64,000 nucleotides of DNA. Origin: Thermococcus gammatolerans EJ3 (GTDB taxonomy: Archaea > Methanobacteriota_B > Thermococci > Thermococcales > Thermococcaceae). The notes beneath the pieces are model-generated. The model saw only the letters and a list, made by a program, of their open reading frames with translations, ran no database searches and had not been told where the DNA came from. The DNA is taken from contig NC_012804.1 in NCBI RefSeq assembly GCF_000022365.1, positions 1,054,001 to 1,118,000 of the forward strand, read 5' to 3'. Position 1 is the first letter of the stretch. Each line of letters starts with the position of its first letter. Positions 1-64,000 of the stretch are shown one piece after another. The position numbers and the translations under genes were made by a program.

Positions 1-767
1 AACCCAAGAGGCCCAAGACCAACCTCGTTGATGCGGGAATTTACGTTGTGAACAAGAAGGTCCTCGAGGAGATTCCAAAGGGCAAGGAGGTCTACTTTGA
101 GCGCGAAGTTCTTCCGAGGTTCGTCGAGCGCGGTCAGGTTTACGCTTACAGGATGCCAAAGGGAACCTACTGGGTTGACCTCGGAACTCCAGAGGACTTC
201 TTCTACGCACACCAGATAGCCCTCGACGAGATGGCGAGGGAGAACGGATACTTCTACATAGCAGAGAGCGCCGAGGTTCCGGAGGACGTCGAAATTCAGG
301 GACCGGTTTACATAGACGAGGGCGTCAAAGTAGGACACGGCGTCAAGATCAAGGCCTACTCCTACATCGGCCCGAACACTGTAATAGAGGATAAGGCCTA
401 CATCAAGCGCTCTGTCCTCATAGGAAACGATATAATCAAGGAGCGCGCCGAGCTGAAGGACACCATACTCGGCGAAGGTGTCGTAGTGGGCAGAAACGTT
501 ATCATAAAGGAGAACGCTGTCGTTGGCGACTACGCCAAGATAAAGGACGATCTCGTGATCTACGGCGCCAAGATACTGCCCTGGAAGAAGGTTGAGGAAT
601 ACGAGGCCTACATCAAGATAAAGCTTGACCCGACGAAGGTCAGGCCCGGCCAGTATCCCGACCGCTGCCCGCTCGGCCTTCCGGAGTGTATCTACAAGAA
701 GTTCAAGGCGATAGCCGGCGAGAAGCCGCCGTGCGACGAGTGCATTGAGAACCAGTGGCTCTTCTGA
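1..767 (+). CDS. Sugar-phosphate nucleotidyltransferase, C-terminal part (5' end outside window)
   Basis: The reading frame is already open at base 3, so the gene starts upstream and about 255 C-terminal residues are present. The stretch WVDLGTPEDFF is the usual end of the NTP-transferase (Rossmann) domain. It is followed by a left-handed beta-helix of hexapeptide type (VYIDEGVKVG, YSYIGPNTVI, VVVGRNVII), as in glucose-1-phosphate or mannose-1-phosphate nucleotidyltransferases and GlmU-like enzymes. Such proteins make NDP-sugars in the cytoplasm for glycans. The tail has four cysteines (CPLGLPEC and, about 30 residues later, CDEC) that could hold a metal. The nucleotide and sugar specificity cannot be told without the N-terminal half. 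Confidence 0.85.
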   Translation, partial: PKRPKTNLVDAGIYVVNKKVLEEIPKGKEVYFEREVLPRFVERGQVYAYRMPKGTYWVDLGTPEDFFYAHQIALDEMARENGYFYIAESAEVPEDVEIQGPVYIDEGVKVGHGVKIKAYSYIGPNTVIEDKAYIKRSVLIGNDIIKERAELKDTILGEGVVVGRNVIIKENAVVGDYAKIKDDLVIYGAKILPWKKVEEYEAYIKIKLDPTKVRPGQYPDRCPLGLPECIYKKFKAIAGEKPPCDECIENQWLF

Positions 768-772
768 ACTTT

Positions 773-1579
773 TCAATATTTCATCCTCGGGTTGTACTCG
801 AGGAGCATCATCCCGTTCTTGAAGATCCTTATCGTCCCGCTCTCAGACAGGCTTATCGCCGTTGCCTTGGTCAGTTTGGTTATACCCGCCGCGGCTATGT
901 GCCTGCTTCCCAGACCGGGGGGAAGTCTGAGGTTGAGGCTCTTTGGGTCAACTTCCAGATAAACTCCCGCGGCCAGAATTCTTCCCCGTGAGCTTACTAT
1001 GAAAGCTCCATCGAGCTGGGCGAACTCCTTGATGATCTCCTTGCTTTTTCTGTCGAGAACGTTTATCTTGTGCCCTTTGAAGGGATTTGGGAGCATACTG
1101 TGGGAGTGCTTCATGACGTTCTTGACGTCACCGACAACGAAGAGCGTACCGATTGGGTGTCCCTCCCTTCCCTCGATGCTCAGTTCAATTGCTATCTCAA
1201 GGAGCCTCTGGACTACGGATTGAGAGTGTGAGAAGAAGCCGTTAACGGCGAACAGGTTCTTTTTGACGGATTTGATGCCGAGCTCGGAACTCGAGACGTA
1301 GACGAAGGATTCCCCCTCTTTTATGAGACCCTGCTCGATCAGGAAGGCCGAGACGAGGTTGAGAACGCTCTCCCTGTCAAGGGTTGGGGGGATACTGAGA
1401 CGGAGTAAACGTCTGTTGCGCACATCGAAAACCGGCCCCACGATGACGACGGTCAGTTTGGTGTTGAGGAGGAGTGCTGATTCGACTTCCTTTGGTGGGG
1501 TCTCCAAGAAGACTATTATCCGGGACTTTATCTTCTCAGCAACGGCAACTGCCGCCTCACTAAGGACGTGAATTGTCAT
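773..1579 (-). CDS. dacZ: Archaeal diadenylate cyclase (DacZ type)
   Basis: A 268-residue protein that should make cyclic di-AMP from two ATP. The C-terminal half is a DisA_N/DAC domain with the DGA motif (LDGAFIVSSRGRILAAG) and the second catalytic block GLGSRHIAAAG. Bacterial enzymes usually have RHR here; this one has RHI. The N-terminal half (AAVAVAEKIKSRIIVFLETP) resembles the pyruvate-kinase-C-like domain of archaeal DacZ proteins. It converges on the nucleotidyltransferase with a 5-bp gap and diverges from ubiX. In archaea c-di-AMP is tied to osmotic and salt homeostasis; no c-di-AMP target is visible nearby. The family call is firm; activity is inferred. Confidence 0.85.
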   Translation of the reverse strand: MTIHVLSEAAVAVAEKIKSRIIVFLETPPKEVESALLLNTKLTVVIVGPVFDVRNRRLLRLSIPPTLDRESVLNLVSAFLIEQGLIKEGESFVYVSSSELGIKSVKKNLFAVNGFFSHSQSVVQRLLEIAIELSIEGREGHPIGTLFVVGDVKNVMKHSHSMLPNPFKGHKINVLDRKSKEIIKEFAQLDGAFIVSSRGRILAAGVYLEVDPKSLNLRLPPGLGSRHIAAAGITKLTKATAISLSESGTIRIFKNGMMLLEYNPRMKY

Positions 1580-1702
1580 TTTTTCGACCCTTATGGGAAT
1601 CTTCCCGTTGAATTATTTAAAATTTTTGTTACCAACTGGAGATCCTCGCAGGGAATTAGGTAAGCTTAAAAAGGGTGAACTTGTATAAATGGGGGGAGAG
1701 GA

Positions 1703-2251
1703 ATGGGGGAAAAGTTGAGGATCGTGGTCGCGATAACGGGAGCGAGTGGCAGCGTTTATGGGGTAAGGCTTATTGAGACCCTCAGGATGCTTGGTCATGA
1801 GGTTATAACCCTCGCCTCGAAGAGCGGGATGGCGGTTGCAAGGCATGAACTCGGGATCGAGTTAAAGCCGGATTATAACGAAGACGATCTCTTTGCTCCC
1901 CCTGCCTCGGGTTCCTATCGCTTTGACGCAATGGTCATAGCTCCATGCTCCATGAAAACTCTTGCCTCAATAGCCAACGGCATAACTGACAACTTGATAA
2001 CCAGAGCCGCCGATGTGGCCCTCAAGGAGAGAAGAAGGCTCGTGCTCCTCATTCGGGAGACGCCGCTGAACGTGATACACATCGAGAACATGTTGCGCGT
2101 TTCGAGGGCGGGGGCGATAGTTATGCCGGCATCTCCAGGTTTTTATACAAAGCCCAAAACATTGGATGATATGGTAAACTTTATAATATGGAGAGTCCTA
2201 GATCAGATAGGTGTGAATGTAAACTATCCAAGATGGGGTGAGGGGCCATGA
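1703..2251 (+). CDS. ubiX: UbiX family flavin prenyltransferase
   Basis: A 182-residue flavoprotein of usual length for UbiX. It attaches a dimethylallyl unit to FMN, giving the prenyl-FMN cofactor of UbiD decarboxylases. Seen: the N-terminal flavin-binding [15 protein letters not shown], the middle [14 protein letters not shown] block and the [13 protein letters not shown] segment. In archaea the likely client is the UbiD-type anhydromevalonate phosphate decarboxylase of the modified mevalonate pathway, whose dehydratase subunits lie 9 kb away in this window. The stop overlaps the next gene by ATGA, so the pair is probably co-transcribed. A TATA-like gcttaaaaagg lies about 30 bp upstream of the ATG. 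Confidence 0.9.
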
Positions 2252-2730
2252 TACAGCTCGACGACCTCGATAGGGCTATACTCAGGTTGCTCAAAAAGGA
2301 CGCGAGGCTCACGATCTCAGAGATAGCCGAAGCTCTTAACAGGCCCGAATCCACAGTTCATTTCAGAATCAAAAAACTCATCGAGAGGGGGGTTATAGAC
2401 CACTACACCATACTCCTTGGACCTGAGCTAAGGCCCAAGCGGACGGCGTTAGTTATTCTCCAAGTTGAGACCCCCATAATTGAGGACTTCCTCGAGCGCT
2501 ACGTGAACCACATCATGAAGACCCTTTCAATGCTCCCCAACGTCCTCCTCGTCGCTAAAAGCGGTAGGGACACCGTCATTGCCCTGCTAGGTGACGAGAA
2601 CGAGGAGAAGCTCAACGCTTTCATCGACGAGAACATAAGAACCCTGCCAACGCTTAAATCGGTTAACGTCTATCCGGTAGATGATGTGAAGAAGGGTGAA
2701 GAGCTCGTGGGCTTCCTCGTGGAGGTGTAA
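2248..2730 (+). CDS. Lrp/AsnC family transcriptional regulator
   Basis: A 160-residue feast/famine regulator. Residues 1-60 form the winged helix-turn-helix ([20 protein letters not shown], then [20 protein letters not shown]). The rest is the effector-binding RAM/ACT-like domain with alternating strands ([27 protein letters not shown]). Such proteins assemble as dimers to octamers and sense amino acids. The ATG overlaps the ubiX stop by four bases, so it is translationally coupled to ubiX; the functional reason is not evident. The CYTH gene follows after 7 bp. Target genes and effector are unknown. Confidence 0.88.
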
Positions 2731-2737
2731 CCAGGGA

Positions 2738-3247
2738 ATGGAAATCGAGGTTAAATTTCGCGTGAATTTTGAGGAAGCCAAGAAAAAGCTGGAAGTCCTC
2801 GGGGCCCGATTGCTCAGAACGGAAGAGCAGGAAGATCTCTATTTCTCCCTTCCACCGAACGAACTGTTGAGAATAAGGAGGATCAGAAATCTCGGGAAGA
2901 CTTACCTGACCCACAAGCTCATCGTGGATCCCGGCAGAAACGAAGAGTTCGATGAAATCGAAGTCGAAGTCTCGGGTTTTGAAGAAATGAGGAAGATACT
3001 GAGGCGTCTCGGCCTCCAGGAGGACGTGCTGATAAGGAAGCACCGTCTCGTTTACCGGCTTGGCGATGTTACCTTCGAGCTCAACCGGGTTGAGGGAATA
3101 GGAGAGTTTCTGGACATTGAGGTGATTTCCGAGAATCCCAAGGAGGCCAGGGAGAAGATATGGGAGTCCGCAAGAAAGTTGGGACTCGATGAAAACGACG
3201 TTGAGCCCCGGCTTTATACAGAGTTAATGAAAGAGAAAAACGGTTAA
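2738..3247 (+). CDS. CYTH domain protein (class IV adenylate cyclase / CyaB-like)
   Basis: A 169-residue protein starting at the ATG after CCAGGGA; a longer frame exists upstream but overlaps the Lrp gene. The N-terminal MEIEVKFRV carries the ExExK signature of the CYTH triphosphate tunnel. Further acidic and basic strands follow (LLRIRRI, FDEIEVEVSG, FELNRVEGIGEFLDIEV). CYTH enzymes bind triphosphates with divalent metal; members include CyaB adenylate cyclase, thiamine triphosphatase and inorganic triphosphatases, and archaeal members are often not cyclases. It is probably the third gene of the ubiX-lrp-CYTH unit. Substrate unknown. Confidence 0.85.
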   Translation: MEIEVKFRVNFEEAKKKLEVLGARLLRTEEQEDLYFSLPPNELLRIRRIRNLGKTYLTHKLIVDPGRNEEFDEIEVEVSGFEEMRKILRRLGLQEDVLIRKHRLVYRLGDVTFELNRVEGIGEFLDIEVISENPKEAREKIWESARKLGLDENDVEPRLYTELMKEKNG

Positions 3248-3807
3248 ACCAGTTTTTCAAGAGTTTCCTTTGCTATATCACCGAGTTTTACCCACCTCTT
3301 TCCCTCGAAGGGTAATATAACCTTGTCCTCAACGTTAACAAACTCCTTCACGAGGCCTTCAAGCTCCTTTATCCCAAACTCGCCGATGAGAACCAGCATG
3401 AAGCCCTTTTGGTTCAGATCTCCCTCCCTCAGAACGCGCTCCGCTTCCTTCATGAACAGTTCCCAGTACTTTCTTGTAACGTCGGGAAGATCCTTTGCGA
3501 GGCGGTAGAGGAGTATCATTGCGTTCTCGCGAACGTAGGGATTGCGTGACTCCACGAGGCCCAGAAGCCTTTTAACGGTTTCTTCATTGAGATGGGGCTT
3601 TATCACGTCGGGGTTGCTGTCCATGACCATCGTTAGGGTGAGAAGGGCATCACCAACAATACCGGGATTGGAGTCTTGGAGGAGCTCAAACAGTGCCTCA
3701 CGAACCTTTTTGTCCCTAGCCGCGTCCTCAACGACCATCTGGATCTGATCGCTCTCGAGCATCTTTTTGACTTTACCCTTTTTTGATCCGAATGAGAAGA
3801 ATGCCAT
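3244..3807 (-). CDS. HEAT-repeat protein
   Basis: A 187-residue, mostly helical protein with HEAT-like helical pairs, for example REALFELLQDSNPGIVGDAL, then VKRLLGLVESRNPYVRENAM. Such repeats make a protein-binding solenoid. The extreme N-terminus (FFSFGSKKGKVKKM) is basic. There is no catalytic motif and no signal peptide. Its 3' end overlaps the CYTH gene by 4 bp on the opposite strand. The gene diverges from the large membrane protein upstream. Partner unknown; the family call rests on the repeat pattern only. Confidence 0.7.
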   Translation of the reverse strand: MAFFSFGSKKGKVKKMLESDQIQMVVEDAARDKKVREALFELLQDSNPGIVGDALLTLTMVMDSNPDVIKPHLNEETVKRLLGLVESRNPYVRENAMILLYRLAKDLPDVTRKYWELFMKEAERVLREGDLNQKGFMLVLIGEFGIKELEGLVKEFVNVEDKVILPFEGKRWVKLGDIAKETLEKLV

Positions 3808-3873
3808 GGTGTTTCACCATTTGAGTGCTTCAACGTCAACACTTAAAAACTTCTCCCCCCTTAATCATACGCC

Positions 3874-6213
3874 ATGTTCATGCCTAGAGTATTGGAAAGA
3901 GCTTTCCTTAGACCGTTTGCTATTAGCTCCCTCTTAGTGATCTCTCTAGTGATCCTATCCCGCTCCCTCTGCCCCTGCTGGGCTGTTGTCTTAGTCTGGC
4001 TACTTGGCCTCCCTCTGGTGAACCTTGCCTTTCCCAATTCTTCACTGGCAGTTAAGCTTTCAATAGCCCCAGCAGTGGGGATCTCGATTTTGGCTATTGT
4101 TTTCCATCTTTTCAGTCTATTGGGGATTGGAATAACGGTCGGAGCGGTTTTTCTCGTTGTGTTGACCTTTGTACTGCTGGTTATCTCATGGCAGGAGTTA
4201 AGCGGGTTATTGAAAACTCTTCCCCGTGAGAGGGACGACCTTCTCAAGTGGGGCGTTCCCATACTGGTCATGGTGATGATCCACTGGGCGGTTTACACGT
4301 ACCCCACCGACAACGTTGACAACTTCTTCCACGCGACTAAAATCGAGTACATGCTCAGGTACGATACCACCTATCCCAAGGTTGTTCCAATCTTTAACAT
4401 CCTAACTTATCCCGCCGGCTATCACTCCCTCGCATCTTTCATAATGCTCCTGAGCGGGGAAAGGGTGATACCCAAGGTCATGCTGGAACTCAGGCTCTGG
4501 GAGTGGGTCTTTCTGGCCATGGGTCTTTACGCCCTCTCCTACACATGGTTCGGGAAGAAAGTTGCAAACTACACTCTTCTGACTATGTTAGGGGTGAACA
4601 TACTCCACTACTACCTCTTGGTTTATATAGCTCCAAACTTTCTTGGATTCTACTTCTTTGCAGTTCTCCTCGCCATTTTCGTCGAGGTGTACAAAAGGCC
4701 CGATAAGCGAAAATATCCCCTTCTGGTTCTCACGAGTGTGGGTGCCATCCTGGTTCACCCCTACAGCTATCAGAACTACGTCTTTGTGGCCGCGGTTTAC
4801 CTCGGCCTTAAGCTCCTCTTCGATGGCTTGAGCACCCGTAACTTAACCTCATTTTTAAAACAGGCCATCACATTTTTTGCGGTTCCCCTTTTCGTCCACG
4901 CCATTGTTGATCCCTACTTCTGGTTTCCTTCCCTGGTCCACATAAAAATTGAGTACCCTTGGGCCTCTTATATAGGGGTTGCTTTGTCCAAGCTCTCCCT
5001 CTTCCATGGTAAAGGATCTAGGGACACTTGGTGGTATTTTGAACTCTTTACAAAATGGGCAACGGTGAGGAACGACAACTACCTCGGAACAATATTCACG
5101 TTTCTCGGTGGGGTTTTCCTCCTATATAAAAGGGAGTATCGGAGAAAAGGGGCCTCACTCGTAGTTTTTTCCGCCTTCGTCCTCCTCCTAATCCTTGACA
5201 GGCTGACGGTAAACGTCTCCGTACCATTCTACAGCACGGCCGCAATAGAGAGGATGTTCCTCTGGCTGGTCCCCGTGCTTCCCGTTTTCGCCGGGACTGG
5301 GCTCCTATGGTTCCGCGAGCTCGTGTTCGGACTGCCGGTGCGGGAAGTGAGTAAGAAGCTCTTCTATCTGAGCGTTGTTGGAGCGTTCTTCCTGACCCCT
5401 GCCTTGGGGACGGCCTACGACCTCCTCTCAGCGGAGGCGAACTTCTACGTCAGGGCTGACAACCTTGATGACTTCCACTGGATCTCCACCCATTTCCCTA
5501 ACGTTACCATCCTGAACTCCTGCACATTGGACTCTGCACAGTGGATGCCCTTCTTCGAGCCTTCCAGTGGTGTGAAGGTAATGTTCAACAGCAGGATTAA
5601 GAGGTGTAGGATAGGTAACATTACCCCATCCATCTTTTTGGAGAGGTTGCTGAACGAAAGCGCTGTCCTTCCAGGTTACATCGCCTACATCGATACCAAC
5701 GCCCCCAGTCTCAATCCGCTGGAGCTCTTTCAGGAGTACAAGCTCCTGAAGACGAACGGGAACAACTGGGTTTTTGACCTTTCTTCTAAGGACACATCGA
5801 CGAACGAGAGAAAAGCTGCCGCCGCCCTGAGGGTCTGCAGCGATTTGATCCCCGGCAATACCGAGAGGTACGGAAGATACTTTGTCTACGGCTTTGGAAA
5901 GAAGTACTTTGGCATAAGGAGGATGTACCTTGAGGGTTTAGATTACGCCTGGATAAAGGGCAGAAAGGGAGTGATAGGATTCGCTCCATGCAGGGAATAC
6001 GGAGGTTTCGTTATAGACCTCTATTCTCCCCAGAGCCAGTCTCTGAACGTTACTGTAAACGGGAAACTGGTGGGGGAGTTTAAGCTTGATGCAGGAGAAA
6101 ACAGGCTCAATATCCCAGCTGAACTTCAAAAGGACAGGGTTGTCTTCTTATCCATGTCCTCAGAGAAGGGTCCTCTCTTCGTGCGGTTCATTAAACTGCT
6201 TCCCCGATCTTGA
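3874..6213 (+). CDS. Large polytopic membrane protein, possible GT-C type glycosyltransferase
   Basis: 779 residues. About the first 500 are a series of roughly 11-13 hydrophobic segments, and residues about 520-779 form a soluble, probably extracytoplasmic domain. The first large loop contains YPTDNVDNFFHATKIEYML, an acidic pair then a His like the first-loop acidic motifs of GT-C enzymes such as oligosaccharyl or mannosyl transferases. The final 100 residues look like a beta-sandwich (VIDLYSPQSQSLNVTVNGKL). A TATA-like acttaaaaac sits about 30 bp before the ATG, so the transcript is nearly leaderless. The next gene is a GT39-type protein, which supports a role in glycan assembly at the membrane. 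The exact family is not recognised. Confidence 0.6.
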   Translation: MFMPRVLERAFLRPFAISSLLVISLVILSRSLCPCWAVVLVWLLGLPLVNLAFPNSSLAVKLSIAPAVGISILAIVFHLFSLLGIGITVGAVFLVVLTFVLLVISWQELSGLLKTLPRERDDLLKWGVPILVMVMIHWAVYTYPTDNVDNFFHATKIEYMLRYDTTYPKVVPIFNILTYPAGYHSLASFIMLLSGERVIPKVMLELRLWEWVFLAMGLYALSYTWFGKKVANYTLLTMLGVNILHYYLLVYIAPNFLGFYFFAVLLAIFVEVYKRPDKRKYPLLVLTSVGAILVHPYSYQNYVFVAAVYLGLKLLFDGLSTRNLTSFLKQAITFFAVPLFVHAIVDPYFWFPSLVHIKIEYPWASYIGVALSKLSLFHGKGSRDTWWYFELFTKWATVRNDNYLGTIFTFLGGVFLLYKREYRRKGASLVVFSAFVLLLILDRLTVNVSVPFYSTAAIERMFLWLVPVLPVFAGTGLLWFRELVFGLPVREVSKKLFYLSVVGAFFLTPALGTAYDLLSAEANFYVRADNLDDFHWISTHFPNVTILNSCTLDSAQWMPFFEPSSGVKVMFNSRIKRCRIGNITPSIFLERLLNESAVLPGYIAYIDTNAPSLNPLELFQEYKLLKTNGNNWVFDLSSKDTSTNERKAAAALRVCSDLIPGNTERYGRYFVYGFGKKYFGIRRMYLEGLDYAWIKGRKGVIGFAPCREYGGFVIDLYSPQSQSLNVTVNGKLVGEFKLDAGENRLNIPAELQKDRVVFLSMSSEKGPLFVRFIKLLPRS

Positions 6214-6285
6214 GCTCGGAAAGGTTTATTATTTGTCATCTTAGAATCCTCACGTGATCTCAGGTTTCCATAATGGGGGGGTAAC

Positions 6286-8487
6286 ATGAAGGCTGAAACC
6301 AAAAAAATCCTGTCGCTCTCGGTGTTAATCCTGTATTACCTGCTGACCCGCCTATGGAACATGTCGGGAACAATGAACGAGTACTTCGACTACGATGAGG
6401 GAACTTACCTGATGATCGCGAGGCTGATTAACCATGGCGTTCTCCCGTATAGGGACGTCTTCGCAGTTCACCCCCCGCTTTACTACTACCTTCTGGCCCT
6501 CTGGCTGCGCCTCTTTGGGGATAGTTACGTTGTTGGAAGACTACTCTCGGTTTTTCTGGGCCTGCTGGCGGTTTTGGTTGCCTACTTTGTCGGCAGAGAG
6601 CTTCACGACTGGAAAACTGGAGTCCTCTTTTCGGCGGTCGTGGTTATGGATCCCATAATGGTTCACATGAACGGCCTCGTGTTTCATGAAACTACAATTG
6701 AGCTTTTTACCCTGCTTTCCTTGTACCACTTCGTCAGGTACGTGAAGCTCAGGAACAGGAAAGACGCCCTCTGGTCGCTTTTTTGGACTGGAGTTGGCAG
6801 TACGTCGAAGTTCACGATAATCCCTTATGCTGTGGCCCTATACGTTGTCCTGGTACTTCTCGTCGACCTGGAAACCGAATCTTACCTTGAGCGCCTGGGC
6901 AGGCTTCTGCTCAACAGGGTTCAGGTTTTTCTGGTTCTCGCCGCCTACGGCATCATGTCCCTTCTAATTGTGGACACGATACTGATTTACCCCTCCGATG
7001 GACTGAGACGCCTCTTTATCTTACCAGGCGTTCACAGGATAGGACTCGTCGGGCACATCATCTCCGCTGGAATTTTCTTGATAATCTGGGGCTTCCTGAC
7101 TCTCTATGTCTTCAGGGTTTCCTATCTCCGAAAACTGGTACGCTCACTTCATTTAGTCCTTAAAAACCTCAAAACAGCCCTTCAGTATCTCCTGGTATTC
7201 CTGCTTCCGAAAGTCCTGATAGAAGGTGCTCTCGGGCTGGGTGTAAGCAGGGACTACCTCAACCAGACATATCTGGCTCAGAGTTCCAGGTACGCTCCCC
7301 TAGCAGGGGTTTTTGACCTTCTCGCAAATCTCTTTGAGAAATTTGGGGCTGAAAAACCTGATTTCGTTGTTTTTTATCTTCCGCTTATCTTTATGTTCAC
7401 CCTCCTCCTCTTTTACTTCAGCCGCGGGGAGAAGCTTAGGGAGCCGTCTGTCATGGGGCCCCTTTTCATAACGTCTTTCGTTACGTACCTTCTACTGTTC
7501 CCAATCATTCCAAACATGAGGTTCCTCTATCCGATGGTTCTAACTGCCTATCTGGCGTTTTTTGAGTCGATCTTGGAAAGACTGGAGGGAAGAAAGCTCG
7601 TGGCCTTGGTCTTTGCGGCCGTCTTGGTTTTTGGGGCGGCCGATTATGGGATGGTTTGCAGTTACCGGGAGGGAAAACTTCTCATTCCCTGGGCAGGCCA
7701 CAGCAAAGACCTCCGAGATGACCTGAGCATGTACATCGGGGGAATGAACCTCACCGGAACTTTTCTCTCCGTCAACCCCTTTAACGCCTATTACCTAAAC
7801 CTCAGGATTGACCCCTATTACCTCGATACGTTTGGGATAGTGTATATGGGGAACTCCAGCCGGCTCTGGGAGGCCATAAACGAAAGCGACTATTTGCTCT
7901 TCAGCACTTGGATGTACGCCATCGGCAGGGAGTCAAAGGTCTTTGAGGAGACCTTTGGGAAACTTAAGGAACACGCCGTTGTTAACGGATCCCTTCTTTA
8001 CGCCGAGAGCTACGGCAAGGGAGACGTCATAGAGCTCTTCAGGAACTCCGAAAATCGGTCCCATGCAGTCGGCTTCTCGTCTTTCTCCGGAAAGCTTCAG
8101 TTATGGGTGAACGGTAGTGAAGTGGCATACATTTACCCCTCAATCGGCAACGTGAGCTACACTTGGAGAACCGTTGTTGAGAGGAAGCCCAGCGGGGGGT
8201 ACGAACTTGTCTATTATTCAAGTGATGGAGACTCGATCATAGGCCATTTAAAGTTGGATGAGGATTCTCTAACTCTGTCTTTTCCGGTTGAGGTGAACCT
8301 GACGGTTGAGTTCAAAGAGAGAGTCGTGTTCCTCCGGGACGGGAAGCTCGTCAAAAATGGAACTCCCGGCGACTTTACGGCGTTTTATTCGGGGGGGAGC
8401 TTTTCAGTTGAGAGCAATGGAACCGTGAAGAGGATAACCCCCTCCGGGATAACTGTACAGTGCATCGGGGTTAGGATAAAGGGATGA
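6286..8487 (+). CDS. GT39/ArnT-like membrane glycosyltransferase
   Basis: 733 residues, with about 11-12 transmembrane segments in the first 450, then a soluble C-terminal domain. The first loop has DYDEGTYLMIARLINHGVLP followed by HPPLYYYLLALW. That is the typical start of PMT_2/GT39 proteins, where the acidic residues act on a polyprenyl-phosphate sugar donor. The enzyme would move a sugar or sugar-like group on the outer face of the cytoplasmic membrane. An RBS-like GGGGGG lies just before the ATG and a TATA-like ggtttattattt about 50 bp upstream. It is similar in plan (GT-C core plus beta-rich tail) to the preceding gene, suggesting a shared pathway. The acceptor is unknown. Confidence 0.75.
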   Translation: MKAETKKILSLSVLILYYLLTRLWNMSGTMNEYFDYDEGTYLMIARLINHGVLPYRDVFAVHPPLYYYLLALWLRLFGDSYVVGRLLSVFLGLLAVLVAYFVGRELHDWKTGVLFSAVVVMDPIMVHMNGLVFHETTIELFTLLSLYHFVRYVKLRNRKDALWSLFWTGVGSTSKFTIIPYAVALYVVLVLLVDLETESYLERLGRLLLNRVQVFLVLAAYGIMSLLIVDTILIYPSDGLRRLFILPGVHRIGLVGHIISAGIFLIIWGFLTLYVFRVSYLRKLVRSLHLVLKNLKTALQYLLVFLLPKVLIEGALGLGVSRDYLNQTYLAQSSRYAPLAGVFDLLANLFEKFGAEKPDFVVFYLPLIFMFTLLLFYFSRGEKLREPSVMGPLFITSFVTYLLLFPIIPNMRFLYPMVLTAYLAFFESILERLEGRKLVALVFAAVLVFGAADYGMVCSYREGKLLIPWAGHSKDLRDDLSMYIGGMNLTGTFLSVNPFNAYYLNLRIDPYYLDTFGIVYMGNSSRLWEAINESDYLLFSTWMYAIGRESKVFEETFGKLKEHAVVNGSLLYAESYGKGDVIELFRNSENRSHAVGFSSFSGKLQLWVNGSEVAYIYPSIGNVSYTWRTVVERKPSGGYELVYYSSDGDSIIGHLKLDEDSLTLSFPVEVNLTVEFKERVVFLRDGKLVKNGTPGDFTAFYSGGSFSVESNGTVKRITPSGITVQCIGVRIKG

Positions 8488-8493
8488 TAAAAA

Positions 8494-8694
8494 TCAGCCG
8501 GAGTTAAGATTTGAAGATACTTCGCTCCTTATTTTTTCGTTTAAATTACTGTCGGCACGGGATAAAGAATCGGCGAGCTTTTCGTGCTCACTTTTAATTA
8601 TTCTTATGTAATGAAAGCCCCAAACAATGATAATCAGAACCAGCGCCACCATAAGCAGGTACTCAACAGCCCCTTGGGCCCTTAGTCTGCCCAT
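8494..8694 (-). CDS. Class III signal peptide (pilin-like) protein
   Basis: A 66-residue protein with the archaeal class III signal peptide: a short basic leader (MGRLRA), then QGAVEYLLMVALVLIIIVW, where prepilin peptidase (EppA/PibD type) would cut before Q. The hydrophobic N-terminal helix is followed by a short charged tail. Such proteins assemble into type IV-like pili or fibres. It lies 37 bp downstream of a paralog on the same strand, so both are probably co-transcribed. It converges on the GT39 gene with a 6-bp gap. Confidence 0.8.
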   Translation of the reverse strand: MGRLRAQGAVEYLLMVALVLIIIVWGFHYIRIIKSEHEKLADSLSRADSNLNEKIRSEVSSNLNSG

Positions 8695-8731
8695 AGCCTT
8701 ACCTCCCGCAAGAAGAAAGAAATAGCAGAAA

Positions 8732-8917
8732 TCATGAACTAAGAGCCTCGCTAAGCTCGCTGTTCACTGCGTTGTTTATCTGTTGCTGACCCTGCTGGAT
8801 TGTCTCACCGGTGCTCTTTCCAGAGCTCTTTAGGTACTTGATAGCAATGGCAACGATGATAAGCGCTGCCGCAATCATAAACAGGTACTCGATTGCACCC
8901 TGGGCCTTCCTCATCAT
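8732..8917 (-). CDS. Class III signal peptide (pilin-like) protein
   Basis: A 61-residue paralog of the neighbouring gene. It has a basic leader MMRKA, then QGAIEYLFMIAAALIIVAIA, again with Gln at +1 and Glu at +5 as in archaeal EppA substrates. The tail is Gln/Ser/Asn-rich (TGETIQQGQQQINNAVNSE). A strong RBS (GGAGGTGATG) precedes the start codon. It is the first gene of the pilin pair. No assembly ATPase or platform gene is in the window, so the pair may use a machine encoded elsewhere. Confidence 0.82.
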   Translation of the reverse strand: MMRKAQGAIEYLFMIAAALIIVAIAIKYLKSSGKSTGETIQQGQQQINNAVNSELSEALSS

Positions 8918-9212
8918 TCACATCACCTCCGGGAGGTCTTGTCAAAGTATTTAGCTTGAAATCCTTTAAATAGGTTTCTCCATAATTTTGCCGGATCTCC
9001 TAAGCAAAATTGGGGAAAATTTGGAAGCCTTAACGGCACTGTAAATGTATTGAATACATCACAAAATAACCCTGCCAACATTGAAATTAATACAAATCGA
9101 ATTTGAAGGGATGCATTCCCCGTTGTTTTACTACTGTATTTTAACGGACAGAAAAGCCTGAAGAGGAAGGGTTTATATATTTTATGCCCATACATAGCTC
9201 CTGGGGAGGAGC
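8918..9212. promoter_or_regulatory. AT-rich intergenic region with divergent promoters and a 15-bp palindrome
   Basis: 295 bp between the divergent pilin pair and the HTH gene. For the HTH gene, a TATA box (tttatatat, 9172-9180) lies about 33 bp before the ATG, with a gggagg-type RBS near it. A perfect hyphenated palindrome, ATGTATT-G-AATACAT, is at 9045-9059 and could be an operator for either gene. For the pilins, a TATA-like ctttaaatagg on the complementary strand is near 8962-8972. I see no gene here. Confidence 0.5.
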
Positions 9213-9758
9213 ATGCGGCTGTTCCACGTCTCCTGTGAGTCAGCAAGCGTTGAGGACTGCATTGAGGAGTTCACTTCGAGAATAGATAAAGTTCTATCCG
9301 GTTCTGGATGTTACATAAAATCAGCCGAGCTTAACCTAACGTTCGGTGCATTTATGCACCTTTCCGCTGGGCTCCTGGTTGACCCATCGACCCCCGGTGG
9401 TAGGGTCGTGGCGAAGTACTCCACGGGAAGGAGCAGGGAAAAGGCCATTGAAGGTGTTCTCGCGGAGATAAATCCGCTCATAGAAAACGCCGAGGTCGTT
9501 GCCTTTAAGTTCGGGACGTACACAACACCAGTAACGAGGCGAACCTATGCGGTGGGTGTCGTTGCCTACAATCTTCCCATGAAGCCCGCGACCCAGATAA
9601 GCGATACGGCCGACAGGAGAAAACTTCTGGCCCACGTGCTCTCGCTTTTTGAATACAACCCCAAAGTCCTCAACATATCTGAACTCGCAAGGGTCTTTGG
9701 CGTTTCGAGGGATACGATTTACTACGACATCCAGCAGATACTGAAGGAGAAAAAGTAA
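9213..9758 (+). CDS. HTH-domain protein, thermococcal unknown
   Basis: A 181-residue protein with a C-terminal helix-turn-helix of DeoR/HTH_11 look (LNISELARVFGVSRDTIYYD). The N-terminal 120 residues are a mixed alpha/beta domain of unknown family, rich in short strands (AEVVAFKFGTYTTPVTRRTY). It is preceded by a well-formed TATA box and its own RBS, so it is monocistronic. The stop codon directly abuts the end of the convergent site-2 protease gene. It is probably a transcription factor with a ligand or dimer domain; its targets are unknown. The nearby palindrome at 9045-9059 may be a site for it (inference). Confidence 0.65.
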   Translation: MRLFHVSCESASVEDCIEEFTSRIDKVLSGSGCYIKSAELNLTFGAFMHLSAGLLVDPSTPGGRVVAKYSTGRSREKAIEGVLAEINPLIENAEVVAFKFGTYTTPVTRRTYAVGVVAYNLPMKPATQISDTADRRKLLAHVLSLFEYNPKVLNISELARVFGVSRDTIYYDIQQILKEKK

Positions 9759-11000
9759 TCACTTGACGAAGAAGGGCACCGGAGTGGCTGTAAGCACGAA
9801 GATTATCAGGGCAAGAATTGCCAGGCCCTTTCTGCTCCACGAAATCGGGCTTACTTCATCCAGCGCCCCCGGGTTCCCGGCGCTGCCCATGAAGAGCACT
9901 AGCAGTCCCCAGATCATCCACCCGGTCCAGAGGTAGCTCATAAGTATGAGGGTCAGTCCTATCCCCATTGTGAAGTACCGGTGAAGTCTCTCGTTCATAA
10001 ATGCCCTTGCTATGTGCCCCCCGTCGAGCTGTGCCGCTGGGATGAGGTTCAAGAAAGTGACGAGAATTCCCACCCAGCCCGCTATGGCGACCGGATGGAG
10101 AAACACCACGTAATCGTTGCCGGCGATCTTTCCATCCAGTATGGCCCTCTCGAGAATCGTGAAGAAGAGGTTCGTGCCGAGGTAGAGGCCTTTGCCTGAG
10201 CTTGGTACTAGAGAAGCCGGAACAACCTGCGAAAGCCGGAGCCCGATGATGGTAACTGGAATCGCTACCAGAATGCCTGCGAGGGGTCCGCTGACCCCGA
10301 GATCGATGGCGGCGTTTCTAGTTGGGATCGGGGACTTTACCCTTATCACTGCCCCGAGCGTGCCGAGCAGATTGGGAAACGGGATGAAGTAGGGGAAGGT
10401 CGCCTTAACGTTGTGCATTGTGGCGGCTATCTTGTGGCCCATCTCGTGGGTGCCTAGAATCGCCAGAACGCTCAGGGAGAAGGCAACGGCTATGAGGTAG
10501 GGATTCCTGTAGCCGGGTAAACCAAACTGATCGAGCGTCGCTATGTAATTAATGGCAAGGCCGTAACCCGCCCAGAGCGTGGAGATAAGAGTGAGAATGA
10601 AGAGCGCTATCCCTATCTTAGGATTGTCCTGTTTGATCTCGCCGGCCGGAAAGACGTACAGAACGATCTCTCCCCCTGCCCTCTTCAGTGCTGCCCAGTA
10701 ACCGTTAGCTTCAAACTCCCTGAGAACGGCCTCAAAGTCCCGCTCGAGTATCTCACTAACCCTGAAGATGTATACCTCTCCACGCTTTTCAACGAACTCC
10801 GCCCGGTAGAACCTCGATACAAGCTCCTCAACCCCGGGGAGAACTTGGATCTCAACTCCCGGTTCTTCGGCTTCAATGCTGAACCCCACCAGAACCATGT
10901 CTCCGCCGCATTGGGGGCACGCTCCCTCGAGGATGGGCTCGTTTGACTCGATTATCTCTCTGTGACCGCAGTTAACACACTCGTAAATTCCCTTTGGCAT
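9759..11000 (-). CDS. Site-2 protease family (M50) membrane metalloprotease with N-terminal zinc ribbon
   Basis: 413 residues. Residues 8-31 form a zinc ribbon (CVNC at 8-11, CPQC at 28-31). Then comes a soluble region of about 100 residues and a membrane core of 6-8 helices. The first metal motif is HEMGH in LAILGTHEMGHKIAA; the second is LDGGH in NLIPAAQLDGGHIARAF. These give His/His/Asp zinc ligation and a catalytic Glu. Site-2 proteases cut membrane-spanning substrates, often to release regulators. The fused zinc ribbon on the soluble side may select substrates. The gene is downstream of nothing on its strand within 30 bp. Its substrate is unknown. Confidence 0.88.
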   Translation of the reverse strand: MPKGIYECVNCGHREIIESNEPILEGACPQCGGDMVLVGFSIEAEEPGVEIQVLPGVEELVSRFYRAEFVEKRGEVYIFRVSEILERDFEAVLREFEANGYWAALKRAGGEIVLYVFPAGEIKQDNPKIGIALFILTLISTLWAGYGLAINYIATLDQFGLPGYRNPYLIAVAFSLSVLAILGTHEMGHKIAATMHNVKATFPYFIPFPNLLGTLGAVIRVKSPIPTRNAAIDLGVSGPLAGILVAIPVTIIGLRLSQVVPASLVPSSGKGLYLGTNLFFTILERAILDGKIAGNDYVVFLHPVAIAGWVGILVTFLNLIPAAQLDGGHIARAFMNERLHRYFTMGIGLTLILMSYLWTGWMIWGLLVLFMGSAGNPGALDEVSPISWSRKGLAILALIIFVLTATPVPFFVK

Positions 11001-11039
11001 GCTCTCCCCCGATAAAAGAGGGAACGAAGGGTTAAAAAT

Positions 11040-11435
11040 CTACCCGTCGAGAACTTCGACCTCCCCTTCATCGGCGTTGATCCTCACCCTCTGGCCAGTT
11101 TTGAGCTTGGACACGTCTATTCCTTGGACCATTGGAATCCCTGCTATTATGGCCCCGGTTGCGACAATCGTCTCGGCTTCACCGACGATTATTGCCTTTG
11201 GAGCCTTCCCGTTCTTCTTAAGGGCGTAGATTACGTAGGAGCCAACCGTTGAACCCTTCCCGCGTGGGAAGGCGAGGATTTTGCCCGCTATGCTCTGGCC
11301 TCTTATGTCGCTCTCCGCGTCGGTGACGATTCCGGTCTCGGGGTCAACCCCGCCGAGGAAGGAGAGTGGTTTTTTCGAGACTATCAGCTCTCCCTCTGCC
11401 TTCCCGCCGACGACCTTTCTTCCCCTCAGCTTCAT
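11040..11435 (-). CDS. Phosphomevalonate dehydratase small subunit (AcnX swivel, DUF126)
   Basis: A 131-residue protein matching the DUF126/aconitase-X swivelling domain: an early FLGGVDPETGIV block, KILAFPRGKGSTVGSYVIYA and the Ile/Val-rich end VATGAIIAGIPMVQGID. With the large subunit encoded just upstream (9-bp gap) it forms the enzyme that dehydrates mevalonate 5-phosphate to trans-anhydromevalonate 5-phosphate, a step of the archaeal mevalonate pathway. The Ser of GKGSTVGSY is the conserved active-site residue contributed by this subunit. Family assignment is strong; the pathway role comes from work on other archaea. Confidence 0.9.
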   Translation of the reverse strand: MKLRGRKVVGGKAEGELIVSKKPLSFLGGVDPETGIVTDAESDIRGQSIAGKILAFPRGKGSTVGSYVIYALKKNGKAPKAIIVGEAETIVATGAIIAGIPMVQGIDVSKLKTGQRVRINADEGEVEVLDG

Positions 11436-11444
11436 CCTACCACC

Positions 11445-12605
11445 TCACGGGGCTTCTTTTATGAGCCTCTCTGCATCGTCGAGCCTGACCTTAAAGCCAA
11501 AGGAGCGGAAGTAGAAGGCACTCTTTCCGCTGTTGGTGGCGATGCCGTTGTACCAGCCCTTAATCGGCGACACGACGAAGCAGGAATCCGCTATAATCCG
11601 CCCGTTATAGCGCTCTATGATCTCCGTGTAACCGAGTGAGTCGGCTAAAGCCTTTACAGCCCTGCTCGCAGTGATGAAGAGCGGTATTTTTAGCGGCTTT
11701 CCGCGCATGGTGAGGAGCTCAGCGACCTCTTTAATCTCTCTCAAGGAAGCGTGAGGACAGCCGATGAGTATCATGTCAATCTCGCTCCAGTCGTCTGAGA
11801 ATTCCTCCCTCACTGCCCTGAGGTCGGCATCTTCAACGGCAATCTCTTCCACCTTGTCAACAACTGCGGTTCTGTATTCGGGGGTCTCGCCCTCGACGTG
11901 GTAGAGCGCTATTGAACCGGTTGCCGCCATTGAAGCCCCGAGTTCTTTGAGGTAATCGACGCTTTCCGGTTTGAGGTTGGTTATGTAGGGCACATCGTTT
12001 CCAAGAACCCGACCGAGATGGTAGCCGAGGGTGGAGTAATCGACGAAAGTCTTAAGTCTTGCCTCAACCTTCACAAGGACGGTTGCCTTCCTGTTTTCAT
12101 CGAGATGAAGGCCGTAGTTGGGAGTTTTCCCGATTATGGCTGAGGCCAAACTCGATGGGCCGCCCTCCCTGTTCGTCCTCGCGCCTAGGATGGAGTTTGC
12201 AAAGCTTACGGCGGAGCTCTCGCTCCAGGCCAGGTGATCGCCGAACTTCGGCAGGTTCGCTCCATAGTAAGGCGTGCAGGTTGATGTCACCTCAACTCCC
12301 ATTTTCCTGTAAATCTCGAGCACTTCACGCTGCTTCTCCATAAACTCTTCGTCTCCTATTCCGGCCGGATTTAAAGTTGTGTAGACGCTAACCTTTGCCC
12401 CTGCCTCCAGAAAGTCCCTCAGGAATTCAACGCCGGCTTCGCCGAGGTTCTTGTATGAGACCCCCGCTATCTGGGCACTCTTGATCGGGATTAGCCTGTC
12501 CGCCCCATAGATCTCTCCGAGGGCTACGAGGATCTCCATGGCTTTCTGGAGGGCGTAGCCGTACTCACCGGCCAAAACGAGCTCCTCTTCCTTCGTCAGG
12601 TACAT
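11445..12605 (-). CDS. Phosphomevalonate dehydratase large subunit (aconitase X, DUF521)
   Basis: 386 residues. I chose the ATG (MYLTKEEE) that sits 6-8 bases after a GGTGG ribosome binding site; a GTG three codons earlier is in frame. It is the catalytic aconitase-X subunit, carrying a 4Fe-4S cluster. Cysteines in conserved settings are seen in STCTPYYGANLPK, LIGCPHASLREI and DSCFVVSPIKGWYN. It binds mevalonate 5-phosphate and eliminates water, with the small subunit encoded 9 bp downstream. A TATA element (tttatatt on this strand, 12637-12644) lies about 35 bp upstream, so the mRNA has almost no leader. That promoter is back-to-back with the one for tRNA-Met. Confidence 0.9.
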   Translation of the reverse strand: MYLTKEEELVLAGEYGYALQKAMEILVALGEIYGADRLIPIKSAQIAGVSYKNLGEAGVEFLRDFLEAGAKVSVYTTLNPAGIGDEEFMEKQREVLEIYRKMGVEVTSTCTPYYGANLPKFGDHLAWSESSAVSFANSILGARTNREGGPSSLASAIIGKTPNYGLHLDENRKATVLVKVEARLKTFVDYSTLGYHLGRVLGNDVPYITNLKPESVDYLKELGASMAATGSIALYHVEGETPEYRTAVVDKVEEIAVEDADLRAVREEFSDDWSEIDMILIGCPHASLREIKEVAELLTMRGKPLKIPLFITASRAVKALADSLGYTEIIERYNGRIIADSCFVVSPIKGWYNGIATNSGKSAFYFRSFGFKVRLDDAERLIKEAP

Positions 12606-12636
12606 CGGACCCACCGTCCCGATTAGCGCTCAGGGA

Positions 12637-12665
12637 ATATAAACCCAGCCCGAAAGATTTATAAA
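12637..12665. promoter_or_regulatory. Divergent TATA boxes for AcnX operon and initiator tRNA
   Basis: Two archaeal core promoters lie within 30 bp. On the minus strand tttatatt (12644-12637) drives the AcnX genes, whose ATG is at 12605. On the plus strand cgaaag (BRE-like, 12651-12656) followed by tttataaa (12658-12665) drives the tRNA, whose first base is at 12698. Spacing fits archaeal promoters for both. Confidence 0.7.
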
Positions 12666-12697
12666 CCTCCTCCCTTTCACTAACTAATGGGTCAAGC

Positions 12698-12775
12698 AGC
12701 GGGGTGGGGCAGCTAGGAGTGCCCGCCGGGCTCATAACCCGGAGGTCGGAGGTTCAAATCCTCCCCCCGCTACCA
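12698..12775 (+). tRNA. Initiator tRNA-Met (CAT)
   Basis: A complete cloverleaf: acceptor AGCGGGG pairs with CCCCGCT, D-stem GGGC/GCCC, anticodon stem CCGGG/CCCGG with loop CTCATAA (anticodon CAT at 12733-12735), T-stem GGAGG/CCTCC with TTCAAAT loop, and an encoded ACCA end. Two features mark it as the initiator rather than the elongator: an A1:U72 pair and three consecutive G:C pairs next to the anticodon loop. No intron is seen. A TATA box with BRE lies about 35 bp upstream. Confidence 0.95.
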
Positions 12776-12803
12776 AACTGCCGTTTTCTCCAATTCTAAT
12801 CTC

Positions 12804-14075
12804 TCAGCGCTTTCTTTTGCCCCAGCTGATCTTTGCAGTCAGTACTTTCTCACTGGAGAAGATTCTTGCCGTCAGGTAGAGAGTCACGAGGGCGATGGCT
12901 CCTAAGTAGGCAACACTGAAGAGCATTGGGGAGTATTCGCCTGTCACAGCGTACCTGTAGCCGACTATCGGGTGTGTGAACGGTATTGCCAGAAGGATGT
13001 AGCGGGCAACTGGGGGCAGCTGGGTTAGGTCGATGAACATCAGCAGGAACGCCGGGAAAGCGAGGGGCAGTATAACCGAGCTGACGACGGTGTTGGCGCT
13101 CTGCACGTCTTCGGCGAAGACAGCTAAGAGCATCGACAAGCTCAGCGAAAAGGCTATGGTCAGGAAGACCACGACGCCGAAGAGGGCCAGTCCCGAGGGC
13201 GTTACCGACAGGCCGAGCTCGCTCAGCGAGACCCCCGTCTGGGTTCCAAAGCTTGCCATATACTGCTTGAGGCCAACCATGTAAGCTAATGCAGCTATGA
13301 CGCCCATCACGGCCGTTCCCGTTATCTTTGAGGCAACTATCGTGGTTCTCCTCACCGGAAGAGTCAGGAGCGTTTCAAGGGTCTTATTTTCCTTCTCGGC
13401 CGCCACCGTTCCGGCCGCCATCTGCGACGTGATCATGACCATTAGGAAGACTATGAGGGGCAGTCCGTAGGATTGGGAAGCTAAGACCTGTGAAATAACC
13501 GTTGGAGAGACGTTAACTATCCTGCCCATGAAGTACGATCTGCTCTCCGCCCGGATAGGATGGAGTATCGCCTCAGGATTCCCCGCACCGAGGGACTTGA
13601 CCTTCAACCTTGCTATCTCCTCCGAGAGAACGGCTATAACCGCGTTGATTCTGCCCTCGCTCACGCTCTCCCTCATCCCAGAGCTCAACCCTTTGAAAAC
13701 GCCGTATATCTCAACGGTCGCGATCCTGTCGGATTCTATACTCCCGCTGAAGTTATGCGGAATCACTACCAGGACGTTTTGATTTTCCTGAAGTGCTCGC
13801 TTTAGGGCTTCTTCTACGGATGGGGCTGTGATAACGGTTACACTCACGTTAGGGCTCGCGTTGAGGGCTTTTATGAGAAGCTCTCCGTACTTTCCGTCGT
13901 CGAAGTTAACTATCGCAACGTGCGTTTCCTTCGTCGCGCTCTCGAAGCCGAACTGCATCATCTTGCCGAGGGCTGGATAGACGATGAGGGGGACAATTAT
14001 GAGGCCAAATATCAGTTTTTTGTCCCTCATGAGGTTCTTTATCTCCTTCTTTGCCAGAACAAGGAAATCGCTCAC
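12804..14075 (-). CDS. ABC-2 type transporter permease (NatB-like)
   Basis: 423 residues. One transmembrane helix (about 20-40) follows a basic start (KKEIKNLMRDKK), then a large extracytoplasmic domain to about residue 205, then five or six helices. The GTVAAEKENKTLETLLTLPV segment before the second half is the coupling-helix region common to ABC-2 permeases of the NatB/YhgE-like group. Its ATG overlaps the stop of the ATPase gene by four bases, so the two form one exporter. It is the last gene of the XRE/DUF2178 operon. Substrate unknown: sodium, lipids, drugs or peptides are possible for this family. Confidence 0.85.
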   Translation of the reverse strand: MSDFLVLAKKEIKNLMRDKKLIFGLIIVPLIVYPALGKMMQFGFESATKETHVAIVNFDDGKYGELLIKALNASPNVSVTVITAPSVEEALKRALQENQNVLVVIPHNFSGSIESDRIATVEIYGVFKGLSSGMRESVSEGRINAVIAVLSEEIARLKVKSLGAGNPEAILHPIRAESRSYFMGRIVNVSPTVISQVLASQSYGLPLIVFLMVMITSQMAAGTVAAEKENKTLETLLTLPVRRTTIVASKITGTAVMGVIAALAYMVGLKQYMASFGTQTGVSLSELGLSVTPSGLALFGVVVFLTIAFSLSLSMLLAVFAEDVQSANTVVSSVILPLAFPAFLLMFIDLTQLPPVARYILLAIPFTHPIVGYRYAVTGEYSPMLFSVAYLGAIALVTLYLTARIFSSEKVLTAKISWGKRKR

Positions 14076-14827
14076 GAGCCCTCACCCCCAACTGGCTCGG
14101 GAATACTAACCCCGATGGCCCTCATGAAGACCTCCTCGAGGTTCTCGGCCTCGTATTTGGCTTTCAGCTCCCCCGGCGTTCCGATCTCGACGATTCTTCC
14201 ATCGGCAATCATGGCAACGCGGTCGCAGAGAAACTCAACCTCTAACATGTTGTGGCTCGAAATCAGGAACGTTGTCCCTTCGCTCCTCGCGAAGCGCCTT
14301 ATCGTTTTTCTAATCTCGTAGGCGTTCACTATGTCGAGTCCGCTTGCCGGCTCGTCAAGAATGGCAAGCCTTGGCTTCACCATGAGGGCCCTCGCAATGA
14401 GAAGCTTGCGCGTCATTCCCTTGGAATACGTTGAGACCTTGTCGTCGAGCCTCTCCCCAAGGCCGGCGAGCTCAACGCCGAGCTGGAGCATCTTTCTGGC
14501 CTTTTGCTCGTCTTTGGCGTAAAGCCTCGCCATGAACTCCAGGTACTCCCTTCCGGTTAGGTTTTTGTAGGCTCCCGCCTCCTCGGGAAGGTAGCTGATC
14601 AGGGCCCTAACTTTGTCAGCTTCCGTAACAACATCATGGCCTGCTATCCTCGCCGTTCCTTTGGTTGGCCTCAGCAGGGTGGCGAGGATTTTGAGGGTCG
14701 TGCTCTTTCCAGCCCCGTTCGGCCCGATGAGACCGAATACCTCTCCTTCCCTGACGGAGAAGCTTATCCCCTTCAGCGCTTTGACCTTGCCATAATCCTT
14801 CTCAAGGTTCTCAACCTCAACGAGCAT
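14072..14827 (-). CDS. ABC transporter ATP-binding protein
   Basis: 251 residues from the ATG of MLVEVENLEKDYGK; the frame runs 19 codons further upstream, but that part overlaps the preceding gene and lacks family similarity. Seen: Walker A GLIGPNGAGKST, Q-loop region SYLPEEAG, signature YSKGMTRKLLIARAL (a KGM variant of LSGGQ), Walker B RLAILDEPASGLD and the switch His in LISSHNM. The pattern is that of the CcmA/NatA group of exporters. It pairs with the permease encoded by the overlapping downstream gene and hydrolyses ATP on the cytoplasmic side. It belongs to the operon controlled by the XRE regulator. Confidence 0.9.
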   Translation of the reverse strand: MLVEVENLEKDYGKVKALKGISFSVREGEVFGLIGPNGAGKSTTLKILATLLRPTKGTARIAGHDVVTEADKVRALISYLPEEAGAYKNLTGREYLEFMARLYAKDEQKARKMLQLGVELAGLGERLDDKVSTYSKGMTRKLLIARALMVKPRLAILDEPASGLDIVNAYEIRKTIRRFARSEGTTFLISSHNMLEVEFLCDRVAMIADGRIVEIGTPGELKAKYEAENLEEVFMRAIGVSIPEPVGGEGS

Positions 14828-15182
14828 CCTCACGCCCCCCGATTTTGTAAACGAAAAGTCCAAGGGTGGTGAGAACAACGCCAAACGCGAAAAGCTCCGT
14901 TATTCTTGCGTATCCCCCCACAAAAGCTATGCCGAGACCAGTAGCCACTCCGAGCCAGCCGTTAAGTTCATGTCTGTTTTTGAATCGGTGCCCCAGCCCC
15001 ACGAAGAGTGCACCCACCATTATGAGGCTGACCTCGATGAGAAGCAGTGGCGTGTTTATCCCCTTAGAGACCTCTCCGCTCGGGAGCTTCATGCATGCGA
15101 GCCTTTCAACGGGCGGTCTGGCTATCCCTAGGGCTATGCCGAGGAAATACAGTGCGAAGCCCGCAACCTTCCTACCGTTCAC
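14817..15182 (-). CDS. Small integral membrane protein of the XRE/ABC operon
   Basis: About 121 residues, starting at a GTG (VNGRKVAGFALYF) preceded by a GGTGAT ribosome binding site that lies in the end of the regulator gene; a second GTG three codons earlier is possible. Four hydrophobic segments are visible (AGFALYFLGIALGIA, LLLIEVSLIMVGALFVG, WLGVATGLGIAFVGG, LFAFGVVLTTLGLFVY). No family is recognised. It overlaps the ATPase start by 11 bp, so the genes are coupled. It may be an accessory membrane subunit of the exporter. Confidence 0.65.
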   Translation of the reverse strand: MNGRKVAGFALYFLGIALGIARPPVERLACMKLPSGEVSKGINTPLLLIEVSLIMVGALFVGLGHRFKNRHELNGWLGVATGLGIAFVGGYARITELFAFGVVLTTLGLFVYKIGGREDAR

Positions 15183-15183
15183 C

Positions 15184-15381
15184 TCAATCACCCTCGTAGA
15201 TGAACACGTCTTCAATTTTAAGGCCGAAGAACCGGGCAATCTTGAAAGCCAGCCTTAGGGAGGGGTCGTACTTCCCTTTTTCAATCGCAATAATCGTCTG
15301 CCTCGTAACTCCCAAGGCTTTTGCGAGCTCCTCCTGTGTGAGCCCTTTCGCCTCCCTGAGCTCGCGCAGGCGGTTCTTCAT
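15184..15381 (-). CDS. XRE family HTH regulator
   Basis: A 65-residue single-domain Cro/CI-type protein of the compact YozG-like group: [20 protein letters not shown], then [20 protein letters not shown], a textbook helix-turn-helix. In other prokaryotes such regulators sit beside DUF2178 or other small membrane proteins and control them. It starts 2 bp after the stop of the DUF2178 gene, in the same operon. The pair of 16-bp palindromes upstream of the operon is a natural candidate operator, giving autoregulation (inference). Confidence 0.9.
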
Positions 15382-15383
15382 CT

Positions 15384-15863
15384 CTACATCCTCCGGGAAT
15401 AATAGTTGATGAGTCCCCAGTGGAGGAGTAGCAGAATCGCCAAGAGGCCGGAGGTTAGCTTAAAGGCGGGCCTGAGCTCGGGCTTTTCCACTTGGGCTAT
15501 CGAGAGGTAAATCGTCGTGAAGGCCAGGACTATCATCGCTACCTGAAGGGTTCTTCTGGAGGCGATTTCCTCTATCCTCAACGTTCTCTCGTCCTCGAGG
15601 ACGTGTCCTTTCTTCTCCAGGTGCCTATAATACAGCCAGAGGAGAACCGCGCCGGAAACAAAGACGGCAAAGGCAAGGGGAAGTTTTTTACTGCTCGTCG
15701 CCCAGCCGAGGAAGTAGCCCATCGTGAGGACGAGAACGTATGCCGGAATCATTGCCCTCTTTCTCTCGGGTTCCTCCGATTTGCGGGAGGCTAGGATTAA
15801 AAGCGCACTCCCGAGGATAACCAGGAGCGTCCACACGATGAGGTTCAGGAGGATTTCTTTCAT
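15384..15863 (-). CDS. DUF2178 family membrane protein
   Basis: About 159 residues from the ATG ([11 protein letters not shown]) that follows a GGTGGAGG ribosome binding site; another ATG four codons upstream touches the operator and has no RBS. There are four membrane helices, two before and two after a central [18 protein letters not shown] block, which is the DUF2178 hallmark. It is the first gene of the operon: DUF2178, XRE regulator, small membrane protein, ABC ATPase, permease. Function unknown; often linked to XRE regulators, which suggests a sensing or regulatory role at the membrane. Confidence 0.8.
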
Positions 15864-15875
15864 AGCCTCCACCAT

Positions 15876-15907
15876 GTAAAGTTTCCTTTACGTAAAGCTT
15901 CCTTTAC
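15876..15907 (-). promoter_or_regulatory. Tandem 16-bp palindromes, probable operator of the XRE/ABC operon
   Basis: Two abutting sites read GTAAAG-TTTC-CTTTAC (15876-15891) and GTAAAG-CTTC-CTTTAC (15892-15907). Each has perfect 6-bp inverted arms around a 4-bp spacer, centre to centre 16 bp. A TATA box on the minus strand (CTTATAAG, about 15911-15918) lies just upstream, so the sites cover the expected transcription start. This is where an archaeal repressor would block RNA polymerase. The TATA overlaps the end of the preceding gene. Confidence 0.75.
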
Positions 15908-15911
15908 ATCC

Positions 15912-16238
15912 TTATAAGCTTTGCTCCTCGCGGTAGAGTTCCTCGACGTAGGACACCATGTCGTGGATGGCCAGAAAGTCCAGGAGGGCTATAACTCCTT
16001 TCAGCAGAACCCCGGAGATGAGGTAGAATATCGCAAGAAAGAGGTCAAGGGCGAGGTACACCAGGGAAACCTTGACGGCGGTGTTTTTGCGGGAATAAAC
16101 CCCCCACGCGAGAAGGAAGTCAAGTAGGGCGAAGGGAAGGTAAACGGCAGGAAACTTCGTCCCCTGATATAAAGCTAGAAGGCCCTGAAGGCTCAGCACG
16201 AACATCGTGACTTTTAGCTCCCCAAACTTCATCTCCAT
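15912..16238 (-). CDS. Small membrane protein
   Basis: 108 residues with three or four hydrophobic segments (VTMFVLSLQGLLALYQG, AVYLPFALLDFLLAWGVY, VSLVYLALDLFLAIFYLISG) and a charged end. No family is recognised. An ATG two codons further in (MKFGEL) is better spaced from GAGGGATGG and may be the real start. It begins 3 bp after the stop of the upstream gene, so the two are co-transcribed. Its last codons carry the TATA box of the next operon. Confidence 0.6.
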   Translation of the reverse strand: MEMKFGELKVTMFVLSLQGLLALYQGTKFPAVYLPFALLDFLLAWGVYSRKNTAVKVSLVYLALDLFLAIFYLISGVLLKGVIALLDFLAIHDMVSYVEELYREEQSL

Positions 16239-16241
16239 CCC

Positions 16242-16529
16242 TCAGTACAGGTGGCTCTTGCTCTCCCGGAGCAGTTTGAAGTACTCGAGAAGTTTCTCAA
16301 GGTCATCCTGCCCGAAGACTTCCTCAGCGTCCGTCTCGGGATCGAGGGCTAGCAATCGATCCCGCAGTCTTACAAGCTCGTTGAGATCCTCCTGGAGCTC
16401 TACGGCCCTCTGGGTGAACTCCAGACTTGTATATGGGCTCTCAAAAGACCTCATCTGGTTGGCCACTATCGCGACCTTAATGTCCCCGATCGCCTCCTCA
16501 ACGAGTTCAAGGAGCTCTCCCACCTTCAT
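16242..16529 (-). CDS. Small acidic helical protein, unknown
   Basis: 95 residues, predicted all-helical and acidic (LLELVEEAIGDIKVAIVANQ, then LEFTQRAVELQEDLNELVRL) with heptad-like spacing that may form a coiled coil. No signal peptide or membrane segment is seen. A TATA-like ttattaag on the minus strand lies about 25-30 bp upstream and a GAGGTC ribosome site precedes the ATG. It is the first gene of a pair with the small membrane protein downstream. Function unknown. Confidence 0.6.
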   Translation of the reverse strand: MKVGELLELVEEAIGDIKVAIVANQMRSFESPYTSLEFTQRAVELQEDLNELVRLRDRLLALDPETDAEEVFGQDDLEKLLEYFKLLRESKSHLY

Positions 16530-16619
16530 GGAAAGACCTCAGTGTTTTCCTTAATAACCTTGTCCTCGTGCCAAAACGCTTATATCAACCGGTGAAAAGA
16601 ATTTATAACGGTGGTGGGC

Positions 16620-16874
16620 ATGGACTTTGCCCTCTTTATGGAGAGGTATGGGTACAAGATACTTCTGGGGATTTTCGCGGCGGTAGTTATAGGCATCATA
16701 GCATTCGTTGGGTTCTGGGCCTATACGCTGCTCAAAATGTTCGGAACCGTCGGGTTAATAGTAATCCTTGGCTACGCCCTTTATGCTTTCCTCGTCCAGA
16801 GACGCGTCCTCGATGCTCAGGCCAAGGCTCACGGAAAGTACTTCTATGATCCAAACTACGGAAAGAAACGCTGA
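16620..16874 (+). CDS. Small two-helix membrane protein, unknown
   Basis: 84 residues from the ATG after GGTGGTGGGC; a GTG three codons upstream is inside that ribosome site. Two transmembrane helices are visible (ILLGIFAAVVIGIIAFVGF, VGLIVILGYALYAFLVQ), then a basic tail (KYFYDPNYGKKR). A TATA-like gcttatatc lies about 40 bp upstream. It diverges from the acidic helical protein and precedes iorA with an 87-bp gap that holds a separate promoter. Function unknown. Confidence 0.6.
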   Translation: MDFALFMERYGYKILLGIFAAVVIGIIAFVGFWAYTLLKMFGTVGLIVILGYALYAFLVQRRVLDAQAKAHGKYFYDPNYGKKR

Positions 16875-16961
16875 GGATTCTGTGAAAATCCTTTGGGTTT
16901 TGGGGCATTTTTTCGAGCTACAAGTTTTATATCCTTCCTCCAACCTTTGAAAGGTGGTTGT

Positions 16962-18869
16962 ATGGAGACGGTTAAGGCTTACCCTTCTGATTCGACCGAG
17001 GTTAAAGGTGAAAGGCGAGAGAAGAAGCTTCTCATGGGAAACGAGGCGATAGCCTACGGCGCCCTTGAGAGCGGCGTCGTTTTTGCAACCGGTTACCCCG
17101 GAACGCCCTCGACCGAGGTCATCGAGACGATAGCAAGGCTCAAGCCGGAAGTTTTTGCCGAGTGGGCTCCCAACGAAAAGGTTGCCCTTGAGGAAGCGGC
17201 GGGAGTTGCCTACACGGGCTTGAGGGCGCTCGTAACCATGAAGTGCGTCGGTTTAAACGTGGCAGCGGACCCTCTTATGAGCCTCGCATATTCAGGCGTC
17301 GAGGGAGGTCTCGTGATCCTCGTGGCTGATGACCCAGGCCCGCACACATCTCAAACGGAGCAGGACGACCGCTACTACGGTAAGATCTCGCTCCTGCCCG
17401 TCCTTGAACCTGCAGATCCTCAAGAGGCCCACGACCTCATCAAGTACGCCTACGAGCTGAGCGAGCGCTATAAAGTCCCGGTCATCTTCAGGACAACCAC
17501 GAGGGTTAACCACACGACCGCCGACGTGGAGGTCGGCGAGTTCATCGAACTCGACAGGAAGCCCGTCTTCAAGAAGGACATCGAGCGCTACGTGAGGGCC
17601 AGCATGGAGGGCAACAGGAAGAGGCACCGCTGGCTCAACGAGACACTCGCCAAGATTGAGGAGGAGTTCAACTCGATGCCCTTCAACTGGGTCGAGGGGA
17701 GCGGTAAAATCGGAATAATCGTCGAGGGCGCGCCCTACAACTACGTGAAGGAGGTTCTCCCGAGAATCAACGCGGACTTTAAAGTTCTCAAGCTCTCAAC
17801 GCCCCACCCGCTACCGAAGAAGTTGGTCACCGACTTCCTCAAGGATGTGGACTACGCCATTGTAATCGAGGACGGCGCGCCTCTCCTCGAGGAGGAGGTC
17901 AAGATAGCCGCCTACGAGGCCGGCTTGAGCGTTCCAATCTACGGCAAGAGAACAGGCCATCTGCCCCTTGAGGGCGAGCTAACGCCTTCCCTCGTCAGAA
18001 ACGCCCTCCTCAGGCTCATCGGAGAAAGTGAAGAGACCTACGAGAAGCCAGAGGGGGTAAAGCTGGCAGAGAGCCTCGCCCCGAAGAGACCGCCGGTTAT
18101 GTGCCCCGGCTGTCCGCACAGGGGCTCTTACCGCGCCGTGCTGGACGCGCTGAGGGATCTCAAGCTCGGCCGTTACAAGGTCCCAATACATGGCGACATA
18201 GGCTGTTACGCCCTCTCGCTCCTCCCACCGCTCGAAGCCATCTGGACCGAGTACGTCATGGGCGCGAGCATAAGTTTAGCGAACGGGCAGAGCATCGTCA
18301 CGGACAAGAAGATAATCGCGACAATCGGTGACTCGACTTTCTTCCACAACGGAATCCAGCCCCTCATCGATGCCGTCTACAAGAACCTGAACGTTCTGGT
18401 GATGATACTCGACAACAGAACCACCGCCATGACCGGCCACCAGCCCCACCCCGGAACCGGGGGTAGCGAAACCGGCAGGAAGTTCAACGAGATCGACATC
18501 GAGGCATTGGTCAAGGCTCTTGGAGTGAAGTACGTCAAGACCGTCGACCCCTACGACCTCAAGGCCACGAGAGAAGCCATAAAGGAGGCCATGCAGGTTG
18601 AGGGGCCGGCCGTGATAATAGCTAAGCGTGAGTGCGTCATTCCCGTCATAAGGCGCGGGGAAATAGGTGAGCTCCCCGTTGTCATCGAGGACAAGTGCAC
18701 CGGCTGTAAGGCGTGCATACTCCTGACCGGCTGTCCGGCGCTCGTCTACGACCCCGAAACGAACAAGGTACGCATAGACAGCCTGCTCTGCACGGGCTGT
18801 GGTGTCTGCAACCAGACGTGCCCCTTCGACGCGATAAAGTTCCCGAGCGAGCTGGAGAGGGGGGCTTAA
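16962..18869 (+). CDS. iorA: Indolepyruvate:ferredoxin oxidoreductase alpha subunit
   Basis: 635 residues, the usual size of IorA. The enzyme oxidises indolepyruvate and other aryl pyruvates to aryl-acetyl-CoA with ferredoxin, the second step of aromatic amino acid fermentation. N-terminal half: pyruvate-oxidoreductase domain (ATGYPGTPSTEVIETIARLK). Middle: TPP-binding domain (HGDIGCYALSLLPP, then TIGDSTFFHNGI). C-terminus: two 4Fe-4S motifs (CTGCKACILLTGCP, CTGCGVCNQTCPFDA). Start: ATG after AAAGGTGGTTGT, with a TATA box (ttttatat, 16925-16932) about 30 bp upstream. IorB, which usually follows in Thermococcales, is absent here; the next gene is an unrelated ATPase. Confidence 0.95.
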   Translation: METVKAYPSDSTEVKGERREKKLLMGNEAIAYGALESGVVFATGYPGTPSTEVIETIARLKPEVFAEWAPNEKVALEEAAGVAYTGLRALVTMKCVGLNVAADPLMSLAYSGVEGGLVILVADDPGPHTSQTEQDDRYYGKISLLPVLEPADPQEAHDLIKYAYELSERYKVPVIFRTTTRVNHTTADVEVGEFIELDRKPVFKKDIERYVRASMEGNRKRHRWLNETLAKIEEEFNSMPFNWVEGSGKIGIIVEGAPYNYVKEVLPRINADFKVLKLSTPHPLPKKLVTDFLKDVDYAIVIEDGAPLLEEEVKIAAYEAGLSVPIYGKRTGHLPLEGELTPSLVRNALLRLIGESEETYEKPEGVKLAESLAPKRPPVMCPGCPHRGSYRAVLDALRDLKLGRYKVPIHGDIGCYALSLLPPLEAIWTEYVMGASISLANGQSIVTDKKIIATIGDSTFFHNGIQPLIDAVYKNLNVLVMILDNRTTAMTGHQPHPGTGGSETGRKFNEIDIEALVKALGVKYVKTVDPYDLKATREAIKEAMQVEGPAVIIAKRECVIPVIRRGEIGELPVVIEDKCTGCKACILLTGCPALVYDPETNKVRIDSLLCTGCGVCNQTCPFDAIKFPSELERGA

Positions 18870-18899
18870 TCAGTTTTCTCTTTCCCCCGCAATCCTTAA

Positions 18900-18920
18900 A
18901 TATTACTCGTTCAGTAATAT
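18900..18920 (+). promoter_or_regulatory. 21-bp palindrome in promoter of archaeal ATPase
   Basis: ATATTACT-CGTTC-AGTAATAT, perfect 8-bp arms around 5 bp. It overlaps the downstream edge of a TATA-like cttaaata (18895-18902) and ends 14 bp before the ATG. The ribosome site GGTGGG (18925-18930) follows. The position suits a repressor site, perhaps autoregulation by the downstream gene. Confidence 0.65.
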
Positions 18921-18934
18921 ACTCGGTGGGTAAT

Positions 18935-20353
18935 ATGTTCTACGACAGGTGGCGCGAGCTTGAGAAGCTCAACGAGGTTTACTCCTTTCCAGGCTCAAGC
19001 TTCCTCGTGATTTACGGCAGGCGGAGGGTTGGAAAGACTGCCTTGGCCAGGGAGTTCCTAAGGGATAAGCCAGGCCTATACTTCTTCGTTGGCGAGAAGG
19101 ACGAGGCTCTGCTCCTCGAGGAGTACTCGCGCGAGATTGAGGAAAAGCTTTCCCACCACCTTCCCCCATATGTGAAGCCAAAGTTCGGCTCCCTAGAGGA
19201 GCTGGTTGAGTTCCTGCTCGACTTCTCGCAGGAGAGGAAGCTTGTTGTGGTCTTTGATGAATTCCAGAACTTCAGGACGGTTAAACCTTCATTCTTCTCC
19301 TCCCTCCAGAGGCTCTGGGACGAGAAAAAGGAGACCTCAAACCTCATGCTCATCGCAGTTGGCTCGTACGTCGGCATGATTAAGCGCATCTTCATGGATA
19401 GAAAAGAGCCCCTCTTCGGCAGGGTGGACGAGTGGGTCAAGCTCAAGCCCTTCGACTTCTGGACTTCATTTAACTTCGTGCGCTCTCTGGTTGATGTTTC
19501 ACCAAAGGACTTCGTTGAGCTGTATTCAGCACTGGGCGGAATGCCAAGGTACCTCCTCTACGTCCCGCGGTATTATCGTGGAGACTCCCTCAAAACCCTA
19601 AAGGCGCTGTTCTTCGACGAGTTCGCCCCTCTGAGGGAAGAAGGTTTAAACGTCCTTAAGCTGGAGTTCGGCAGGTTCTACCGCGCTCACTTCTCAATCC
19701 TCGAAGCGGTCAGCCTCGGCTACGTTACGCCCAAGGAGATAAGCAACAAAACGGGTATGAAGCTACTCACCGTCGGCAAGTACCTCAGCGAGCTGACGAA
19801 CCACTTCGAGTACCTGACGAGAGAAGTTCCCGCCACCGAGAACCCTCTGAAGACTAGGAAAGTCGCCTATCGCATAAGCGACGAGTTCTTCAACTTCTGG
19901 TTCCGCTTCGTTTACCACAACTATACCACTCTTGAAGAAAATCCTGAGAAGGCCTTTGAGCGCTTTAAAGCTGAATTTCCAGCCTTCGTTGGCAAAACCT
20001 ACGAGAGAATAGCCCTGGACTTCGTGAGAAAGCTCGACCTTGGCTTTGAACCGGAGCGCGTCGGCAGGTGGTGGCGGGGAGGAGAAGAAATAGACGTCCT
20101 CACCTACGACCGGAAGAACATTATTCTCTTCGAGGTGAAGTGGAAGGATTTGAGCCTGAGGGACGCGAGGAAGGTTTTGAAGTCCCTTGAAAGAAAGGCT
20201 GAACTCCTCCCGCTCAAAGGGGATTACAGGTTTGGCATCGTAGCGAGGGAACTCAAGGGTAAGGAAGAACTCAGGAAAGAGGGCTTTCTCGCATTTGACC
20301 TCAACGACGTTGTTCAGTATTCCCTCACTCCCTCCAAACCTCGAGAACCATGA
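18935..20353 (+). CDS. Archaeal ATPase (AAA+) with C-terminal DUF234 nuclease-like domain
   Basis: 472 residues starting at MFYDRWRELEKL after a GGTGGG site. N-terminal archaeal-type ATPase: Walker A VIYGRRRVGKTALAREFL, Walker B LVVVFDEFQNF, and a sensor-like LIAVGSYVG. Then a winged-helix region (VTPKEISNKTGMKLLTVGKY), and a C-terminal DUF234 domain with GEEIDVLTYD and FEVKWKD. That D...ExK pattern is the PD-(D/E)XK nuclease signature. Proteins of this group are common, variable and lineage-specific in archaea; roles in mobile elements or defence have been proposed but not settled. It overlaps the convergent DUF4152 gene by 29 bp. A palindrome sits in its promoter. Confidence 0.85.
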   Translation: MFYDRWRELEKLNEVYSFPGSSFLVIYGRRRVGKTALAREFLRDKPGLYFFVGEKDEALLLEEYSREIEEKLSHHLPPYVKPKFGSLEELVEFLLDFSQERKLVVVFDEFQNFRTVKPSFFSSLQRLWDEKKETSNLMLIAVGSYVGMIKRIFMDRKEPLFGRVDEWVKLKPFDFWTSFNFVRSLVDVSPKDFVELYSALGGMPRYLLYVPRYYRGDSLKTLKALFFDEFAPLREEGLNVLKLEFGRFYRAHFSILEAVSLGYVTPKEISNKTGMKLLTVGKYLSELTNHFEYLTREVPATENPLKTRKVAYRISDEFFNFWFRFVYHNYTTLEENPEKAFERFKAEFPAFVGKTYERIALDFVRKLDLGFEPERVGRWWRGGEEIDVLTYDRKNIILFEVKWKDLSLRDARKVLKSLERKAELLPLKGDYRFGIVARELKGKEELRKEGFLAFDLNDVVQYSLTPSKPREP

Positions 20354-21008
20354 AGCGCCTAACGAGCGGGTTTGGATACAGCTCCCAGCCGATTCCCTCT
20401 GTGTCTGCCTCGATTTCCCCGAAGAGGCCGCCCTCGCGCGGGTCGAGGCTCTCCCCGTAGATTTTTCCGGGCCTTATCTCGACCTCCATGTAGCGCGGGA
20501 GGCCGACGATAGCTTTCCCTTCCTTCCTCGCATAGTCAATCGCCCACTTGGCGGTGTACAGGCCGGCGTAGATTTCCGCTATTCTAACAGGGACGCTCGA
20601 CTTGCCAATGGCAATTATCTCTATTCCCGTCTCCTCCCAGAACTTCTTTGCTAAGGGCTGGAGATCCTTCGCGAGATCTTTCCAGACTTCCTTCCCGCGG
20701 TCGGTTATCGTTAAAGCGTCAATCGTCGGCTCGTCGAGCTTTCTCACCTCTATCCCGCCGATGGTTGAGTCGAGATGGATGATGTCCGGCCTGACTTCCC
20801 TTGCGAGCTCCACCGCGAGCAATGCCTCGTCCCTAATAGCTTGCCTCCCGCTCATGTCGTAGTCGAAGGGATCCGCGTACTTCACCCTGCTGAGCGTCGC
20901 CGTCCTGTATGGCTTCTCGACCAGCACTGCCGCCGTTGCAATGAGCCCTATCGGCTCGTAGTCCTCCGTCAGCAGGGCCCCGCCGGTGTCCGCTGAGACT
21001 ATCCTCAT
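20325..21008 (-). CDS. DUF4152 family protein
   Basis: 227 residues from the ATG (MRIVSADTGGALL) after a strong GGAGGTGATG site. The N-terminus VSADTGGALLTED and the middle IIHLDSTIGGIEV and IGKSSVPVRIAEIYAG resemble an RNase-H-like/actin-like fold with acidic residues. It fits the archaeal DUF4152 family, known from Thermococcales proteins of unknown function. The conserved Asp residues (SADTGG, LDSTIGG) hint at metal or nucleotide binding. It overlaps the ATPase gene tail-to-tail. Function unknown. Confidence 0.7.
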   Translation of the reverse strand: MRIVSADTGGALLTEDYEPIGLIATAAVLVEKPYRTATLSRVKYADPFDYDMSGRQAIRDEALLAVELAREVRPDIIHLDSTIGGIEVRKLDEPTIDALTITDRGKEVWKDLAKDLQPLAKKFWEETGIEIIAIGKSSVPVRIAEIYAGLYTAKWAIDYARKEGKAIVGLPRYMEVEIRPGKIYGESLDPREGGLFGEIEADTEGIGWELYPNPLVRRFMVLEVWRE

Positions 21009-21075
21009 AACATCACCTCCGGTAACGACCAATTACCTATGATCATCTCCACCCTATGAATGGATGTGATGGGGT

Positions 21076-21519
21076 ATGGACGGGGCAGCTTATGAAATTT
21101 TGGGACATTATCTGGACAGCCTTTCGGGCTCGATATACTTGGGGTCGGCCAAGGGGTTCGTGTTCGTCGAACATGATGAAAGGGTGTACGTTATAAGTCC
21201 CGTTGAGTGCACGGAGTACGTGTCGATATTCTACTCCGACGGTTTCCTGGAGATATACACTATCTGGGGCAGGGGCGGCGAGAACGGGATCAGAATCCTC
21301 GCGGACACGAGCAGGGTTTCGGTGTTCTCCGAGGGAGATGACCTTTACATACTCATAGAGCCGCACGGTTCCTACGAGATGGTGAACGGTGTCGTCGGCG
21401 TTTTCCTGAGGGGAGCGAGGGATATGGAACCAACGTTACGGAGCGCGATAGACCTCTCAGATCTGAAAAGAAAGGAGAAGGATGGCCTCATAGAGGTCGT
21501 TCAGGGTCAGAGGGTTTGA
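21076..21519 (+). CDS. Hypothetical protein
   Basis: 147 residues, mostly beta-strand in the first 110 (SGSIYLGSAKGFVFVEHDER, VYVISPVECTEYVSIFYS) and a short charged helix at the end (SDLKRKEKDGLIEVV). No signal peptide, membrane segment or catalytic motif is seen. The ATG follows a GATGTGATGGGGT segment usable as a ribosome site. It diverges from DUF4152 across a 67-bp gap and converges on the next small gene with a 4-bp gap. Family not recognised. Confidence 0.6.
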   Translation: MDGAAYEILGHYLDSLSGSIYLGSAKGFVFVEHDERVYVISPVECTEYVSIFYSDGFLEIYTIWGRGGENGIRILADTSRVSVFSEGDDLYILIEPHGSYEMVNGVVGVFLRGARDMEPTLRSAIDLSDLKRKEKDGLIEVVQGQRV

Positions 21520-21523
21520 GTCA

Positions 21524-21799
21524 TCACAGCTCAGCACTCGGCAAACTCTTCATTCCCAGCATTTCGTAAATCCTTCTTGCTACGGTACTTATATTTTCTC
21601 CCCCTTCGATTGAGGCAAGCTCCCCGCTCTCCGGGAACCTGATCCTCAGATAGTCGAGGGCCTCTTCTGGGGCCATTAACATCCCGCTTTCCCGGTACGC
21701 CCAGGCTGTTAGAAGTACGTCCATAGCCCTCTTAGTGTCTCCCGTCTTTAAGAGCTCCTCAGCCTCACGGAGGAGTTCCTCCAATACCCCCACCTTCAT
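21524..21799 (-). CDS. Small helical protein, unknown
   Basis: About 91 residues, helical and TPR-like in look (LEELLREAEELLKTGDTKRA, then MDVLLTAWAYRESG). I chose the ATG of MKVGVLEELL: a TATA box (gttataaat on the minus strand, about 21826-21834) lies 28-35 bp before it, so the longer start nine codons upstream would fall outside the transcript. The mRNA is almost leaderless. The upstream promoter zone is shared with the divergent AI-2E family gene. Function unknown. Confidence 0.6.
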   Translation of the reverse strand: MKVGVLEELLREAEELLKTGDTKRAMDVLLTAWAYRESGMLMAPEEALDYLRIRFPESGELASIEGGENISTVARRIYEMLGMKSLPSAEL

Positions 21800-21857
21800 C
21801 ACCGTCGCCTGATTCCACGTCAACATTTATAACCCATTGGGCTTATACCCGGAGAGT

Positions 21858-22865
21858 ATGAGGGGAAGGATCGAGCTGGTCGTCTGGACTGTTGTGAGTC
21901 TAATAATCCTTTACCTCTCATGGAGGACGGTTAGGCCTCTCGTTACGCCCCTCTTCTTCGGGGTTCTGCTGGCTTACATAGCCTATCCCCTCCATATGCG
22001 CCTCAGGAGGAGGTTCTCGGCCCACGAGTCCGCTCTAATCCTGACCGCGATCATGATAGGGCTGGGCACGATCCTTCTCGTGTTTTTCACTCTGCTCTCA
22101 ATAAAGCTTGTAAATCGATTTTACATGAATGTGAAGGACGTTTTGGCGTGGCTCTCCTCGCTCCAGTTCTCGGGAACACTCCAGACTTTCTTTGGGCAGG
22201 TGCAGTCTCAGATAGTGCCAAAACTCACGGATTACGTCTCGTCTTTCACATTCTCCGTCCCCAAGTACCTCCTTCAGCTCATCGTTTTCCTCTTCGCATT
22301 CTACTACGCCCTCGTCTATGGCGAGAAGCTTAGGGAATTTATCCTGTCCCTTGTTCCAGAGAATCAGGCTCCGTTCATAGTTGAGATCTTGAACAGAACG
22401 GACAAGACCCTCGACGCACTTGTCAGGGCATGGCTCCTCTTGAACGTCGCCAAGGGCTTTCTGATGACCATCGGGTACATCATCTTTGGGGTTGGGGACG
22501 TTTACACCGCGATAATAGCTGGTTTTCTAACGTTCCTCTTTAGCTTCGTGCCCCTCCTGGAGGGGTGGATGCTCTGGGTTGCGGGTGCGATCTACCTCTA
22601 CATGAAAGGATCCCTGCTCGGGGCGATAGGAATCGCGGTTTACGGTGCCGTCCTCGTCTCGCCCCTGCCGGATTACACTGTACGGCCGATGCTCGTTGCC
22701 AAAGATGCAGAATTGGACGAGACGCTTGTTTTCATAGGCATGCTCGGGGGTACCTGGGCCTTTGGGCTGAAGGGCCTTTTACTGGGTCCTGTAATACTGA
22801 GCATCGCCCTAGTTCTGCTGAAGGAGTGGAAAAAGAGAACCTCAGATAGAGGAGCAGCTGGTTAG
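21858..22865 (+). CDS. AI-2E family transporter (UPF0118)
   Basis: 335 residues with about eight membrane helices. Start at the ATG after CCGGAGAGT; an upstream TTG in frame has no ribosome site. The layout is typical for UPF0118/AI-2E exporters: two early helices, a soluble segment (NVKDVLAWLSSLQFSG), and a C-terminal bundle with the Pro-Leu-Leu-Glu-Gly (FVPLLEGW) loop and the LPDYTVRPMLVAK segment. Members export small signals or act as Na+(Li+)/H+ antiporters. No quorum genes are nearby, so ion transport is at least as likely. It overlaps pncA by 24 bp tail to tail. Confidence 0.85.
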   Translation: MRGRIELVVWTVVSLIILYLSWRTVRPLVTPLFFGVLLAYIAYPLHMRLRRRFSAHESALILTAIMIGLGTILLVFFTLLSIKLVNRFYMNVKDVLAWLSSLQFSGTLQTFFGQVQSQIVPKLTDYVSSFTFSVPKYLLQLIVFLFAFYYALVYGEKLREFILSLVPENQAPFIVEILNRTDKTLDALVRAWLLLNVAKGFLMTIGYIIFGVGDVYTAIIAGFLTFLFSFVPLLEGWMLWVAGAIYLYMKGSLLGAIGIAVYGAVLVSPLPDYTVRPMLVAKDAELDETLVFIGMLGGTWAFGLKGLLLGPVILSIALVLLKEWKKRTSDRGAAG

Positions 22866-23393
22866 CTTTACCCCGGCGCGCTGGAGCTCTTCAAGGGCTT
22901 TTCTCTCGTCCTCCGGGTTGATCCCCTTGATGGCGTCCGTCAGCAGGTAAGTCTCAAAGCCGTGTTTTACGGCATCTAGGGCTGTGGCCTTTACGCAGTA
23001 CTCTGTGGCAACCCCACAGACGTAGACGCGCTTAACACCCTTCTCCATGAGTATCTCAGCCAGATTCGTGCCCTCAAAACCCGAATATGCCTCTTTATCA
23101 GGTTCCGTTGCCTTCGAAATTATGACCGCGTCTTCGGGCAGCTCCACGACGAATTCTGCGCCGGGTGTGTTCTGGACGCAGTGCCTCGGCCAGGGGCCGC
23201 CCTGCTCTCTGAAGCTGATGTGGTTCTCCGGGTGCCAGTCCCTGGTGGCGACTATCAATGCACCCCTCTCCCTGAATTTTCTCACGCACTCGTTTACGAT
23301 AGGGATTATCTTGTCCCCCTCTGGAACCGGAAGGGCCCCTCCGGGCATGAAATCCCTCTGCATGTCCACAACGATGAGGGCTTCCTCCGGCAT
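22842..23393 (-). CDS. pncA: Nicotinamidase / pyrazinamidase
   Basis: 183 residues. It hydrolyses nicotinamide to nicotinic acid for NAD salvage. Start ATG (MPEEALIVVDMQRDF) was chosen from the conserved beginning of Pyrococcus homologs; the frame runs 27 codons further upstream. Seen: catalytic Asp in VVDMQRDF, metal ligands in RDWHPENHISF and the later WPRHCV His, catalytic Lys in ISKATEPD, and nucleophile Cys in VCGVATEYCVKA (the Cys before VKA). The oxyanion cis-peptide VATEY is present. The cytoplasmic enzyme binds zinc or iron. nadM, a later step of NAD synthesis, is 27 kb away in this window. Confidence 0.93.
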   Translation of the reverse strand: MPEEALIVVDMQRDFMPGGALPVPEGDKIIPIVNECVRKFRERGALIVATRDWHPENHISFREQGGPWPRHCVQNTPGAEFVVELPEDAVIISKATEPDKEAYSGFEGTNLAEILMEKGVKRVYVCGVATEYCVKATALDAVKHGFETYLLTDAIKGINPEDERKALEELQRAGVKLTSCSSI

Positions 23394-23470
23394 GTCCATC
23401 ACCGATGAATTATCGACGTTCGACTTTAAATCCTTGTCATCAGAAGCTGAAGAAGTTCCCCGGCACTCCC

Positions 23471-23869
23471 TCAAACCTCAAGCCTCTCCCTGAAGCGGGA
23501 CATGTCGAGGCCCTTCTCAACGCCGAAGAGGTAGAGAACCAGCCTCCTGTCGAGGTTGCCGTACCTTCCCGAGAACTTCTCAAGCTCTTCCAAAACCTCT
23601 GATTCATCGAGGTCCAGCTGGGAGGCCACAAAGGACAGCATCTCCCTGAAGAGATCCTCCTCCCCTTCTTTTTGTGTTAACGCCTCGAGATTTATTCTCA
23701 GCAAATTCCCTTCCTCGACGAGCAGGCCTTCTTCGACCCACTTTGAGATAGCTTCTTTGGCCTCACCAACGCTCATGATCCTGAGCTTGAAGGTAAGCAG
23801 TCCCACGAGCTCGCTCTTTGAAAACTTTCCGCTTCCCTTAACCCTGAGCACGCTCTCGAGGGGGTGCAC
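23471..23869 (-). CDS. DUF2240 family protein
   Basis: About 132 residues from a GTG start (VHPLESVLRVKGSGKFSK). A TATA box on the minus strand (about 23900-23908) is 30 bp upstream, which excludes the longer frame. The sequence has a winged-helix-like N-terminal part (FSKSELVGLLTFKLRIMSVG, AISKWVEEGLLVEEG) and a helical end (EEVLEELEKFSGRYGNLDRR-like spacing). This matches the archaeal DUF2240 family, of unknown function, possibly nucleic-acid binding. It lies just downstream of tRNA-Thr but has its own promoter. Confidence 0.65.
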   Translation of the reverse strand: MHPLESVLRVKGSGKFSKSELVGLLTFKLRIMSVGEAKEAISKWVEEGLLVEEGNLLRINLEALTQKEGEEDLFREMLSFVASQLDLDESEVLEELEKFSGRYGNLDRRLVLYLFGVEKGLDMSRFRERLEV

Positions 23870-23899
23870 GGAACCACCCAAAGTTCTTCGCAAAAGGGG

Positions 23900-23908
23900 T
23901 ATAAAAAC
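23900..23908 (-). promoter_or_regulatory. TATA box of DUF2240 gene
   Basis: gtttttatac on the minus strand, 30 bp before the GTG start and directly downstream of the tRNA-Thr 3' end. It implies a short or missing leader and fixes the choice of start codon. Confidence 0.6.
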
Positions 23909-23912
23909 GTGG

Positions 23913-23989
23913 TGGAGCCGGGACCGGGATTTGAACCCGGGACCTGGGGATTACGAGTCCCCCGCCCTGCCGAGCTAGGCTACCCCGGC
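23913..23989 (-). tRNA. tRNA-Thr (CGT)
   Basis: Complete cloverleaf on the minus strand: acceptor GCCGGGG with TCCCGGC (one G:U at position 7:66), D-arm GCC...GGC, anticodon stem GGGGA/TCCCC with loop CTCGTAA (anticodon CGT at 23953-23955), T-arm CCGGG/CCCGG with TTCAAAT. The discriminator is T, as in archaeal tRNA-Thr, and CCA is encoded. No intron. A TATA box (CTTATAAA, 24016-24023) lies 27 bp upstream. Confidence 0.95.
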
Positions 23990-24015
23990 ACCGGAGGAGA
24001 AAAAGTAGGAGAGGT

Positions 24016-24023
24016 TTATAAGT
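24016..24023 (-). promoter_or_regulatory. TATA box of tRNA-Thr
   Basis: cttataaa on the minus strand, 27 bp before the first base of the mature tRNA, the usual archaeal distance to the transcription start. Confidence 0.7.
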
Positions 24024-24029
24024 TTTCCG

Positions 24030-24827
24030 CTACGGCTTGGGCATCGTCATGGCAAGTATCAGGAGAAAGCCTCCGGCGAGGAAGCCGAGCATCGTGGCAT
24101 GTTTGATTATGGAGACGTTAACGTTCCTGAAAGCTGATGGAACATGGATTTTTCTTCCCTCGACCATCTTACCAACTACCATCGCCAGTGCTATGCCTGA
24201 GAGGGCGTCGTAGATCCAGTGGTGACCGAGAAGGAGGGTGGCGAAAGGAACGAGTGAGTTGAGGGCTATGATGAGCTTGGCCTTGAGCTCCCGCCGGTAT
24301 TTCCACAGGATGATTATGTTAAAGGCCGCCACGGTGTTGTGAAGGGAAGGCAGAACAAATTCCTGCTGGGTCAGGTAAGTCCTGTCCGGGTAGAACCCGG
24401 GTAAATGGTAGACGTAGTGGGGCGCATAAACGTGGGCAAAGGTGTAGACTGTACCGCAGATGGAGTATGTAATGAGGTACCCCAGTGCCAGCTCATCGGC
24501 CTTCTGGAGATCCCTCTTGTACAGGAGAACGAAGAGGACAGTTAACGCTATCGAGCCCGAGAATCCGATGTAGTAGATACCCTTCATGAGGAGGTAAAGC
24601 GGGAAGACTTCTCTCGTGAGGTCAAGGGTGGAGACGACGAAGTGATATGAAGTGAAGGGGAGTTTAAGGAGGAGATACGTAACGTCCCTGCTGTGGGATT
24701 TGAGGTGATCGTAGAGAACTGTAAACCCTATCCACCCGAAGTACAGCAGGAGAAAAGTGTTGAGCCGTATAAGCACGTCGTGGTCGTTGAGGGACTCCAC
24801 AATATCCCTGACTGATTGTCGTTTCAT
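24030..24827 (-). CDS. PAP2-family membrane phosphatase
   Basis: 265 residues with six membrane helices. The phosphatase motifs are LPSLHNT (second motif, with catalytic His) and LLGHHWIYDALSG (third motif, His and Asp). The first, Lys/Arg-rich motif is less clear but YPDRTYL is nearby. Such enzymes remove or move phosphate on lipid or polyprenol phosphates on the outer face of the membrane; the arrangement resembles the inositol phosphorylceramide synthase-like (PAP2_3) subgroup. Substrate not known; recycling of polyprenol pyrophosphate or archaeal lipid turnover is possible. The gene has its own promoter region upstream (ccctatttaaac). Confidence 0.82.
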   Translation of the reverse strand: MKRQSVRDIVESLNDHDVLIRLNTFLLLYFGWIGFTVLYDHLKSHSRDVTYLLLKLPFTSYHFVVSTLDLTREVFPLYLLMKGIYYIGFSGSIALTVLFVLLYKRDLQKADELALGYLITYSICGTVYTFAHVYAPHYVYHLPGFYPDRTYLTQQEFVLPSLHNTVAAFNIIILWKYRRELKAKLIIALNSLVPFATLLLGHHWIYDALSGIALAMVVGKMVEGRKIHVPSAFRNVNVSIIKHATMLGFLAGGFLLILAMTMPKP

Positions 24828-24952
24828 CGGACTCCCCCACCGGCTATGAGTAATGGGATACCCTATTTAAACTTTTCACTTTTTCCGCCACTGGAGTTGA
24901 AATAAAACCAAAGGTTTTTCTTGCCAGCGTTCAACTTCCACCGGTGAGTTAA

Positions 24953-25405
24953 ATGGAGGTTGACGTTCCTGGTCACGGACGAATCGAATTCAATGCCATC
25001 CTCTTCGACCTGAACGGCACTCTGGGGGTTGAGGGAAGGGTTCCGGAGGACGTCAAGGGGCTCCTCACAAGGCTGGCCAGCCGGTGCACCGTTGTCATTC
25101 TGAGCGCTGATACCTTCGGGACTCTGGAAGAGGAGTTCAAAGGGCTTCCTGTCCGAATTGAAAGGGTTTCAAGCGGGGCAGAGAAGGCCGAGATCGCGGA
25201 AGGGTACAGGCCCTACGTTGCCATCGGTAACGGGAACAACGACGTTGCCATGCTTGAAAAGGCGGAGTTGGCTTTCTGTGTAATCGGGAAGGAAGGTGCA
25301 GCAGTTGATGCGCTCCTTGCGAGCGATGTTGTCGTCACCGACGTGAGGGACGCGATGGAGATGCTCCTCGACGAGAAGAAGCTGATAGCGACGCTGAGGA
25401 GGTAG
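24953..25405 (+). CDS. HAD-superfamily protein, soluble P-type ATPase-like
   Basis: 150 residues. The HAD core is visible: motif I as FDLNGTLGVEGRV, motif II in VVILSADTFGT, and motif IV as IGNGNNDVAML. Motif I reads DLNGT rather than DxDGT, so the second Asp is Asn. This is the pattern of COG4087 soluble P-type-ATPase-like proteins, which lack a cap domain and membrane region. The nucleophile Asp and the GNGNND acidic residues remain, so phosphatase activity is possible. The ATG follows CCGGTGAGTTAA. Downstream is a decayed locus. Confidence 0.78.
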   Translation: MEVDVPGHGRIEFNAILFDLNGTLGVEGRVPEDVKGLLTRLASRCTVVILSADTFGTLEEEFKGLPVRIERVSSGAEKAEIAEGYRPYVAIGNGNNDVAMLEKAELAFCVIGKEGAAVDALLASDVVVTDVRDAMEMLLDEKKLIATLRR

Positions 25406-25407
25406 TC

Positions 25408-25860
25408 ATAGACTACAAAACCCTGAAAGGCGTCGGCACTGCCAGGTTCGTGATAAAGAAGTCCGTCTTTATAGGCTATGCTTCTCCAGCAAACACTGAG
25501 GAAGAGGCCAAGGCCTTCATCGAGAGAATCAAGGCCCCCACCACAGCGACGCGGCAAGTCTTGCAATTGAGAACGCGGGCATAATTGAAGCTTACGAGAT
25601 GGAGCGCTGGTAACTTTCACCGTAGAAACACGGGGTTTACATTGGGATTCTTAGAGTGCTGGTGGAGGCTGCCCAAGCGCACTCAGGGGGGCAGAGGTCT
25701 ATCGGAGACTAAAGTCCCTGGCCTCGCTCCCAAAAGAGTACAGCACGTCTACAAATACCTTAAACTTGAAAAAGACCGGATCCGCTCGCTCGGTGGAAAG
25801 AGGTACTGGGTTGAGAACCTCCTTCTCAAGGAGGCGGTCAGGAAGTTTAATTTTCAGTGA
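25408..25860 (+). pseudogene. Decayed locus starting with a YigZ/IMPACT-like N-terminus
   Basis: Directly after the HAD stop, a GGAGGT ribosome site is followed by ATA where ATG would be expected, then IDYKTLKGVGTARFVIKKSVF and PANTEEEAKAFIERIK, which look like the start of a YigZ/IMPACT (UPF0029) protein. Near 25537 the frame shifts: the next frame gives HHSDAASLAIENAGIIEAYE and stops at TAA. Further coding-like pieces follow in other frames (ILRVLVEAAQAHS, EVYRRLKSLASLPKEY, then VYKYLKLEKDRIRSLGGKR and a TGA at about 25858). The later pieces are not recognised and may come from a second gene. Lost start plus several shifts argue for a dead gene. Confidence 0.55.
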
Positions 25861-26054
25861 TGCCCTCTCCTTTGCTTTCCAAAACCTCCCCAGCCCTAAT
25901 CGCGGCCCATTTGTCCATGAACTTCCAAGTGTGTTCTTGAGTGGAGGTGATACTTTGAAGGCCTACGTGACGGCTATCGGCACACCCCTTGAGCCCCCAA
26001 CTTTTCCCCGCAACCCTTTAAAATCCTCTTCCTCAGCTTAGCCCGGTGGTGAGA
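25861..26054 (+). promoter_or_regulatory. Upstream region of RLI gene with TATA box
   Basis: A TATA box (tttaaaat, 26017-26024) lies about 31 bp before the RLI ATG. Between the decayed locus and this box there is a 28-codon frame with a good ribosome site (GGAGGTGAT, then TTG at 25955), beginning KAYVTAIGT; it looks like a gene remnant. Nothing else is seen. Confidence 0.5.
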
Positions 26055-27827
26055 ATGGCGAGGATAGCTGTCATCGACTACGACAAGTGCAACCCGAACA
26101 AGTGTGGTCACTTCCTCTGCGAGCGAGTCTGCCCCGTCAACCGAATGGGCGGTGAGGCGATAATCATAGACGAGGAGAACTACCGTCCCATCATACAGGA
26201 GGCCAGCTGTACCGGCTGTGGAATCTGCGTCCACAAGTGCCCCTTCAACGCGATAACCATAGTAAACCTGCCAGAACAGCTCGACGAGGACTGCGTCCAC
26301 CGCTACGGAATCAACGGCTTCGTCCTCTACCGCCTCCCCGTCGTCAAGGAGGGCATGGTCGTCGGAATCCTCGGGCCCAACGGAACGGGTAAGACGACCG
26401 CCGTTAAAATCCTCTCCGGCCAGCTCCTGCCGAACCTCTGCGGTGATAACGACTCCTGGGACAACGTGATTAAGGCCTTCCGCGGAAACGAGCTCCAGAC
26501 GTACTTCGAGAGGCTGAAGAACAAGGAGATTCGCCCCGTCGTCAAGCCCCAGTACGTTGACCTGATTCCCAAGGCCGTCAGGGGGAAGGTCCGCGACCTG
26601 CTCAGGAAGGCCGACGAGAGCGGAAGGTTCGACGAGGTTGTTAAGGAGCTTGAGCTCGAAAACGTCCTTGATAGAGATATAAGGCACCTCTCGGGCGGTG
26701 AGCTCCAGCGCGTTGCCATAGCCGCGGCCCTCCTGAGAAACGCCGAGTTCTACTTCTTCGATGAGCCGTCGAGCTACCTCGACATAAGGCAGAGGCTCAG
26801 GATTGCGAAAATCATAAGGAAGCTCGCCGAGTCGGGCAAGAACGTTCTGGCGGTCGAGCACGACCTTGCTATCCTCGACTACATGAGCGACATAATTCAC
26901 GTCGTCTACGGTAAGCCCGGCGCCTACGGTATTTTCTCCCAGCCGAAATCAACGCGCAACGGCATAAACGAGTTTCTCAGAGGCTACCTCCGCGATGAAA
27001 ACGTCCGCTTCAGGCCCTACGAGATAAACTTCAGCAAGAAGAGCGAGCGCAAAAGCCAGGAGGGAGAAATTCTCGTGGAGTACCCGCCGCTTGTGAAGGA
27101 CTACGGCTCCTTCAGGCTTGAGGCCGAGGGGGGAGAGCTCTACATCGGCGAGGTGGTAGGAATCGTCGGCCCGAACGGAATCGGTAAGACGACCTTCGTG
27201 AAGATGCTCGCCGGCGTCGAGAAGCCCACCGAAGGCGAGATAGACTGGTCGCTGACCGTCAGTTACAAGCCCCAGTACATCAAGACAGACTACGAGGGCA
27301 CCGTCTACGAGCTCCTCAGCAAGATTGACGCAGGCAAGCTCATGAGCAGTTTTTACAAGAGCGAGCTCCTGAACCCGCTCGGGATTCCCGAGCTCTACGA
27401 CAAGAACGTCAACGACCTTTCCGGTGGTGAGCTTCAACGCGTCGCCATAACCGCCTGCCTGCTCCGCGATGCTGACCTCTACCTCCTCGACGAGCCCTCA
27501 GCGCATCTCGACGTCGAGCAGAGGTTAGCTGTCTCGAAGGCAATCCGCTCGCTGATGGCCAAGAACGAGAAGACTGCTCTCATAGTCGAGCACGACGTCA
27601 TGATGGTGGACTACCTGAGCGACAGGCTCATAGTCTTCGAGGGCCAGCCCGGCAGATTCGGAAAGGCTAGCAAGCCGATGGGCATGCGCGAGGGCATGAA
27701 CAGGTTCTTGGCATCAGTCGGGGTAACCTTCCGCAGGGACCCCGATACGGGCAGACCGAGGGCCAACAAGGAAGGCTCCGTAAAGGACAGGGAGCAGAAG
27801 GAGAGGGGAGAGTACTACTACACCTAA
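26055..27827 (+). CDS. rli: Ribosome biogenesis/recycling ATPase RLI (ABCE1)
   Basis: 590 residues, the standard ABCE1 size. The enzyme splits the 70S ribosome after termination with aRF1 or Pelota. Seen in order: an N-terminal domain with two 4Fe-4S clusters (CNPNKCGHFLCERVCP, CTGCGICVHKCPF), first ATPase (Walker A GPNGTGKTT, signature LSGGELQRVAIA, Walker B FYFFDEPSSYLD), hinge, second ATPase (GPNGIGKTT, LSGGELQRVAIT, LYLLDEPSAHLD) and the C-terminal tail. Start: ATG after GGTGGTGAGA; a GTG three codons earlier lies inside the ribosome site. Cytoplasmic and probably essential. Confidence 0.97.
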   Translation: MARIAVIDYDKCNPNKCGHFLCERVCPVNRMGGEAIIIDEENYRPIIQEASCTGCGICVHKCPFNAITIVNLPEQLDEDCVHRYGINGFVLYRLPVVKEGMVVGILGPNGTGKTTAVKILSGQLLPNLCGDNDSWDNVIKAFRGNELQTYFERLKNKEIRPVVKPQYVDLIPKAVRGKVRDLLRKADESGRFDEVVKELELENVLDRDIRHLSGGELQRVAIAAALLRNAEFYFFDEPSSYLDIRQRLRIAKIIRKLAESGKNVLAVEHDLAILDYMSDIIHVVYGKPGAYGIFSQPKSTRNGINEFLRGYLRDENVRFRPYEINFSKKSERKSQEGEILVEYPPLVKDYGSFRLEAEGGELYIGEVVGIVGPNGIGKTTFVKMLAGVEKPTEGEIDWSLTVSYKPQYIKTDYEGTVYELLSKIDAGKLMSSFYKSELLNPLGIPELYDKNVNDLSGGELQRVAITACLLRDADLYLLDEPSAHLDVEQRLAVSKAIRSLMAKNEKTALIVEHDVMMVDYLSDRLIVFEGQPGRFGKASKPMGMREGMNRFLASVGVTFRRDPDTGRPRANKEGSVKDREQKERGEYYYT

Positions 27828-27876
27828 AGGACCTAAAGGCTTTTCTTTTCCTTCCCCAAATTCTTTCGGTGATGCC

Positions 27877-28863
27877 ATGCTCCCACCGGGCAAGTTACCT
27901 CCCGAAAAGCTGGAGGAGCTCGTGTTCAGGTTCGTTGGCGGGGGAAAAGGAAGGCTCATAATCGGACCGGGACAGGGCATCGATGCCGCGGCCATAGACT
28001 TCGGTGAAACTGTACTCGTTGCCTCCACCGACCCGATAACGGGAGCCGAGAAGAGGATCGGTTTTTACTCGGTTCACGTTAACGCCAACGACGTTGCAAC
28101 CTTTGGTGCCAAGCCCCAATGGTTCCTCGCGACGGTTCTCCTGCCCGAAAATACTGAGGAGAGCCTGCTCTTAGAGATAATGAAAGAGATGTCTGAAACC
28201 GCGAGAAGGCTCGGCGTGTTGATCGTTGGCGGACACACCGAAGTTACTCCCGGCCTGGACAGGCCGATAGTCATCGGGACGATGCTCGGCGAGGTGGAGC
28301 GGGATAGACTAGTCCTGCCGAATGGAGCCAGACCGGGTGACGCTATCATTTTGACGAAATGGGCCGGTCTCGAGGGAACGGCAATAATAGCGAGCGAAAG
28401 GGAGGAGGAACTCAGGGGAGTTTTCGGTGACTCCCTCGTTGAAAGGGCCAAGAGCCTGATCGAGTACCTAAGCGTTGTCCCTGAGGCAATGCTCCTGAGG
28501 GACTTCGCAAACGCCATGCACGATCCGACTGAAGGGGGAGTACTCAACGGTCTCCACGAGATGGCCGATGCCTCCGGGCTGGGGCTCAGAATCTTCGTCG
28601 AGAGGATACCCATCAGGGAGGAAACTGAACGGATATGCAACTTCTATGGCCTCAATCCCCTGGCCCTGATAAGCTCGGGCTCCCTGCTGGCGGCGGTTCC
28701 TAGGGACAACGCGAGGTTCGTCGTCGAGAAACTCCTGGCTAGGGGCATAAACGCAGCTATCATCGGGGAATTTCTCGCCGAGAAAAAGAGAATCATGATA
28801 AAGGGAGGAGACGAAGTACCGCTCCCCAGACCGCTCAGCGACGAGCTCTGGAAGGTTGTTTAA
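27877..28863 (+). CDS. HypE-like / AIR synthase-related protein
   Basis: 328 residues with the AIR-synthase fold: N-terminal ATP-binding half (IIGPGQGIDAAAIDFG, HVNANDVATFGAKP) and C-terminal half (MHDPTEGGVLNGLHEMADAS). These blocks are shared with HypE, ThiL, PurM and SelD. Unlike HypE it ends LWKVV, with no C-terminal Cys to carry the thiocyanate group, so it is not a normal HypE. Archaea often have such HypE-like paralogs (COG1973) of unknown role. The ATG follows TTCGGTGATGCC. It converges on tgtA with a 4-bp overlap. Confidence 0.82.
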   Translation: MLPPGKLPPEKLEELVFRFVGGGKGRLIIGPGQGIDAAAIDFGETVLVASTDPITGAEKRIGFYSVHVNANDVATFGAKPQWFLATVLLPENTEESLLLEIMKEMSETARRLGVLIVGGHTEVTPGLDRPIVIGTMLGEVERDRLVLPNGARPGDAIILTKWAGLEGTAIIASEREEELRGVFGDSLVERAKSLIEYLSVVPEAMLLRDFANAMHDPTEGGVLNGLHEMADASGLGLRIFVERIPIREETERICNFYGLNPLALISSGSLLAAVPRDNARFVVEKLLARGINAAIIGEFLAEKKRIMIKGGDEVPLPRPLSDELWKVV

Positions 28864-30602
28864 CCCTTCTCTATTCCCCTCCTAACCTTCACGGCCAGTC
28901 CGCTCTGGAAGACCTTCAGCTCCTCGCCGTTCAGAAGGGTCTGCCCTGTCGCGAGGAGTTCATCCTTTTCGTTCACTACCAAAACTTCGTCGTAGGGCCT
29001 GATTGAGGGGTCGGCATCGACCACGAACTTGGCGAAGACGTTTTTTCCGCGCTTCGCGAAGGGTTCGGCATCTTCGTTGACCACGACGCGCATCTTCGGG
29101 AACGGCAGGAGCGCGTGAAGTCTCTTTGCCCCCTCGATGCCGAGCGTTAACAGGCCGTCCTCCGCCCTGAAGGTCGCGAGGTGCTTGCCCTTCGCCTTTA
29201 CCTGCCTCGGCATGCCAGTCTTCCGCGAGAGCTCCACGAAAGCGTCCTTGAAGGCCTCGCCCGCCCCTTCGCCGAACTGGTACTCCGCGACGGCCATGAC
29301 GTACTTTCTCGCTTCCCCTTTCCTCGGCTTCTCTATCGTGAAGTCCTCCTCGCCCTCGCTCTGGGCGAAGGGGTAGCTCAAACTCAGATACTTTGGAATC
29401 TCTCCGAATATCGGGTGTCTAATCCTCTCGGGGAACTTTTTGGCCACCCGCTCGGCCCTCTCCTTGGCGCGGTAAACGATGGGCCATCTCATTGCTTCCT
29501 CGCTCACCTTGAAGAAGGCACTCGCCTTGGTTATCGGCTCGTTCTTCTCAAGGTAGTCTCGGTACTCAAGCAGCCTCTTGTAAGCTGAGTAAAGCTTCGG
29601 GTGGCTCCTTGCCCTCTCGTCAACGAGGCGCCAGAGTTCACCCTCCTTTATCGCCTGCTTGACCCTATTGAGCTCCTCGCGTATCACCCAGAGGTTGTGG
29701 ATGGCCAAAAGCCTCGTCCTTTCTTCCTTCGGCATCTCACGCAACTCTTGCGGGGTGTAGCGGGAGCACACGGGACAGGAGCAGGGGAAGTACTCAAGCT
29801 CTTCGAGCCTTTTCGTCCCCTCGGGCGTCAAATAGCGGTCGTCTTTAGCGTACAAGGCATAGCTCGCCGAGTCGAAGAGGTCAACGCCCATAGCAACGGC
29901 TAAGGCGAAAATCATCGGGTGGCCCGCTCCAAAGAGGTGAACCGGCCTGTCCGGTCTTAGACCGAGCTTGGAAGCCACCACAACGTCCACTAAATCGCGG
30001 TAGCGGTAGCTCTCCATGAGCGGAACGACTGCACCGATCGGGTGGATTTCAAAGTTCATCTTGCTGAGCTCCTGAGCGGCGTGGGTTCTTAAGTCCGGAT
30101 AAGTTGAACCCTGGACAGCAGCGTTCATAGCGATGTTCTTTATGCTTTCGGCTTCCTTCGCCCGCTCGAGGGTTATCCTGAGGTCTTCCTCGGCCTTCTC
30201 CCTCGGCGCGTCGGGAGGGGTCGGAATGTCGAGGAAGGTGCCTATATCGACGCCGATTTTCTCCTGGAACTCGATTATCTCCCTGTTGGTAACCTCGACC
30301 TCGCCGTAGCGCATGAGCTGGAATGAGCCGGAATCTACCTCGATTATCCCGTCGTAGTCAAGGAGCCTGTGAATGCCCAGCTCAAGGGCCTTTTCCTTCA
30401 ATTCCGGCGTCTTGTAGATGATGTAGGAGTTTGTGATTATCATTCCAAAGCCCATCTCCTCGAGCTCCTTCGGCGTTACGATGAGCTGTTTCGGGTTAAT
30501 GACGGGCATTATCGCTGGTGTCTCGATGCTCTTGCCGTTAACGGTGAGCTTCCCTATTCTTCCGGCCGCGTCGCGCGCCTTAACCTCGAACCTGAACTCC
30601 AT
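28860..30602 (-). CDS. tgtA: Archaeosine tRNA-guanine transglycosylase
   Basis: 580 residues, close to the 582 of the Pyrococcus enzyme. It exchanges guanine-15 of tRNA D-loops for preQ0, the first tRNA step of archaeosine. Catalytic domain: nucleophile-region DSGSFQLMRYGE, substrate loop LFGAGHPMIFALAVAMG with DLFDSASYALYAKD, zinc site CSCPVCSRYTP plus a later His. C-terminal C2/C3 domains and a PUA domain (about 505-580: RVVVNEDAEPFAKRGKNV, LLNGEELKVFQSGLAVK). The ATG after GAGGTGAGAGC was chosen; five codons of frame lie upstream. Neighbours do not belong to the pathway. Cytoplasmic. Confidence 0.96.
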   Translation of the reverse strand: MEFRFEVKARDAAGRIGKLTVNGKSIETPAIMPVINPKQLIVTPKELEEMGFGMIITNSYIIYKTPELKEKALELGIHRLLDYDGIIEVDSGSFQLMRYGEVEVTNREIIEFQEKIGVDIGTFLDIPTPPDAPREKAEEDLRITLERAKEAESIKNIAMNAAVQGSTYPDLRTHAAQELSKMNFEIHPIGAVVPLMESYRYRDLVDVVVASKLGLRPDRPVHLFGAGHPMIFALAVAMGVDLFDSASYALYAKDDRYLTPEGTKRLEELEYFPCSCPVCSRYTPQELREMPKEERTRLLAIHNLWVIREELNRVKQAIKEGELWRLVDERARSHPKLYSAYKRLLEYRDYLEKNEPITKASAFFKVSEEAMRWPIVYRAKERAERVAKKFPERIRHPIFGEIPKYLSLSYPFAQSEGEEDFTIEKPRKGEARKYVMAVAEYQFGEGAGEAFKDAFVELSRKTGMPRQVKAKGKHLATFRAEDGLLTLGIEGAKRLHALLPFPKMRVVVNEDAEPFAKRGKNVFAKFVVDADPSIRPYDEVLVVNEKDELLATGQTLLNGEELKVFQSGLAVKVRRGIEKG

Positions 30603-30635
30603 GCTCTCACCTCTCAAGGGCCTAACACTTCGACC

Positions 30636-31562
30636 TTAAAAGCCTGCCGAGAAGAGCTTGACGAGAAGAAACGCGAGGATTCCGGCGAAGAGCGGCGCGC
30701 GAACCCAGCTCTTCACGATGTCCACGAGGAGCTTTTTGTTCACGTGCTCGCCCTTGTAGGCGCTCAGCCCGCTTATCGCCCCAACTATCGCCTGGCCCGA
30801 GCTGACGGGCAGGCCGAAGAGGTTTGCGGTGCTGACCGCTATCGAGGCCCCGAACTGACTCGAAAATGCCGAAGTCGGACCGAGGGGTGCTATGTCCTTT
30901 CCTATCGTCATCATGACTTCATAGCTGAAGGTGAGCGTCCCGAAGGCCATCACAAGGGCGAGGAAGGCGTTTGGGTCGGACATTCCGCCGGCCTTTGCAA
31001 GGCCTATAACGTTCGAGACCTCGTTCGTGCCGAGGTTGAAGGCCGAGAAGGCAGAGGCGAGGAAGACGAGCCACTTCTGGGTGAGTTCGAGGTTCTTTAG
31101 ACACTTTATCCTGCGAAGGAGGGGTTTATAGAGCCTGTACACCGCTATGGCAAGGAAAGAAGCAAGAACTGGAGAAAAGAACCACGCCGAGACGATTTTA
31201 CCTATCGTCCACCAGTCGACTGAGAGACCAAGGGCAAGGGAGGAACCTATGAGCGCACCGATTATTGACTGGGTCGTTGAGATTGGCCGTCCCCACAGGC
31301 TCGCGATTGTAACGGCAGATGCCGCGCTGAAGAGCGCCAAAGCGACTTCTCCCGGGGAGAGGCCTCTGGCCAGTTCTGTTATCGTTCCTGAAACGGCGGA
31401 GTGACCGATAACTGCCCCGAGGGTTGTGAACACCGCAACTATCAGCACCGCACGCCTGAAGCCTACGACACCGGAGCCAACGGCGGTTCCAACGGCTTTT
31501 GCGCTGTCGTTCGCTCCTATTGCCCACGCCATGAAGAACGCCGCTGCGGTGACCTCGATCAT
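30636..31562 (-). CDS. PiT family inorganic phosphate transporter
   Basis: 308 residues with nine or ten membrane helices. The inverted-repeat signatures of PiT carriers are present: IGANDSAKAVGTAVGSGVVG near the N-terminus and FNLGTNEVSNVIGLAKAGG in the second half. It moves phosphate with Na+ or H+ across the cytoplasmic membrane. It starts at the ATG (MIEVTAAAFF) after GAGAGGTGATGGA. No phoU-like gene adjoins it here. Two tandem 9-bp palindromes cover the expected transcription start, so the gene is probably repressed by a dedicated factor. It is 33 bp upstream of tgtA on the same strand. Confidence 0.93.
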   Translation of the reverse strand: MIEVTAAAFFMAWAIGANDSAKAVGTAVGSGVVGFRRAVLIVAVFTTLGAVIGHSAVSGTITELARGLSPGEVALALFSAASAVTIASLWGRPISTTQSIIGALIGSSLALGLSVDWWTIGKIVSAWFFSPVLASFLAIAVYRLYKPLLRRIKCLKNLELTQKWLVFLASAFSAFNLGTNEVSNVIGLAKAGGMSDPNAFLALVMAFGTLTFSYEVMMTIGKDIAPLGPTSAFSSQFGASIAVSTANLFGLPVSSGQAIVGAISGLSAYKGEHVNKKLLVDIVKSWVRAPLFAGILAFLLVKLFSAGF

Positions 31563-31576
31563 TCCATCACCTCTCT

Positions 31577-31621
31577 ATAGTCTATATAGTCTATGTGGTA
31601 CAGAGTTGAGCATTTAAAAGG
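31577..31621 (-). promoter_or_regulatory. Promoter with tandem 9-bp palindromes upstream of PiT
   Basis: Two abutting sites, ATAGTCTAT at 31577-31585 and 31586-31594, each a palindrome around a central T. On the minus strand a TATA-like ttttaaat (about 31614-31621) lies 20-25 bp upstream of them, so the sites sit at the expected transcription start and run into the ribosome site of the transporter gene. The plan is the same as the operator at 15876-15907 but the sequence is different. Confidence 0.65.
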
Positions 31622-31666
31622 GTTTCGGATGATAAAACTTAAAGCATCGTTGCGGAGTTACTCACT

Positions 31667-32314
31667 ATGAGAAAGAAAATCCTGACGGCCACGACCTACT
31701 TCGATACCGGCACGTGGCTGACCTACGTTCTCTTTCGGGGCAACCCCTCTGAGCTGTCCAGGGAGATCGAGAACGCCCTTTCTAGGATGGAGATCCGGTA
31801 CAACCGCCTCGTTGATCCCGACTGCTACTCGCTTACGGCGTACGTTGCGGAGCATTTCGGGGAGAGCGTTCTTCTCATCGAGATAAGGGGAGACACTGGA
31901 AAAGTATTCTACGTGGTTCCCGCGCTCTCGAAGATGGAGTTCAAAAACCTCAGGCCGGAGTTCGAGCTCAGGTTCATGGTCACGAAGAGAGCAGGCCTTG
32001 AGGCGCTGGTCGGCTATATCTGTCGGGGAAAGATAACCAAGCGCCACGCCTACCGTTCGGCTGCGAGCTTCGTAGTGAGCATGCTCGCTGGCTTTCTAAG
32101 CTCTGCACTGGGGGAGAGGTTTGGAGCCTTCGCCCAGTTCCTAGTTGGACTGCTCGTTCTCTTCGCTGTGCTCTTTCTCCTTGAGTATCCTCTGTCCGTT
32201 CTAAGCCTCAAAGGTGTTAAAACAGTGGAGGAAAAGAGGAAGGTCAAGGTTCTGGTTGTGAGGAAGAGCGGCGATCTTCCGAAGAGTGACATGAAATTGA
32301 AAGAGGAGAATTGA
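31667..32314 (+). CDS. Hypothetical membrane protein
   Basis: 215 residues. The first 110 form a soluble alpha/beta domain (TYFDTGTWLTYVLFRGNPSE, LLIEIRGDTGKVFYVVP). Two helices follow (SFVVSMLAGFLSSALG, FLVGLLVLFAVLFLLEYPLS), then a short basic tail. No family is recognised. A TATA-like ataaaacttaaag about 30 bp upstream and a near-absent leader are seen. It may be co-transcribed with the unknown gene 32 bp downstream, though that has its own ribosome site. Confidence 0.62.
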   Translation: MRKKILTATTYFDTGTWLTYVLFRGNPSELSREIENALSRMEIRYNRLVDPDCYSLTAYVAEHFGESVLLIEIRGDTGKVFYVVPALSKMEFKNLRPEFELRFMVTKRAGLEALVGYICRGKITKRHAYRSAASFVVSMLAGFLSSALGERFGAFAQFLVGLLVLFAVLFLLEYPLSVLSLKGVKTVEEKRKVKVLVVRKSGDLPKSDMKLKEEN

Positions 32315-32346
32315 CGGAATAGCGCTTGAGGCTCTTGGTGATAGCT

Positions 32347-33153
32347 ATGGGTGTTGATAATTACATTTACTTCGTGTTTGATAAGGAGCCGAAGGAGGTT
32401 GAAGGCTTCCTTAAGAGGGAGTTTGAAGTTGCTGTTCGGGACAGGGAGTGGGATGATCCTTGGATAGATTACCTCAAGGAAAAGGGCCTCTTGGGAGAGG
32501 ATTTTCAGCTCGTTGTCTCAGGCGAACTGCTTTTTGACCCTCCCCTGAGGACTGATGGAGGAGAGACTATAACCAATGCAGACTTCTATATTTACACTGT
32601 CGAGGGTTACACAATCCTCGAAATTCACCCCGTTCTGAGGAGCAGGTGGTGGTTCGTCCTCAGTTCGGAAGTTATCAGACTCCTAAAACAGTTCATGAAG
32701 GGGGAGCCACTCCTAATATGCGGCTACCGGGATGATACAGACCTGACGAAACTCGGCTTCGAGCACAACATGTCCTACCTGTTCATAAACTGGCTTCCCA
32801 AGGCAATTAAAACCGGAAAACTCGAAACCCTACCCTCAGCCCTCACGGCAATTAGGAAAGAACTCTTAGACTTGGAGAATGGTCTCTACGAGCTTATTGA
32901 AAGGCCTGGGAGAGAAGAAAAGGAGTACGTGCTGGTAAAGAGTCTTGGGGACTACAAAATACTCGTTGCGGTGAAGGAGATTGATCTAACGGATGAGGAG
33001 TGCTATCTCGAACTTTTGGAGGACAGAGCATGGTTCAGCTTGGAAATCGTTGGGGTTATCTTCAAGCGCATTGGAAGGAGGATTGAGGATGAGTTCCTTC
33101 TAAAAAGGGCCGAAGAGTTCTTCAGGGCGCAGGTGGGGGAAGATGGGCGTTGA
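32347..33153 (+). CDS. Thermococcal hypothetical protein (intact copy of a tandem pair)
   Basis: 268 residues starting at the ATG (MGVDNYIYFVFDKEPKEVEG) after TTGGTGATAGCT; a TTG seven codons upstream is in frame. Mixed alpha/beta, acidic, soluble, with no recognised domain. Recognisable blocks are TILEIHPVLRSRWWFVLSSE and LETLPSALTAIRKELLDLEN. The next locus is a frameshifted copy with the same block order (VIELHPNPRSWWW, PAIPSAFTLAKEDLLDI), which proves a tandem duplication. Its end overlaps the start of the copy by 11 bp. Function unknown. Confidence 0.68.
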   Translation: MGVDNYIYFVFDKEPKEVEGFLKREFEVAVRDREWDDPWIDYLKEKGLLGEDFQLVVSGELLFDPPLRTDGGETITNADFYIYTVEGYTILEIHPVLRSRWWFVLSSEVIRLLKQFMKGEPLLICGYRDDTDLTKLGFEHNMSYLFINWLPKAIKTGKLETLPSALTAIRKELLDLENGLYELIERPGREEKEYVLVKSLGDYKILVAVKEIDLTDEECYLELLEDRAWFSLEIVGVIFKRIGRRIEDEFLLKRAEEFFRAQVGEDGR

Positions 33154-33988
33154 GAACTACATTTACTTCCTGTTTAGTCATTAAGTTGCTGGAGGATATC
33201 AATATCCTTAAAAAGGCCAGTGCTGTGGAGTTTAAGCCCATAGACTGGGAGTTTGAGGAAAAAGTGAGGCAGAGAATAGTCCGAGAATGGTACAGGCACG
33301 GGATAAAACTACCCGCTCCCGTTGGGGTCTATTCCGGCGTGCTCTTTCCGAACTATCGCGTCAAAACAACGGAAGGGAAATAACCAGTATGGACTTCACA
33401 ATCTACCGGGCAGGCTGGCTCTCGGTCATTGAACTCCATCCAAACCCAAGGAGCTGGTGGTGGGAGGCCTACAGTCACGAGGTTGTTGCCTTTCTGAGGC
33501 AGTTCTTCAAGTGGGATGTTCTCCTAATCGCGGGCCTGAACGACTGGACTGATTTAAGAGGTACATTGACGCTTGACGATATGGAGCTCTTCATAGCCAA
33601 GCTCGCCGAGTGGATCACCCTTAGGAGCCTGCCCGCGATCCCCTCTGCCTTTACGCTGGCCAAGGAGGATCTTTTGGATATTGGCTACGGTCTCCACCGG
33701 GTTTTCACGCCGGAAAGGGGGTACTACAGTTATGTTCTGGCAGAACCCCTGGATGATTACACCTCGATTTGGATCATCGGGCGTGTGGACTTCAACGATC
33801 CGATGGAGTTATGCGAGACCTTTGGCGCCGAGGTTGAGCTGACCCTCTCACTAACTGGAGCATCACTCCTTCCGCTAACAGAACTGAGGCCTTCTGAAGA
33901 TGGGCGCCTCCTTCAGATTGCAAGAATGGCCTTTAAAGCCCAGATAACCGGTGACTATGACCTGTTCCGCTGTCCTGGGAGGCAGTAG
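33143..33988 (+). pseudogene. Frameshifted paralog of the preceding gene
   Basis: The copy opens with ATG GGC GTT (MGVENYIYFLFS) matching MGVDNYIYFVFD of the intact gene, but hits TAA at 33182. The middle continues in another frame (KLLEDINILKKASAVEFKPI, then LPAPVGVYSGVLFPNYRVK). From about 33375 the original frame resumes (MDFTIYRAGWLSVIELHPNP) and runs to the end. The distance from start to the ELHP block is about 82 codons, against about 85 in the intact copy, so little DNA is missing. Two opposite shifts disable it, unless they are sequencing errors. The ribosome site GGTGGGGGAAG lies inside the upstream gene. Confidence 0.75.
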
Positions 33989-34019
33989 TGGAGAATAGAA
34001 AGGACGAAGGAATAAACCC

Positions 34020-35240
34020 TCAACGACCCAGCTCCTTGTGAGCCTTCGCGAGGTGCTTCGCCGCTATCGCCGCGAGGAGCGAGAGTTCCCCAGCCAAAAC
34101 CGCTCCCGCAACTATCTCCGCGAACTTCTTGGCGTTGGTTCCCGGTGGGTCGCCTCCTCCAGCGACGCCCATAATTGAGAGCGCCTCCCTCTGGGTCGGG
34201 ACGCGCGTTCCTCCTCCGACGGTTCCGATTTCAAGGCTCGGCATTGTTATGCTGATGTAGAGGTCCCCCTCAGGCGTAACCTCCGCAAGGGTTATGCCGT
34301 GTGAACCTTCGGTAATCTGAGCCTCGTCCTGTCCGGTGGCGAGGAAGATTGCCCCGACTATGTTGCCAAAGTGGGCGTTGAAGCCGTAGGAACCAGCCTG
34401 GGCAGAACCCACGAGGTTCTTGCGGTAGTTTACCTCAGCTATTAGTTCCGGCGTCGTCTTCAGCTTCCTCTCGACTATCTCGCGCGGGACTATCGCTTCA
34501 GCTATGACGGTCTTACCGCGCCCATTGATGAAGTTCATGGCGTTGGGCTTCTTGTCAACGCAGAGGTTGCCCGAGAGCGCCAGATACTTCACGTCCGGGA
34601 ACTCCTCTTCGATGACCTTCATTATCTCCTCGCTCGCTATCGTTACCATGTTCATGCCCATCGCGTCGCCGGTCTCGAACTCAAACCTTAGGTAGAGGTT
34701 GTTGCCCACTATGAAGGGCTTAACGTCCCTGAGCTTTCCGTGCCTGGTGACCTTGCTGACGGCCTTCTCCTGAAGGTAGTCTATGTTCTCCTTCACCCAC
34801 TCGGCAACTTCTCTGGCTCTCCTCGCGTCGGGGCACTTGAGAAGCGGTGCGCGGGTCATCTTGTCGTCTATGAGGGTAGTCTTAACGCCTCCTGCCTCTG
34901 TGAGGGCAGAACAACCCCTGTTAACGCTCGCAACGAGCGCACCCTCGGTGGTGGCAAGGGGTATGTAAAATTCGCCCTTCGCATACTCGCCGTTGATTTT
35001 GAGCGGTCCTGCTACTCCCATCGGTATCTGGACGACGCCTATCATGTTCTCGATGTTCCTGCCGATAACCTGCTCCGGGTCTATGCTGTAGTGTCCGATG
35101 TGCTCAAGTTTCACGCCGAGCTTCTTCTCGAGGGCCTTCCTCCTTATTTCCGTTGCGGTTCTCTTGTCCGTGTACTTCTCAACCTGGTGGAGCTTTACCT
35201 CTCCCTTAACGACCTTCTCAACGAGCTCCTCAAACTCCAT
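34020..35240 (-). CDS. hmgA: HMG-CoA reductase (class I)
   Basis: 406 residues. It reduces HMG-CoA to mevalonate with NADPH, the committed step of archaeal isoprenoid lipid synthesis. Seen: ENMIGVVQIPMGVAGPL, catalytic Glu in ATTEGALVASVNRG, the GDAMGMNMVTIA motif with catalytic Asp region, the NADPH motif EIGTVGGGTRVP, and the C-terminal catalytic His in AIAAKHLAKAH. The ATG (MEFEELVEKV) follows GGGGGTG; 20 codons of frame upstream overlap the preceding gene. It lies 16 bp downstream of a MinD-like gene and is probably co-transcribed with it. Soluble: no N-terminal membrane part. Confidence 0.96.
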   Translation of the reverse strand: MEFEELVEKVVKGEVKLHQVEKYTDKRTATEIRRKALEKKLGVKLEHIGHYSIDPEQVIGRNIENMIGVVQIPMGVAGPLKINGEYAKGEFYIPLATTEGALVASVNRGCSALTEAGGVKTTLIDDKMTRAPLLKCPDARRAREVAEWVKENIDYLQEKAVSKVTRHGKLRDVKPFIVGNNLYLRFEFETGDAMGMNMVTIASEEIMKVIEEEFPDVKYLALSGNLCVDKKPNAMNFINGRGKTVIAEAIVPREIVERKLKTTPELIAEVNYRKNLVGSAQAGSYGFNAHFGNIVGAIFLATGQDEAQITEGSHGITLAEVTPEGDLYISITMPSLEIGTVGGGTRVPTQREALSIMGVAGGGDPPGTNAKKFAEIVAGAVLAGELSLLAAIAAKHLAKAHKELGR

Positions 35241-35256
35241 TTCAACACCCCCAGAA

Positions 35257-36000
35257 TCAGCCGAAAATCCATTCCTCAAGTACTTCTCCGGCCTCGGCAA
35301 AGGCTAAAGCGGCGTCGCTCTTCGGTTTGTATGCCAGTACAGGGATACCGACGTTTATCGACTCTGGAACCGCATCGTCAAAGGGCACCCAGCTGAGAAC
35401 CGGAACGCCGACCTCGTTCTCTATCACGTCTATTATCTTGTCTACGACATCGGCGCTCTCGCGAACTTTGTTAAGGACAACGCCGATCCTAAGGCCGTAC
35501 TCCTCGCCGAGGGCCTTGAGCTTGTTTACCTCGTTCTCGACCATCGTCTCAAAGGAGTATATCGGTGAACGTTCTATCTCCACGACGATTATCTGATAAT
35601 CCGCCACCTCGAAGGTTGGAAGGGTATCAAAGGGAACACCGGTGGGGGAATCGACGAAAACAACACCGAACTTGTACTTAACCCTCTCAACGAGATCCCT
35701 CAGGCCCTGGGGGGAAATGCCGATCACATCGTGAAGGTTCGAGCTTCCTGGCATCACGTAAACTCCCGTTTCCCTGTGCTTGTAGATTGCCCACTCCGGA
35801 TCGAGGCTAGGGTCCTTGAGAAGCGAGTGAACGGTGTATTTGACGTTGTCCATTCCGAAGTGGAAGCCGAGGTTTGGAAGGTAGAGGTCACCGTCTATTG
35901 CCAGAACCCTGTACTCCCTCCCCGCCAGAAAAGTGCTCAGGTTAGCGGTGGTCGTGGTCTTTCCGGCACCACCTCTGCCCGTCATTACGATCACTGCCAT
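35257..36000 (-). CDS. MinD/ParA-like P-loop ATPase
   Basis: 247 residues. Deviant Walker A is VMTGRGGAGKTTTTANLSTF, where the usual signature Lys (KGGxGKT) is Arg. Then switch I LAIDGDLYLPNLG, switch II FVDSPTGVPFDTLP and IGVVLNKVRE (NKxR nucleotide motif). There is no clear C-terminal amphipathic membrane helix, though EVLEEWIFG ends it. The ATG after GGAGGGAATAAA was chosen; 21 upstream codons are not conserved in look. A TATA-like ttaataaaaa is about 40 bp upstream. MinD paralogs in archaea act in spatial positioning or cofactor insertion. The link to the downstream HMG-CoA reductase is only positional. Confidence 0.82.
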   Translation of the reverse strand: MAVIVMTGRGGAGKTTTTANLSTFLAGREYRVLAIDGDLYLPNLGFHFGMDNVKYTVHSLLKDPSLDPEWAIYKHRETGVYVMPGSSNLHDVIGISPQGLRDLVERVKYKFGVVFVDSPTGVPFDTLPTFEVADYQIIVVEIERSPIYSFETMVENEVNKLKALGEEYGLRIGVVLNKVRESADVVDKIIDVIENEVGVPVLSWVPFDDAVPESINVGIPVLAYKPKSDAALAFAEAGEVLEEWIFG

Positions 36001-36133
36001 TTTATTCCCTCCACCCGGGAGTTTTTGAAATTCCTTTTTATTAACTTTTCCACGGTTGAACACGTATCAACATTGCGGCTCTCCAGTGGGACATCTTCGG
36101 GCACTCATTTAGGTTGCATTCTACCAGAAAAAG

Positions 36134-36141
36134 TTTATATC
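36134..36141 (+). promoter_or_regulatory. TATA box of tdh
   Basis: tttatatc preceded by an A-rich BRE-like stretch (gaaaaag), 38 bp before the chosen ATG of threonine dehydrogenase. A small inverted pair, CTAC-gaaaatct-GTAG, follows at 36151-36166, over the likely transcription start. Confidence 0.6.
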
Positions 36142-36178
36142 TAAGCACATCTACGAAAATCTGTAGGGGATGGTTGCC

Positions 36179-37228
36179 ATGACAGAGAAAATGCCCGCTA
36201 TTATGAAAACTAAACCCGCTTACGGCGCCGAGCTCGTTGAGGTTGACGTTCCCAAGCCCGGACCGGGCGAGGTTCTCATCAGGGTTCTCGCGACGAGCAT
36301 ATGCGGAACCGACCTGCACATCTACGAGTGGAACGAGTGGGCGCAGAGCAGGATTAAGCCGCCCCAGATTATGGGTCATGAAGTGGCTGGAGAGGTTGTT
36401 GAAGTCGGCCCCGGCGTTGAGGACCTTCAGGAAGGCGACTACATCAGCGTTGAAACCCACCTCGTCTGCGGCAAGTGCTACGCCTGCAAGCACAACCGCT
36501 ACCACGTCTGCCAGAACACCAAGATTTTTGGCGTTGACATGGACGGTGTCTTTGCGACCTACGCAATAGTTCCCGCCAAGAACGCCTGGAAGAACCCGAA
36601 GGACATGAAGCCCGAATACGCGGCCCTCCAAGAGCCCCTCGGAAACGCGGTTGATACCGTTCTGGCCGGCCCGATAGCGGGGAGAAGCACGCTCATAACA
36701 GGTGCCGGCCCACTCGGGCTGCTCGGAATAGCAGTGGCCAAGGCAAGTGGTGCTTATCCGGTCATAGTCTCCGAGCCCAGCGACTTCAGGAGAAAGCTCG
36801 CCAAAAAGGTTGGAGCAGACTACGTCGTCAACCCCTTCGAGGAAGACCCAGTCGAGGTCGTCATGAGCATAACCGACGGTGCTGGTGTCGAGGTCTTCCT
36901 GGAGTTCAGCGGCGCTCCCAAGGCCCTTGAGCAGGGCCTTAAGGCGACGACTCCAGGGGGGAGGGTCTCGCTTCTCGGCCTCTTCCCACGCGATGTCACG
37001 CTCGACTTCAACAACCTCATAATCTTCAAGGCCCTGGAAATCCACGGCATCACCGGAAGACACCTCTGGGAGACCTGGTACACCGTCTCAAGTCTCATCC
37101 AGAGCGGGAAGCTCAACCTCGACCCGATTATCACCCACAGGTACAAGGGCTTCGACAAGTATGAGGAAGCTTTCGAGCTCATGCGCGCTGGCAAGACCGG
37201 TAAGGTCGTCTTCTTCCCGAAGGAGTGA
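36179..37228 (+). CDS. tdh: L-threonine 3-dehydrogenase
   Basis: 349 residues, close to the 348 of the Pyrococcus enzymes. A zinc- and NAD+-dependent medium-chain dehydrogenase that oxidises threonine to 2-amino-3-ketobutyrate. Seen: catalytic zinc ligands in [15 protein letters not shown] and [12 protein letters not shown], structural zinc cysteines in [15 protein letters not shown], Rossmann [15 protein letters not shown] and EPSDFRR for the adenosine ribose. Start: second ATG ([12 protein letters not shown]), matching the Pyrococcus start; another ATG lies three codons upstream. Monocistronic, with its own TATA and a pyrimidine-rich tract after the stop. Confidence 0.96.
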
Positions 37229-37250
37229 TTTTTCTTCCTTTTCTTCCACC
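37229..37250 (+). terminator. T-rich tract after tdh
   Basis: tttttcttccttttcttcc directly follows the tdh stop codon. Runs of T on the coding strand are the usual archaeal intrinsic termination signal; there is no hairpin. Confidence 0.5.
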
Positions 37251-37255
37251 GCAAT

Positions 37256-37264
37256 TCTTAAGTA
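37256..37264 (+). promoter_or_regulatory. TATA box of pheST
   Basis: tcttaagta, about 33 bp before the pheS ATG, which also has a GGAGGTG ribosome site. It suggests pheS and pheT form one operon separate from tdh. Confidence 0.55.
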
Positions 37265-37296
37265 AACCCTTCCTCATTTCAAGCGGAGGTGTCGGA

Positions 37297-38796
37297 ATGG
37301 AGCTGAGCTATCAGGAGAAGCTCACCCTTATCAAGCTTAACGAACTGAAAAGGGCTAAATTTGAGGAGCTCGTTAAAGCTACTGGACTCGAGCAGGTAGC
37401 GGTCATGAGGGCTGTCCTCGGCCTGCAGGCGAAGGGCCTGGCGAAACTCCACGAGAGGAGCGAGAAAGTCGTTAAGCTCACCGAGACGGGAAAGAAATAC
37501 GCTGAAATCGGCCTCCCCGAGTGGAGGGCCCTAAAGCTCCTCCGCGAGAGGGGAAAGGTTACGCTCGACGACCTCAGAGAAGTCCTCAGCGACGACGAGC
37601 TTAAACCGATAGTCGGCCTCCTCAGGAAGGAGGGCTGGGCAAGCGTTAGGAAGGAGGACGGCAAGCTAATCCTCGAAATAACCGAGAAGGGGCTTGAAGC
37701 TGAGGAGAGGCCCATTGACAGGGCCCTAAAACTCCTCGCCGAGAAAAACGTTGTCCCAGTCAAGGAAATTGAGAAGCTCATTCCTGTCAAGGAGCTCAAG
37801 AGGAGGAAAATCGGGGAGGAGGAAACCGTAACCGAGAGAACCGTCGAGATTACACCGGCAGGCGAGGAGCTGGCTCCGAAGGTAGAGCTAAAGAGGGAAG
37901 TTTCCGTCCTAACGCCGGAACTCATAAAGTCAGGCAAATGGCGCGAGGTAGAGTTCAGACGCTTTGATATAAAGGCCCCCGTGAGGAGGATTTACCCGGG
38001 CAAGAAGCAGCCGTACCGCGCTTTCCTCGACAAGATAAGGAGAAGGCTCATCGAGATGGGCTTCATCGAGATGACGGTCGATTCACTCATCGAGACTCAG
38101 TTCTGGAACTTCGACGCCCTCTTCCAGCCCCAGAACCACCCGGCGAGGGAGTGGACGGACACCTATCAGCTCAAGTACCCGAAGAGCGGATTCCTGCCAG
38201 AGGAGGAGCTCGTTGAGAGGGTTAAGACCGCCCACGAGCGCGGTTTGGCAGGCTCGCGCGGCTGGGGCTATGTCTGGTCTCCAGAGAGAGCCATGCTCCT
38301 CATGCCGAGGGCACACGGCACTGCTCTAAGCGGTAGACAGCTCGCCAAGGGCGTCGAAATCCCAGGGAAGTACTTCACAATCCAGCGCGTTTTCAGACCG
38401 GACGTCCTCGACAGGACGCACCTCATCGAGTTCAACCAGATTGACGGCTTTGTAGTTGGAGAAGAGCTCAACTTCAGGCACCTCCTCGGAATCCTGAAGC
38501 GCTTCGCGGTGGAAATCGCTGGAGCGAAGAAAGTCAAGTTCCTGCCCGACTACTATCCGTTCACCGAGCCGAGCGTCCAGATGAGCGCCTACCACCCTGA
38601 ACTCGGCTGGGTCGAGTTCGGCGGTGCCGGAATCTTCCGCGAGGAGATGACCAAAGCTCTGGGCATAGAGGTCCCGGTCATCGCGTGGGGAATCGGAATC
38701 GACAGGTTAGCTATGTTCAAGCTCGGGATAGACGACATCCGCTACCTCTTCAGCTACGACCTCCGCTGGCTGAGGGAAGCGAAGCTGGTGTGGTGA
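37297..38796 (+). CDS. pheS: Phenylalanyl-tRNA synthetase alpha subunit
   Basis: 499 residues, the archaeal/eukaryal size. N-terminal winged-helix repeats (about 1-170: [40 protein letters not shown]) bind tRNA. The class II catalytic domain has motif 1 ([20 protein letters not shown]), motif 2 ([20 protein letters not shown]) and motif 3 ([18 protein letters not shown]). It charges tRNA-Phe as an alpha2-beta2 enzyme with the product of pheT, which starts 6 bp downstream. The ATG after GGAGGTGTCGGA was chosen; the open frame upstream covers the promoter. Cytoplasmic, essential. Confidence 0.97.
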
Positions 38797-38802
38797 TGGG
38801 AG

Positions 38803-40509
38803 ATGCCAAAGTTCGACGTGTCAAAGCGGGATTTGGAGAGGCTCGTTGGCAAAGAATTCACTGTCGAGGAGTGGGAAGACCTCTTCCTCTACGCCAAATG
38901 CGAGCTCGACGACGTCTGGGAGGAGAACGGTGAAATCTACTTCAAAGCGGACTCCAAGGACACCAACAGGCCCGACCTCTGGAGCGCCGAGGGCATAGCA
39001 AGGCAGATACGCTGGGCGCTCGGCTTCAGGAGGGGCCTGCCAGAATACGAGGTCGAGAAAAGCGACGTTACCGTTTACGTTGACGAGAAGCTGAAAGACA
39101 TCCGCCCCTACGGTGTTTACGCAATCGTTGAATGCCTCAAGCTTGACGAAGAGGCTCTCAAGCAGATGATTAACCTCCAGGAGAAGGTCGCTCTGACCTT
39201 CGGGAGGAGAAGGAGAGAGGTTGCCATCGGTATCTTCGACTTCGACAAGGTGAAGCCCCCAATATACTACCGTGCGGCAGAGAAAACCGAGAAGTTCGTC
39301 CCGCTCGGCTTCGAGGAGGAGCTTACGCTGGAGGAAATCCTCGAAAAGCACGAGAAGGGCAGGGAGTACGGGCATTTGATTAAGGACAAGCCTTACTATC
39401 CGCTCCTCGTTGATTCCGAAGGTAAAGTCCTCTCGATGCCCCCGATAATCAACTCCGAAACGACCGGAAGGGTAACGACCGAAACGAGGAACGTCTTCGT
39501 CGACGTCACCGGCTGGGATTTGAACAAGGTCATGCTTGCCCTTAATGTCGTTGTCACAGCTTTGGCGGAGCGCGGAGGAAGGATTAAGAGCGTTAAAGTC
39601 GTTTATCCAGACTTTGAGATTGAAACGCCCAATTTAACTCCCAAGTCCTTCGAGGTCGAGCTGGACTACATAAGGAAGCTTGCGGGCCTCGACTTGAGCG
39701 ACGGTGAAATCAAGGACCTCCTTGAGAGGATGATGTACGACGTGACCCTTGAGGACGGTAAAGCAAAGCTCCTCTATCCGGCATTCCGCGACGACATAAT
39801 GCACGCCAGGGACGTTTTAGAGGACGTCCTAATCGCCTACGGCTACAACGAGATTGAGCCCGAGGAGCCTAAGTTAGCGGTTCAGGGCAGGGGCGACAAG
39901 TTTATCGAGTTCGAGGACGCGGTTAGGGAGCTCATGGTCGGCTTTGGTCTCCAGGAGGTTATGACCTTCAACCTGACCAACAGGGAAGCCCAGTATGGAA
40001 AGATGAACCTCGAATACGGGAGGGACTACTTCAACAATCCCCCCGCTGAGCTCGTCGAGATAGAGAACCCGATAAGCCCGAAGTGGTCCGCCCTTAGAAA
40101 CTGGCTCCTTCCAAGCTTACTCGACTTCCTGAGCCAGAACACCCACGAAGAGTACCCGCAGAGGCTCTTCGAGGTCGGTAAGGCCACTTTGATAGACGAG
40201 AGCAGGGAAACGAAGACCGTCAGCGAGAGCAAGCTTGCCGTCGTGCTGGCCCAGCCGAGGGTTACCTTCACTGACACAAAGGAAATCCTTGACAGTGTTA
40301 TGCGCCACCTCGGCTTCGAGTACGAGCTTGAGGAGGTCGAGCACCCGAGCTTCATCCCCGGCAGGGTTGGAAAGGTAATCGTGAAAGGAAAAGCCATCGG
40401 CGTAATCGGCGAAATCCACCCATCTGTTTTAGAAAAGTGGGGAATCGAGATGCCCGTTGCGGGCTTTGAGCTGTTCCTCAGGCCTCTCTACACGGAGCCC
40501 TACCTTTAG
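38803..40509 (+). CDS. pheT: Phenylalanyl-tRNA synthetase beta subunit
   Basis: 568 residues, the archaeal short form. N-terminal B1 domain, B3/B4 domain with editing function (LKQMINLQEKVALTFGRRRR; INSETTGRVTTETRNVFVD), B5 domain (PKSFEVELDYIRKLAGLDLS) and a non-catalytic class II core at the end (LVEIENPISPKWSALRNWLL, VIGEIHPSVLEKWGIEMPVA). It edits mischarged Tyr-tRNA-Phe and completes the heterotetramer. The gene starts 6 bp after pheS with GGTGATGGGAG as ribosome site, so it is in the same operon. A C/T-rich stretch follows the stop. Confidence 0.97.
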   Translation: MPKFDVSKRDLERLVGKEFTVEEWEDLFLYAKCELDDVWEENGEIYFKADSKDTNRPDLWSAEGIARQIRWALGFRRGLPEYEVEKSDVTVYVDEKLKDIRPYGVYAIVECLKLDEEALKQMINLQEKVALTFGRRRREVAIGIFDFDKVKPPIYYRAAEKTEKFVPLGFEEELTLEEILEKHEKGREYGHLIKDKPYYPLLVDSEGKVLSMPPIINSETTGRVTTETRNVFVDVTGWDLNKVMLALNVVVTALAERGGRIKSVKVVYPDFEIETPNLTPKSFEVELDYIRKLAGLDLSDGEIKDLLERMMYDVTLEDGKAKLLYPAFRDDIMHARDVLEDVLIAYGYNEIEPEEPKLAVQGRGDKFIEFEDAVRELMVGFGLQEVMTFNLTNREAQYGKMNLEYGRDYFNNPPAELVEIENPISPKWSALRNWLLPSLLDFLSQNTHEEYPQRLFEVGKATLIDESRETKTVSESKLAVVLAQPRVTFTDTKEILDSVMRHLGFEYELEEVEHPSFIPGRVGKVIVKGKAIGVIGEIHPSVLEKWGIEMPVAGFELFLRPLYTEPYL

Positions 40510-40708
40510 CAATCCCCAACTTCTTTTTGCCACCATTTTTCCAGTTTGGTACACATCAACTCGAAGTTTGTGACACTGATAAGGATTTCAACATCAAAGA
40601 CTCCTTCCATTTTCCCACCATTGACAGATTGATCCTTTGTCTTTATCAATCTTTTCACAATGGAGCTGTAATTTTGTCAATTCTGAAGAAAAGAGCGGAA
40701 AAATTTCG

Positions 40709-41464
40709 TTACTTCGACGAATCATCGGATCTATTTGAAACCAGCCCTTCCCACTTTTCTTTCGTCCTTTTCCAGCAGCCGGGGGGCATGAGTTCCCTCT
40801 CGGGACAGTAACCGAGCTGAATGCACCTCGGCCCGAGCTTCGCCCACCTTATAATCGGCCTGAGTTCGTCGTTCTTGGCAATCTCTTCCAGCATCCTCCA
40901 TGCCACCTCGCGAATCTCCCATTGGGCCCTCTCGCAGAGCCTCAGGCCGAAGAAGTGCTTAAGCTCGCGCAGGTTCATGGTGACGACTATCTTCGTTCTG
41001 ACTGCCTGCGGAAGGATGAAGCGCGCGTCCTCCTGGTGAACTCCTGCATTGATGCTCTCCTCGTAGAGTTCCAGGGTCTTTCTCATCAGTTCCCTCCACT
41101 TTTCGTAGAGTTCTGGATTCTCTTTAACACTCCCAGGGATGAGAAATGTCTCCTCCACATCATCAGTGTTGAGCTTGATGTAGCGCATTGACTGCTGGGT
41201 GTAGCTCGCCAGACGGTGCCTTACAAGCTGGTGACTACACACACGAGAACAGCCTTCAATCGAGAACGTCAGAACCGCGTGCTCCAAAATGCTCTCGTGG
41301 CCGTATCCGAGAACCCTTGGCAGGTGCATCTCAACGTCATTCTCGGTCATCCGCTCGAAGGCCTTGCTCTCCCACTCGTCCCAATAACTTATGAGGGCTG
41401 CCCAGGTGACAGTTTCGAGGGGTTTTTTTGTATAATTGACAAGTCTAACTCTTATTCCTTCCAT
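40709..41464 (-). CDS. thyX: FAD-dependent thymidylate synthase
   Basis: 251 residues. It makes dTMP from dUMP using methylene-tetrahydrofolate (or a tetrahydropterin in archaea) and FAD. The ThyX motif is HQLVRHRLASYTQQSMRY, where RHR, the two Ser and Arg bind dUMP and flavin. HESILEHAVLTF and the C-terminal AKNDELRPIIRWAKLGPRC blocks fit the family. Start: ATG eight bases after GAGGG; a TTG seven codons upstream is possible. The terminal residues SNRSDDSSK are low-complexity. A TATA-like gcttatatc is seen upstream near 41498. Homotetramer, cytoplasm. Confidence 0.95.
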   Translation of the reverse strand: MEGIRVRLVNYTKKPLETVTWAALISYWDEWESKAFERMTENDVEMHLPRVLGYGHESILEHAVLTFSIEGCSRVCSHQLVRHRLASYTQQSMRYIKLNTDDVEETFLIPGSVKENPELYEKWRELMRKTLELYEESINAGVHQEDARFILPQAVRTKIVVTMNLRELKHFFGLRLCERAQWEIREVAWRMLEEIAKNDELRPIIRWAKLGPRCIQLGYCPERELMPPGCWKRTKEKWEGLVSNRSDDSSK

Positions 41465-41708
41465 TGTTGATTTCCCCTCACTCAAGCGGTGGACGATGCT
41501 TATATCGGTTTGTCCTCCCAGTTTGCCGGAGTGTCATAGGAAGGCTTTAACGAATGCCACTCGACCCATTCATCATCAGCTTCTCGTCATTTTGATGTTA
41601 CATTTGGAAAACTTTTCTGGTGTCTCTCCTCAATGCATTTTGAAAGTCGGCATTTCCTTCGACGAAAGGGTTATTAAATTCTGGGAACAGCCTTAAACGG
41701 TGATGCAC

Positions 41709-42656
41709 ATGGTGGTTAGCCTCGCTGGAAGGGATCTTCTCTGCCTTCAGGACTTCACGAGGGAGGAGATCGAGACTATTCTCAAGACGGCTGAGATGAT
41801 GAAAATCTGGAACAAAATAGGCAAGCCGCACCGCGTTCTTGAGGGCAAAACCCTAGCCATGATTTTCCAGAAGCCCTCGACCAGGACGAGGATTTCATTC
41901 GAGGTTGGAATCTACCAGCTCGGCGGCTACGGCCTCTACCTCAACGCCAACGATTTACAGCTCAGGCGCGGTGAGACCATAGCCGACACGGCAAGGGTTC
42001 TCAGCAGGTACGTGGATGGGATAATGGCCAGGGTCTACGCCCACAAGGATGTCGAGGACCTCGCCAAGTACGCGAGCGTCCCGGTCATCAACGGTCTGAG
42101 CGACTTCTCCCACCCGTGCCAGGCTTTAGCTGACTACCAGACCATACTCGAGAAGAAGGGCAGGATTCAGGGCCTCAAGGTCGTCTACGTCGGGGACGGA
42201 AACAACGTGGCTCATTCCCTCATGATAGCCGGAACCAAGCTTGGAGCGAACGTCGTCGTTGCAACTCCGGAGGGCTACGAGCCGGACGAGAGGGTCATCA
42301 AGTGGGCGGAGCAGAACGCGGCCGAGAGCGGCGGAAGCTTTGAGCTCCTCCACGACCCCGTCAAGGCCGTTAAAGATGCTGATGTCATCTACACCGACGT
42401 CTGGGCGAGCATGGGGCAGGAAACCGAGGCCGAGGAGAGGAGAAAGATATTTAAGCCCTTCCAGGTCAACAAGGAGCTCGTGAAGCACGCCAAGCCGGAC
42501 TACATCTTCATGCACTGCCTCCCGGCCCACAGGGGAGAGGAGGTCACCGACGACGTCATAGACAGCCCGAACAGCGTCGTCTTCGACCAGGCCGAGAATC
42601 GTTTGCACGCCCAGAAAGCTGTTATGGCCCTCGTCATGGGTGGGATAAAGGTTTGA
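41709..42656 (+). CDS. argF: Ornithine carbamoyltransferase
   Basis: 315 residues, matching the Pyrococcus enzyme (about 315). It transfers carbamoyl phosphate to ornithine to make citrulline, or runs in reverse for catabolism. Seen: carbamoyl phosphate loop FQKPSTRTRISFEV, SDFSHPCQALADY, ornithine loop DVWASMGQE and the MHCLPAHRGEEV motif. Start: the ATG of MVVSLAGRDLL, matching Pyrococcus, with GGTGATG upstream. No other arginine genes are adjacent; Thermococcales often keep this gene with carbamate kinase-type metabolism. No promoter is clear, but gttattaaattc about 35 bp upstream may serve. Confidence 0.96.
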   Translation: MVVSLAGRDLLCLQDFTREEIETILKTAEMMKIWNKIGKPHRVLEGKTLAMIFQKPSTRTRISFEVGIYQLGGYGLYLNANDLQLRRGETIADTARVLSRYVDGIMARVYAHKDVEDLAKYASVPVINGLSDFSHPCQALADYQTILEKKGRIQGLKVVYVGDGNNVAHSLMIAGTKLGANVVVATPEGYEPDERVIKWAEQNAAESGGSFELLHDPVKAVKDADVIYTDVWASMGQETEAEERRKIFKPFQVNKELVKHAKPDYIFMHCLPAHRGEEVTDDVIDSPNSVVFDQAENRLHAQKAVMALVMGGIKV

Positions 42657-42681
42657 AACCCTTTCGCTCTTTTATCTTTGC

Positions 42682-43431
42682 TTATACGTAAAACACCATA
42701 CCGTCATATGCAACCAGAACCCGGGTGCCCCATCTCTTTCTCACGTAGTCGGTCAGCTCAAGGAACGGCAGGTTCTTGTGGGAGATGTGGCTGAGAACGG
42801 TTCTCTCCGCCAATCTAAGTCCAAGTTCGGCCGCTTCGTCAACGTTGTTGTGGTAGGGGTCGTCAAAGCCCGGAGGATAGGTCGCATCTACAATCGCTAG
42901 CCTGAGCGGGGCCCTCTCTTCCAGAAACTCCTGCGTCTCCTCCGGAAGGCCTTTGGTGTCGTAGAGCAGGGCCACGCTCTTCCCATCCTCTTCGATGAGG
43001 TAGCCGAGCGTTTCAACGCCATGATTCAGCTTTAGCGTGGTTATCTTTAATGTATCAACCTCGAGAGTGTCGAAGGGCTTTAAAATTCTCGGGCGGAGGT
43101 TCTTCGGGTCCTGCAGGATTAGCGCGTCGGCGCTCCCCTTAGGCGCGTAGAGAACCGTTCCCCTCGCCATCCAGCGGAGCTTGTAGAGTCCGTAGATGTG
43201 GTCGTGGTGCCAGTGCGTCAAGAAAATCGCTTCGAGCGGGACGTTGAGAAAGTCCCTGATGTCGGTTCCAACGTCGAAGAGAACGGCTTTTCGGTTGTCT
43301 GTGATTACCGCGAGCGTTGAGGGCCTTCTCTGGGCGAAGCCAAACTTTCTCGCCTCGGTGCAGGTCGAGCAGGTGCAGAGGTGGGCCGGAATCCCCTCGC
43401 TCCCGCCGGTGCCGATGAAGTAAACGAGCAT
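42682..43431 (-). CDS. MBL-fold metallo-hydrolase (PhnP-like)
   Basis: 249 residues. Starts MLVYFIGTGGSEGIP, then CTCSTCTEAR, a Cys-rich zinc site typical of PhnP-like phosphodiesterases. The metallo-beta-lactamase motif is FLTHWHHDHIYGLYKLR; further ligands are in LKLNHGVETLGY, ALLYDTKGLPEE and TVLSHISHKN. PhnP acts on cyclic phosphodiesters; the archaeal substrate is unknown. The ATG after GGAGCTGGTCATC was chosen over one five codons upstream. It converges with argF at a 25-bp gap. Confidence 0.85.
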   Translation of the reverse strand: MLVYFIGTGGSEGIPAHLCTCSTCTEARKFGFAQRRPSTLAVITDNRKAVLFDVGTDIRDFLNVPLEAIFLTHWHHDHIYGLYKLRWMARGTVLYAPKGSADALILQDPKNLRPRILKPFDTLEVDTLKITTLKLNHGVETLGYLIEEDGKSVALLYDTKGLPEETQEFLEERAPLRLAIVDATYPPGFDDPYHNNVDEAAELGLRLAERTVLSHISHKNLPFLELTDYVRKRWGTRVLVAYDGMVFYV

Positions 43432-43476
43432 GATGACCAGCTCCATTATTTTATGGTTGTGAAATAGGATGCGCGC

Positions 43477-43854
43477 TTATAAAAGTTGCTCGACCTTAAC
43501 CGGTTTAACTTTTAGAACATTGACGTATCGCCTGAAACCCTTCTCATCAACGATGTGGAACTCGAATGGATGATATTCCGGCAGGCCGGCGAGTTCCTCG
43601 ATTCTGACCTCAAGTTTTACCCTCTCACGCAGACTCTGAGGGGCTTCCCTCACCTTAATGAGCAAATCCACGTCGCTTCCTGCGGTGAACTTTCCGGTGA
43701 GAACGCTTCCGAAGACGTAGAGCTCGCACTCACCAAACACCTTCTCACACGCCCGCTTTATTGCTGGGAGATACTTCCGGTAGTTCTTAATCATGAGGTA
43801 GCGCTCTCTCCCCCGCCTGATTAGCCTACTCCTCACTTCTTCTTTCGAACGCAT
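43477..43854 (-). CDS. MNT nucleotidyltransferase-domain protein (pair partner of HEPN)
   Basis: 125 residues. The pol-beta-type nucleotidyltransferase motif is YVFGSVLTGKFTAGSDVDLL: GS, then ten residues, then DxD, all intact. A possible third acidic residue is in FEFHIVD. The start lies inside the HEPN gene (29-bp overlap), so the two are translationally coupled; a later ATG (MIKNYRKYL) with GGGGGAG upstream is an alternative. Such MNT/HEPN pairs act as toxin-antitoxin systems, the MNT protein in known cases AMPylating the HEPN toxin. Activity here is inferred. Confidence 0.82.
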   Translation of the reverse strand: MRSKEEVRSRLIRRGRERYLMIKNYRKYLPAIKRACEKVFGECELYVFGSVLTGKFTAGSDVDLLIKVREAPQSLRERVKLEVRIEELAGLPEYHPFEFHIVDEKGFRRYVNVLKVKPVKVEQLL

Positions 43855-44242
43855 CAACGAGACCCTCCACGAAGTCCATGACCTTCAGGACGAACTCCAT
43901 CAAATCTCTGGCGTCTTCCTCACAGTAAATTCTCGGCTCGTAGCGGGCGCCCGTATAAGCCTCCTCCAGTTCCCTGAGGAGTCCCCTGTTCTGTCTCACG
44001 AACTCGACCACCTCGTCCTCCGCGCCCAGTGCCTCGCCCACCCCTTTGAGCAGTTCCCTTATTGAGTGCGTCCTGAGCCGCACACCGGAGTATTTCACGA
44101 TGAGTGCCTTTAGGTAGAGTTGGAGAGCCTGTTCCGCCAAAAACACTGCAGTATCATACTTTTCACGCTCAAACGCCTCGTTTGCCAGCTCAAGATAATC
44201 CCCGGAGCGCCTCAAAAGTGTCTCAACCTCCTCGTAGTGCAT
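43826..44242 (-). CDS. HEPN domain protein
   Basis: 138 residues, all-helical HEPN fold: LRRSGDYLELANEAFEREKY, DTAVFLAEQALQLYLKALIV, then THSIRELLKGVGEALG. It is encoded upstream of and overlapping the MNT nucleotidyltransferase. The ribonuclease-type HEPN motif R-x4-6-H is not evident: the conserved His here is in RLRTHSIREL, with only three residues after an Arg. So it may not be an RNase but a substrate-binding partner of the MNT protein. Its ATG follows GGTGAGATGC. It diverges from the Mut7-C gene over 45 bp. Confidence 0.82.
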   Translation of the reverse strand: MHYEEVETLLRRSGDYLELANEAFEREKYDTAVFLAEQALQLYLKALIVKYSGVRLRTHSIRELLKGVGEALGAEDEVVEFVRQNRGLLRELEEAYTGARYEPRIYCEEDARDLMEFVLKVMDFVEGLVDAFERRSEE

Positions 44243-44287
44243 CTCACCACCGGAAGCACTTTAACTGCTTCCCATTAATACCTTTCG

Positions 44288-44755
44288 ATGATGAAGTTCA
44301 TCGCCGACATGATGCTTGGCAGATTAGCGCGCTGGTTGCGCCTCTACGGCCACGACACCCTCTACGGAATCGAGAACGATGATGAGATAATCGAGGTTGC
44401 CCGGAAAGAGGGTAGGGTAATCCTCACCAAGGACGTGGCCCTTGCCCGTAAAGCTGAAAAGCTCGGCGTCAAGGTCTTCCTCCTCCGCTCCAACTCACTT
44501 GAGGAGCAGGTTGAAGAGCTGAAGCGCCTCGGCGTTGAATTTAAAGAACTCTTTCCAGCGAATGCACGATGTCCGAAATGCAACGGGCCGATAAGGGCCG
44601 TCCCAAAGGAGGTCGTTAAAGGTAAGGTTCCTTCAAAGGTCTACGAGAATTACAACGAGTTCTACGTCTGCGAAAACTGTGGACAAATCTACTGGCCTGG
44701 AAAACAGTGGAGGGAGATGCTGAAAATAGATAGAAGGCTGAGGGATCCCCGATGA
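44288..44755 (+). CDS. Mut7-C RNase-domain protein with zinc ribbon
   Basis: 155 residues. The PIN-like Mut7-C domain covers about 1-90 (KFIADMMLGRLARWLRLYGH with the first Asp; IEVARKEGRVILTKDVALAR with the second acidic centre; VFLLRSNSLEEQVEEL). A zinc ribbon follows (CPKCNGPI near 97 and CENCG near 131). The domain is predicted to be a single-strand RNase. A TATA-like attaatacc lies about 15-20 bp before the ATG, so the mRNA is leaderless or starts slightly upstream. Its stop overlaps mptE by four bases (ATGA). No target is known. Confidence 0.85.
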   Translation: MMKFIADMMLGRLARWLRLYGHDTLYGIENDDEIIEVARKEGRVILTKDVALARKAEKLGVKVFLLRSNSLEEQVEELKRLGVEFKELFPANARCPKCNGPIRAVPKEVVKGKVPSKVYENYNEFYVCENCGQIYWPGKQWREMLKIDRRLRDPR

Positions 44756-45513
44756 AGTGGGAAGACTGGAAACCTTTTTACCTGAGGATAGTGAGGGAGA
44801 TGGGCTACTCAATCGAGGAAGACCGGAAGTCGGCCGAGCTACTCCGTGAGTTACTCCTTGAGGGAGATGAGTACATCCTCCGCGAGGAGCTTGAGGCGGT
44901 AATCGGGCGGAAAGCTTACGTCTTTGGAGCGGGCCCGAGCCTTGAGAACGCTTTAGGGGAGTTCGACTTCTCGGACGGGACGCTCATATCTGCCGATGGG
45001 GCGACGACGGCTTTACTCGAATTCGGGCTTATTCCGGACGTAATCGTTACCGACCTCGACGGGAGGATTCCTGATATAAAGCTCGCCAACGATCGGGGTT
45101 CTCTCCTCGTGGTTCACGCACACGGAGACAACAAAGATAAGCTCGTCTCATACGTTCCGTTCCTGTCGAGAATTCTCGGAACGACTCAAGCCGAGCCCCT
45201 CGATATAATCTACAACTTCGGCGGCTTCACCGATGGAGATAGGGCCGCTTTTTTAGCTGAGGAACTTGGAGCGAGAGAAATCGTCCTTGTCGGCTTTGAC
45301 TTTGGCGAAATCGTTGGAAAGTGGAGTAAGCCCTATCTTAGGAGGCACTCACCGGTATGGGAGAGCAAGCGCAAGAAGTTCGAGTTCGCGAGGGAACTGT
45401 TGACGTGGCTTGAGAAAAACGGGCGGGCAAGAATAAAAATGCTAATTCCTTCTCCTACCCAGAAGGAAGGGAAGGAGCAACAGGAACGCGGCCGGTCCGC
45501 AGATGCCCTCTGA
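44752..45513 (+). CDS. mptE: 6-hydroxymethyl-7,8-dihydropterin diphosphokinase (MptE type)
   Basis: 253 residues of the DUF115 family. It activates 6-hydroxymethyldihydropterin with ATP for tetrahydropterin (methanopterin-like or folate-like) cofactor synthesis; the Pyrococcus furiosus homolog has this activity. Seen: KAYVFGAGPSLENAL, LISADGATTALLE, VIVTDLDGRIPD and IIYNFGGFTDGDRAAFLAEE. The start overlaps the Mut7-C stop by four bases. The C-terminus (SPTQKEGKEQQERGRSADAL) is charged and unlike the core; it is encoded in the 72-bp tail-to-tail overlap with the CGP-CTERM gene, perhaps after loss of an original stop codon. Confidence 0.88.
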   Translation: MKWEDWKPFYLRIVREMGYSIEEDRKSAELLRELLLEGDEYILREELEAVIGRKAYVFGAGPSLENALGEFDFSDGTLISADGATTALLEFGLIPDVIVTDLDGRIPDIKLANDRGSLLVVHAHGDNKDKLVSYVPFLSRILGTTQAEPLDIIYNFGGFTDGDRAAFLAEELGAREIVLVGFDFGEIVGKWSKPYLRRHSPVWESKRKKFEFARELLTWLEKNGRARIKMLIPSPTQKEGKEQQERGRSADAL

Positions 45514-47091
45514 TCCCTTTGAAGTTTCTGATTCAGTGCTCGATGAGGATCCAGATAGCGACGTCGCTGAAGTTGTCGTTGTCACAGAAGTGCTAGAGCT
45601 TGAGGAGTGCCTCTTTGAGGTTGTCGAGTGCTGGCTGTGAGTGGTGGAAGTCTGTGTTCTTGTTTCACTCATTGTATCCGTTTCTTTGTTCTGGCCCGTG
45701 CAGAGTTGCGAGGCTTTAAGCTCCAGTTCTGTTTTCTCTGCCCTTACTCCTGACAGAACCTGAAACGCAACGTCGGAAATCTCGTAATATCTAGGATCGA
45801 CAGAATGGAAGTTCAGCTCGAAATCCTCCTCGCTGAGCTCGGCGTTCTTCCAGCAGGGGTCGTCTCCGTTTACAGCAAAGAGAATCACGCTCCGGGAACC
45901 GGTCAGTCCGATCGTCCCGATCACAGTATCCTCTTTCGCCCAGATATCTCTGACGAGACTGATTGATCGGAATGTAGCGGGCTCGTACGCGAGCGCCCGC
46001 TTTATCCATCCGGAACCGTCCATCTCGATGAGGACGACGCTGCCCATGAACCTCTTCGCTCCTGCAACCCAGGTGCCTATTTCACCGAGGTAGAGGGAAT
46101 TTCCGGAGACGGTGAAGCGGTTTGTCACAAGGCCCGGTTCTTTGACGATCTTTCCCCAGACGGGGCTCTCGTTCCGGGCTATCTCTATCACCGCCGGGAA
46201 CTTAACGGAAGTCCTGTTGATTTCGGTTTCGTACGTGCCGATTATGTAGAAACCGTCTCCTCCCCTGGCTATCCCGCTGGCGTAGAGTAAGTGCCCTCCC
46301 TCCTGGGAGCGGTGGTGGGAGTAGCTGAGAACGCTGAGCACCGTCCCGTTGGTCAGCATCTCGGTGAGAATTATCCTTGCCCCGCCTATTGCGGTCTCGG
46401 CGTTGGTTGAGATGAAATACAGCCGGTTTCCATCGACGAGCATCTCCTTCGGCTCAAGGCCAAAGGTTACTTTGATGCCCCTGGCCCACAGAACCTTCCC
46501 ATAGAGGGGTTTCACATTTTCATCCACCGAGACTTTCAGGACGACTGCCCATTTTCCAAGCTTTGCGAGGATGTAGAGGTACTTACCATCGAGCACGGCG
46601 TCCCTCGGGTAGATGTGGGCCCGAACCAGTTTTGAAGTTCCCCCGTAGGTTTTGTTCACGTAGGCTGAAATCAGCTCTCCCCAGCGGACGTTCAGGTCGT
46701 CATCGAGCCTGAGGATCAAGATGCCGTCAAAGCCTTCAGTCTTCTTTGAGTGGGCTTCGACGATCAGATAGTAGCCGGTGGGAGCTTTCAGCAGGATCGG
46801 ATGCAGGGCAAGGGGGTTCACGTTTATTGTCTCGCCGTCCTCAACGGATATGGACAGCATCTCACCCCCAAAGGCCGTTCCGTCGGGAGTCACTTCGATT
46901 AGCGCGAGGTGATTCTTCAGCCCTTTGCTGTAGATACCTGCAATTAGTACCCGGTTGTCTGAGTAGAGCGTGTAATAGGGGTCAAAGGAATCCATTGAGC
47001 TCCCTTTGATCGTGTACTGAAATTCCAAGGCTGAAGCAAAGGTTGAGGAGAGCATCAACATCAGGGCTACGAGCGGTGCGAGCCACCTCAT
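45442..47091 (-). CDS. CGP-CTERM sorting-domain surface protein
   Basis: 549 residues. Signal peptide (LAPLVALMLMLSSTFASA), a large beta-rich extracellular part (about 25-460), a Ser/Thr-rich linker (about 475-530, TSTTHSQHSTTSKRHSSSSS), then the CGP-CTERM signal: ICGPAAFLLLLPFLLG followed by RRRN. In Thermococcales this tripartite end is thought to be processed by an unknown enzyme, perhaps with lipid attachment at the Cys. The body contains repeated beta-propeller-like units (YLYILAKLGKWAVVLKVSVD, GDGFYIIGTYETEI). Ligand unknown. A stretch of about 130 bp upstream is AT-rich with no gene. Confidence 0.87.
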   Translation of the reverse strand: MRWLAPLVALMLMLSSTFASALEFQYTIKGSSMDSFDPYYTLYSDNRVLIAGIYSKGLKNHLALIEVTPDGTAFGGEMLSISVEDGETINVNPLALHPILLKAPTGYYLIVEAHSKKTEGFDGILILRLDDDLNVRWGELISAYVNKTYGGTSKLVRAHIYPRDAVLDGKYLYILAKLGKWAVVLKVSVDENVKPLYGKVLWARGIKVTFGLEPKEMLVDGNRLYFISTNAETAIGGARIILTEMLTNGTVLSVLSYSHHRSQEGGHLLYASGIARGGDGFYIIGTYETEINRTSVKFPAVIEIARNESPVWGKIVKEPGLVTNRFTVSGNSLYLGEIGTWVAGAKRFMGSVVLIEMDGSGWIKRALAYEPATFRSISLVRDIWAKEDTVIGTIGLTGSRSVILFAVNGDDPCWKNAELSEEDFELNFHSVDPRYYEISDVAFQVLSGVRAEKTELELKASQLCTGQNKETDTMSETRTQTSTTHSQHSTTSKRHSSSSSTSVTTTTSATSLSGSSSSTESETSKGSEGICGPAAFLLLLPFLLGRRRN

Positions 47092-47218
47092 GGATAACCC
47101 TCAAATTTTCTACAACTTTTTGGCTAAAATACTTTTTCTTGACTAAAAATTCATCAAATCCGACAAAATTTCCCCGAACGATTCGACAGATTTTAAAAGG
47201 AAGCTCCGAACTTGAAAT

Positions 47219-47666
47219 ATGATAACCATCAAGGAGCTCCGCTCAGAAACAGAGGTGCTCGAATGCATTGAGACGGCTAGGGCTTTGCCGGAGTGGTTCA
47301 ACGAGGCAGGCCTCAGGCTATTGAGCGGGATTTGAGAGTGGAAAGAACTTTCGTCGCCCTTGAGGAGAGCAAGGTTCTAGGCTTCATAACCTTGAAGCCC
47401 ATTAATGAAAAAGCCCTTGAAATCCTCTGGATGCAGTTAGGAGGGAGCTTAGAGGACGGGGGATCGGAACTAAACTCCTCAACTTCATTGAGGACTGGGC
47501 GAGGGAGAGGGGCTTTGAGTTACTGTTGGTCAAGACGCCGGGCGATTTAAGTTACAGGCCCTACGATGAAACGAGGCGCTTCGTGAGAATCGCGCTGATA
47601 GACCCGTATCCTGAGTGGGGTGAGCCGGCGCTTGTTTACGTAAAATGCAAATGCATCAGAAAATGA
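47219..47666 (+). pseudogene. GNAT-family acetyltransferase, frameshifted
   Basis: Three pieces of one reading frame are split by two shifts. Piece 1 starts at ATG: MITIKELRSETEVLECIETA, stopping with TGA near 47333. Piece 2 in another frame: VERTFVALEESKVLGFITLK, then EKALEILWM. Piece 3 in a third frame: ELRGRGIGTKLLNFIEDWAR, which is the acetyl-CoA-binding RGxGxG motif of GNAT enzymes, then RGFELLLVKTPGDL to TGA. Joined, they would make a normal-length acetyltransferase of about 150 residues. A TATA-like attttaaaagg is still present upstream, so decay may be recent. Confidence 0.75.
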
Positions 47667-47669
47667 AAT

Positions 47670-48977
47670 CTAAAACCCTGCAATGAATGTCTGCCAGGGG
47701 TAAAACACTATCCTCTCGCCCAACTCGTACTTTCCGCCCAGCACTAAGCCCCTCCTTGCATTCAGGCGGTCCATGCTCCTCTCAACCTGCTTTCTCTGGA
47801 TCTTGCCAAGGCCGACCTCGATAACGATTTTCTCCCCGCCAAGCTCAAGGACGAAGTCAGCCCCCCCTTTGCCGGGTTCGTAGCAGAGCTTGCCGTTTCT
47901 AGACTTTGCGAGGAGGAACAGATAGAACGCTACGGTGTCCTCCAACAATGAGGCGAATACATCTTTTTTTCCGAGGCTGAAGCCGGAACCGAAGAGTAGG
48001 GCCGACTTGATTGGAACGGCGATAAACTTGATTTTTGGACTTTTTCTCCTCGCTTTTGAGAGCGAACCGCAGGGGGAAATTCTCTGCACGAGCCCAGCTT
48101 TCTCAAGGGCGTCCACCAGCTTAATAACCGTCCCCTTTGCCAGTCCAAGGGTTTTCGAAAGTTTCTCGTAGCTGAAGCGCTCTCCCTTCGGTGTTGCAAG
48201 CAGGTGAAGCAGGTCGAAGGCCCGATCGAGCGTTTCAGTGTCGAACTCATGCACGTCCCTCAGGTCACGGTAGATGACCCTGTCGAGCATGGTGCTCAGT
48301 CTTTCGTAAACCTCTCGCTCATCCATTTCCAGGATCATGGGCATTGACCCGGCCCTAACGTAGAGTTCAACGTCTTCCGTTACTGGAGGCATCGGAACTT
48401 CCTGTCCCCGTAGGATTCTCCCCATGAGCTCAGGAATTTCACGACCGGTTTTGAGAAGGTAATACTCCCTAAACGTCATCGGGAAGAGCTCCCTGTGCAG
48501 TGCTCTCCTCGCGAGGTCGGGGCTCTCCCTGAGCTTGATTGCCGATGAGCCCGTTGCAATTATGAGGAACCGCTTCTCATCGTGGAGGAGTTTCAGCTTT
48601 AAGTCCCAGTCCCTTTCGTACTGAACTTCATCGAGCAGGATCACCGCCTTCTTGGGCTGGACGAGCCGTCTGTAGGCGTTGATTACCTCCAGCAGTTCCA
48701 GGCCTAGGGCCCTCAACCTATCTAAGGACAAGTAAAGAACGTTGTTCGGGCTCGTTCTCTTAATGGCTTCAAAGTACAGCTGGGCGAGAAGGGTAGTCTT
48801 CCCAACTCCCCGTATTCCGAGCAGGAGAACTGTATCGGGGGCTCCCATCTCAAGGTACGCCGTAAGTTTTGATGAGAGATCACCGTACGACATCCTTTTG
48901 TGGGGCTTGTTGTAGGCACCGAGCAAGTTTCGGATGTTCACGAGGTGCTGTACAATAAAGTCATCTGGTTGAACCAT
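47670..48977 (-). CDS. AAA_14/DUF4143-type ATPase
   Basis: 435 residues. Walker A LLLGIRGVGKTTLLAQLYF, Walker B KKAVILLDEVQYERDWD and sensor FLIIATGSSAIKL, typical of AAA_14. Then HRELFPMTFREYYLLKTGRE, a winged helix (KLSKTLGLAKGTVIKLVDAL) and a C-terminal PD-(D/E)XK-like DUF4143 part (GGADFVLELGGEKIVIEVGL; the Lys of ExK is not obvious). Such ATPases are scattered in archaeal genomes with no settled role. Its ATG follows GGTGGGATT. A 24-bp perfect palindrome lies between the TATA box and the ATG. It diverges from the MFS gene. Confidence 0.85.
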   Translation of the reverse strand: MVQPDDFIVQHLVNIRNLLGAYNKPHKRMSYGDLSSKLTAYLEMGAPDTVLLLGIRGVGKTTLLAQLYFEAIKRTSPNNVLYLSLDRLRALGLELLEVINAYRRLVQPKKAVILLDEVQYERDWDLKLKLLHDEKRFLIIATGSSAIKLRESPDLARRALHRELFPMTFREYYLLKTGREIPELMGRILRGQEVPMPPVTEDVELYVRAGSMPMILEMDEREVYERLSTMLDRVIYRDLRDVHEFDTETLDRAFDLLHLLATPKGERFSYEKLSKTLGLAKGTVIKLVDALEKAGLVQRISPCGSLSKARRKSPKIKFIAVPIKSALLFGSGFSLGKKDVFASLLEDTVAFYLFLLAKSRNGKLCYEPGKGGADFVLELGGEKIVIEVGLGKIQRKQVERSMDRLNARRGLVLGGKYELGERIVFYPWQTFIAGF

Positions 48978-48987
48978 AATCCCACCT

Positions 48988-49018
48988 ATTTGGTCATTTG
49001 GATGACCAAATTTATAAA
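48988..49018 (-). promoter_or_regulatory. TATA box and 24-bp palindromic operator of AAA_14 ATPase
   Basis: ATTTGGTCAT-TTGG-ATGACCAAAT (48988-49011), perfect 10-bp arms around 4 bp. On the minus strand the TATA box (tttataaa, 49011-49018) lies immediately upstream of it and the ATG (48977) 11 bp downstream, so the palindrome spans from the TATA box to about the transcription start. Strong candidate repressor site. Confidence 0.8.
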
Positions 49019-49091
49019 CCTTACCTCAAGCGTTACTCCCCCGCCAAGCCAATATTTTTAAACACGGCATGGAATCTGAACGGGGCTTCAG

Positions 49092-50276
49092 ATGCGCTGG
49101 AGCGAGATTCCGAGGGGAGCGAAAGCCTACATCCTCTACCACACACTAATAACCCCTGGCCTGATAATCTGGGCGCTCTTCCCGCTCTACCTCATGGAAA
49201 CCGGCTATTCAATTTTAGAAGTTGGGGCGTTCTTCACAGCGGTCAACATCGCCACGATTCCGCTAACTTACCTCTTCGGCAGGCTCTTCAACCGCTGGGA
49301 TATCAAAAAGGGCCTAATCGCGATAGACATACTCGATGGGGTTGCCTACGTAATGTACGGCCTCGCGAAGGGAGCCATAGCCCCTATTATGCTCTTCGCA
49401 GGTAGGGCCATCGAAAAGCTCTCGACGGTTCTCTATCCCCTCTACCGCGCCTACGAGCAGATAATTTACCCGGAGGACAAATACGAGGAAATCTTCGCCT
49501 GGCACCTCCGTCTGCCCGAGATATCGAGGCTGATTACTTTTCCGATTATGGGTTACCTTCTCGGCTACGTCTATCCTGGGCCTGAAAGCTACCGCCGGGT
49601 TTTTCTGCTCTTCGGCCTCTTTTCGGCCGTCACAGTGGCCTACATCTGGTTCTTTCTGCCCTCGGTCGGTAGGAAGGAGAGGATAACGCCCGAGGGTTTC
49701 ACTTTCAAGGCTGGCGAGTTCAAGCTCCTCATAGCGTTCGAAACGCTCTTCACACTCGCCTGGTTCTTAGCTCCGGAAATCGTGCTGATAAACTACGTCG
49801 TCTTCGTGCTCCACAAGACCGTCTTCGAGGTAACTCTGATAGCCTGCGCGAGCAGTTTGGCATCGATAATAGGAACCTACGCCAGCGAGAGGGTTCCGAA
49901 GGGGAAAGGATTCCAGGCGATAGGGGTCGGCATGCTGATTAACGCCTTCTACGCTCTGGTTATGGCCCTGTCTCCTCCATTTTGGCTCGCTCTTGTTGTT
50001 TACGCAGTCGGCGACTTCGGGAACACATTCTGGTTCCCGTTCTACCGCTCCTGGATGTTCAAGCTGATTCCAAAGGAGAAGGCCAGCGAGTTCCACGCGG
50101 CTATATCAAGTTATCGAAAGCTCTTCGGCCTCTTCGCACCCTTCGTTGCCGGGGCTTTGGCGAGCATTCATCCAACGCTGCCCTACGCTGTAAGCTTCGG
50201 GCTGTTTTTAATGGCCGGGGCTATGTTTGCGAAGCTGAGCAGAAAAAGAGAGAGGGGAGCACCGAGTCCCTCTTAA
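49092..50276 (+). CDS. MFS transporter
   Basis: 394 residues with about 11-12 membrane helices in two halves, the central loop around residues 190-215 (VGRKERITPEGFTFKAGEFK). The first-loop motif YLFGRLFNRWDIKKG is a form of the MFS motif A (GxLxDRxGRR). Substrate unknown; drug-efflux-like or sugar carriers have a similar plan. An RBS is weak, as the ATG follows GGGGCTTCAG. It converges on nadM with a 4-bp overlap. It diverges from the palindrome-controlled ATPase. Confidence 0.85.
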   Translation: MRWSEIPRGAKAYILYHTLITPGLIIWALFPLYLMETGYSILEVGAFFTAVNIATIPLTYLFGRLFNRWDIKKGLIAIDILDGVAYVMYGLAKGAIAPIMLFAGRAIEKLSTVLYPLYRAYEQIIYPEDKYEEIFAWHLRLPEISRLITFPIMGYLLGYVYPGPESYRRVFLLFGLFSAVTVAYIWFFLPSVGRKERITPEGFTFKAGEFKLLIAFETLFTLAWFLAPEIVLINYVVFVLHKTVFEVTLIACASSLASIIGTYASERVPKGKGFQAIGVGMLINAFYALVMALSPPFWLALVVYAVGDFGNTFWFPFYRSWMFKLIPKEKASEFHAAISSYRKLFGLFAPFVAGALASIHPTLPYAVSFGLFLMAGAMFAKLSRKRERGAPSPS

Positions 50277-50836
50277 AACTCCGGAATCCTTATCGGCGCC
50301 TGCAACTCCTTCTCGTTCTTCTCGAGATTGGTCGCGAGCATACGAATCCTCTCGCAACCCTTGATTTCCCGTATGAACTCGGCGACGCTCCTCGGTACGA
50401 GCTCCTCCCATGGCTTGCCCTCGACCATGCGCTTCCTTATCTCGGTCGCCGAGAGGATGTCCTTCCTGAACATCGGCTGGACTATCACTTCGTAGCCTTT
50501 CTCGCGGAAGAGCTGGGCAACCAGAGAGTTCCCTGTGAAGACGACGTCAAACCTCGGCACCATGCTGACCACATAGGTCGCCCAGATGGCGTTGAAGTTG
50601 ATGTCCGGGAGCGGAATCAAGTAGTAGCGCTTCTTGGGGAACTCAGCTTCATCAAGGGCCCTTATCAGCATCTCCATCCTCTCGCTCGTCGTGAAGGGGT
50701 TCTTGAGGGTGTGGCTTGCCTGTGCGCTCCCGATTCCGATGATGACCTCGTCAACTTGCGAGAAGACGAACTCCAAAGCTTTCATGTGCCCGTTGTGGAC
50801 GGGCTGGAAACGGCCGACGAATAGACCGCGCTTCAT
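50273..50836 (-). CDS. nadM: Nicotinamide-nucleotide adenylyltransferase (archaeal NadM)
   Basis: 187 residues. It joins NMN (or NaMN) with ATP to form NAD. The nucleotidyltransferase signature is RGLFVGRFQPVHNGH, with GxFxPxHxGH, and the C-terminal ISxTxIR motif is present as LSATEIRKRMVEG. IGIGSAQASHTLKNPFT is the substrate loop. It begins directly after the stop of the SAM-hydrolase gene (TGA-ATG adjacent), so the two form an operon. Start ATG has GGAGGTGATTG upstream. The last 15 residues (KNEKELQAPIRIPEF) extend past the fold. Cytoplasmic, homohexamer in relatives. Confidence 0.94.
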   Translation of the reverse strand: MKRGLFVGRFQPVHNGHMKALEFVFSQVDEVIIGIGSAQASHTLKNPFTTSERMEMLIRALDEAEFPKKRYYLIPLPDINFNAIWATYVVSMVPRFDVVFTGNSLVAQLFREKGYEVIVQPMFRKDILSATEIRKRMVEGKPWEELVPRSVAEFIREIKGCERIRMLATNLEKNEKELQAPIRIPEF

Positions 50837-51649
<813 letters not shown>

Positions 51650-51671
51650 TTAAGAGGTTGCGGGGGTTGAG

Positions 51672-52208
51672 ATGATAGTCGTTTTAAGACTCGGTCACAG
51701 GCCTGAGAGAGACAAGAGGATCACAACCCACGTCGCCCTAACGGCGAGGGCCTTCGGGGCTGATAAAATTATTATCTCGGCGGACGAGGACGAGCACGTC
51801 AGGGAGAGCGTCGAGGACGTTGTGAGGAGATGGGGAGGGCCGTTTGAGATAGAGTTTAACCCCAGCTGGAAGAAAATCCTGAGGGAGTGGCGCGAGAGGG
51901 GCGTTATAGTCCACCTGACGATGTACGGGGTGCACATAGACGACGCAATGCCGAAGCTTAAGGAGGAGCTGAAGGCCGGAAAGGACTTCCTCATCGTCGT
52001 CGGTGCCGAGAAGGTTCCGAGAGACGTTTACGAACTGGCCCACTACAACGTGGCAATTGGCAACCAGCCCCACAGTGAGGTTGCCGCTCTGGCGGTTTTC
52101 CTCGACAGGCTCCTCGACGGCGAGGGCCTCAGGAAGGAGTTCGAGGGGGCAAAGCTCAAAATCATTCCGCAGGAAAGGGGGAAGAGGGTAATCCAGCTCG
52201 ACGGGTGA
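51672..52208 (+). CDS. trm56: tRNA (cytidine-56-2'-O)-methyltransferase (aTrm56)
   Basis: 178 residues, a SPOUT-class enzyme specific to archaea that methylates C56 in the T-loop of tRNA. The start [20 protein letters not shown] and the SAM-binding knot region [35 protein letters not shown] match Pyrococcus Trm56. The ATG follows GGGGGTTGAG. It overlaps nothing; the CDP-alcohol transferase gene starts 5 bp after its stop, so an operon is likely. The region between it and the divergent SAM-hydrolase gene (55 bp) should hold both promoters. Confidence 0.93.
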
Positions 52209-52213
52209 AGGAA

Positions 52214-52783
52214 ATGGTCCTCAACAGGTATCGGGAGAACGTCAGGGGCTACCTTGAGGCGATAGTTAAACCCCTCGCAAAGGCCGGGCTAACGCCGAAC
52301 GCGGTTACTGTGATAGGCCTCCTACTAAGCCTGCTCTCGGCTTACCTCTACTACCTCCGCGAGCCGAGGTTAGCGGCTTTAACGCTCCTCATAGGCTCGC
52401 TCGTTGACGCCCTCGACGGAACGCTGGCGAGGCTGACCGGGAAGACGAGCCGCTTCGGGGCATTTCTCGACTCGACCTTCGACAGGATAAGCGACGGCAC
52501 GGTGCTCTTTGGAATCGCGCTCGGAAGCCTCGCCGACTGGCGCGCTGCCTTCCTGACGTTCATGGGAAGCTACCTCGTCAGCTACGAGCGCTGCAGGGCC
52601 GAGTTAGCTGGCTCCGGAAAGCTCGCCGTTGGCATAGCCGAGAGGGCGGAGAGGCTGATAATCCTCATGCTATTTTCGTTCCTCGGGGCAGAATACGTTA
52701 GATATGGCGTCTACATCGTCGGAATACTCGCGTGGATAACCGTCGTCCAGAGGTTTTACGTCGCATATCAGAGGCTGAAGTGA
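52214..52783 (+). CDS. CDP-alcohol phosphatidyltransferase
   Basis: 189 residues, about six membrane helices. The catalytic motif D-x2-D-G-x2-A-R-x8-G-x3-D-x3-D is DALDGTLARLTGKTSRFGAF followed by LDSTFDR, all key acids present. It moves a head group from CDP-archaeol or CDP-glycerol onto an alcohol at the membrane. In Thermococcales the best guess is archaetidylinositol-phosphate synthase (inference from related genes), though serine or glycerol phosphate are possible. ATG after GGGTGAAGGAA; a GTG upstream in frame overlaps trm56. Co-transcribed with trm56. Confidence 0.85.
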   Translation: MVLNRYRENVRGYLEAIVKPLAKAGLTPNAVTVIGLLLSLLSAYLYYLREPRLAALTLLIGSLVDALDGTLARLTGKTSRFGAFLDSTFDRISDGTVLFGIALGSLADWRAAFLTFMGSYLVSYERCRAELAGSGKLAVGIAERAERLIILMLFSFLGAEYVRYGVYIVGILAWITVVQRFYVAYQRLK

Positions 52784-52840
52784 AGAAGAGGGGAATGACG
52801 AGAATTTCGCTATCTGAGGCTCCGATGAAGAGCCCTGCCG

Positions 52841-53491
52841 TTACCGACCCCTTCCCTTTTTGAGCACTATTTCCGCCGAGACCGCCCCCTGAAGTTTCCT
52901 CATGCAGGAGGGACAGTATGCGGGGGGCCTTTCATCCCATTCGCGAAGCGTTGCTGGGGGGTTCATAACGCACTCCCCGGTGCAGTGGTCGAGATCAAAG
53001 CTGTGACCTAACTCGTGGAGGACGCCCTTGAATATCCTCTCGACCATCAGTTCACGGTTGTTCGACTCAAAGGGTTTCATGGAGAGGACCATTATCTTCA
53101 TGCCGAGTATCTCCTGCTGAAAACCGAGGAACTTGTCGTACATATGGAAGTACCTGTTCCTCGAGACGAGGGGGAACGTGGTCAGGCCGAAGATGCGTCT
53201 CATAGGAAAGGTCTCGTCCTTGTTGAGTTCCTGGAGAAGGCGGGCATAGAGGGCCTCAATTACGGCCTCTAGGGGATAGCCCTTGACGTGCGTATCTCCC
53301 ACAGGAATGTTGATGAGGTAACCGGGGCCAACCTCGAGTTTTCCGAGGTAGAGAAACCTGACGGGAAGATCGCTCCGGACCAAATAGCGGTTTACCCTGT
53401 CGAAGATGTCAAATATGAGCTCTTTATCCATGAAGTTTCCTATGTAGGTAGCTCCCACGTAGGTTAGTTCTCCCTTGGCCCCGGCTCGCAT
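52841..53491 (-). CDS. amzA: Archaemetzincin
   Basis: 216 residues. A zinc peptidase of the archaemetzincin family. The catalytic site is HELGHSFDLDHCTGECVMN, with three His ligands and Glu, and the Met-turn. The second, structural zinc site uses that Cys pair and CPSCMRKL further on. The N-terminal half is a beta-rich fold (VRFLYLGKLEVGPGYLINIP). Proteolytic activity in archaea is not settled. The start has weak RBS (ATGCGAGC); a TATA-like gttattaaac is seen on the opposite side of the gap upstream. Confidence 0.94.
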   Translation of the reverse strand: MRAGAKGELTYVGATYIGNFMDKELIFDIFDRVNRYLVRSDLPVRFLYLGKLEVGPGYLINIPVGDTHVKGYPLEAVIEALYARLLQELNKDETFPMRRIFGLTTFPLVSRNRYFHMYDKFLGFQQEILGMKIMVLSMKPFESNNRELMVERIFKGVLHELGHSFDLDHCTGECVMNPPATLREWDERPPAYCPSCMRKLQGAVSAEIVLKKGRGR

Positions 53492-53568
53492 GTAGTGAGA
53501 AACTCTAAATAGTTATTAAACTTTTGCCGAGTGAAAAGGGATTTAAGCACGTGGGTGTATATTCTCCC

Positions 53569-53640
53569 GCCCCCGGGAAACCGCGGGGGATGAGCGCTTC
53601 GGCGAGCTGTGATTCCCCTTCGCTCCCCGGGGGCACAGCT
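53569..53640 (+). ncRNA. H/ACA guide RNA with K-turn (Pf9-like)
   Basis: A 9-bp basal stem GCCCCCGGG (53569-53577) / CCCGGGGGC (53626-53634), then an ACA box at 53635-53637, exactly abutting the stem. Above is a pseudouridylation pocket: 5' guide AAACCG (53578-53583), 3' guide CGCTC (53621-53625). The upper stem GGGGA/TCCCC leads into a kink-turn with U:U, tandem G:A pairs and a 3-nt bulge TGT (53608-53610), closed by a C(TTCG)G tetraloop. The target uridine lies 14 nt from ACA. Both guides are, from memory, those of Pyrococcus furiosus Pf9. Predicted target: GAGCG-U-N-CGGUUU in rRNA. TATA upstream, T-run downstream. Confidence 0.87.
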
Positions 53641-53648
53641 ACAACCCT

Positions 53649-53653
53649 TTTTG
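53649..53653 (+). terminator. T-run after H/ACA RNA
   Basis: ttttt, 9 bp after the predicted 3' end of the guide RNA; fits archaeal oligo-T termination. Confidence 0.5.
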
Positions 53654-53726
53654 ACAAAGTCCTATTTGATGTCAAGTTGCATCAGCTTAATTTGGGAGTG
53701 CACGGCCGCTTAGTCCGGATAGTTCT

Positions 53727-56132
53727 TCACCCTTCGTCCTCAACATAGGGGGCAGTGATAACCTTCCTTATCTCCCTCGCCTTTTTCTCACCAATGCCCT
53801 CGACCTCTTTGAGCTCCTCCTCCGTTGCGGTGAAGACCTTTTCGACGTTGCCGAAGTGCCTCAGCAGGCGCTTGGCGAGGGTTGAAGAGACGTTAGGGAG
53901 ACCTTCAACGATGAGGCGCTGTCTCTCAGCTAAGGTTAGGGCTTTCTTCTCGCTCCTCAGCCTTACTTCCTTCTTCCGCTCCTCCTGCTCGCGCTTGGCG
54001 AGGAGGTAAATGAACTGGGCCGTTTCCTCCTTCCCCGAGGAGAAGAGTACTGGAACACCCCAGTCAACGGTTACAGAGGCTATGGCTCCCCTAATCGCGT
54101 TGGGGTGGACGTTCCTGATGCCGTAGAGCTCGCCCTCGATGATTATCACGGGCTTCTCGTAGGCCCTCTTGAGCCTCTCAACCTGGTCGAAGAGCCTGCC
54201 GTCTATGATTGACTGTATGAAGTCGTTGGCGCTTTTCCGCTCTATTCCCACCTCCTCGCTGACAACGTAATCGGCGACGTCTAATGTTTTGACCTCAATC
54301 TCCGCCCCGAGCTCCTTCAGAATCTTCGGCACTCCGCTCCTCAGCTCGCGCGAGTCAACGTAAATCACTATCCCCTTCGGCTTCTTCACAAAGATTGGCT
54401 TAATGGGGATTTCCTTGTCCCTGTTCTCCGCTGTTCTCTTCTCTTGAATCTGCGGTGTCTGCGATTCGTTCTTTTTCTCCGATTCTTTGGTCTCCTTAAC
54501 TTCGCCTCCGGCTTTCTTGGCTTTCCCAACCTTCAGGAACGCATCGAGGGAGGTTATCTTACTCCTTGAGGGCATCTCAACACGCTCCTTGGTCCTTTCC
54601 CTTATTTTACCACGCTTTTGCTGGGCCTTTTCGAGTTCCCTTGCCACGCGCTTTATTGCATCAAACATGCCCTTTTCCTTCCTCCGGGAGCTCCAGTAGT
54701 AGGCCTCGTCGCGCGTTCCCTTAGCCATGAGAATTACCACTTTTCCGGGCCTGTGACGACCTGTTCTTCCACGGCGCTGTATGCTCCTTATTGCAGACGG
54801 CACGGGCTCGTAGAAGACGACCAAATCAACCTCCGGAACGTCCAAACCTTCCTCCCCGACGCTCGTGGCAACCAGAACGTTGAACTCACCGCGCGAGAAC
54901 CTATCTAAAACTTCTTTCTGCTCCTTTTGACTCATTCCCCTATCCGTTCCCCTGCTCGCCTGCCCTATGAAGCGCTCCGCCGAAACCCCTAGGTTTCTGA
55001 GCTCCTCGACTATCTTTTTACCGGTGTCACGGTAGTTTGTAAAAACGATTATCTTTGAGTCGGGCTTCCGCTCAAGCTGTTTTTTGATGAGGTCCTTCAG
55101 CTTTTCCATCTTTGGATGGTCGAGGCCGAGCTCCTTCGCCTGGACGAGTAGGTAGATGACCTTCCTCATACGCGGGTCTTCCATAAGCTCTCTGCTTGAC
55201 TTGGAGCGGTCCTCGCGGAGCTTCTTGAGGTAGTTCCTGAGTGCAGTTAGCCCCTGCGTTTCGAGGAGTTCAATCGCGTGGTGGAGCTTCATGGCCTTGG
55301 CCTGGTGCTTCTTGAGGTAGCCGGCGGAGTAGTCCCCCTTGGCCATCGCCTGGTTTATCTTCGAGCCCGCTTGTAGGACTTCCTTTTTCGAGATATCGGG
55401 CGAGGGAGAACTGACCAAGCCTGCATCGGCGAGGGGCTTTAACGAATCCTTCAGCATCTCGCGCAGGATTTTTCGAACCTCCCTGTAGATTCCGGGGAGC
55501 TCAACCCTAACCCACTCGAAGGCTATTCTATGGACGTAAGGCTTAACATCGGGTGAGCTCTCTGTTCTAACCTCGATGCGCTCTATCCCGAGGTTCTCAA
55601 CTATCTCGCGTATCTTCTCCTCGTCACTGCCCGGCGAGGCCGTCAGGCCGAGAACGAGCGGGTGCTTTGCAGTTTTGAGGTACTCCCTCGCTATGAAGAC
55701 GTAGGCGTAGTTACCCACCGCTCTGTGGGCCTCATCAACAACGAGCAGGACGACATCCTCAAGCGAAATCCTGCCAGTCAGAATGTCGTTTTCAACCGTC
55801 TGGGGCGTCGCGGTTACTACCACGCTCTTCCTCCAGAGCTCGGCGCGCTTCTCCGGGGAAAGCTCACCGGTGAGGACGTTAATCTTCTCGGGCGGAAGGT
55901 TGAAGAGTCGCCTGAAGCTCTCCGCGTGCTGCATCGCCAGCGGTTTGGTCGGAGCCAAGAAGAGGACTTTTCCCCCGTACTTCGAGAGCCTGTAGTCGGC
56001 TATGAGCATCGCTATGAGCGTCTTTCCTAAGCCCGTCGGCAGGACGACGAGGCAGTTCCGCTCCTTACAGCGGGCGTAGATAACCTCCTGGTAAACGCGG
56101 GGCTCGATTAAATCGCGGCGGAGATAGGACAT
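53727..56132 (-). CDS. hef: Hef helicase-nuclease (XPF/FANCM family)
   Basis: 801 residues. It unwinds and cuts stalled forks and branched DNA. N-terminal SF2 helicase: VLPTGLGKTLIAMLIA, LLVVDEAHRAVGNY (DEAH), VLGLTASPGSDEE, SIQRRGRTGRH. A linker rich in K/E (about 505-590) with a PIP-like TSLDAFLKV may bind PCNA. The nuclease domain has GIERKSANDFIQSIIDGRLF, the ERKxxxD motif, and two helix-hairpin-helix motifs (VSSTLAKRLLRHFGNVEKVF, LKEVEGIGEKKAREIRKVI). Forms dimers through the C-terminus. Start ATG at MSYLRRDLIEPRV; no strong RBS. Downstream is the H/ACA RNA. Confidence 0.96.
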   Translation of the reverse strand: MSYLRRDLIEPRVYQEVIYARCKERNCLVVLPTGLGKTLIAMLIADYRLSKYGGKVLFLAPTKPLAMQHAESFRRLFNLPPEKINVLTGELSPEKRAELWRKSVVVTATPQTVENDILTGRISLEDVVLLVVDEAHRAVGNYAYVFIAREYLKTAKHPLVLGLTASPGSDEEKIREIVENLGIERIEVRTESSPDVKPYVHRIAFEWVRVELPGIYREVRKILREMLKDSLKPLADAGLVSSPSPDISKKEVLQAGSKINQAMAKGDYSAGYLKKHQAKAMKLHHAIELLETQGLTALRNYLKKLREDRSKSSRELMEDPRMRKVIYLLVQAKELGLDHPKMEKLKDLIKKQLERKPDSKIIVFTNYRDTGKKIVEELRNLGVSAERFIGQASRGTDRGMSQKEQKEVLDRFSRGEFNVLVATSVGEEGLDVPEVDLVVFYEPVPSAIRSIQRRGRTGRHRPGKVVILMAKGTRDEAYYWSSRRKEKGMFDAIKRVARELEKAQQKRGKIRERTKERVEMPSRSKITSLDAFLKVGKAKKAGGEVKETKESEKKNESQTPQIQEKRTAENRDKEIPIKPIFVKKPKGIVIYVDSRELRSGVPKILKELGAEIEVKTLDVADYVVSEEVGIERKSANDFIQSIIDGRLFDQVERLKRAYEKPVIIIEGELYGIRNVHPNAIRGAIASVTVDWGVPVLFSSGKEETAQFIYLLAKREQEERKKEVRLRSEKKALTLAERQRLIVEGLPNVSSTLAKRLLRHFGNVEKVFTATEEELKEVEGIGEKKAREIRKVITAPYVEDEG

Positions 56133-56193
56133 ATTGGGCCCTTCGGCGGGGAACCATAAAAGCTTTCCGAGCCAGTATTGGCAATTCAGATTG

Positions 56194-56550
56194 TCACCCT
56201 GAGGCCAGTTTCAACAGCGGCTCGACTGTCGTGAGAAAGACGCTTGACTTTGAGATGCCAGCAAGGAGGAGAACGTTGTTCACCGCGGGAATCGCCTTGA
56301 GAACTACCATTCCAACAGCCACGAGCTTGAAGGCCGGGTTGAGCTTTTCCAGCTTGATTGAAACGGCTATAACCCCCGCGCCGAGTGCCGTGAAGAAGGC
56401 GTAGCTGCCGAAGAAGAGCGTGGGGCTCCCGAGCCTTTCAGCTATTACTCCGTTGGCTTCGACAAAGCCCATTCTAACCCCAAACCACGTTGTGAGCGCA
56501 TCAACGAGTGCGAGCAGTATGAAGAGGAGCAGGTAGGTTCGTGCCTTCAT
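56194..56550 (-). CDS. Small membrane protein (DUF5658-like)
   Basis: 118 residues with three or four membrane helices. The helix-1 motif LVDALTTWFGVRMGFVEANG (DxxTT, then E.N) is like the DUF5658 family of small membrane proteins. Further segments are YAFFTALGAGVIAVSI and LVAVGMVVLKAIPAVNNVLL. No other motif is visible. It is 61 bp upstream of hef on the same strand, but a gap with TATA-like tttatgg separates them. It diverges from the next gene over about 36-110 bp. Function unknown. Confidence 0.68.
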   Translation of the reverse strand: MKARTYLLLFILLALVDALTTWFGVRMGFVEANGVIAERLGSPTLFFGSYAFFTALGAGVIAVSIKLEKLNPAFKLVAVGMVVLKAIPAVNNVLLLAGISKSSVFLTTVEPLLKLASG

Positions 56551-56586
56551 CGCTCGGTTTTTCCTTTGAATCCTTAAATACTTTTT

Positions 56587-56640
56587 TTGTTAGTCAGAAC
56601 ATACATATGTAGGTACATGTGCATGTGCACAATGGTTTTT
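56587..56640 (+). promoter_or_regulatory. Alternating purine-pyrimidine tract upstream of unknown gene
   Basis: The stretch acatacatatgtaggtacatgtgcatgtgcac (56599-56631) contains short palindromes (acatatgt, tacatgtgcatg) and repeats of ACATGTGCA. A TATA-like cttaaatac lies about 15-25 bp upstream (56571-56579), so it covers the likely transcription start of the gene at 56665. It could be an operator. Confidence 0.35.
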
Positions 56641-56664
56641 TCAATGGGGCGTGGAGGGTGGAAC

Positions 56665-57162
56665 ATGCTCCTGACGAGGCACGCCGAGGAAAGGCTCGTG
56701 AAGAGACTAACCAAGCGGAGAAACATTAAGCGAGTTTATTTAGAACTCTGGGCGTTCCTCGACCGCTCACGGAGGATTGATGTCAACGAGCGCGTCGTAA
56801 TCTTTACCGACGGGAGAAAGAGCCTCGTCTGCGCCAAACTCGACTGTGAGAGGCTTTCACTGGATGAAATTAGGGAGCGCGTTGAGGGTCTGGAGGGGAC
56901 TTACCGGTGCGTCTTTCCGGACAGGAGGCTCGCGAGGGAAACCGTTCCAGTTAAATTTCTCTCTGAAATTCCAGACGGTGTTTACTGCTTCTACCTTAAC
57001 AGGGAAAAGCGGAGCCTTTACATCGGTAGCGAGGAGCCCCTACTCGCGATAACGCTGAGGCCTGCGAAGAGGGAGGAAAGGGCTCTTTCAGAAAACTTTA
57101 TCGCCAGTCTTGAGAGTGCAGCTGGTAATGAGGACGATGATAAAAACCAAGAGCCTCATTAA
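56665..57162 (+). CDS. Hypothetical protein upstream of the SMC locus
   Basis: 165 residues from the ATG ([20 protein letters not shown]) after GGAGGGTGGAAC; the frame is open for 26 codons upstream but that part covers the promoter. A helical start ([20 protein letters not shown], like type II toxin BrnT/RelE-type fold openings) is followed by strands ([18 protein letters not shown]) and [20 protein letters not shown]. No family is recognised. Its stop overlaps the next gene by 35 bp, so translation is coupled. Role unknown. Confidence 0.58.
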
Positions 57163-57592
57163 AGCCCGGGACAGAATAGTTCTGTGGAAACTTAAGATAA
57201 CGCGGGCTGCGAGTTACCTCAGCATAGCGAACAGCTTTATGATACTTTTTGTGTTTGCCAAGGAGCTATATTCCGTTCCATGGATTGCCTTGGGGTTCAG
57301 TTTCCGGGAGTTTGTCGGGGTTACCTACGCCCTTGCAGTCGTCGGTTTCATGCTCCTGGCGGAACTTGACTGGCACTTCATGTTCAAGAGGGAGCAGAGC
57401 TACGCCCTGACGAGGAATCCCCTTCTTCCGGCGCAGTGCTTTATGATCGAATACCTTCTTCAGAAGGCGATTGAAGAGGGGAAAATATGTGAAAAAGAAG
57501 CCGAGAGGGTTTTATCTTCCCTCACGCTGGCCGGCTGCGATCTTCCTCGAGAGGAAGGACGAGTATCTCCCCGAAGGGCTCCTCCTGAATGA
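57128..57592 (+). CDS. Hypothetical membrane protein convergent with scpA
   Basis: 154 residues starting at an ATG ([18 protein letters not shown]) inside the end of the upstream gene. Two membrane helices ([37 protein letters not shown]) and a soluble end with [20 protein letters not shown] and [20 protein letters not shown]. The last 24 codons overlap scpA tail to tail (71 bp) and read as a Arg/Pro-rich tail ([13 protein letters not shown]) that looks like read-through of a lost stop. No family recognised. Confidence 0.55.
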
Positions 57593-58196
57593 GGTCGACC
57601 TTCCCCATGTTCGAGAGGAAGAGCAGGTAGAGGAACGTCCTCGCCACTATCTTCGGGCTTGGGTCGAAGACGAGATCCCAGAACCTTATTGGCTTCCCCG
57701 TTTCACGGTAGAGCTTCACCACTATGCCGTGCAGTCGGTGGACGTGTTTCTCTATGTCGACGCGGAAGTCGTCGACAACGAACACCTGCTCCTCTATGTT
57801 ATCCTTTTTCCTCTTCCTGGGCTTCCTCCTCTCAGCTTCCTCCAGCGCATCCATGAGTGCCTCAATGAGGTCGTCGAAGGTATAGTAGCGCTCCGATCTC
57901 CTTATTGGCGGTGCGAGGGGTTCAACCTCAACCCGGATCCTTTCCTCGCTTTTCTCCTCTTCCTCCCCCTCGTCCTCGCTCAGCAGAGCCTCCGTCTTCA
58001 TCCTGACGAGGATTGAGGCGGCTAGGATAGCCCTCGCAGAAACCCTGAGGTCGAGCTCCCTCATCTCGCGCAGCATCTTTATGTACTTCTCGGTCAGATC
58101 AACGATGTCGATGTTCCAGGGGTCAACCTTCCCCATCTTGACGAGCTGGAGGAGGATATCGACGGGCGTTATCTCGGTTTCAAACCTCGATTCCAT
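57522..58196 (-). CDS. scpA: Segregation and condensation protein A
   Basis: 224 residues, a kleisin that bridges the two SMC heads. N-terminal domain: ITPVDILLQLVKMGKVDPWN, IDIVDLTEKYIKMLREMREL, VSARAILAASILVRMKTEAL. Acidic linker (SEDEGEEEEKSEERIRVEVE). C-terminal winged helix: [40 protein letters not shown]. The ATG follows the smc stop with only two bases between, so it is translationally coupled to smc. No scpB is present in this window. Nucleoid-associated, needed for chromosome segregation. Confidence 0.93.
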   Translation of the reverse strand: MESRFETEITPVDILLQLVKMGKVDPWNIDIVDLTEKYIKMLREMRELDLRVSARAILAASILVRMKTEALLSEDEGEEEEKSEERIRVEVEPLAPPIRRSERYYTFDDLIEALMDALEEAERRKPRKRKKDNIEEQVFVVDDFRVDIEKHVHRLHGIVVKLYRETGKPIRFWDLVFDPSPKIVARTFLYLLFLSNMGKVDLIQEEPFGEILVLPLEEDRSRPA

Positions 58197-58198
58197 CC

Positions 58199-61100
58199 TC
58201 AGCCCTCCAGATGGCCGAACATTTCCCTGTGCTCCTCGTCGCTCCGTCTTCTGGCCTCTTCGAGTATCTTCATGGCCTTCTCAAGGCTGAGCGAGACGAC
58301 CCTGCTTATTCCGTTCCTCATGCTGACGCCTATGATCTTGTCGGCATTGGCCATCATGACGTCCCTGAGGGTTATTACTATGAACTGGCTCGACTGGGAG
58401 GATTCTTTTATTAAATCCGCGACGCGCTTGACGTTTGCGTCGTCGAGATGTGCGTCTATCTCGTCGAAGAGGTAGAACGGGGCCGGTTTGTAGCGCTGTA
58501 TTGCGAAGACGAACGCTAAAGCCGTCAAAGCCTTCTCGCCGCCGCTCATTGCCTCGATGCGCTTGACGTCCTTTCCGGCGGGCTTGGCCTCTATTTCCAG
58601 ACCTCCTGAGAACGGATCCTCCGGGTTCTCAAGGATGAGTTTTGCACTCCCGCCGGGTGAGAGTTTGGCGAAGAGCTCCGAAAAGTTCTTCGCTATTGCC
58701 TCAAGTGTCTTCATGAAGACTTCTCTCTTCTGCCCTTCTATCTCGGCTATGAACTCCTCTATGCTCTCTTTCTCGGCCAGAACCTGCTCGCGCTTGCTGC
58801 TCAGTTCAAGGTACCGCCTCTCCACGACCTCAAAGTCCTCGATTGCCTTCATGTTCACGGGCTCGAGGGAGCGTATCTCCTCCTCCATAGCCTCGATCCT
58901 TTCCTTGAGTTCTTCGAGTTTTTCTGGCTCGGGGATCTCGTTTGGCTTTATCGATTTAACGAGCTTTGGATCGTGGTGTTTCAGCTCCGCCCTCTTCTCC
59001 TCGAGCTCGGCTTCATACTGTCCAATCCTTATCTTGAGTGTGTTGGCTTCTATTCTGAGCTCTTGGAGTTTAGAGCTCAGCTCGTCCTTCTTCTCTCTCA
59101 GCTCAGCTATCTCGTTCCTCAGCCTCTCGCGCCTCTCGCGTAGCTCTTTCAGCTCGTCCTTCACGCTCTCCTCTGCCTTCTTGAGCTCCTCCAGCTCACT
59201 CTCAAAGCGCTTTATTGCCTCTTCGTTCTCCTTTATGTTGGCCTGGAGGGCGTTTATCCTGTTGATTAAACCTTCGATTTCCTCCTCGAGGTCGGCCTTT
59301 CTCGGGAGCAGTTCCTCGTTTATCCTGCTATCGAGGCTTTCGAGCTTGCTCTCCACCCTGCTGAGTTCCTCCTTGAGCTTCGCGATCTGGCCCTCCACTT
59401 CCCTGATCTTGGCGTTGAGCTCCCTTGCCTCCGGGTTTTCGAGCGCCCGCTTGAGCTTCTCCCTCTTCCTCTCGAGTCTCTCGATCCTTCCGCGAAGCTT
59501 CGCGATCTCACCCCTGTACTCCTCGATTCTGCCTTCGAGTTTCTTTATCGTCTCCTCTGCTGTTTCGATCTCCTCCCCCAGTGCCCTGTCCTCCGCAAGG
59601 AGTCTCTCCATCTCCCTCTGCGCGACCTGAAGATCCTTTGAGAGCTCGCTCCTCCTCATGCGGAGCTCGAAAAGCTCGTTCCTGAGACCGTTCACCTCAA
59701 CCTTAAGAGAGTTAACGGCCGCTTCGAGGGCCTCCCTCTCGCGCTCGAGCCTCTCAACCTTCGCCTTGAGCTCATCGACGTTGATCCCAAGCCTGCCCCT
59801 CGGCCTGTAGTGACCGCCGGTTATGGCCCCGCTCCTCTCAAGCAACTCGCCGCCGAGCGTTACCATTCTCACCTTCCCTATGCCGACGCTCCTCGCCTCG
59901 TCCATGTCCTCAACGATGAGCGTGTCGCCGAGGGCGTAAGCGACGGCGTTTTTGAAGCGCGGGTCATACTGAACGACGTCCATAGCCGGGACTCCAAGGG
60001 AGGGCCTTTCCCTCATCGAGCGGGGCTTTATCTTGTTGAGCGGGAGGAAGGTGAGCCTTCCGAGCTTCTTCTCCTTAAGGAGCTTTATTGCCTTCTCGGC
60101 GACCCGATCGTCCTCCACAACCACGTTGTCGTAGTTTCCGCCGAGGGCCACCTCCACAGCTAAGGCGTATTTCCTGTCCCTCACCGTTATCAGCTCACCG
60201 AGGGTGCCGTACAGACCCGGGATCTTGCTCTTCTTTAGGAACTCAACGGCGCGGTTCCCCCTTGCCTCCCTCTGCGCCTCGGCCTTTATGAGCTCCTCCC
60301 TTGCCTTGGCAAGCTCGGGATCGATCTTTTTGAGCTTCGCGTTCTTCTCTTCCAGCTCCTTCTCCGCCTTCCGTATCCTCGCCTCGATCCGGGCCATCTT
60401 TCCGTCGATGTTCGAAAGTTCTGACCGCTTTTCGTCTATCTCCGACTTCAACTTCGCTATGGACTCCTTGAGCGCGTTTCTGCGGAGGTTTGCCCTCGTT
60501 ATCAGCGATCTCTGTCTCTCTATCTCCTCCCGAAACTTTTCGAGCTCGGCCTCCCGGGTGTACATTTCCTTCTTTGCCTCTTCGAGCTCCTTAACGACTC
60601 TGTCGAAGTCCTCCCTTGCAACGGCGTAACTCCTGTCTATCTCCCCGAGCCTAACAATGAGGCCGTTCCTCACGGTTTCTTTTTCCTTGATCTCGGCGAG
60701 AAGCTTTTCCCGCCTCTTTTTCCACCGAACTATCGCGTTTTTGCTCTTCTCGATCTCCTCCGAGACCTTCCTTAGCTCTTCCTTCGCCTTTGAAAGTCTC
60801 CTCTGGTCCTCCTCTATCTCGCGGCGGGCGTTCTCTATGTTCCTCTTAGCCATCTCAATCCTTGATTTGACCTCGCTTATTCTCCTCGTGACCTCAAGGA
60901 TTCCGTCCTCGCTCTTCTCCTCAAGCTCGCGCTCCACCCCGCTGAGCTCCCTCTCTTTGGCGATTATCTCTTTCACCAGCGCCTTCAGCTCGGCCTCTAC
61001 TTTCTCTATCTCCCCTTCAATGCTGGAATCCTTGTTCATGCTCTCCTCCAGGAGAAGTTCGAGCCTCTTTATCTCGCCGAGGAGCAGGGCCACCCTTGCA

Positions 61101-61777
61101 CGTTCCACCTTCTCTTTGAGGTCAAGGTACCGGAGAGCGTCGTTTCTCTCCTTTTCCAGCTTGTCGAGCTGTTTCTTTACCTCCTTGATCAGAAGATCCA
61201 CTCTGGCAAGGTTTTCTTCTGCCTTTTTCAGCTCATCAAGCGCTTTTTCTTTCTTCGCATCGTACTCCGCTATGCCGGATATCTCGTCTATGATGAGCCT
61301 CCTCTCGGTGGGCGACATCTTGATGAACTTCGTTATGTCACCCTGCAGGACGAGGTTGTAACCCTCAGGCGAGATCATGGCCGCGCTCAGGAGGTCGAGT
61401 ATCTCGCTTCTCGTGGCCCTTTTACCGTTCAGCCAGTACGTGCTCCTGCCGTCTGGGTAAACCCTCCTCTTTATCACGACCTCGTCCTCATCGATTGGAA
61501 AGCCCCGGTCCTCGTTGTTGAAGTACATCGCCACTTCGGCGTACTTCGCAGGTGGTTCAGCCCTGTTTCCTGCAAAGATCAGGTCACTTATCCTCGTTGC
61601 CCTCATTGCCTTGGCAGAGAGGCCCCCCAGAACGAAGAGAACCGCATCACCGATGTTGCTCTTTCCAGAACCGTTGGCACCGACGATGGCGGTGAACCCC
61701 TTGGAAAGTGGAACGACAACCTTCCTGTTACCGTAAGATTTGAAGCCTTTCATTTCAATCTTCTCTATGTATGGCAT
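58199..61777 (-). CDS. smc: Chromosome segregation protein SMC
   Basis: 1192 residues. N-terminal head with Walker A IVGANGSGKSNIGDAVLFVL, long coiled coils (about 170-510 and 675-1020), hinge (about 515-670, IPGLYGTLGELITVRDRKYA, DNVVVEDDRVAEKAI), and C-terminal head with signature MSGGEKALTALAFVFAIQRY and Walker B PAPFYLFDEIDAHLDDANVK. Start MPYIEKIEMKGFKSYG matches Pyrococcus SMC; three codons lie upstream in frame. A TATA box on the minus strand (gtttatatatc, 61808-61818) is about 33 bp before the ATG, followed by AGGTGT. It heads the smc-scpA operon. Confidence 0.97.
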   Translation of the reverse strand: MPYIEKIEMKGFKSYGNRKVVVPLSKGFTAIVGANGSGKSNIGDAVLFVLGGLSAKAMRATRISDLIFAGNRAEPPAKYAEVAMYFNNEDRGFPIDEDEVVIKRRVYPDGRSTYWLNGKRATRSEILDLLSAAMISPEGYNLVLQGDITKFIKMSPTERRLIIDEISGIAEYDAKKEKALDELKKAEENLARVDLLIKEVKKQLDKLEKERNDALRYLDLKEKVERARVALLLGEIKRLELLLEESMNKDSSIEGEIEKVEAELKALVKEIIAKERELSGVERELEEKSEDGILEVTRRISEVKSRIEMAKRNIENARREIEEDQRRLSKAKEELRKVSEEIEKSKNAIVRWKKRREKLLAEIKEKETVRNGLIVRLGEIDRSYAVAREDFDRVVKELEEAKKEMYTREAELEKFREEIERQRSLITRANLRRNALKESIAKLKSEIDEKRSELSNIDGKMARIEARIRKAEKELEEKNAKLKKIDPELAKAREELIKAEAQREARGNRAVEFLKKSKIPGLYGTLGELITVRDRKYALAVEVALGGNYDNVVVEDDRVAEKAIKLLKEKKLGRLTFLPLNKIKPRSMRERPSLGVPAMDVVQYDPRFKNAVAYALGDTLIVEDMDEARSVGIGKVRMVTLGGELLERSGAITGGHYRPRGRLGINVDELKAKVERLEREREALEAAVNSLKVEVNGLRNELFELRMRRSELSKDLQVAQREMERLLAEDRALGEEIETAEETIKKLEGRIEEYRGEIAKLRGRIERLERKREKLKRALENPEARELNAKIREVEGQIAKLKEELSRVESKLESLDSRINEELLPRKADLEEEIEGLINRINALQANIKENEEAIKRFESELEELKKAEESVKDELKELRERRERLRNEIAELREKKDELSSKLQELRIEANTLKIRIGQYEAELEEKRAELKHHDPKLVKSIKPNEIPEPEKLEELKERIEAMEEEIRSLEPVNMKAIEDFEVVERRYLELSSKREQVLAEKESIEEFIAEIEGQKREVFMKTLEAIAKNFSELFAKLSPGGSAKLILENPEDPFSGGLEIEAKPAGKDVKRIEAMSGGEKALTALAFVFAIQRYKPAPFYLFDEIDAHLDDANVKRVADLIKESSQSSQFIVITLRDVMMANADKIIGVSMRNGISRVVSLSLEKAMKILEEARRRSDEEHREMFGHLEG

Positions 61778-61807
61778 ACTCGACACCTAACTGGAAAAAT
61801 GGAAAGA

Positions 61808-61818
61808 TGATATATAAA
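61808..61818 (-). promoter_or_regulatory. TATA box of smc-scpA operon
   Basis: gtttatatatc on the minus strand, 31-41 bp before the smc ATG. It implies a very short leader. Confidence 0.65.
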
Positions 61819-61937
61819 CTTCACCCAGCACTTTTCTTCAAATATGAACGCCATTGGGCATCCACCTAAAATCCACCTCTTAAGTAGTTTAAAAGCAAGA
61901 AGACGAGGGAAAGAAATTAATTGGAGCAACATGGCCT

Positions 61938-63608
61938 TTACTGGTGTTTTCTGCGCCGGATTTTGCTTACGGCCGCGGTAATAACCACGAGACCGACTAT
62001 TGTTGCTGGACCGCAGATATGGGTGCCTCCACCGCCCTCAGAAGTCGTTGTGGTTGTTGTAGTCTTGTGGGTTGTAGTTCCGGTGTGGATTGGGGCTGTG
62101 GAGGTTGTGGGGGTTGTGGTAGTCTTGCTGCTCGTTGTAGTCGGTTTGCTCGTCGTGGTGGTTTCGTGGGTTGTCGTTGTTTGGTGGGTGGTAGTCGTAG
62201 TTGTCCTGTGAGTGGCTGTTATGGTAGTGGTTGTAGTTATTTGGCTTGGGGACGTCGTAGTGGTAGTTGAGGAAGTTGTTTCCGAACTCATCACTGTCGT
62301 GACAGTAGCGTCAGAGTCTTGTACTACCGCTTGCGAATCCATCACCTGCGCTTGGGAATCTTTAACACTTGCATTGAAATCACCGGGTTGAACAGTCGTA
62401 TCTCCAACAGGGGCATTGGAGTCTCTCGGCAAGTTTGAGAGTGAACCATCTGGGGGGAGCCTGAGAACCCAAACGTCAGCAAGATCAGCGCCAAAGTTCC
62501 AGCCTGCCACTATGATATCCCCGTTTGGTGCAACGGCAACTGCATAAGCCTCCTCCTCGTCACTCCCGCCGTATGTTTTTTGCCATTCCACGTTACCGTT
62601 CTCGTCAAGCCTAAGAACCCAAACGTCATCTTCACCAGCGCCGAAGCTCCAAGTCCGACCCACCACTATGATATCCCCGTTTGGTGCAATTGCAACCGAA
62701 TAAGCATCATCATCACTACTCCCGCCGTAGGTTTTCTGCCATTTCACGTTACCATTCCCATCCAGGCGGAGAACCCAAACGTCACTATCCCAATCACCAA
62801 AGCTTTTAGTGTGACCTGTTACTATGATGTCCCCGTTCGGTGCAATGGCAACCGCGAAAGCTATATCACCTCTAATTCCGCCATAGGTTTTCTGCCATTT
62901 CACGTTACCATTGGTATCAAGCCTAAGAACCAAAACATCTTCGTGAGTACCGAAGCTGTCCGTGGAGCCTGCTACTATAACGTCACCGTTGTCTGTAATG
63001 GCAACCGCATGACCCCAATCATAACTACTTCCACCGTAAGTCTTCTGCCATTTGACATTCCCATTCTCGTCTAGGCGAAGAACCCAAACGTCAGCTTTAC
63101 CAGCCCCGAAGCTTTCAGTTCCACCTACCACGATGATGTCTCCATTTTCTGCAATGGCAACCGAGCGAGCTACATCATAACCTTTACCGCCGTAGGTTTT
63201 CTGCCATTTCACGTTGCCGTTCTCGTCAAGCCTGAGAACCCAAACGTCAGCTTTACCGGCTCCAAAGCTTTCAGTCCCGCCTGCCACTATAACGTCACCG
63301 TTATCCGCGACTGCAACCGCAGCAGCCCAATCCTTGTCACTTCCACCGTAAGTCTTCTGCCACTTAACATTACCCTCGCTATCGAGCCTGAGAACCCAAA
63401 CGTCGCCATAACCAGCTCCGAAGCTTTCAGTATAGCCTGCGACTATAATGTCTCCGTTTGGAGCAATAGCAACCGCGCGAGCCGTATCTTCACATTCCCC
63501 TCTGTATGTTTTGGCCCAGTGAGTGTTTTCTTCTGCAATCACCTTTCCCGCAGGAATCAGGGTCCCTAAGATGAGGAGGAGCCCCACGAAGACGAACATC
63601 CTCTTCAT
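61938..63608 (-). CDS. Seven-repeat beta-propeller-like CGP-CTERM surface protein
   Basis: 556 residues. Signal peptide (MKRMFVFVGLLLILGTLIPA), then seven near-identical units of about 56 residues in which the pattern DIIVAGYTESFGAG...DVWVLRLDENGNVKWQKTYGG recurs, each ending KWQKTYGG. Seven such blades could make a beta-propeller. A linker (SNAPVGDTTVQPGDFNASVK) and a Thr-rich stalk of about 90 residues (TTTTHETTTTSKPTT) precede ICGPATIVGLVVITAAVSK and a basic end, the CGP-CTERM signal. The ATG after GGGGGTGGCACC was chosen. The protein is exposed on the cell surface; ligand unknown. The repeats make it prone to recombination. Confidence 0.88.
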   Translation of the reverse strand: MKRMFVFVGLLLILGTLIPAGKVIAEENTHWAKTYRGECEDTARAVAIAPNGDIIVAGYTESFGAGYGDVWVLRLDSEGNVKWQKTYGGSDKDWAAAVAVADNGDVIVAGGTESFGAGKADVWVLRLDENGNVKWQKTYGGKGYDVARSVAIAENGDIIVVGGTESFGAGKADVWVLRLDENGNVKWQKTYGGSSYDWGHAVAITDNGDVIVAGSTDSFGTHEDVLVLRLDTNGNVKWQKTYGGIRGDIAFAVAIAPNGDIIVTGHTKSFGDWDSDVWVLRLDGNGNVKWQKTYGGSSDDDAYSVAIAPNGDIIVVGRTWSFGAGEDDVWVLRLDENGNVEWQKTYGGSDEEEAYAVAVAPNGDIIVAGWNFGADLADVWVLRLPPDGSLSNLPRDSNAPVGDTTVQPGDFNASVKDSQAQVMDSQAVVQDSDATVTTVMSSETTSSTTTTTSPSQITTTTTITATHRTTTTTTHQTTTTHETTTTSKPTTTSSKTTTTPTTSTAPIHTGTTTHKTTTTTTTSEGGGGTHICGPATIVGLVVITAAVSKIRRRKHQ

Positions 63609-63810
63609 GGTGCCACCCCCTGGCATTAATCATAGGTTTACTTCTGCTGTTTTTCACAATGAATTCTCTCCGAACCTTTATAAAAGCCATACTGACGACA
63701 CTCGGTCGATTTTCGATAACTGCTGAGAATATTTTTAACGGGGAACAATAATTTTGGCTCATGAAAAAGGTTTTATAGGCCTTCTTCTTTAAAATAAAAC
63801 GGTGATGGCT
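63609..63810. promoter_or_regulatory. Intergenic region between CGP-CTERM gene and partial gene
   Basis: About 200 bp, AT-rich. For the minus-strand surface protein a TATA-like tttataaagg (63676-63685 region) lies about 70 bp upstream. For the plus-strand gene, ggttttataggcc and ttaaaataaaac lie 20-45 bp before its ATG. No gene or RNA is seen. Confidence 0.45.
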
Positions 63811-64000
63811 ATGCAAATTCTCGAAGTTGACATCAAACTCCCCTATCGAGAAAGGGGAAGCGTGCTGAGCCGCCTCCTTTCCAAGGTCTCCGGCAGGATT
63901 AAGGACATACACTTCCTTCCGCCCGATGCAACCGGTATGTCCGAGATCAGGATGGAACTGATTGGTGGTAAAGAGCTCGTTCAGGAGCTTAGAAAAGTTG
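63811..64000 (+). CDS. Unknown protein, N-terminal part (cut by window end)
   Basis: 63 residues are visible, starting MQILEVDIKLPYRERGSVLS with GGTGATGGCT as ribosome site; another ATG two codons upstream is in that site. The beta-alpha pattern (VDIKLPYRERGSVLSRLLSK, then IHFLPPDATGMSEIRMELIG) resembles a small ligand-binding ACT-like domain, as often found in homoserine or aspartate metabolism enzymes. That is a weak guess; the rest lies outside the window. Confidence 0.6.
   Translation, partial: MQILEVDIKLPYRERGSVLSRLLSKVSGRIKDIHFLPPDATGMSEIRMELIGGKELVQELRKV

What the first reader, a model, noticed from the sequence alone, without database searches (positions are those of the whole stretch)
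48988..49018. 24-bp perfect palindrome between TATA box and start of an AAA_14 ATPase
ATTTGGTCAT-TTGG-ATGACCAAAT fills the gap from TATA box to transcription start. Arms this long without mismatch are very unlikely by chance and imply a strong dimeric repressor. The ATPase itself has a winged helix and could be the regulator.
Basis: partly seen in the sequence, partly recalled or inferred. Interest (0 to 1): 0.55.

Follow-up and report, generated by a model that had tools for sequence, protein, structure and literature searches.

The report
Private operators of archaeal AAA_14 ATPases
The palindrome is a conserved control site in front of a putative immune ATPase-nuclease gene, and since each branch of this large uncharacterised family carries its own version of the site, matched to its own DNA-reading helix, these proteins most likely switch off their own genes.

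Summary
The inverted repeat is real: 10-bp perfect arms around 4 unpaired bases (48988-49011), filling the gap between TATA box and Shine-Dalgarno of the ATPase gene. By itself it is not improbable: shuffled windows give 1.2 such repeats. Conservation settles it. In 94 Thermococcaceae genomes the site TTTGGTC-N8-GACCAAA occurs 17 times: 13 in front of homologues of this ATPase (one broken), 3 at loci where relatives carry the gene but it is lost, 1 elsewhere. It sits at a fixed distance, centre -22/-23, with a second copy exactly 33 bp upstream in the sister subfamily. Other subfamilies have different repeats at their promoters. Operator sequence follows the recognition helix of the protein's own winged helix. 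Promoter inverted repeats are also enriched at homologues in other archaea and in bacteria: 21 of 60 versus 6 of 153 control promoters. The family is PADLOC's candidate defence system PDC-S01, with a STAND/Orc1-like fold. Best reading: autorepression by the built-in winged helix. Binding and repression are inferred, not shown.

The parts
48988..49011 (-). operator-like inverted repeat, 10-bp arms, 4-nt loop, centre at -22 from the start codon
   Evidence: sequence; conserved and position-fixed in homologues; p = 0.002 against shuffles
49011..49018 (-). TATA box TTTATAAA of the ATPase promoter
   Evidence: sequence; TTTATAA invariant in 13 of 13 aligned promoters
48981..48987 (-). Shine-Dalgarno AGGTGGG
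   Evidence: sequence; GGT core invariant in 13 of 13 aligned promoters
47670..48977 (-). AAA_14 ATPase with winged helix and DUF4143 (PD-(D/E)XK-like) domain, 435 aa; PADLOC PDC-S01
   Evidence: AlphaFold model mean pLDDT 93.6
48072..48239 (-). winged helix-turn-helix, residues 247-302
   Evidence: HTH_IclR above cut-off, residues 249-299; helices 247-261, 270-277, 281-293 and strand 297-302 in the model
48099..48137 (-). recognition helix, residues 281-293; residue 282 (G/S) covaries with the operator base 5' of GACC

Best explanation
The palindrome is the operator of the ATPase gene, and the ATPase is its own repressor. A dimer of the protein uses the winged helix between its AAA domain and its nuclease domain to read the two TTTGGTCAT half-sites. 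Bound there, between TATA box and transcription start, it blocks recruitment or start of RNA polymerase and keeps the gene at a low level. In the sister subfamily a second site 33 bp upstream, about three helical turns, lets a second dimer cover the other side of the TATA box. Each subfamily has its own operator and matching helix, so paralogues in one cell do not cross-regulate. A trigger, perhaps viral DNA or a change of nucleotide state, would release the protein from the operator and so raise its own level. Shown by computation: the site, its conservation, position, near-exclusive association, subfamily specificity and covariation with the recognition helix. Inferred: binding, dimerisation, repression, the trigger.
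For: 13 of 17 exact sites in 94 genomes lie in front of homologues and 3 more at loci of a lost homologue; the reversed control pattern has 0 matches in all 94 genomes. At up to 3 mismatches, 48 sites fall in 3,740 bp of the 34 A+B promoters and 4 in 131,648 bp elsewhere, at -22/-23 and -55/-56. The block TATA-repeat-SD-ATG is conserved while the DNA upstream is not. The gene sits in many neighbourhoods without a constant partner. Own-subfamily operators: near-diagonal matrix over 20 clusters of 137 proteins. Residue 282, first turn of the recognition helix, is the single best of 346 variable columns in predicting the operator base, 28 of 28 classified rows. Subfamilies D and E are 74-77% identical in ATPase and nuclease parts but 44% in the recognition helix, and their operators differ. 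Shuffle p <= 0.05 for 54 of 106 homologues against 11 of 109 control promoters in Thermococcaceae, and 21 of 60 against 6 of 153 outside.
Against: No binding or expression data. In the tree the residue-base covariation rests on only 2 independent changes, both concordant, which cannot be significant alone; column 242, just before the winged helix, ties with 282 within subfamily B. 6 of 34 rows had no or tied sites and were left out of that scan. In one clade of subfamily A (L012-L018) the left arm is degenerate, 2-3 mismatches, and L022 has no site at 3 mismatches. Several homologues, among them L166 in the same genome (p = 0.50), show no significant single repeat. By 45%-identity clusters the median p is <= 0.05 in 5 of 9 Thermococcaceae clusters and only 4 of 18 others. 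In the nearest folds, STAND proteins such as CED-4 and NLRs, the winged helix is not known to bind DNA (recalled).
Confidence: 0.75

Rival explanations
1. The palindrome is an operator, but a separate host transcription factor (TrmB-, Lrp- or MarR-like) binds it and controls the ATPase.
For: Many archaeal repressors bind palindromes in this position (recalled); nothing here shows which protein binds.
Against: The site is nearly confined to this one gene family; subfamilies use different sites, which would need as many private regulators; no partner gene is constant; operator changes go with changes in the ATPase's own helix.
Confidence: 0.13
2. The repeat is a recognition site for another act of the ATPase-nuclease: an initiator- or partition-like site (compare Orc1/Cdc6), or a cleavage or recombination end of a mobile gene, with promoter position secondary.
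For: Nearest folds include Orc1/Cdc6 bound to origin DNA; a PD-(D/E)XK-like domain with E346, D374, E387 invariant in 46 sequences; genes occur in different neighbourhoods and leave the site behind when lost.
Against: Only one or two copies, locked to the TATA box and start codon; no matching copy at the 3' end of the gene; the lost genes look like plain deletions, one keeping both gene ends (L048).
Confidence: 0.08
3. The repeat acts in RNA, as a hairpin in the 5' leader or an attenuator.
For: It lies just upstream of the Shine-Dalgarno.
Against: With the TATA box at 49011-49018 the start of transcription is expected at about the downstream end of the repeat (inference), so most of it is not transcribed; in subfamily B a second copy lies upstream of the TATA box, 33 bp away. 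No hairpin folding was computed.
Confidence: 0.02
4. Chance, with no function.
For: One such repeat per 64 kb is expected by chance.
Against: Conservation, fixed position and enrichment at homologues.
Confidence: 0.02

Closest known systems
PDC-S01 candidate defence system (PADLOC; AAA_14-DUF4143 proteins, COG1373 in my recollection)
   Same: The window protein matches seven PDC-S01 models, best E 9.4e-36. PMC12988326 (passages read) describes PDC-S01 as an ATPase fused to a PD-(D/E)XK-superfamily domain, fourth most common defence across prokaryotes in its count, with validation pending for most such candidates.
   Different: The passages read say nothing on regulation; the operator and its match to the protein's own helix are what is added here.
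Type Ia ParA / RepA partition ATPases that autorepress their operon
   Same: A Walker ATPase that represses its own promoter (PMC8465637 and PMC4492784, search listing and start of abstract only).
   Different: Deviant-Walker ParA fold, partition function and a ParB partner (recalled); here an AAA/STAND-like ATPase with a nuclease-like domain and no partner.
STAND ATPases and archaeal ATPases (CED-4, plant NLRs, 2qen of Pyrococcus abyssi, 2fna SSO1545)
   Same: Fold of the ATPase plus winged-helix part: Z 16.2, rmsd 6.0, 296 aligned for 4m9s; Z 15.5, rmsd 4.4, 266 aligned for 2qen.
   Different: 14-19% identity; no sequence match to a solved structure better than E 0.07. In STAND immune receptors the winged helix is regulatory, not a DNA reader (recalled).
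Orc1/Cdc6 initiators
   Same: AAA ATPase with winged helix that binds origin DNA; top Foldseek hit 2qby_B, E 6.1e-9; Z 15.0, rmsd 5.4 over 188 residues.
   Different: No nuclease domain in those (recalled); here the repeats are tied to the promoter.
Stf76 of pSSVx
   Same: A winged-helix protein that binds two sites in its own promoter, autoregulation suggested (PMC4027180, start of abstract in search listing).
   Different: A 76-residue regulator alone, not a domain inside an ATPase-nuclease.

Membership tests
PDC-S01 / AAA_14-DUF4143 ATPases | AAA_14 and DUF4143 domains above cut-off | tested here: met
   96.3 bits against 27 and 43.6 against 28.1
PDC-S01 / AAA_14-DUF4143 ATPases | match to PADLOC PDC-S01 models | tested here: met
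   seven models, best E 9.4e-36; 10 of 10 members of alignment A1 match
PDC-S01 / AAA_14-DUF4143 ATPases | location among defence genes | not tested
   neighbours were only compared among homologues
PDC-S01 / AAA_14-DUF4143 ATPases | anti-viral activity | not testable with these tools
   needs experiment
Autorepressed gene with operator in its own promoter | symmetric site at the promoter core, conserved in orthologues | tested here: met
Autorepressed gene with operator in its own promoter | protein holds a DNA-binding domain | tested here: met
   HTH_IclR 27.3 bits against cut-off 22; winged helix in model
Autorepressed gene with operator in its own promoter | site specificity follows the protein's own recognition helix | tested here: inconclusive
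   best of 346 columns and D/E contrast, but only 2 independent changes on the tree
Autorepressed gene with operator in its own promoter | binding and repression in the cell | not testable with these tools
   needs experiment
STAND / archaeal ATPases | STAND-type ATPase plus winged-helix fold | tested here: inconclusive
   Z 15-16 over 264-296 residues at 13-19% identity; Orc1 and NSF rows are close behind
PD-(D/E)XK nucleases | E, D and E-x-K catalytic residues | tested here: inconclusive
   E346, D374, E387 invariant in 46 sequences, but E-V-G-L-G-K in place of a plain E-x-K
Orc1/Cdc6 initiators | fold with winged helix reading origin repeats | tested here: inconclusive
   fold match; no origin feature was tested

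The most novel reading that the evidence does not exclude
It is a family-wide rule. PDC-S01 proteins are single-gene, self-silencing immune sensors of STAND type, in which the winged helix that in animal and plant relatives only relays the ATPase's state here reads a private operator. ATPase state would then set both gene expression and nuclease activity: at rest the protein sits on its own promoter; on infection it leaves, the gene opens and the nuclease acts. Operators diverge so fast that each subfamily is insulated, and the operator can be used to predict which protein reads which DNA.
Probability: 0.3. Interest if true: 0.82.

Novelty: new variant of a known kind. Interest (0 to 1): 0.62.

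Why it matters
This ATPase family is very common in archaea and bacteria and has no tested function that I could find: searches of the held papers for DUF4143, COG1373, AAA_14, PDC-S01 and autoregulated archaeal ATPases showed nothing on its function or regulation (listings, plus passages of one paper). The operators give a direct handle: a DNA ligand for the purified protein, a reporter for what releases it, and a natural set of paired operator and helix variants for swap experiments. If release is triggered by infection, it would show how a single-gene immune system keeps a nuclease quiet.

Tried and rejected
Chance: rejected by conservation, though not by repeat length alone. Control of the divergent MFS gene (49092-50276, +): not followed further; the repeat keeps its place at homologues with other upstream neighbours. 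Mobile-element ends: no copy at the 3' end of the genes. Constant partner gene: none in 34 A+B loci. Site at G087 (L051): in front of an unrelated ORF, left as probable chance. Sequence search of solved structures: nothing better than E 0.07.

Rows dropped before counts: proteins under 330 aa, duplicates and promoters under 110 bp before the 106; 6 of 34 rows without or with tied sites in the column scan; 4 of 64 distant loci without a usable start or promoter, and L173-L175 not counted there because they are subfamily B; the related ATPase family PF01637 was looked at in 22 of 30 fetched loci. The operator patterns were written after reading the same promoters, so its diagonal is partly circular; the empty off-diagonal is the informative part. 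Some start codons are mechanical guesses and a few are visibly misplaced, which weakens those rows. The gene calls of the control promoters are mechanical too.

Full report
Observation. The repeat ATTTGGTCAT-TTGG-ATGACCAAAT is at 48988-49011, with TATA box TTTATAAA at 49011-49018 and Shine-Dalgarno AGGTGGG at 48981-48987, all on the minus strand in front of the gene 47670-48977. Arms are 10 bp; the four central bases do not pair. It is the only perfect inverted repeat with arms of 10 or more and loop up to 8 in the window, but shuffled windows hold 1.2 on average, so length alone proves little. In its own 110-bp promoter it is unusual (p = 0.002). The exact 22-mer occurs once in the 2.05-Mb genome; a copy with 2 mismatches lies at C1:582056.

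The gene. The protein has AAA_14 (residues 49-172), an IclR-type winged helix (249-299) and DUF4143 (240-389), all above Pfam cut-offs, and matches PADLOC's PDC-S01 (best E 9.4e-36). The AlphaFold model is confident (mean pLDDT 93.6) and puts the recognition helix at residues 281-293. Its nearest solved folds are Orc1/Cdc6 (Foldseek) and STAND or archaeal ATPases (VIA-align, Z 16.2 over 296 residues at rmsd 6.0 for CED-4, Z 15.5 over 266 at rmsd 4.4 for 2qen).

Conservation and exclusiveness. In 94 genomes of the family (which I take to be Thermococcaceae) the pattern TTTGGTC-N8-GACCAAA has 17 sites in 16 genomes; the reversed control has none. Twelve lie at the promoter of an intact homologue and one (G053, L043) in front of a broken one. 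Three are ghosts: L002 in the window's own genome and L048 in G080 lie beside the same genes that flank the sister-subfamily ATPase elsewhere, and L048 still has the first codons and the last codons of the gene; L040 in G043 lies between the two genes that flank subfamily A in its relatives. One (G087) precedes an unrelated ORF. At up to 3 mismatches, 48 sites lie in 3,740 bp of the 34 subfamily A and B promoters and 4 in 131,648 bp elsewhere in the fetched loci. Fifteen of 16 A genes have the site, all with centre at -22. In B, 17 of 18 genes have a site at -22 or -23 and 16 of 18 one at -55 or -56; where both are found they are 33 bp apart. In an alignment of 13 subfamily A promoters the block from TATA to ATG is conserved and the DNA upstream is not.

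Each subfamily has its own operator. Promoters of other subfamilies show other repeats: TTAGTTAA..TTAACTAA, TAGTC..GACTA, TTGTCCT..AGGACAA, TATATTCC..ATATAAA, GTGTATT..AATACAC, TGTGAAAG..CTTTCACA, TTTACCAGTAT..TGGTAAA, GTGGTT..TAATCAC. Tested across 137 proteins in 20 clusters, these are nearly confined to their own cluster or a related one; two stray matches exist, and the nine-member L132 cluster and several small ones match none. Patterns were written from the same data, so this is descriptive.

Statistics. Best inverted repeat in 110 bp, judged by dinucleotide shuffles: p <= 0.05 for 54 of 106 Thermococcaceae homologues against 11 of 109 control promoters; outside the family, in methanogens, DPANN archaea, candidate-phyla bacteria and Bacteroidota among others, 21 of 60 against 6 of 153 control promoters of the same loci (Mann-Whitney 1.7e-14 and 1.0e-7, relatedness not corrected). 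Of 31 further Thermococcaceae homologues 18 reach it. Corrected for relatedness by 45%-identity clusters it is weaker: median p <= 0.05 in 5 of 9 Thermococcaceae clusters and 4 of 18 others. In the window's own genome 6 DUF4143 genes pass the cut-off; of the five whose promoters were tested, 2 are below 0.05, 2 at 0.06-0.07 and 1 at 0.50.

Which protein reads it? First, the gene and its site occur in many neighbourhoods with no constant partner. Second, in A and B the base before GACC is T in 39 of 41 half-sites of proteins with Gly at position 282 and C in 19 of 21 with Ser. Among all 346 variable columns residue 282, in the first turn of the recognition helix, is the best predictor, 28 of 28 classified rows; in B alone (14 rows, 265 columns) it ties with column 242. 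The tree gives only 2 independent changes, both concordant, so this is a pointer, not a proof. Third, subfamilies D and E are 74% and 77% identical in ATPase and nuclease parts but 44% in the recognition helix, a value reached by only 11 of 446 windows, and their promoters carry different repeats.

Mechanism. The site covers the stretch from TATA box to the expected start of transcription, a usual place for an archaeal repressor that blocks RNA polymerase (general knowledge). Autorepression by the built-in winged helix accounts for the near-exclusive association, the subfamily-specific sites, the absence of a partner and the covariation. What releases it is unknown; for a candidate immune protein, infection is a natural guess.

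Literature. PMC12988326 (passages only) treats PDC-S01 as a very common candidate system with an ATPase and a PD-(D/E)XK-superfamily domain; the word searched there for autoregulation had no hit. Searches for DUF4143, COG1373, AAA_14, PDC-S01 and for autoregulated archaeal ATPases showed nothing on the function or regulation of this family (listings only).

Noticed in passing
L002 1501-1560 (own genome C1:582056): Ghost promoter of a lost sister-subfamily ATPase, with its 22-bp palindrome still perfect although no gene follows; it could still bind a relative or be a recent loss.
   Followed up: partly
L240-L252, L261-L269 (PF01637 ATPases): Promoters of the related archaeal ATPase family PF01637 also often hold inverted repeats (8 of 22 with shuffle p <= 0.05), such as CCGTAAGTTACTTACGG.
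   Followed up: partly
L023, L057, L067, L077, L043: Broken copies of these ATPases in several Thermococcaceae genomes; at least L023, L067 and L043 keep the operator in front of the wreck.
   Followed up: partly
L194, L203, L216, L224, L197: Methanogen and other archaeal homologues show striking tandem palindromes around the TATA box, for example two copies of TAACTAATATATTAGTTA in Methanobrevibacter (L194).
   Followed up: partly
L132-L135, L141, L143-L145, L150: A subfamily with a long split inverted repeat around the TATA box (GTTAA..GAGG..AAA / TTT..CCTC..TTAAC, by eye) that the short-loop scan does not score.
   Followed up: no
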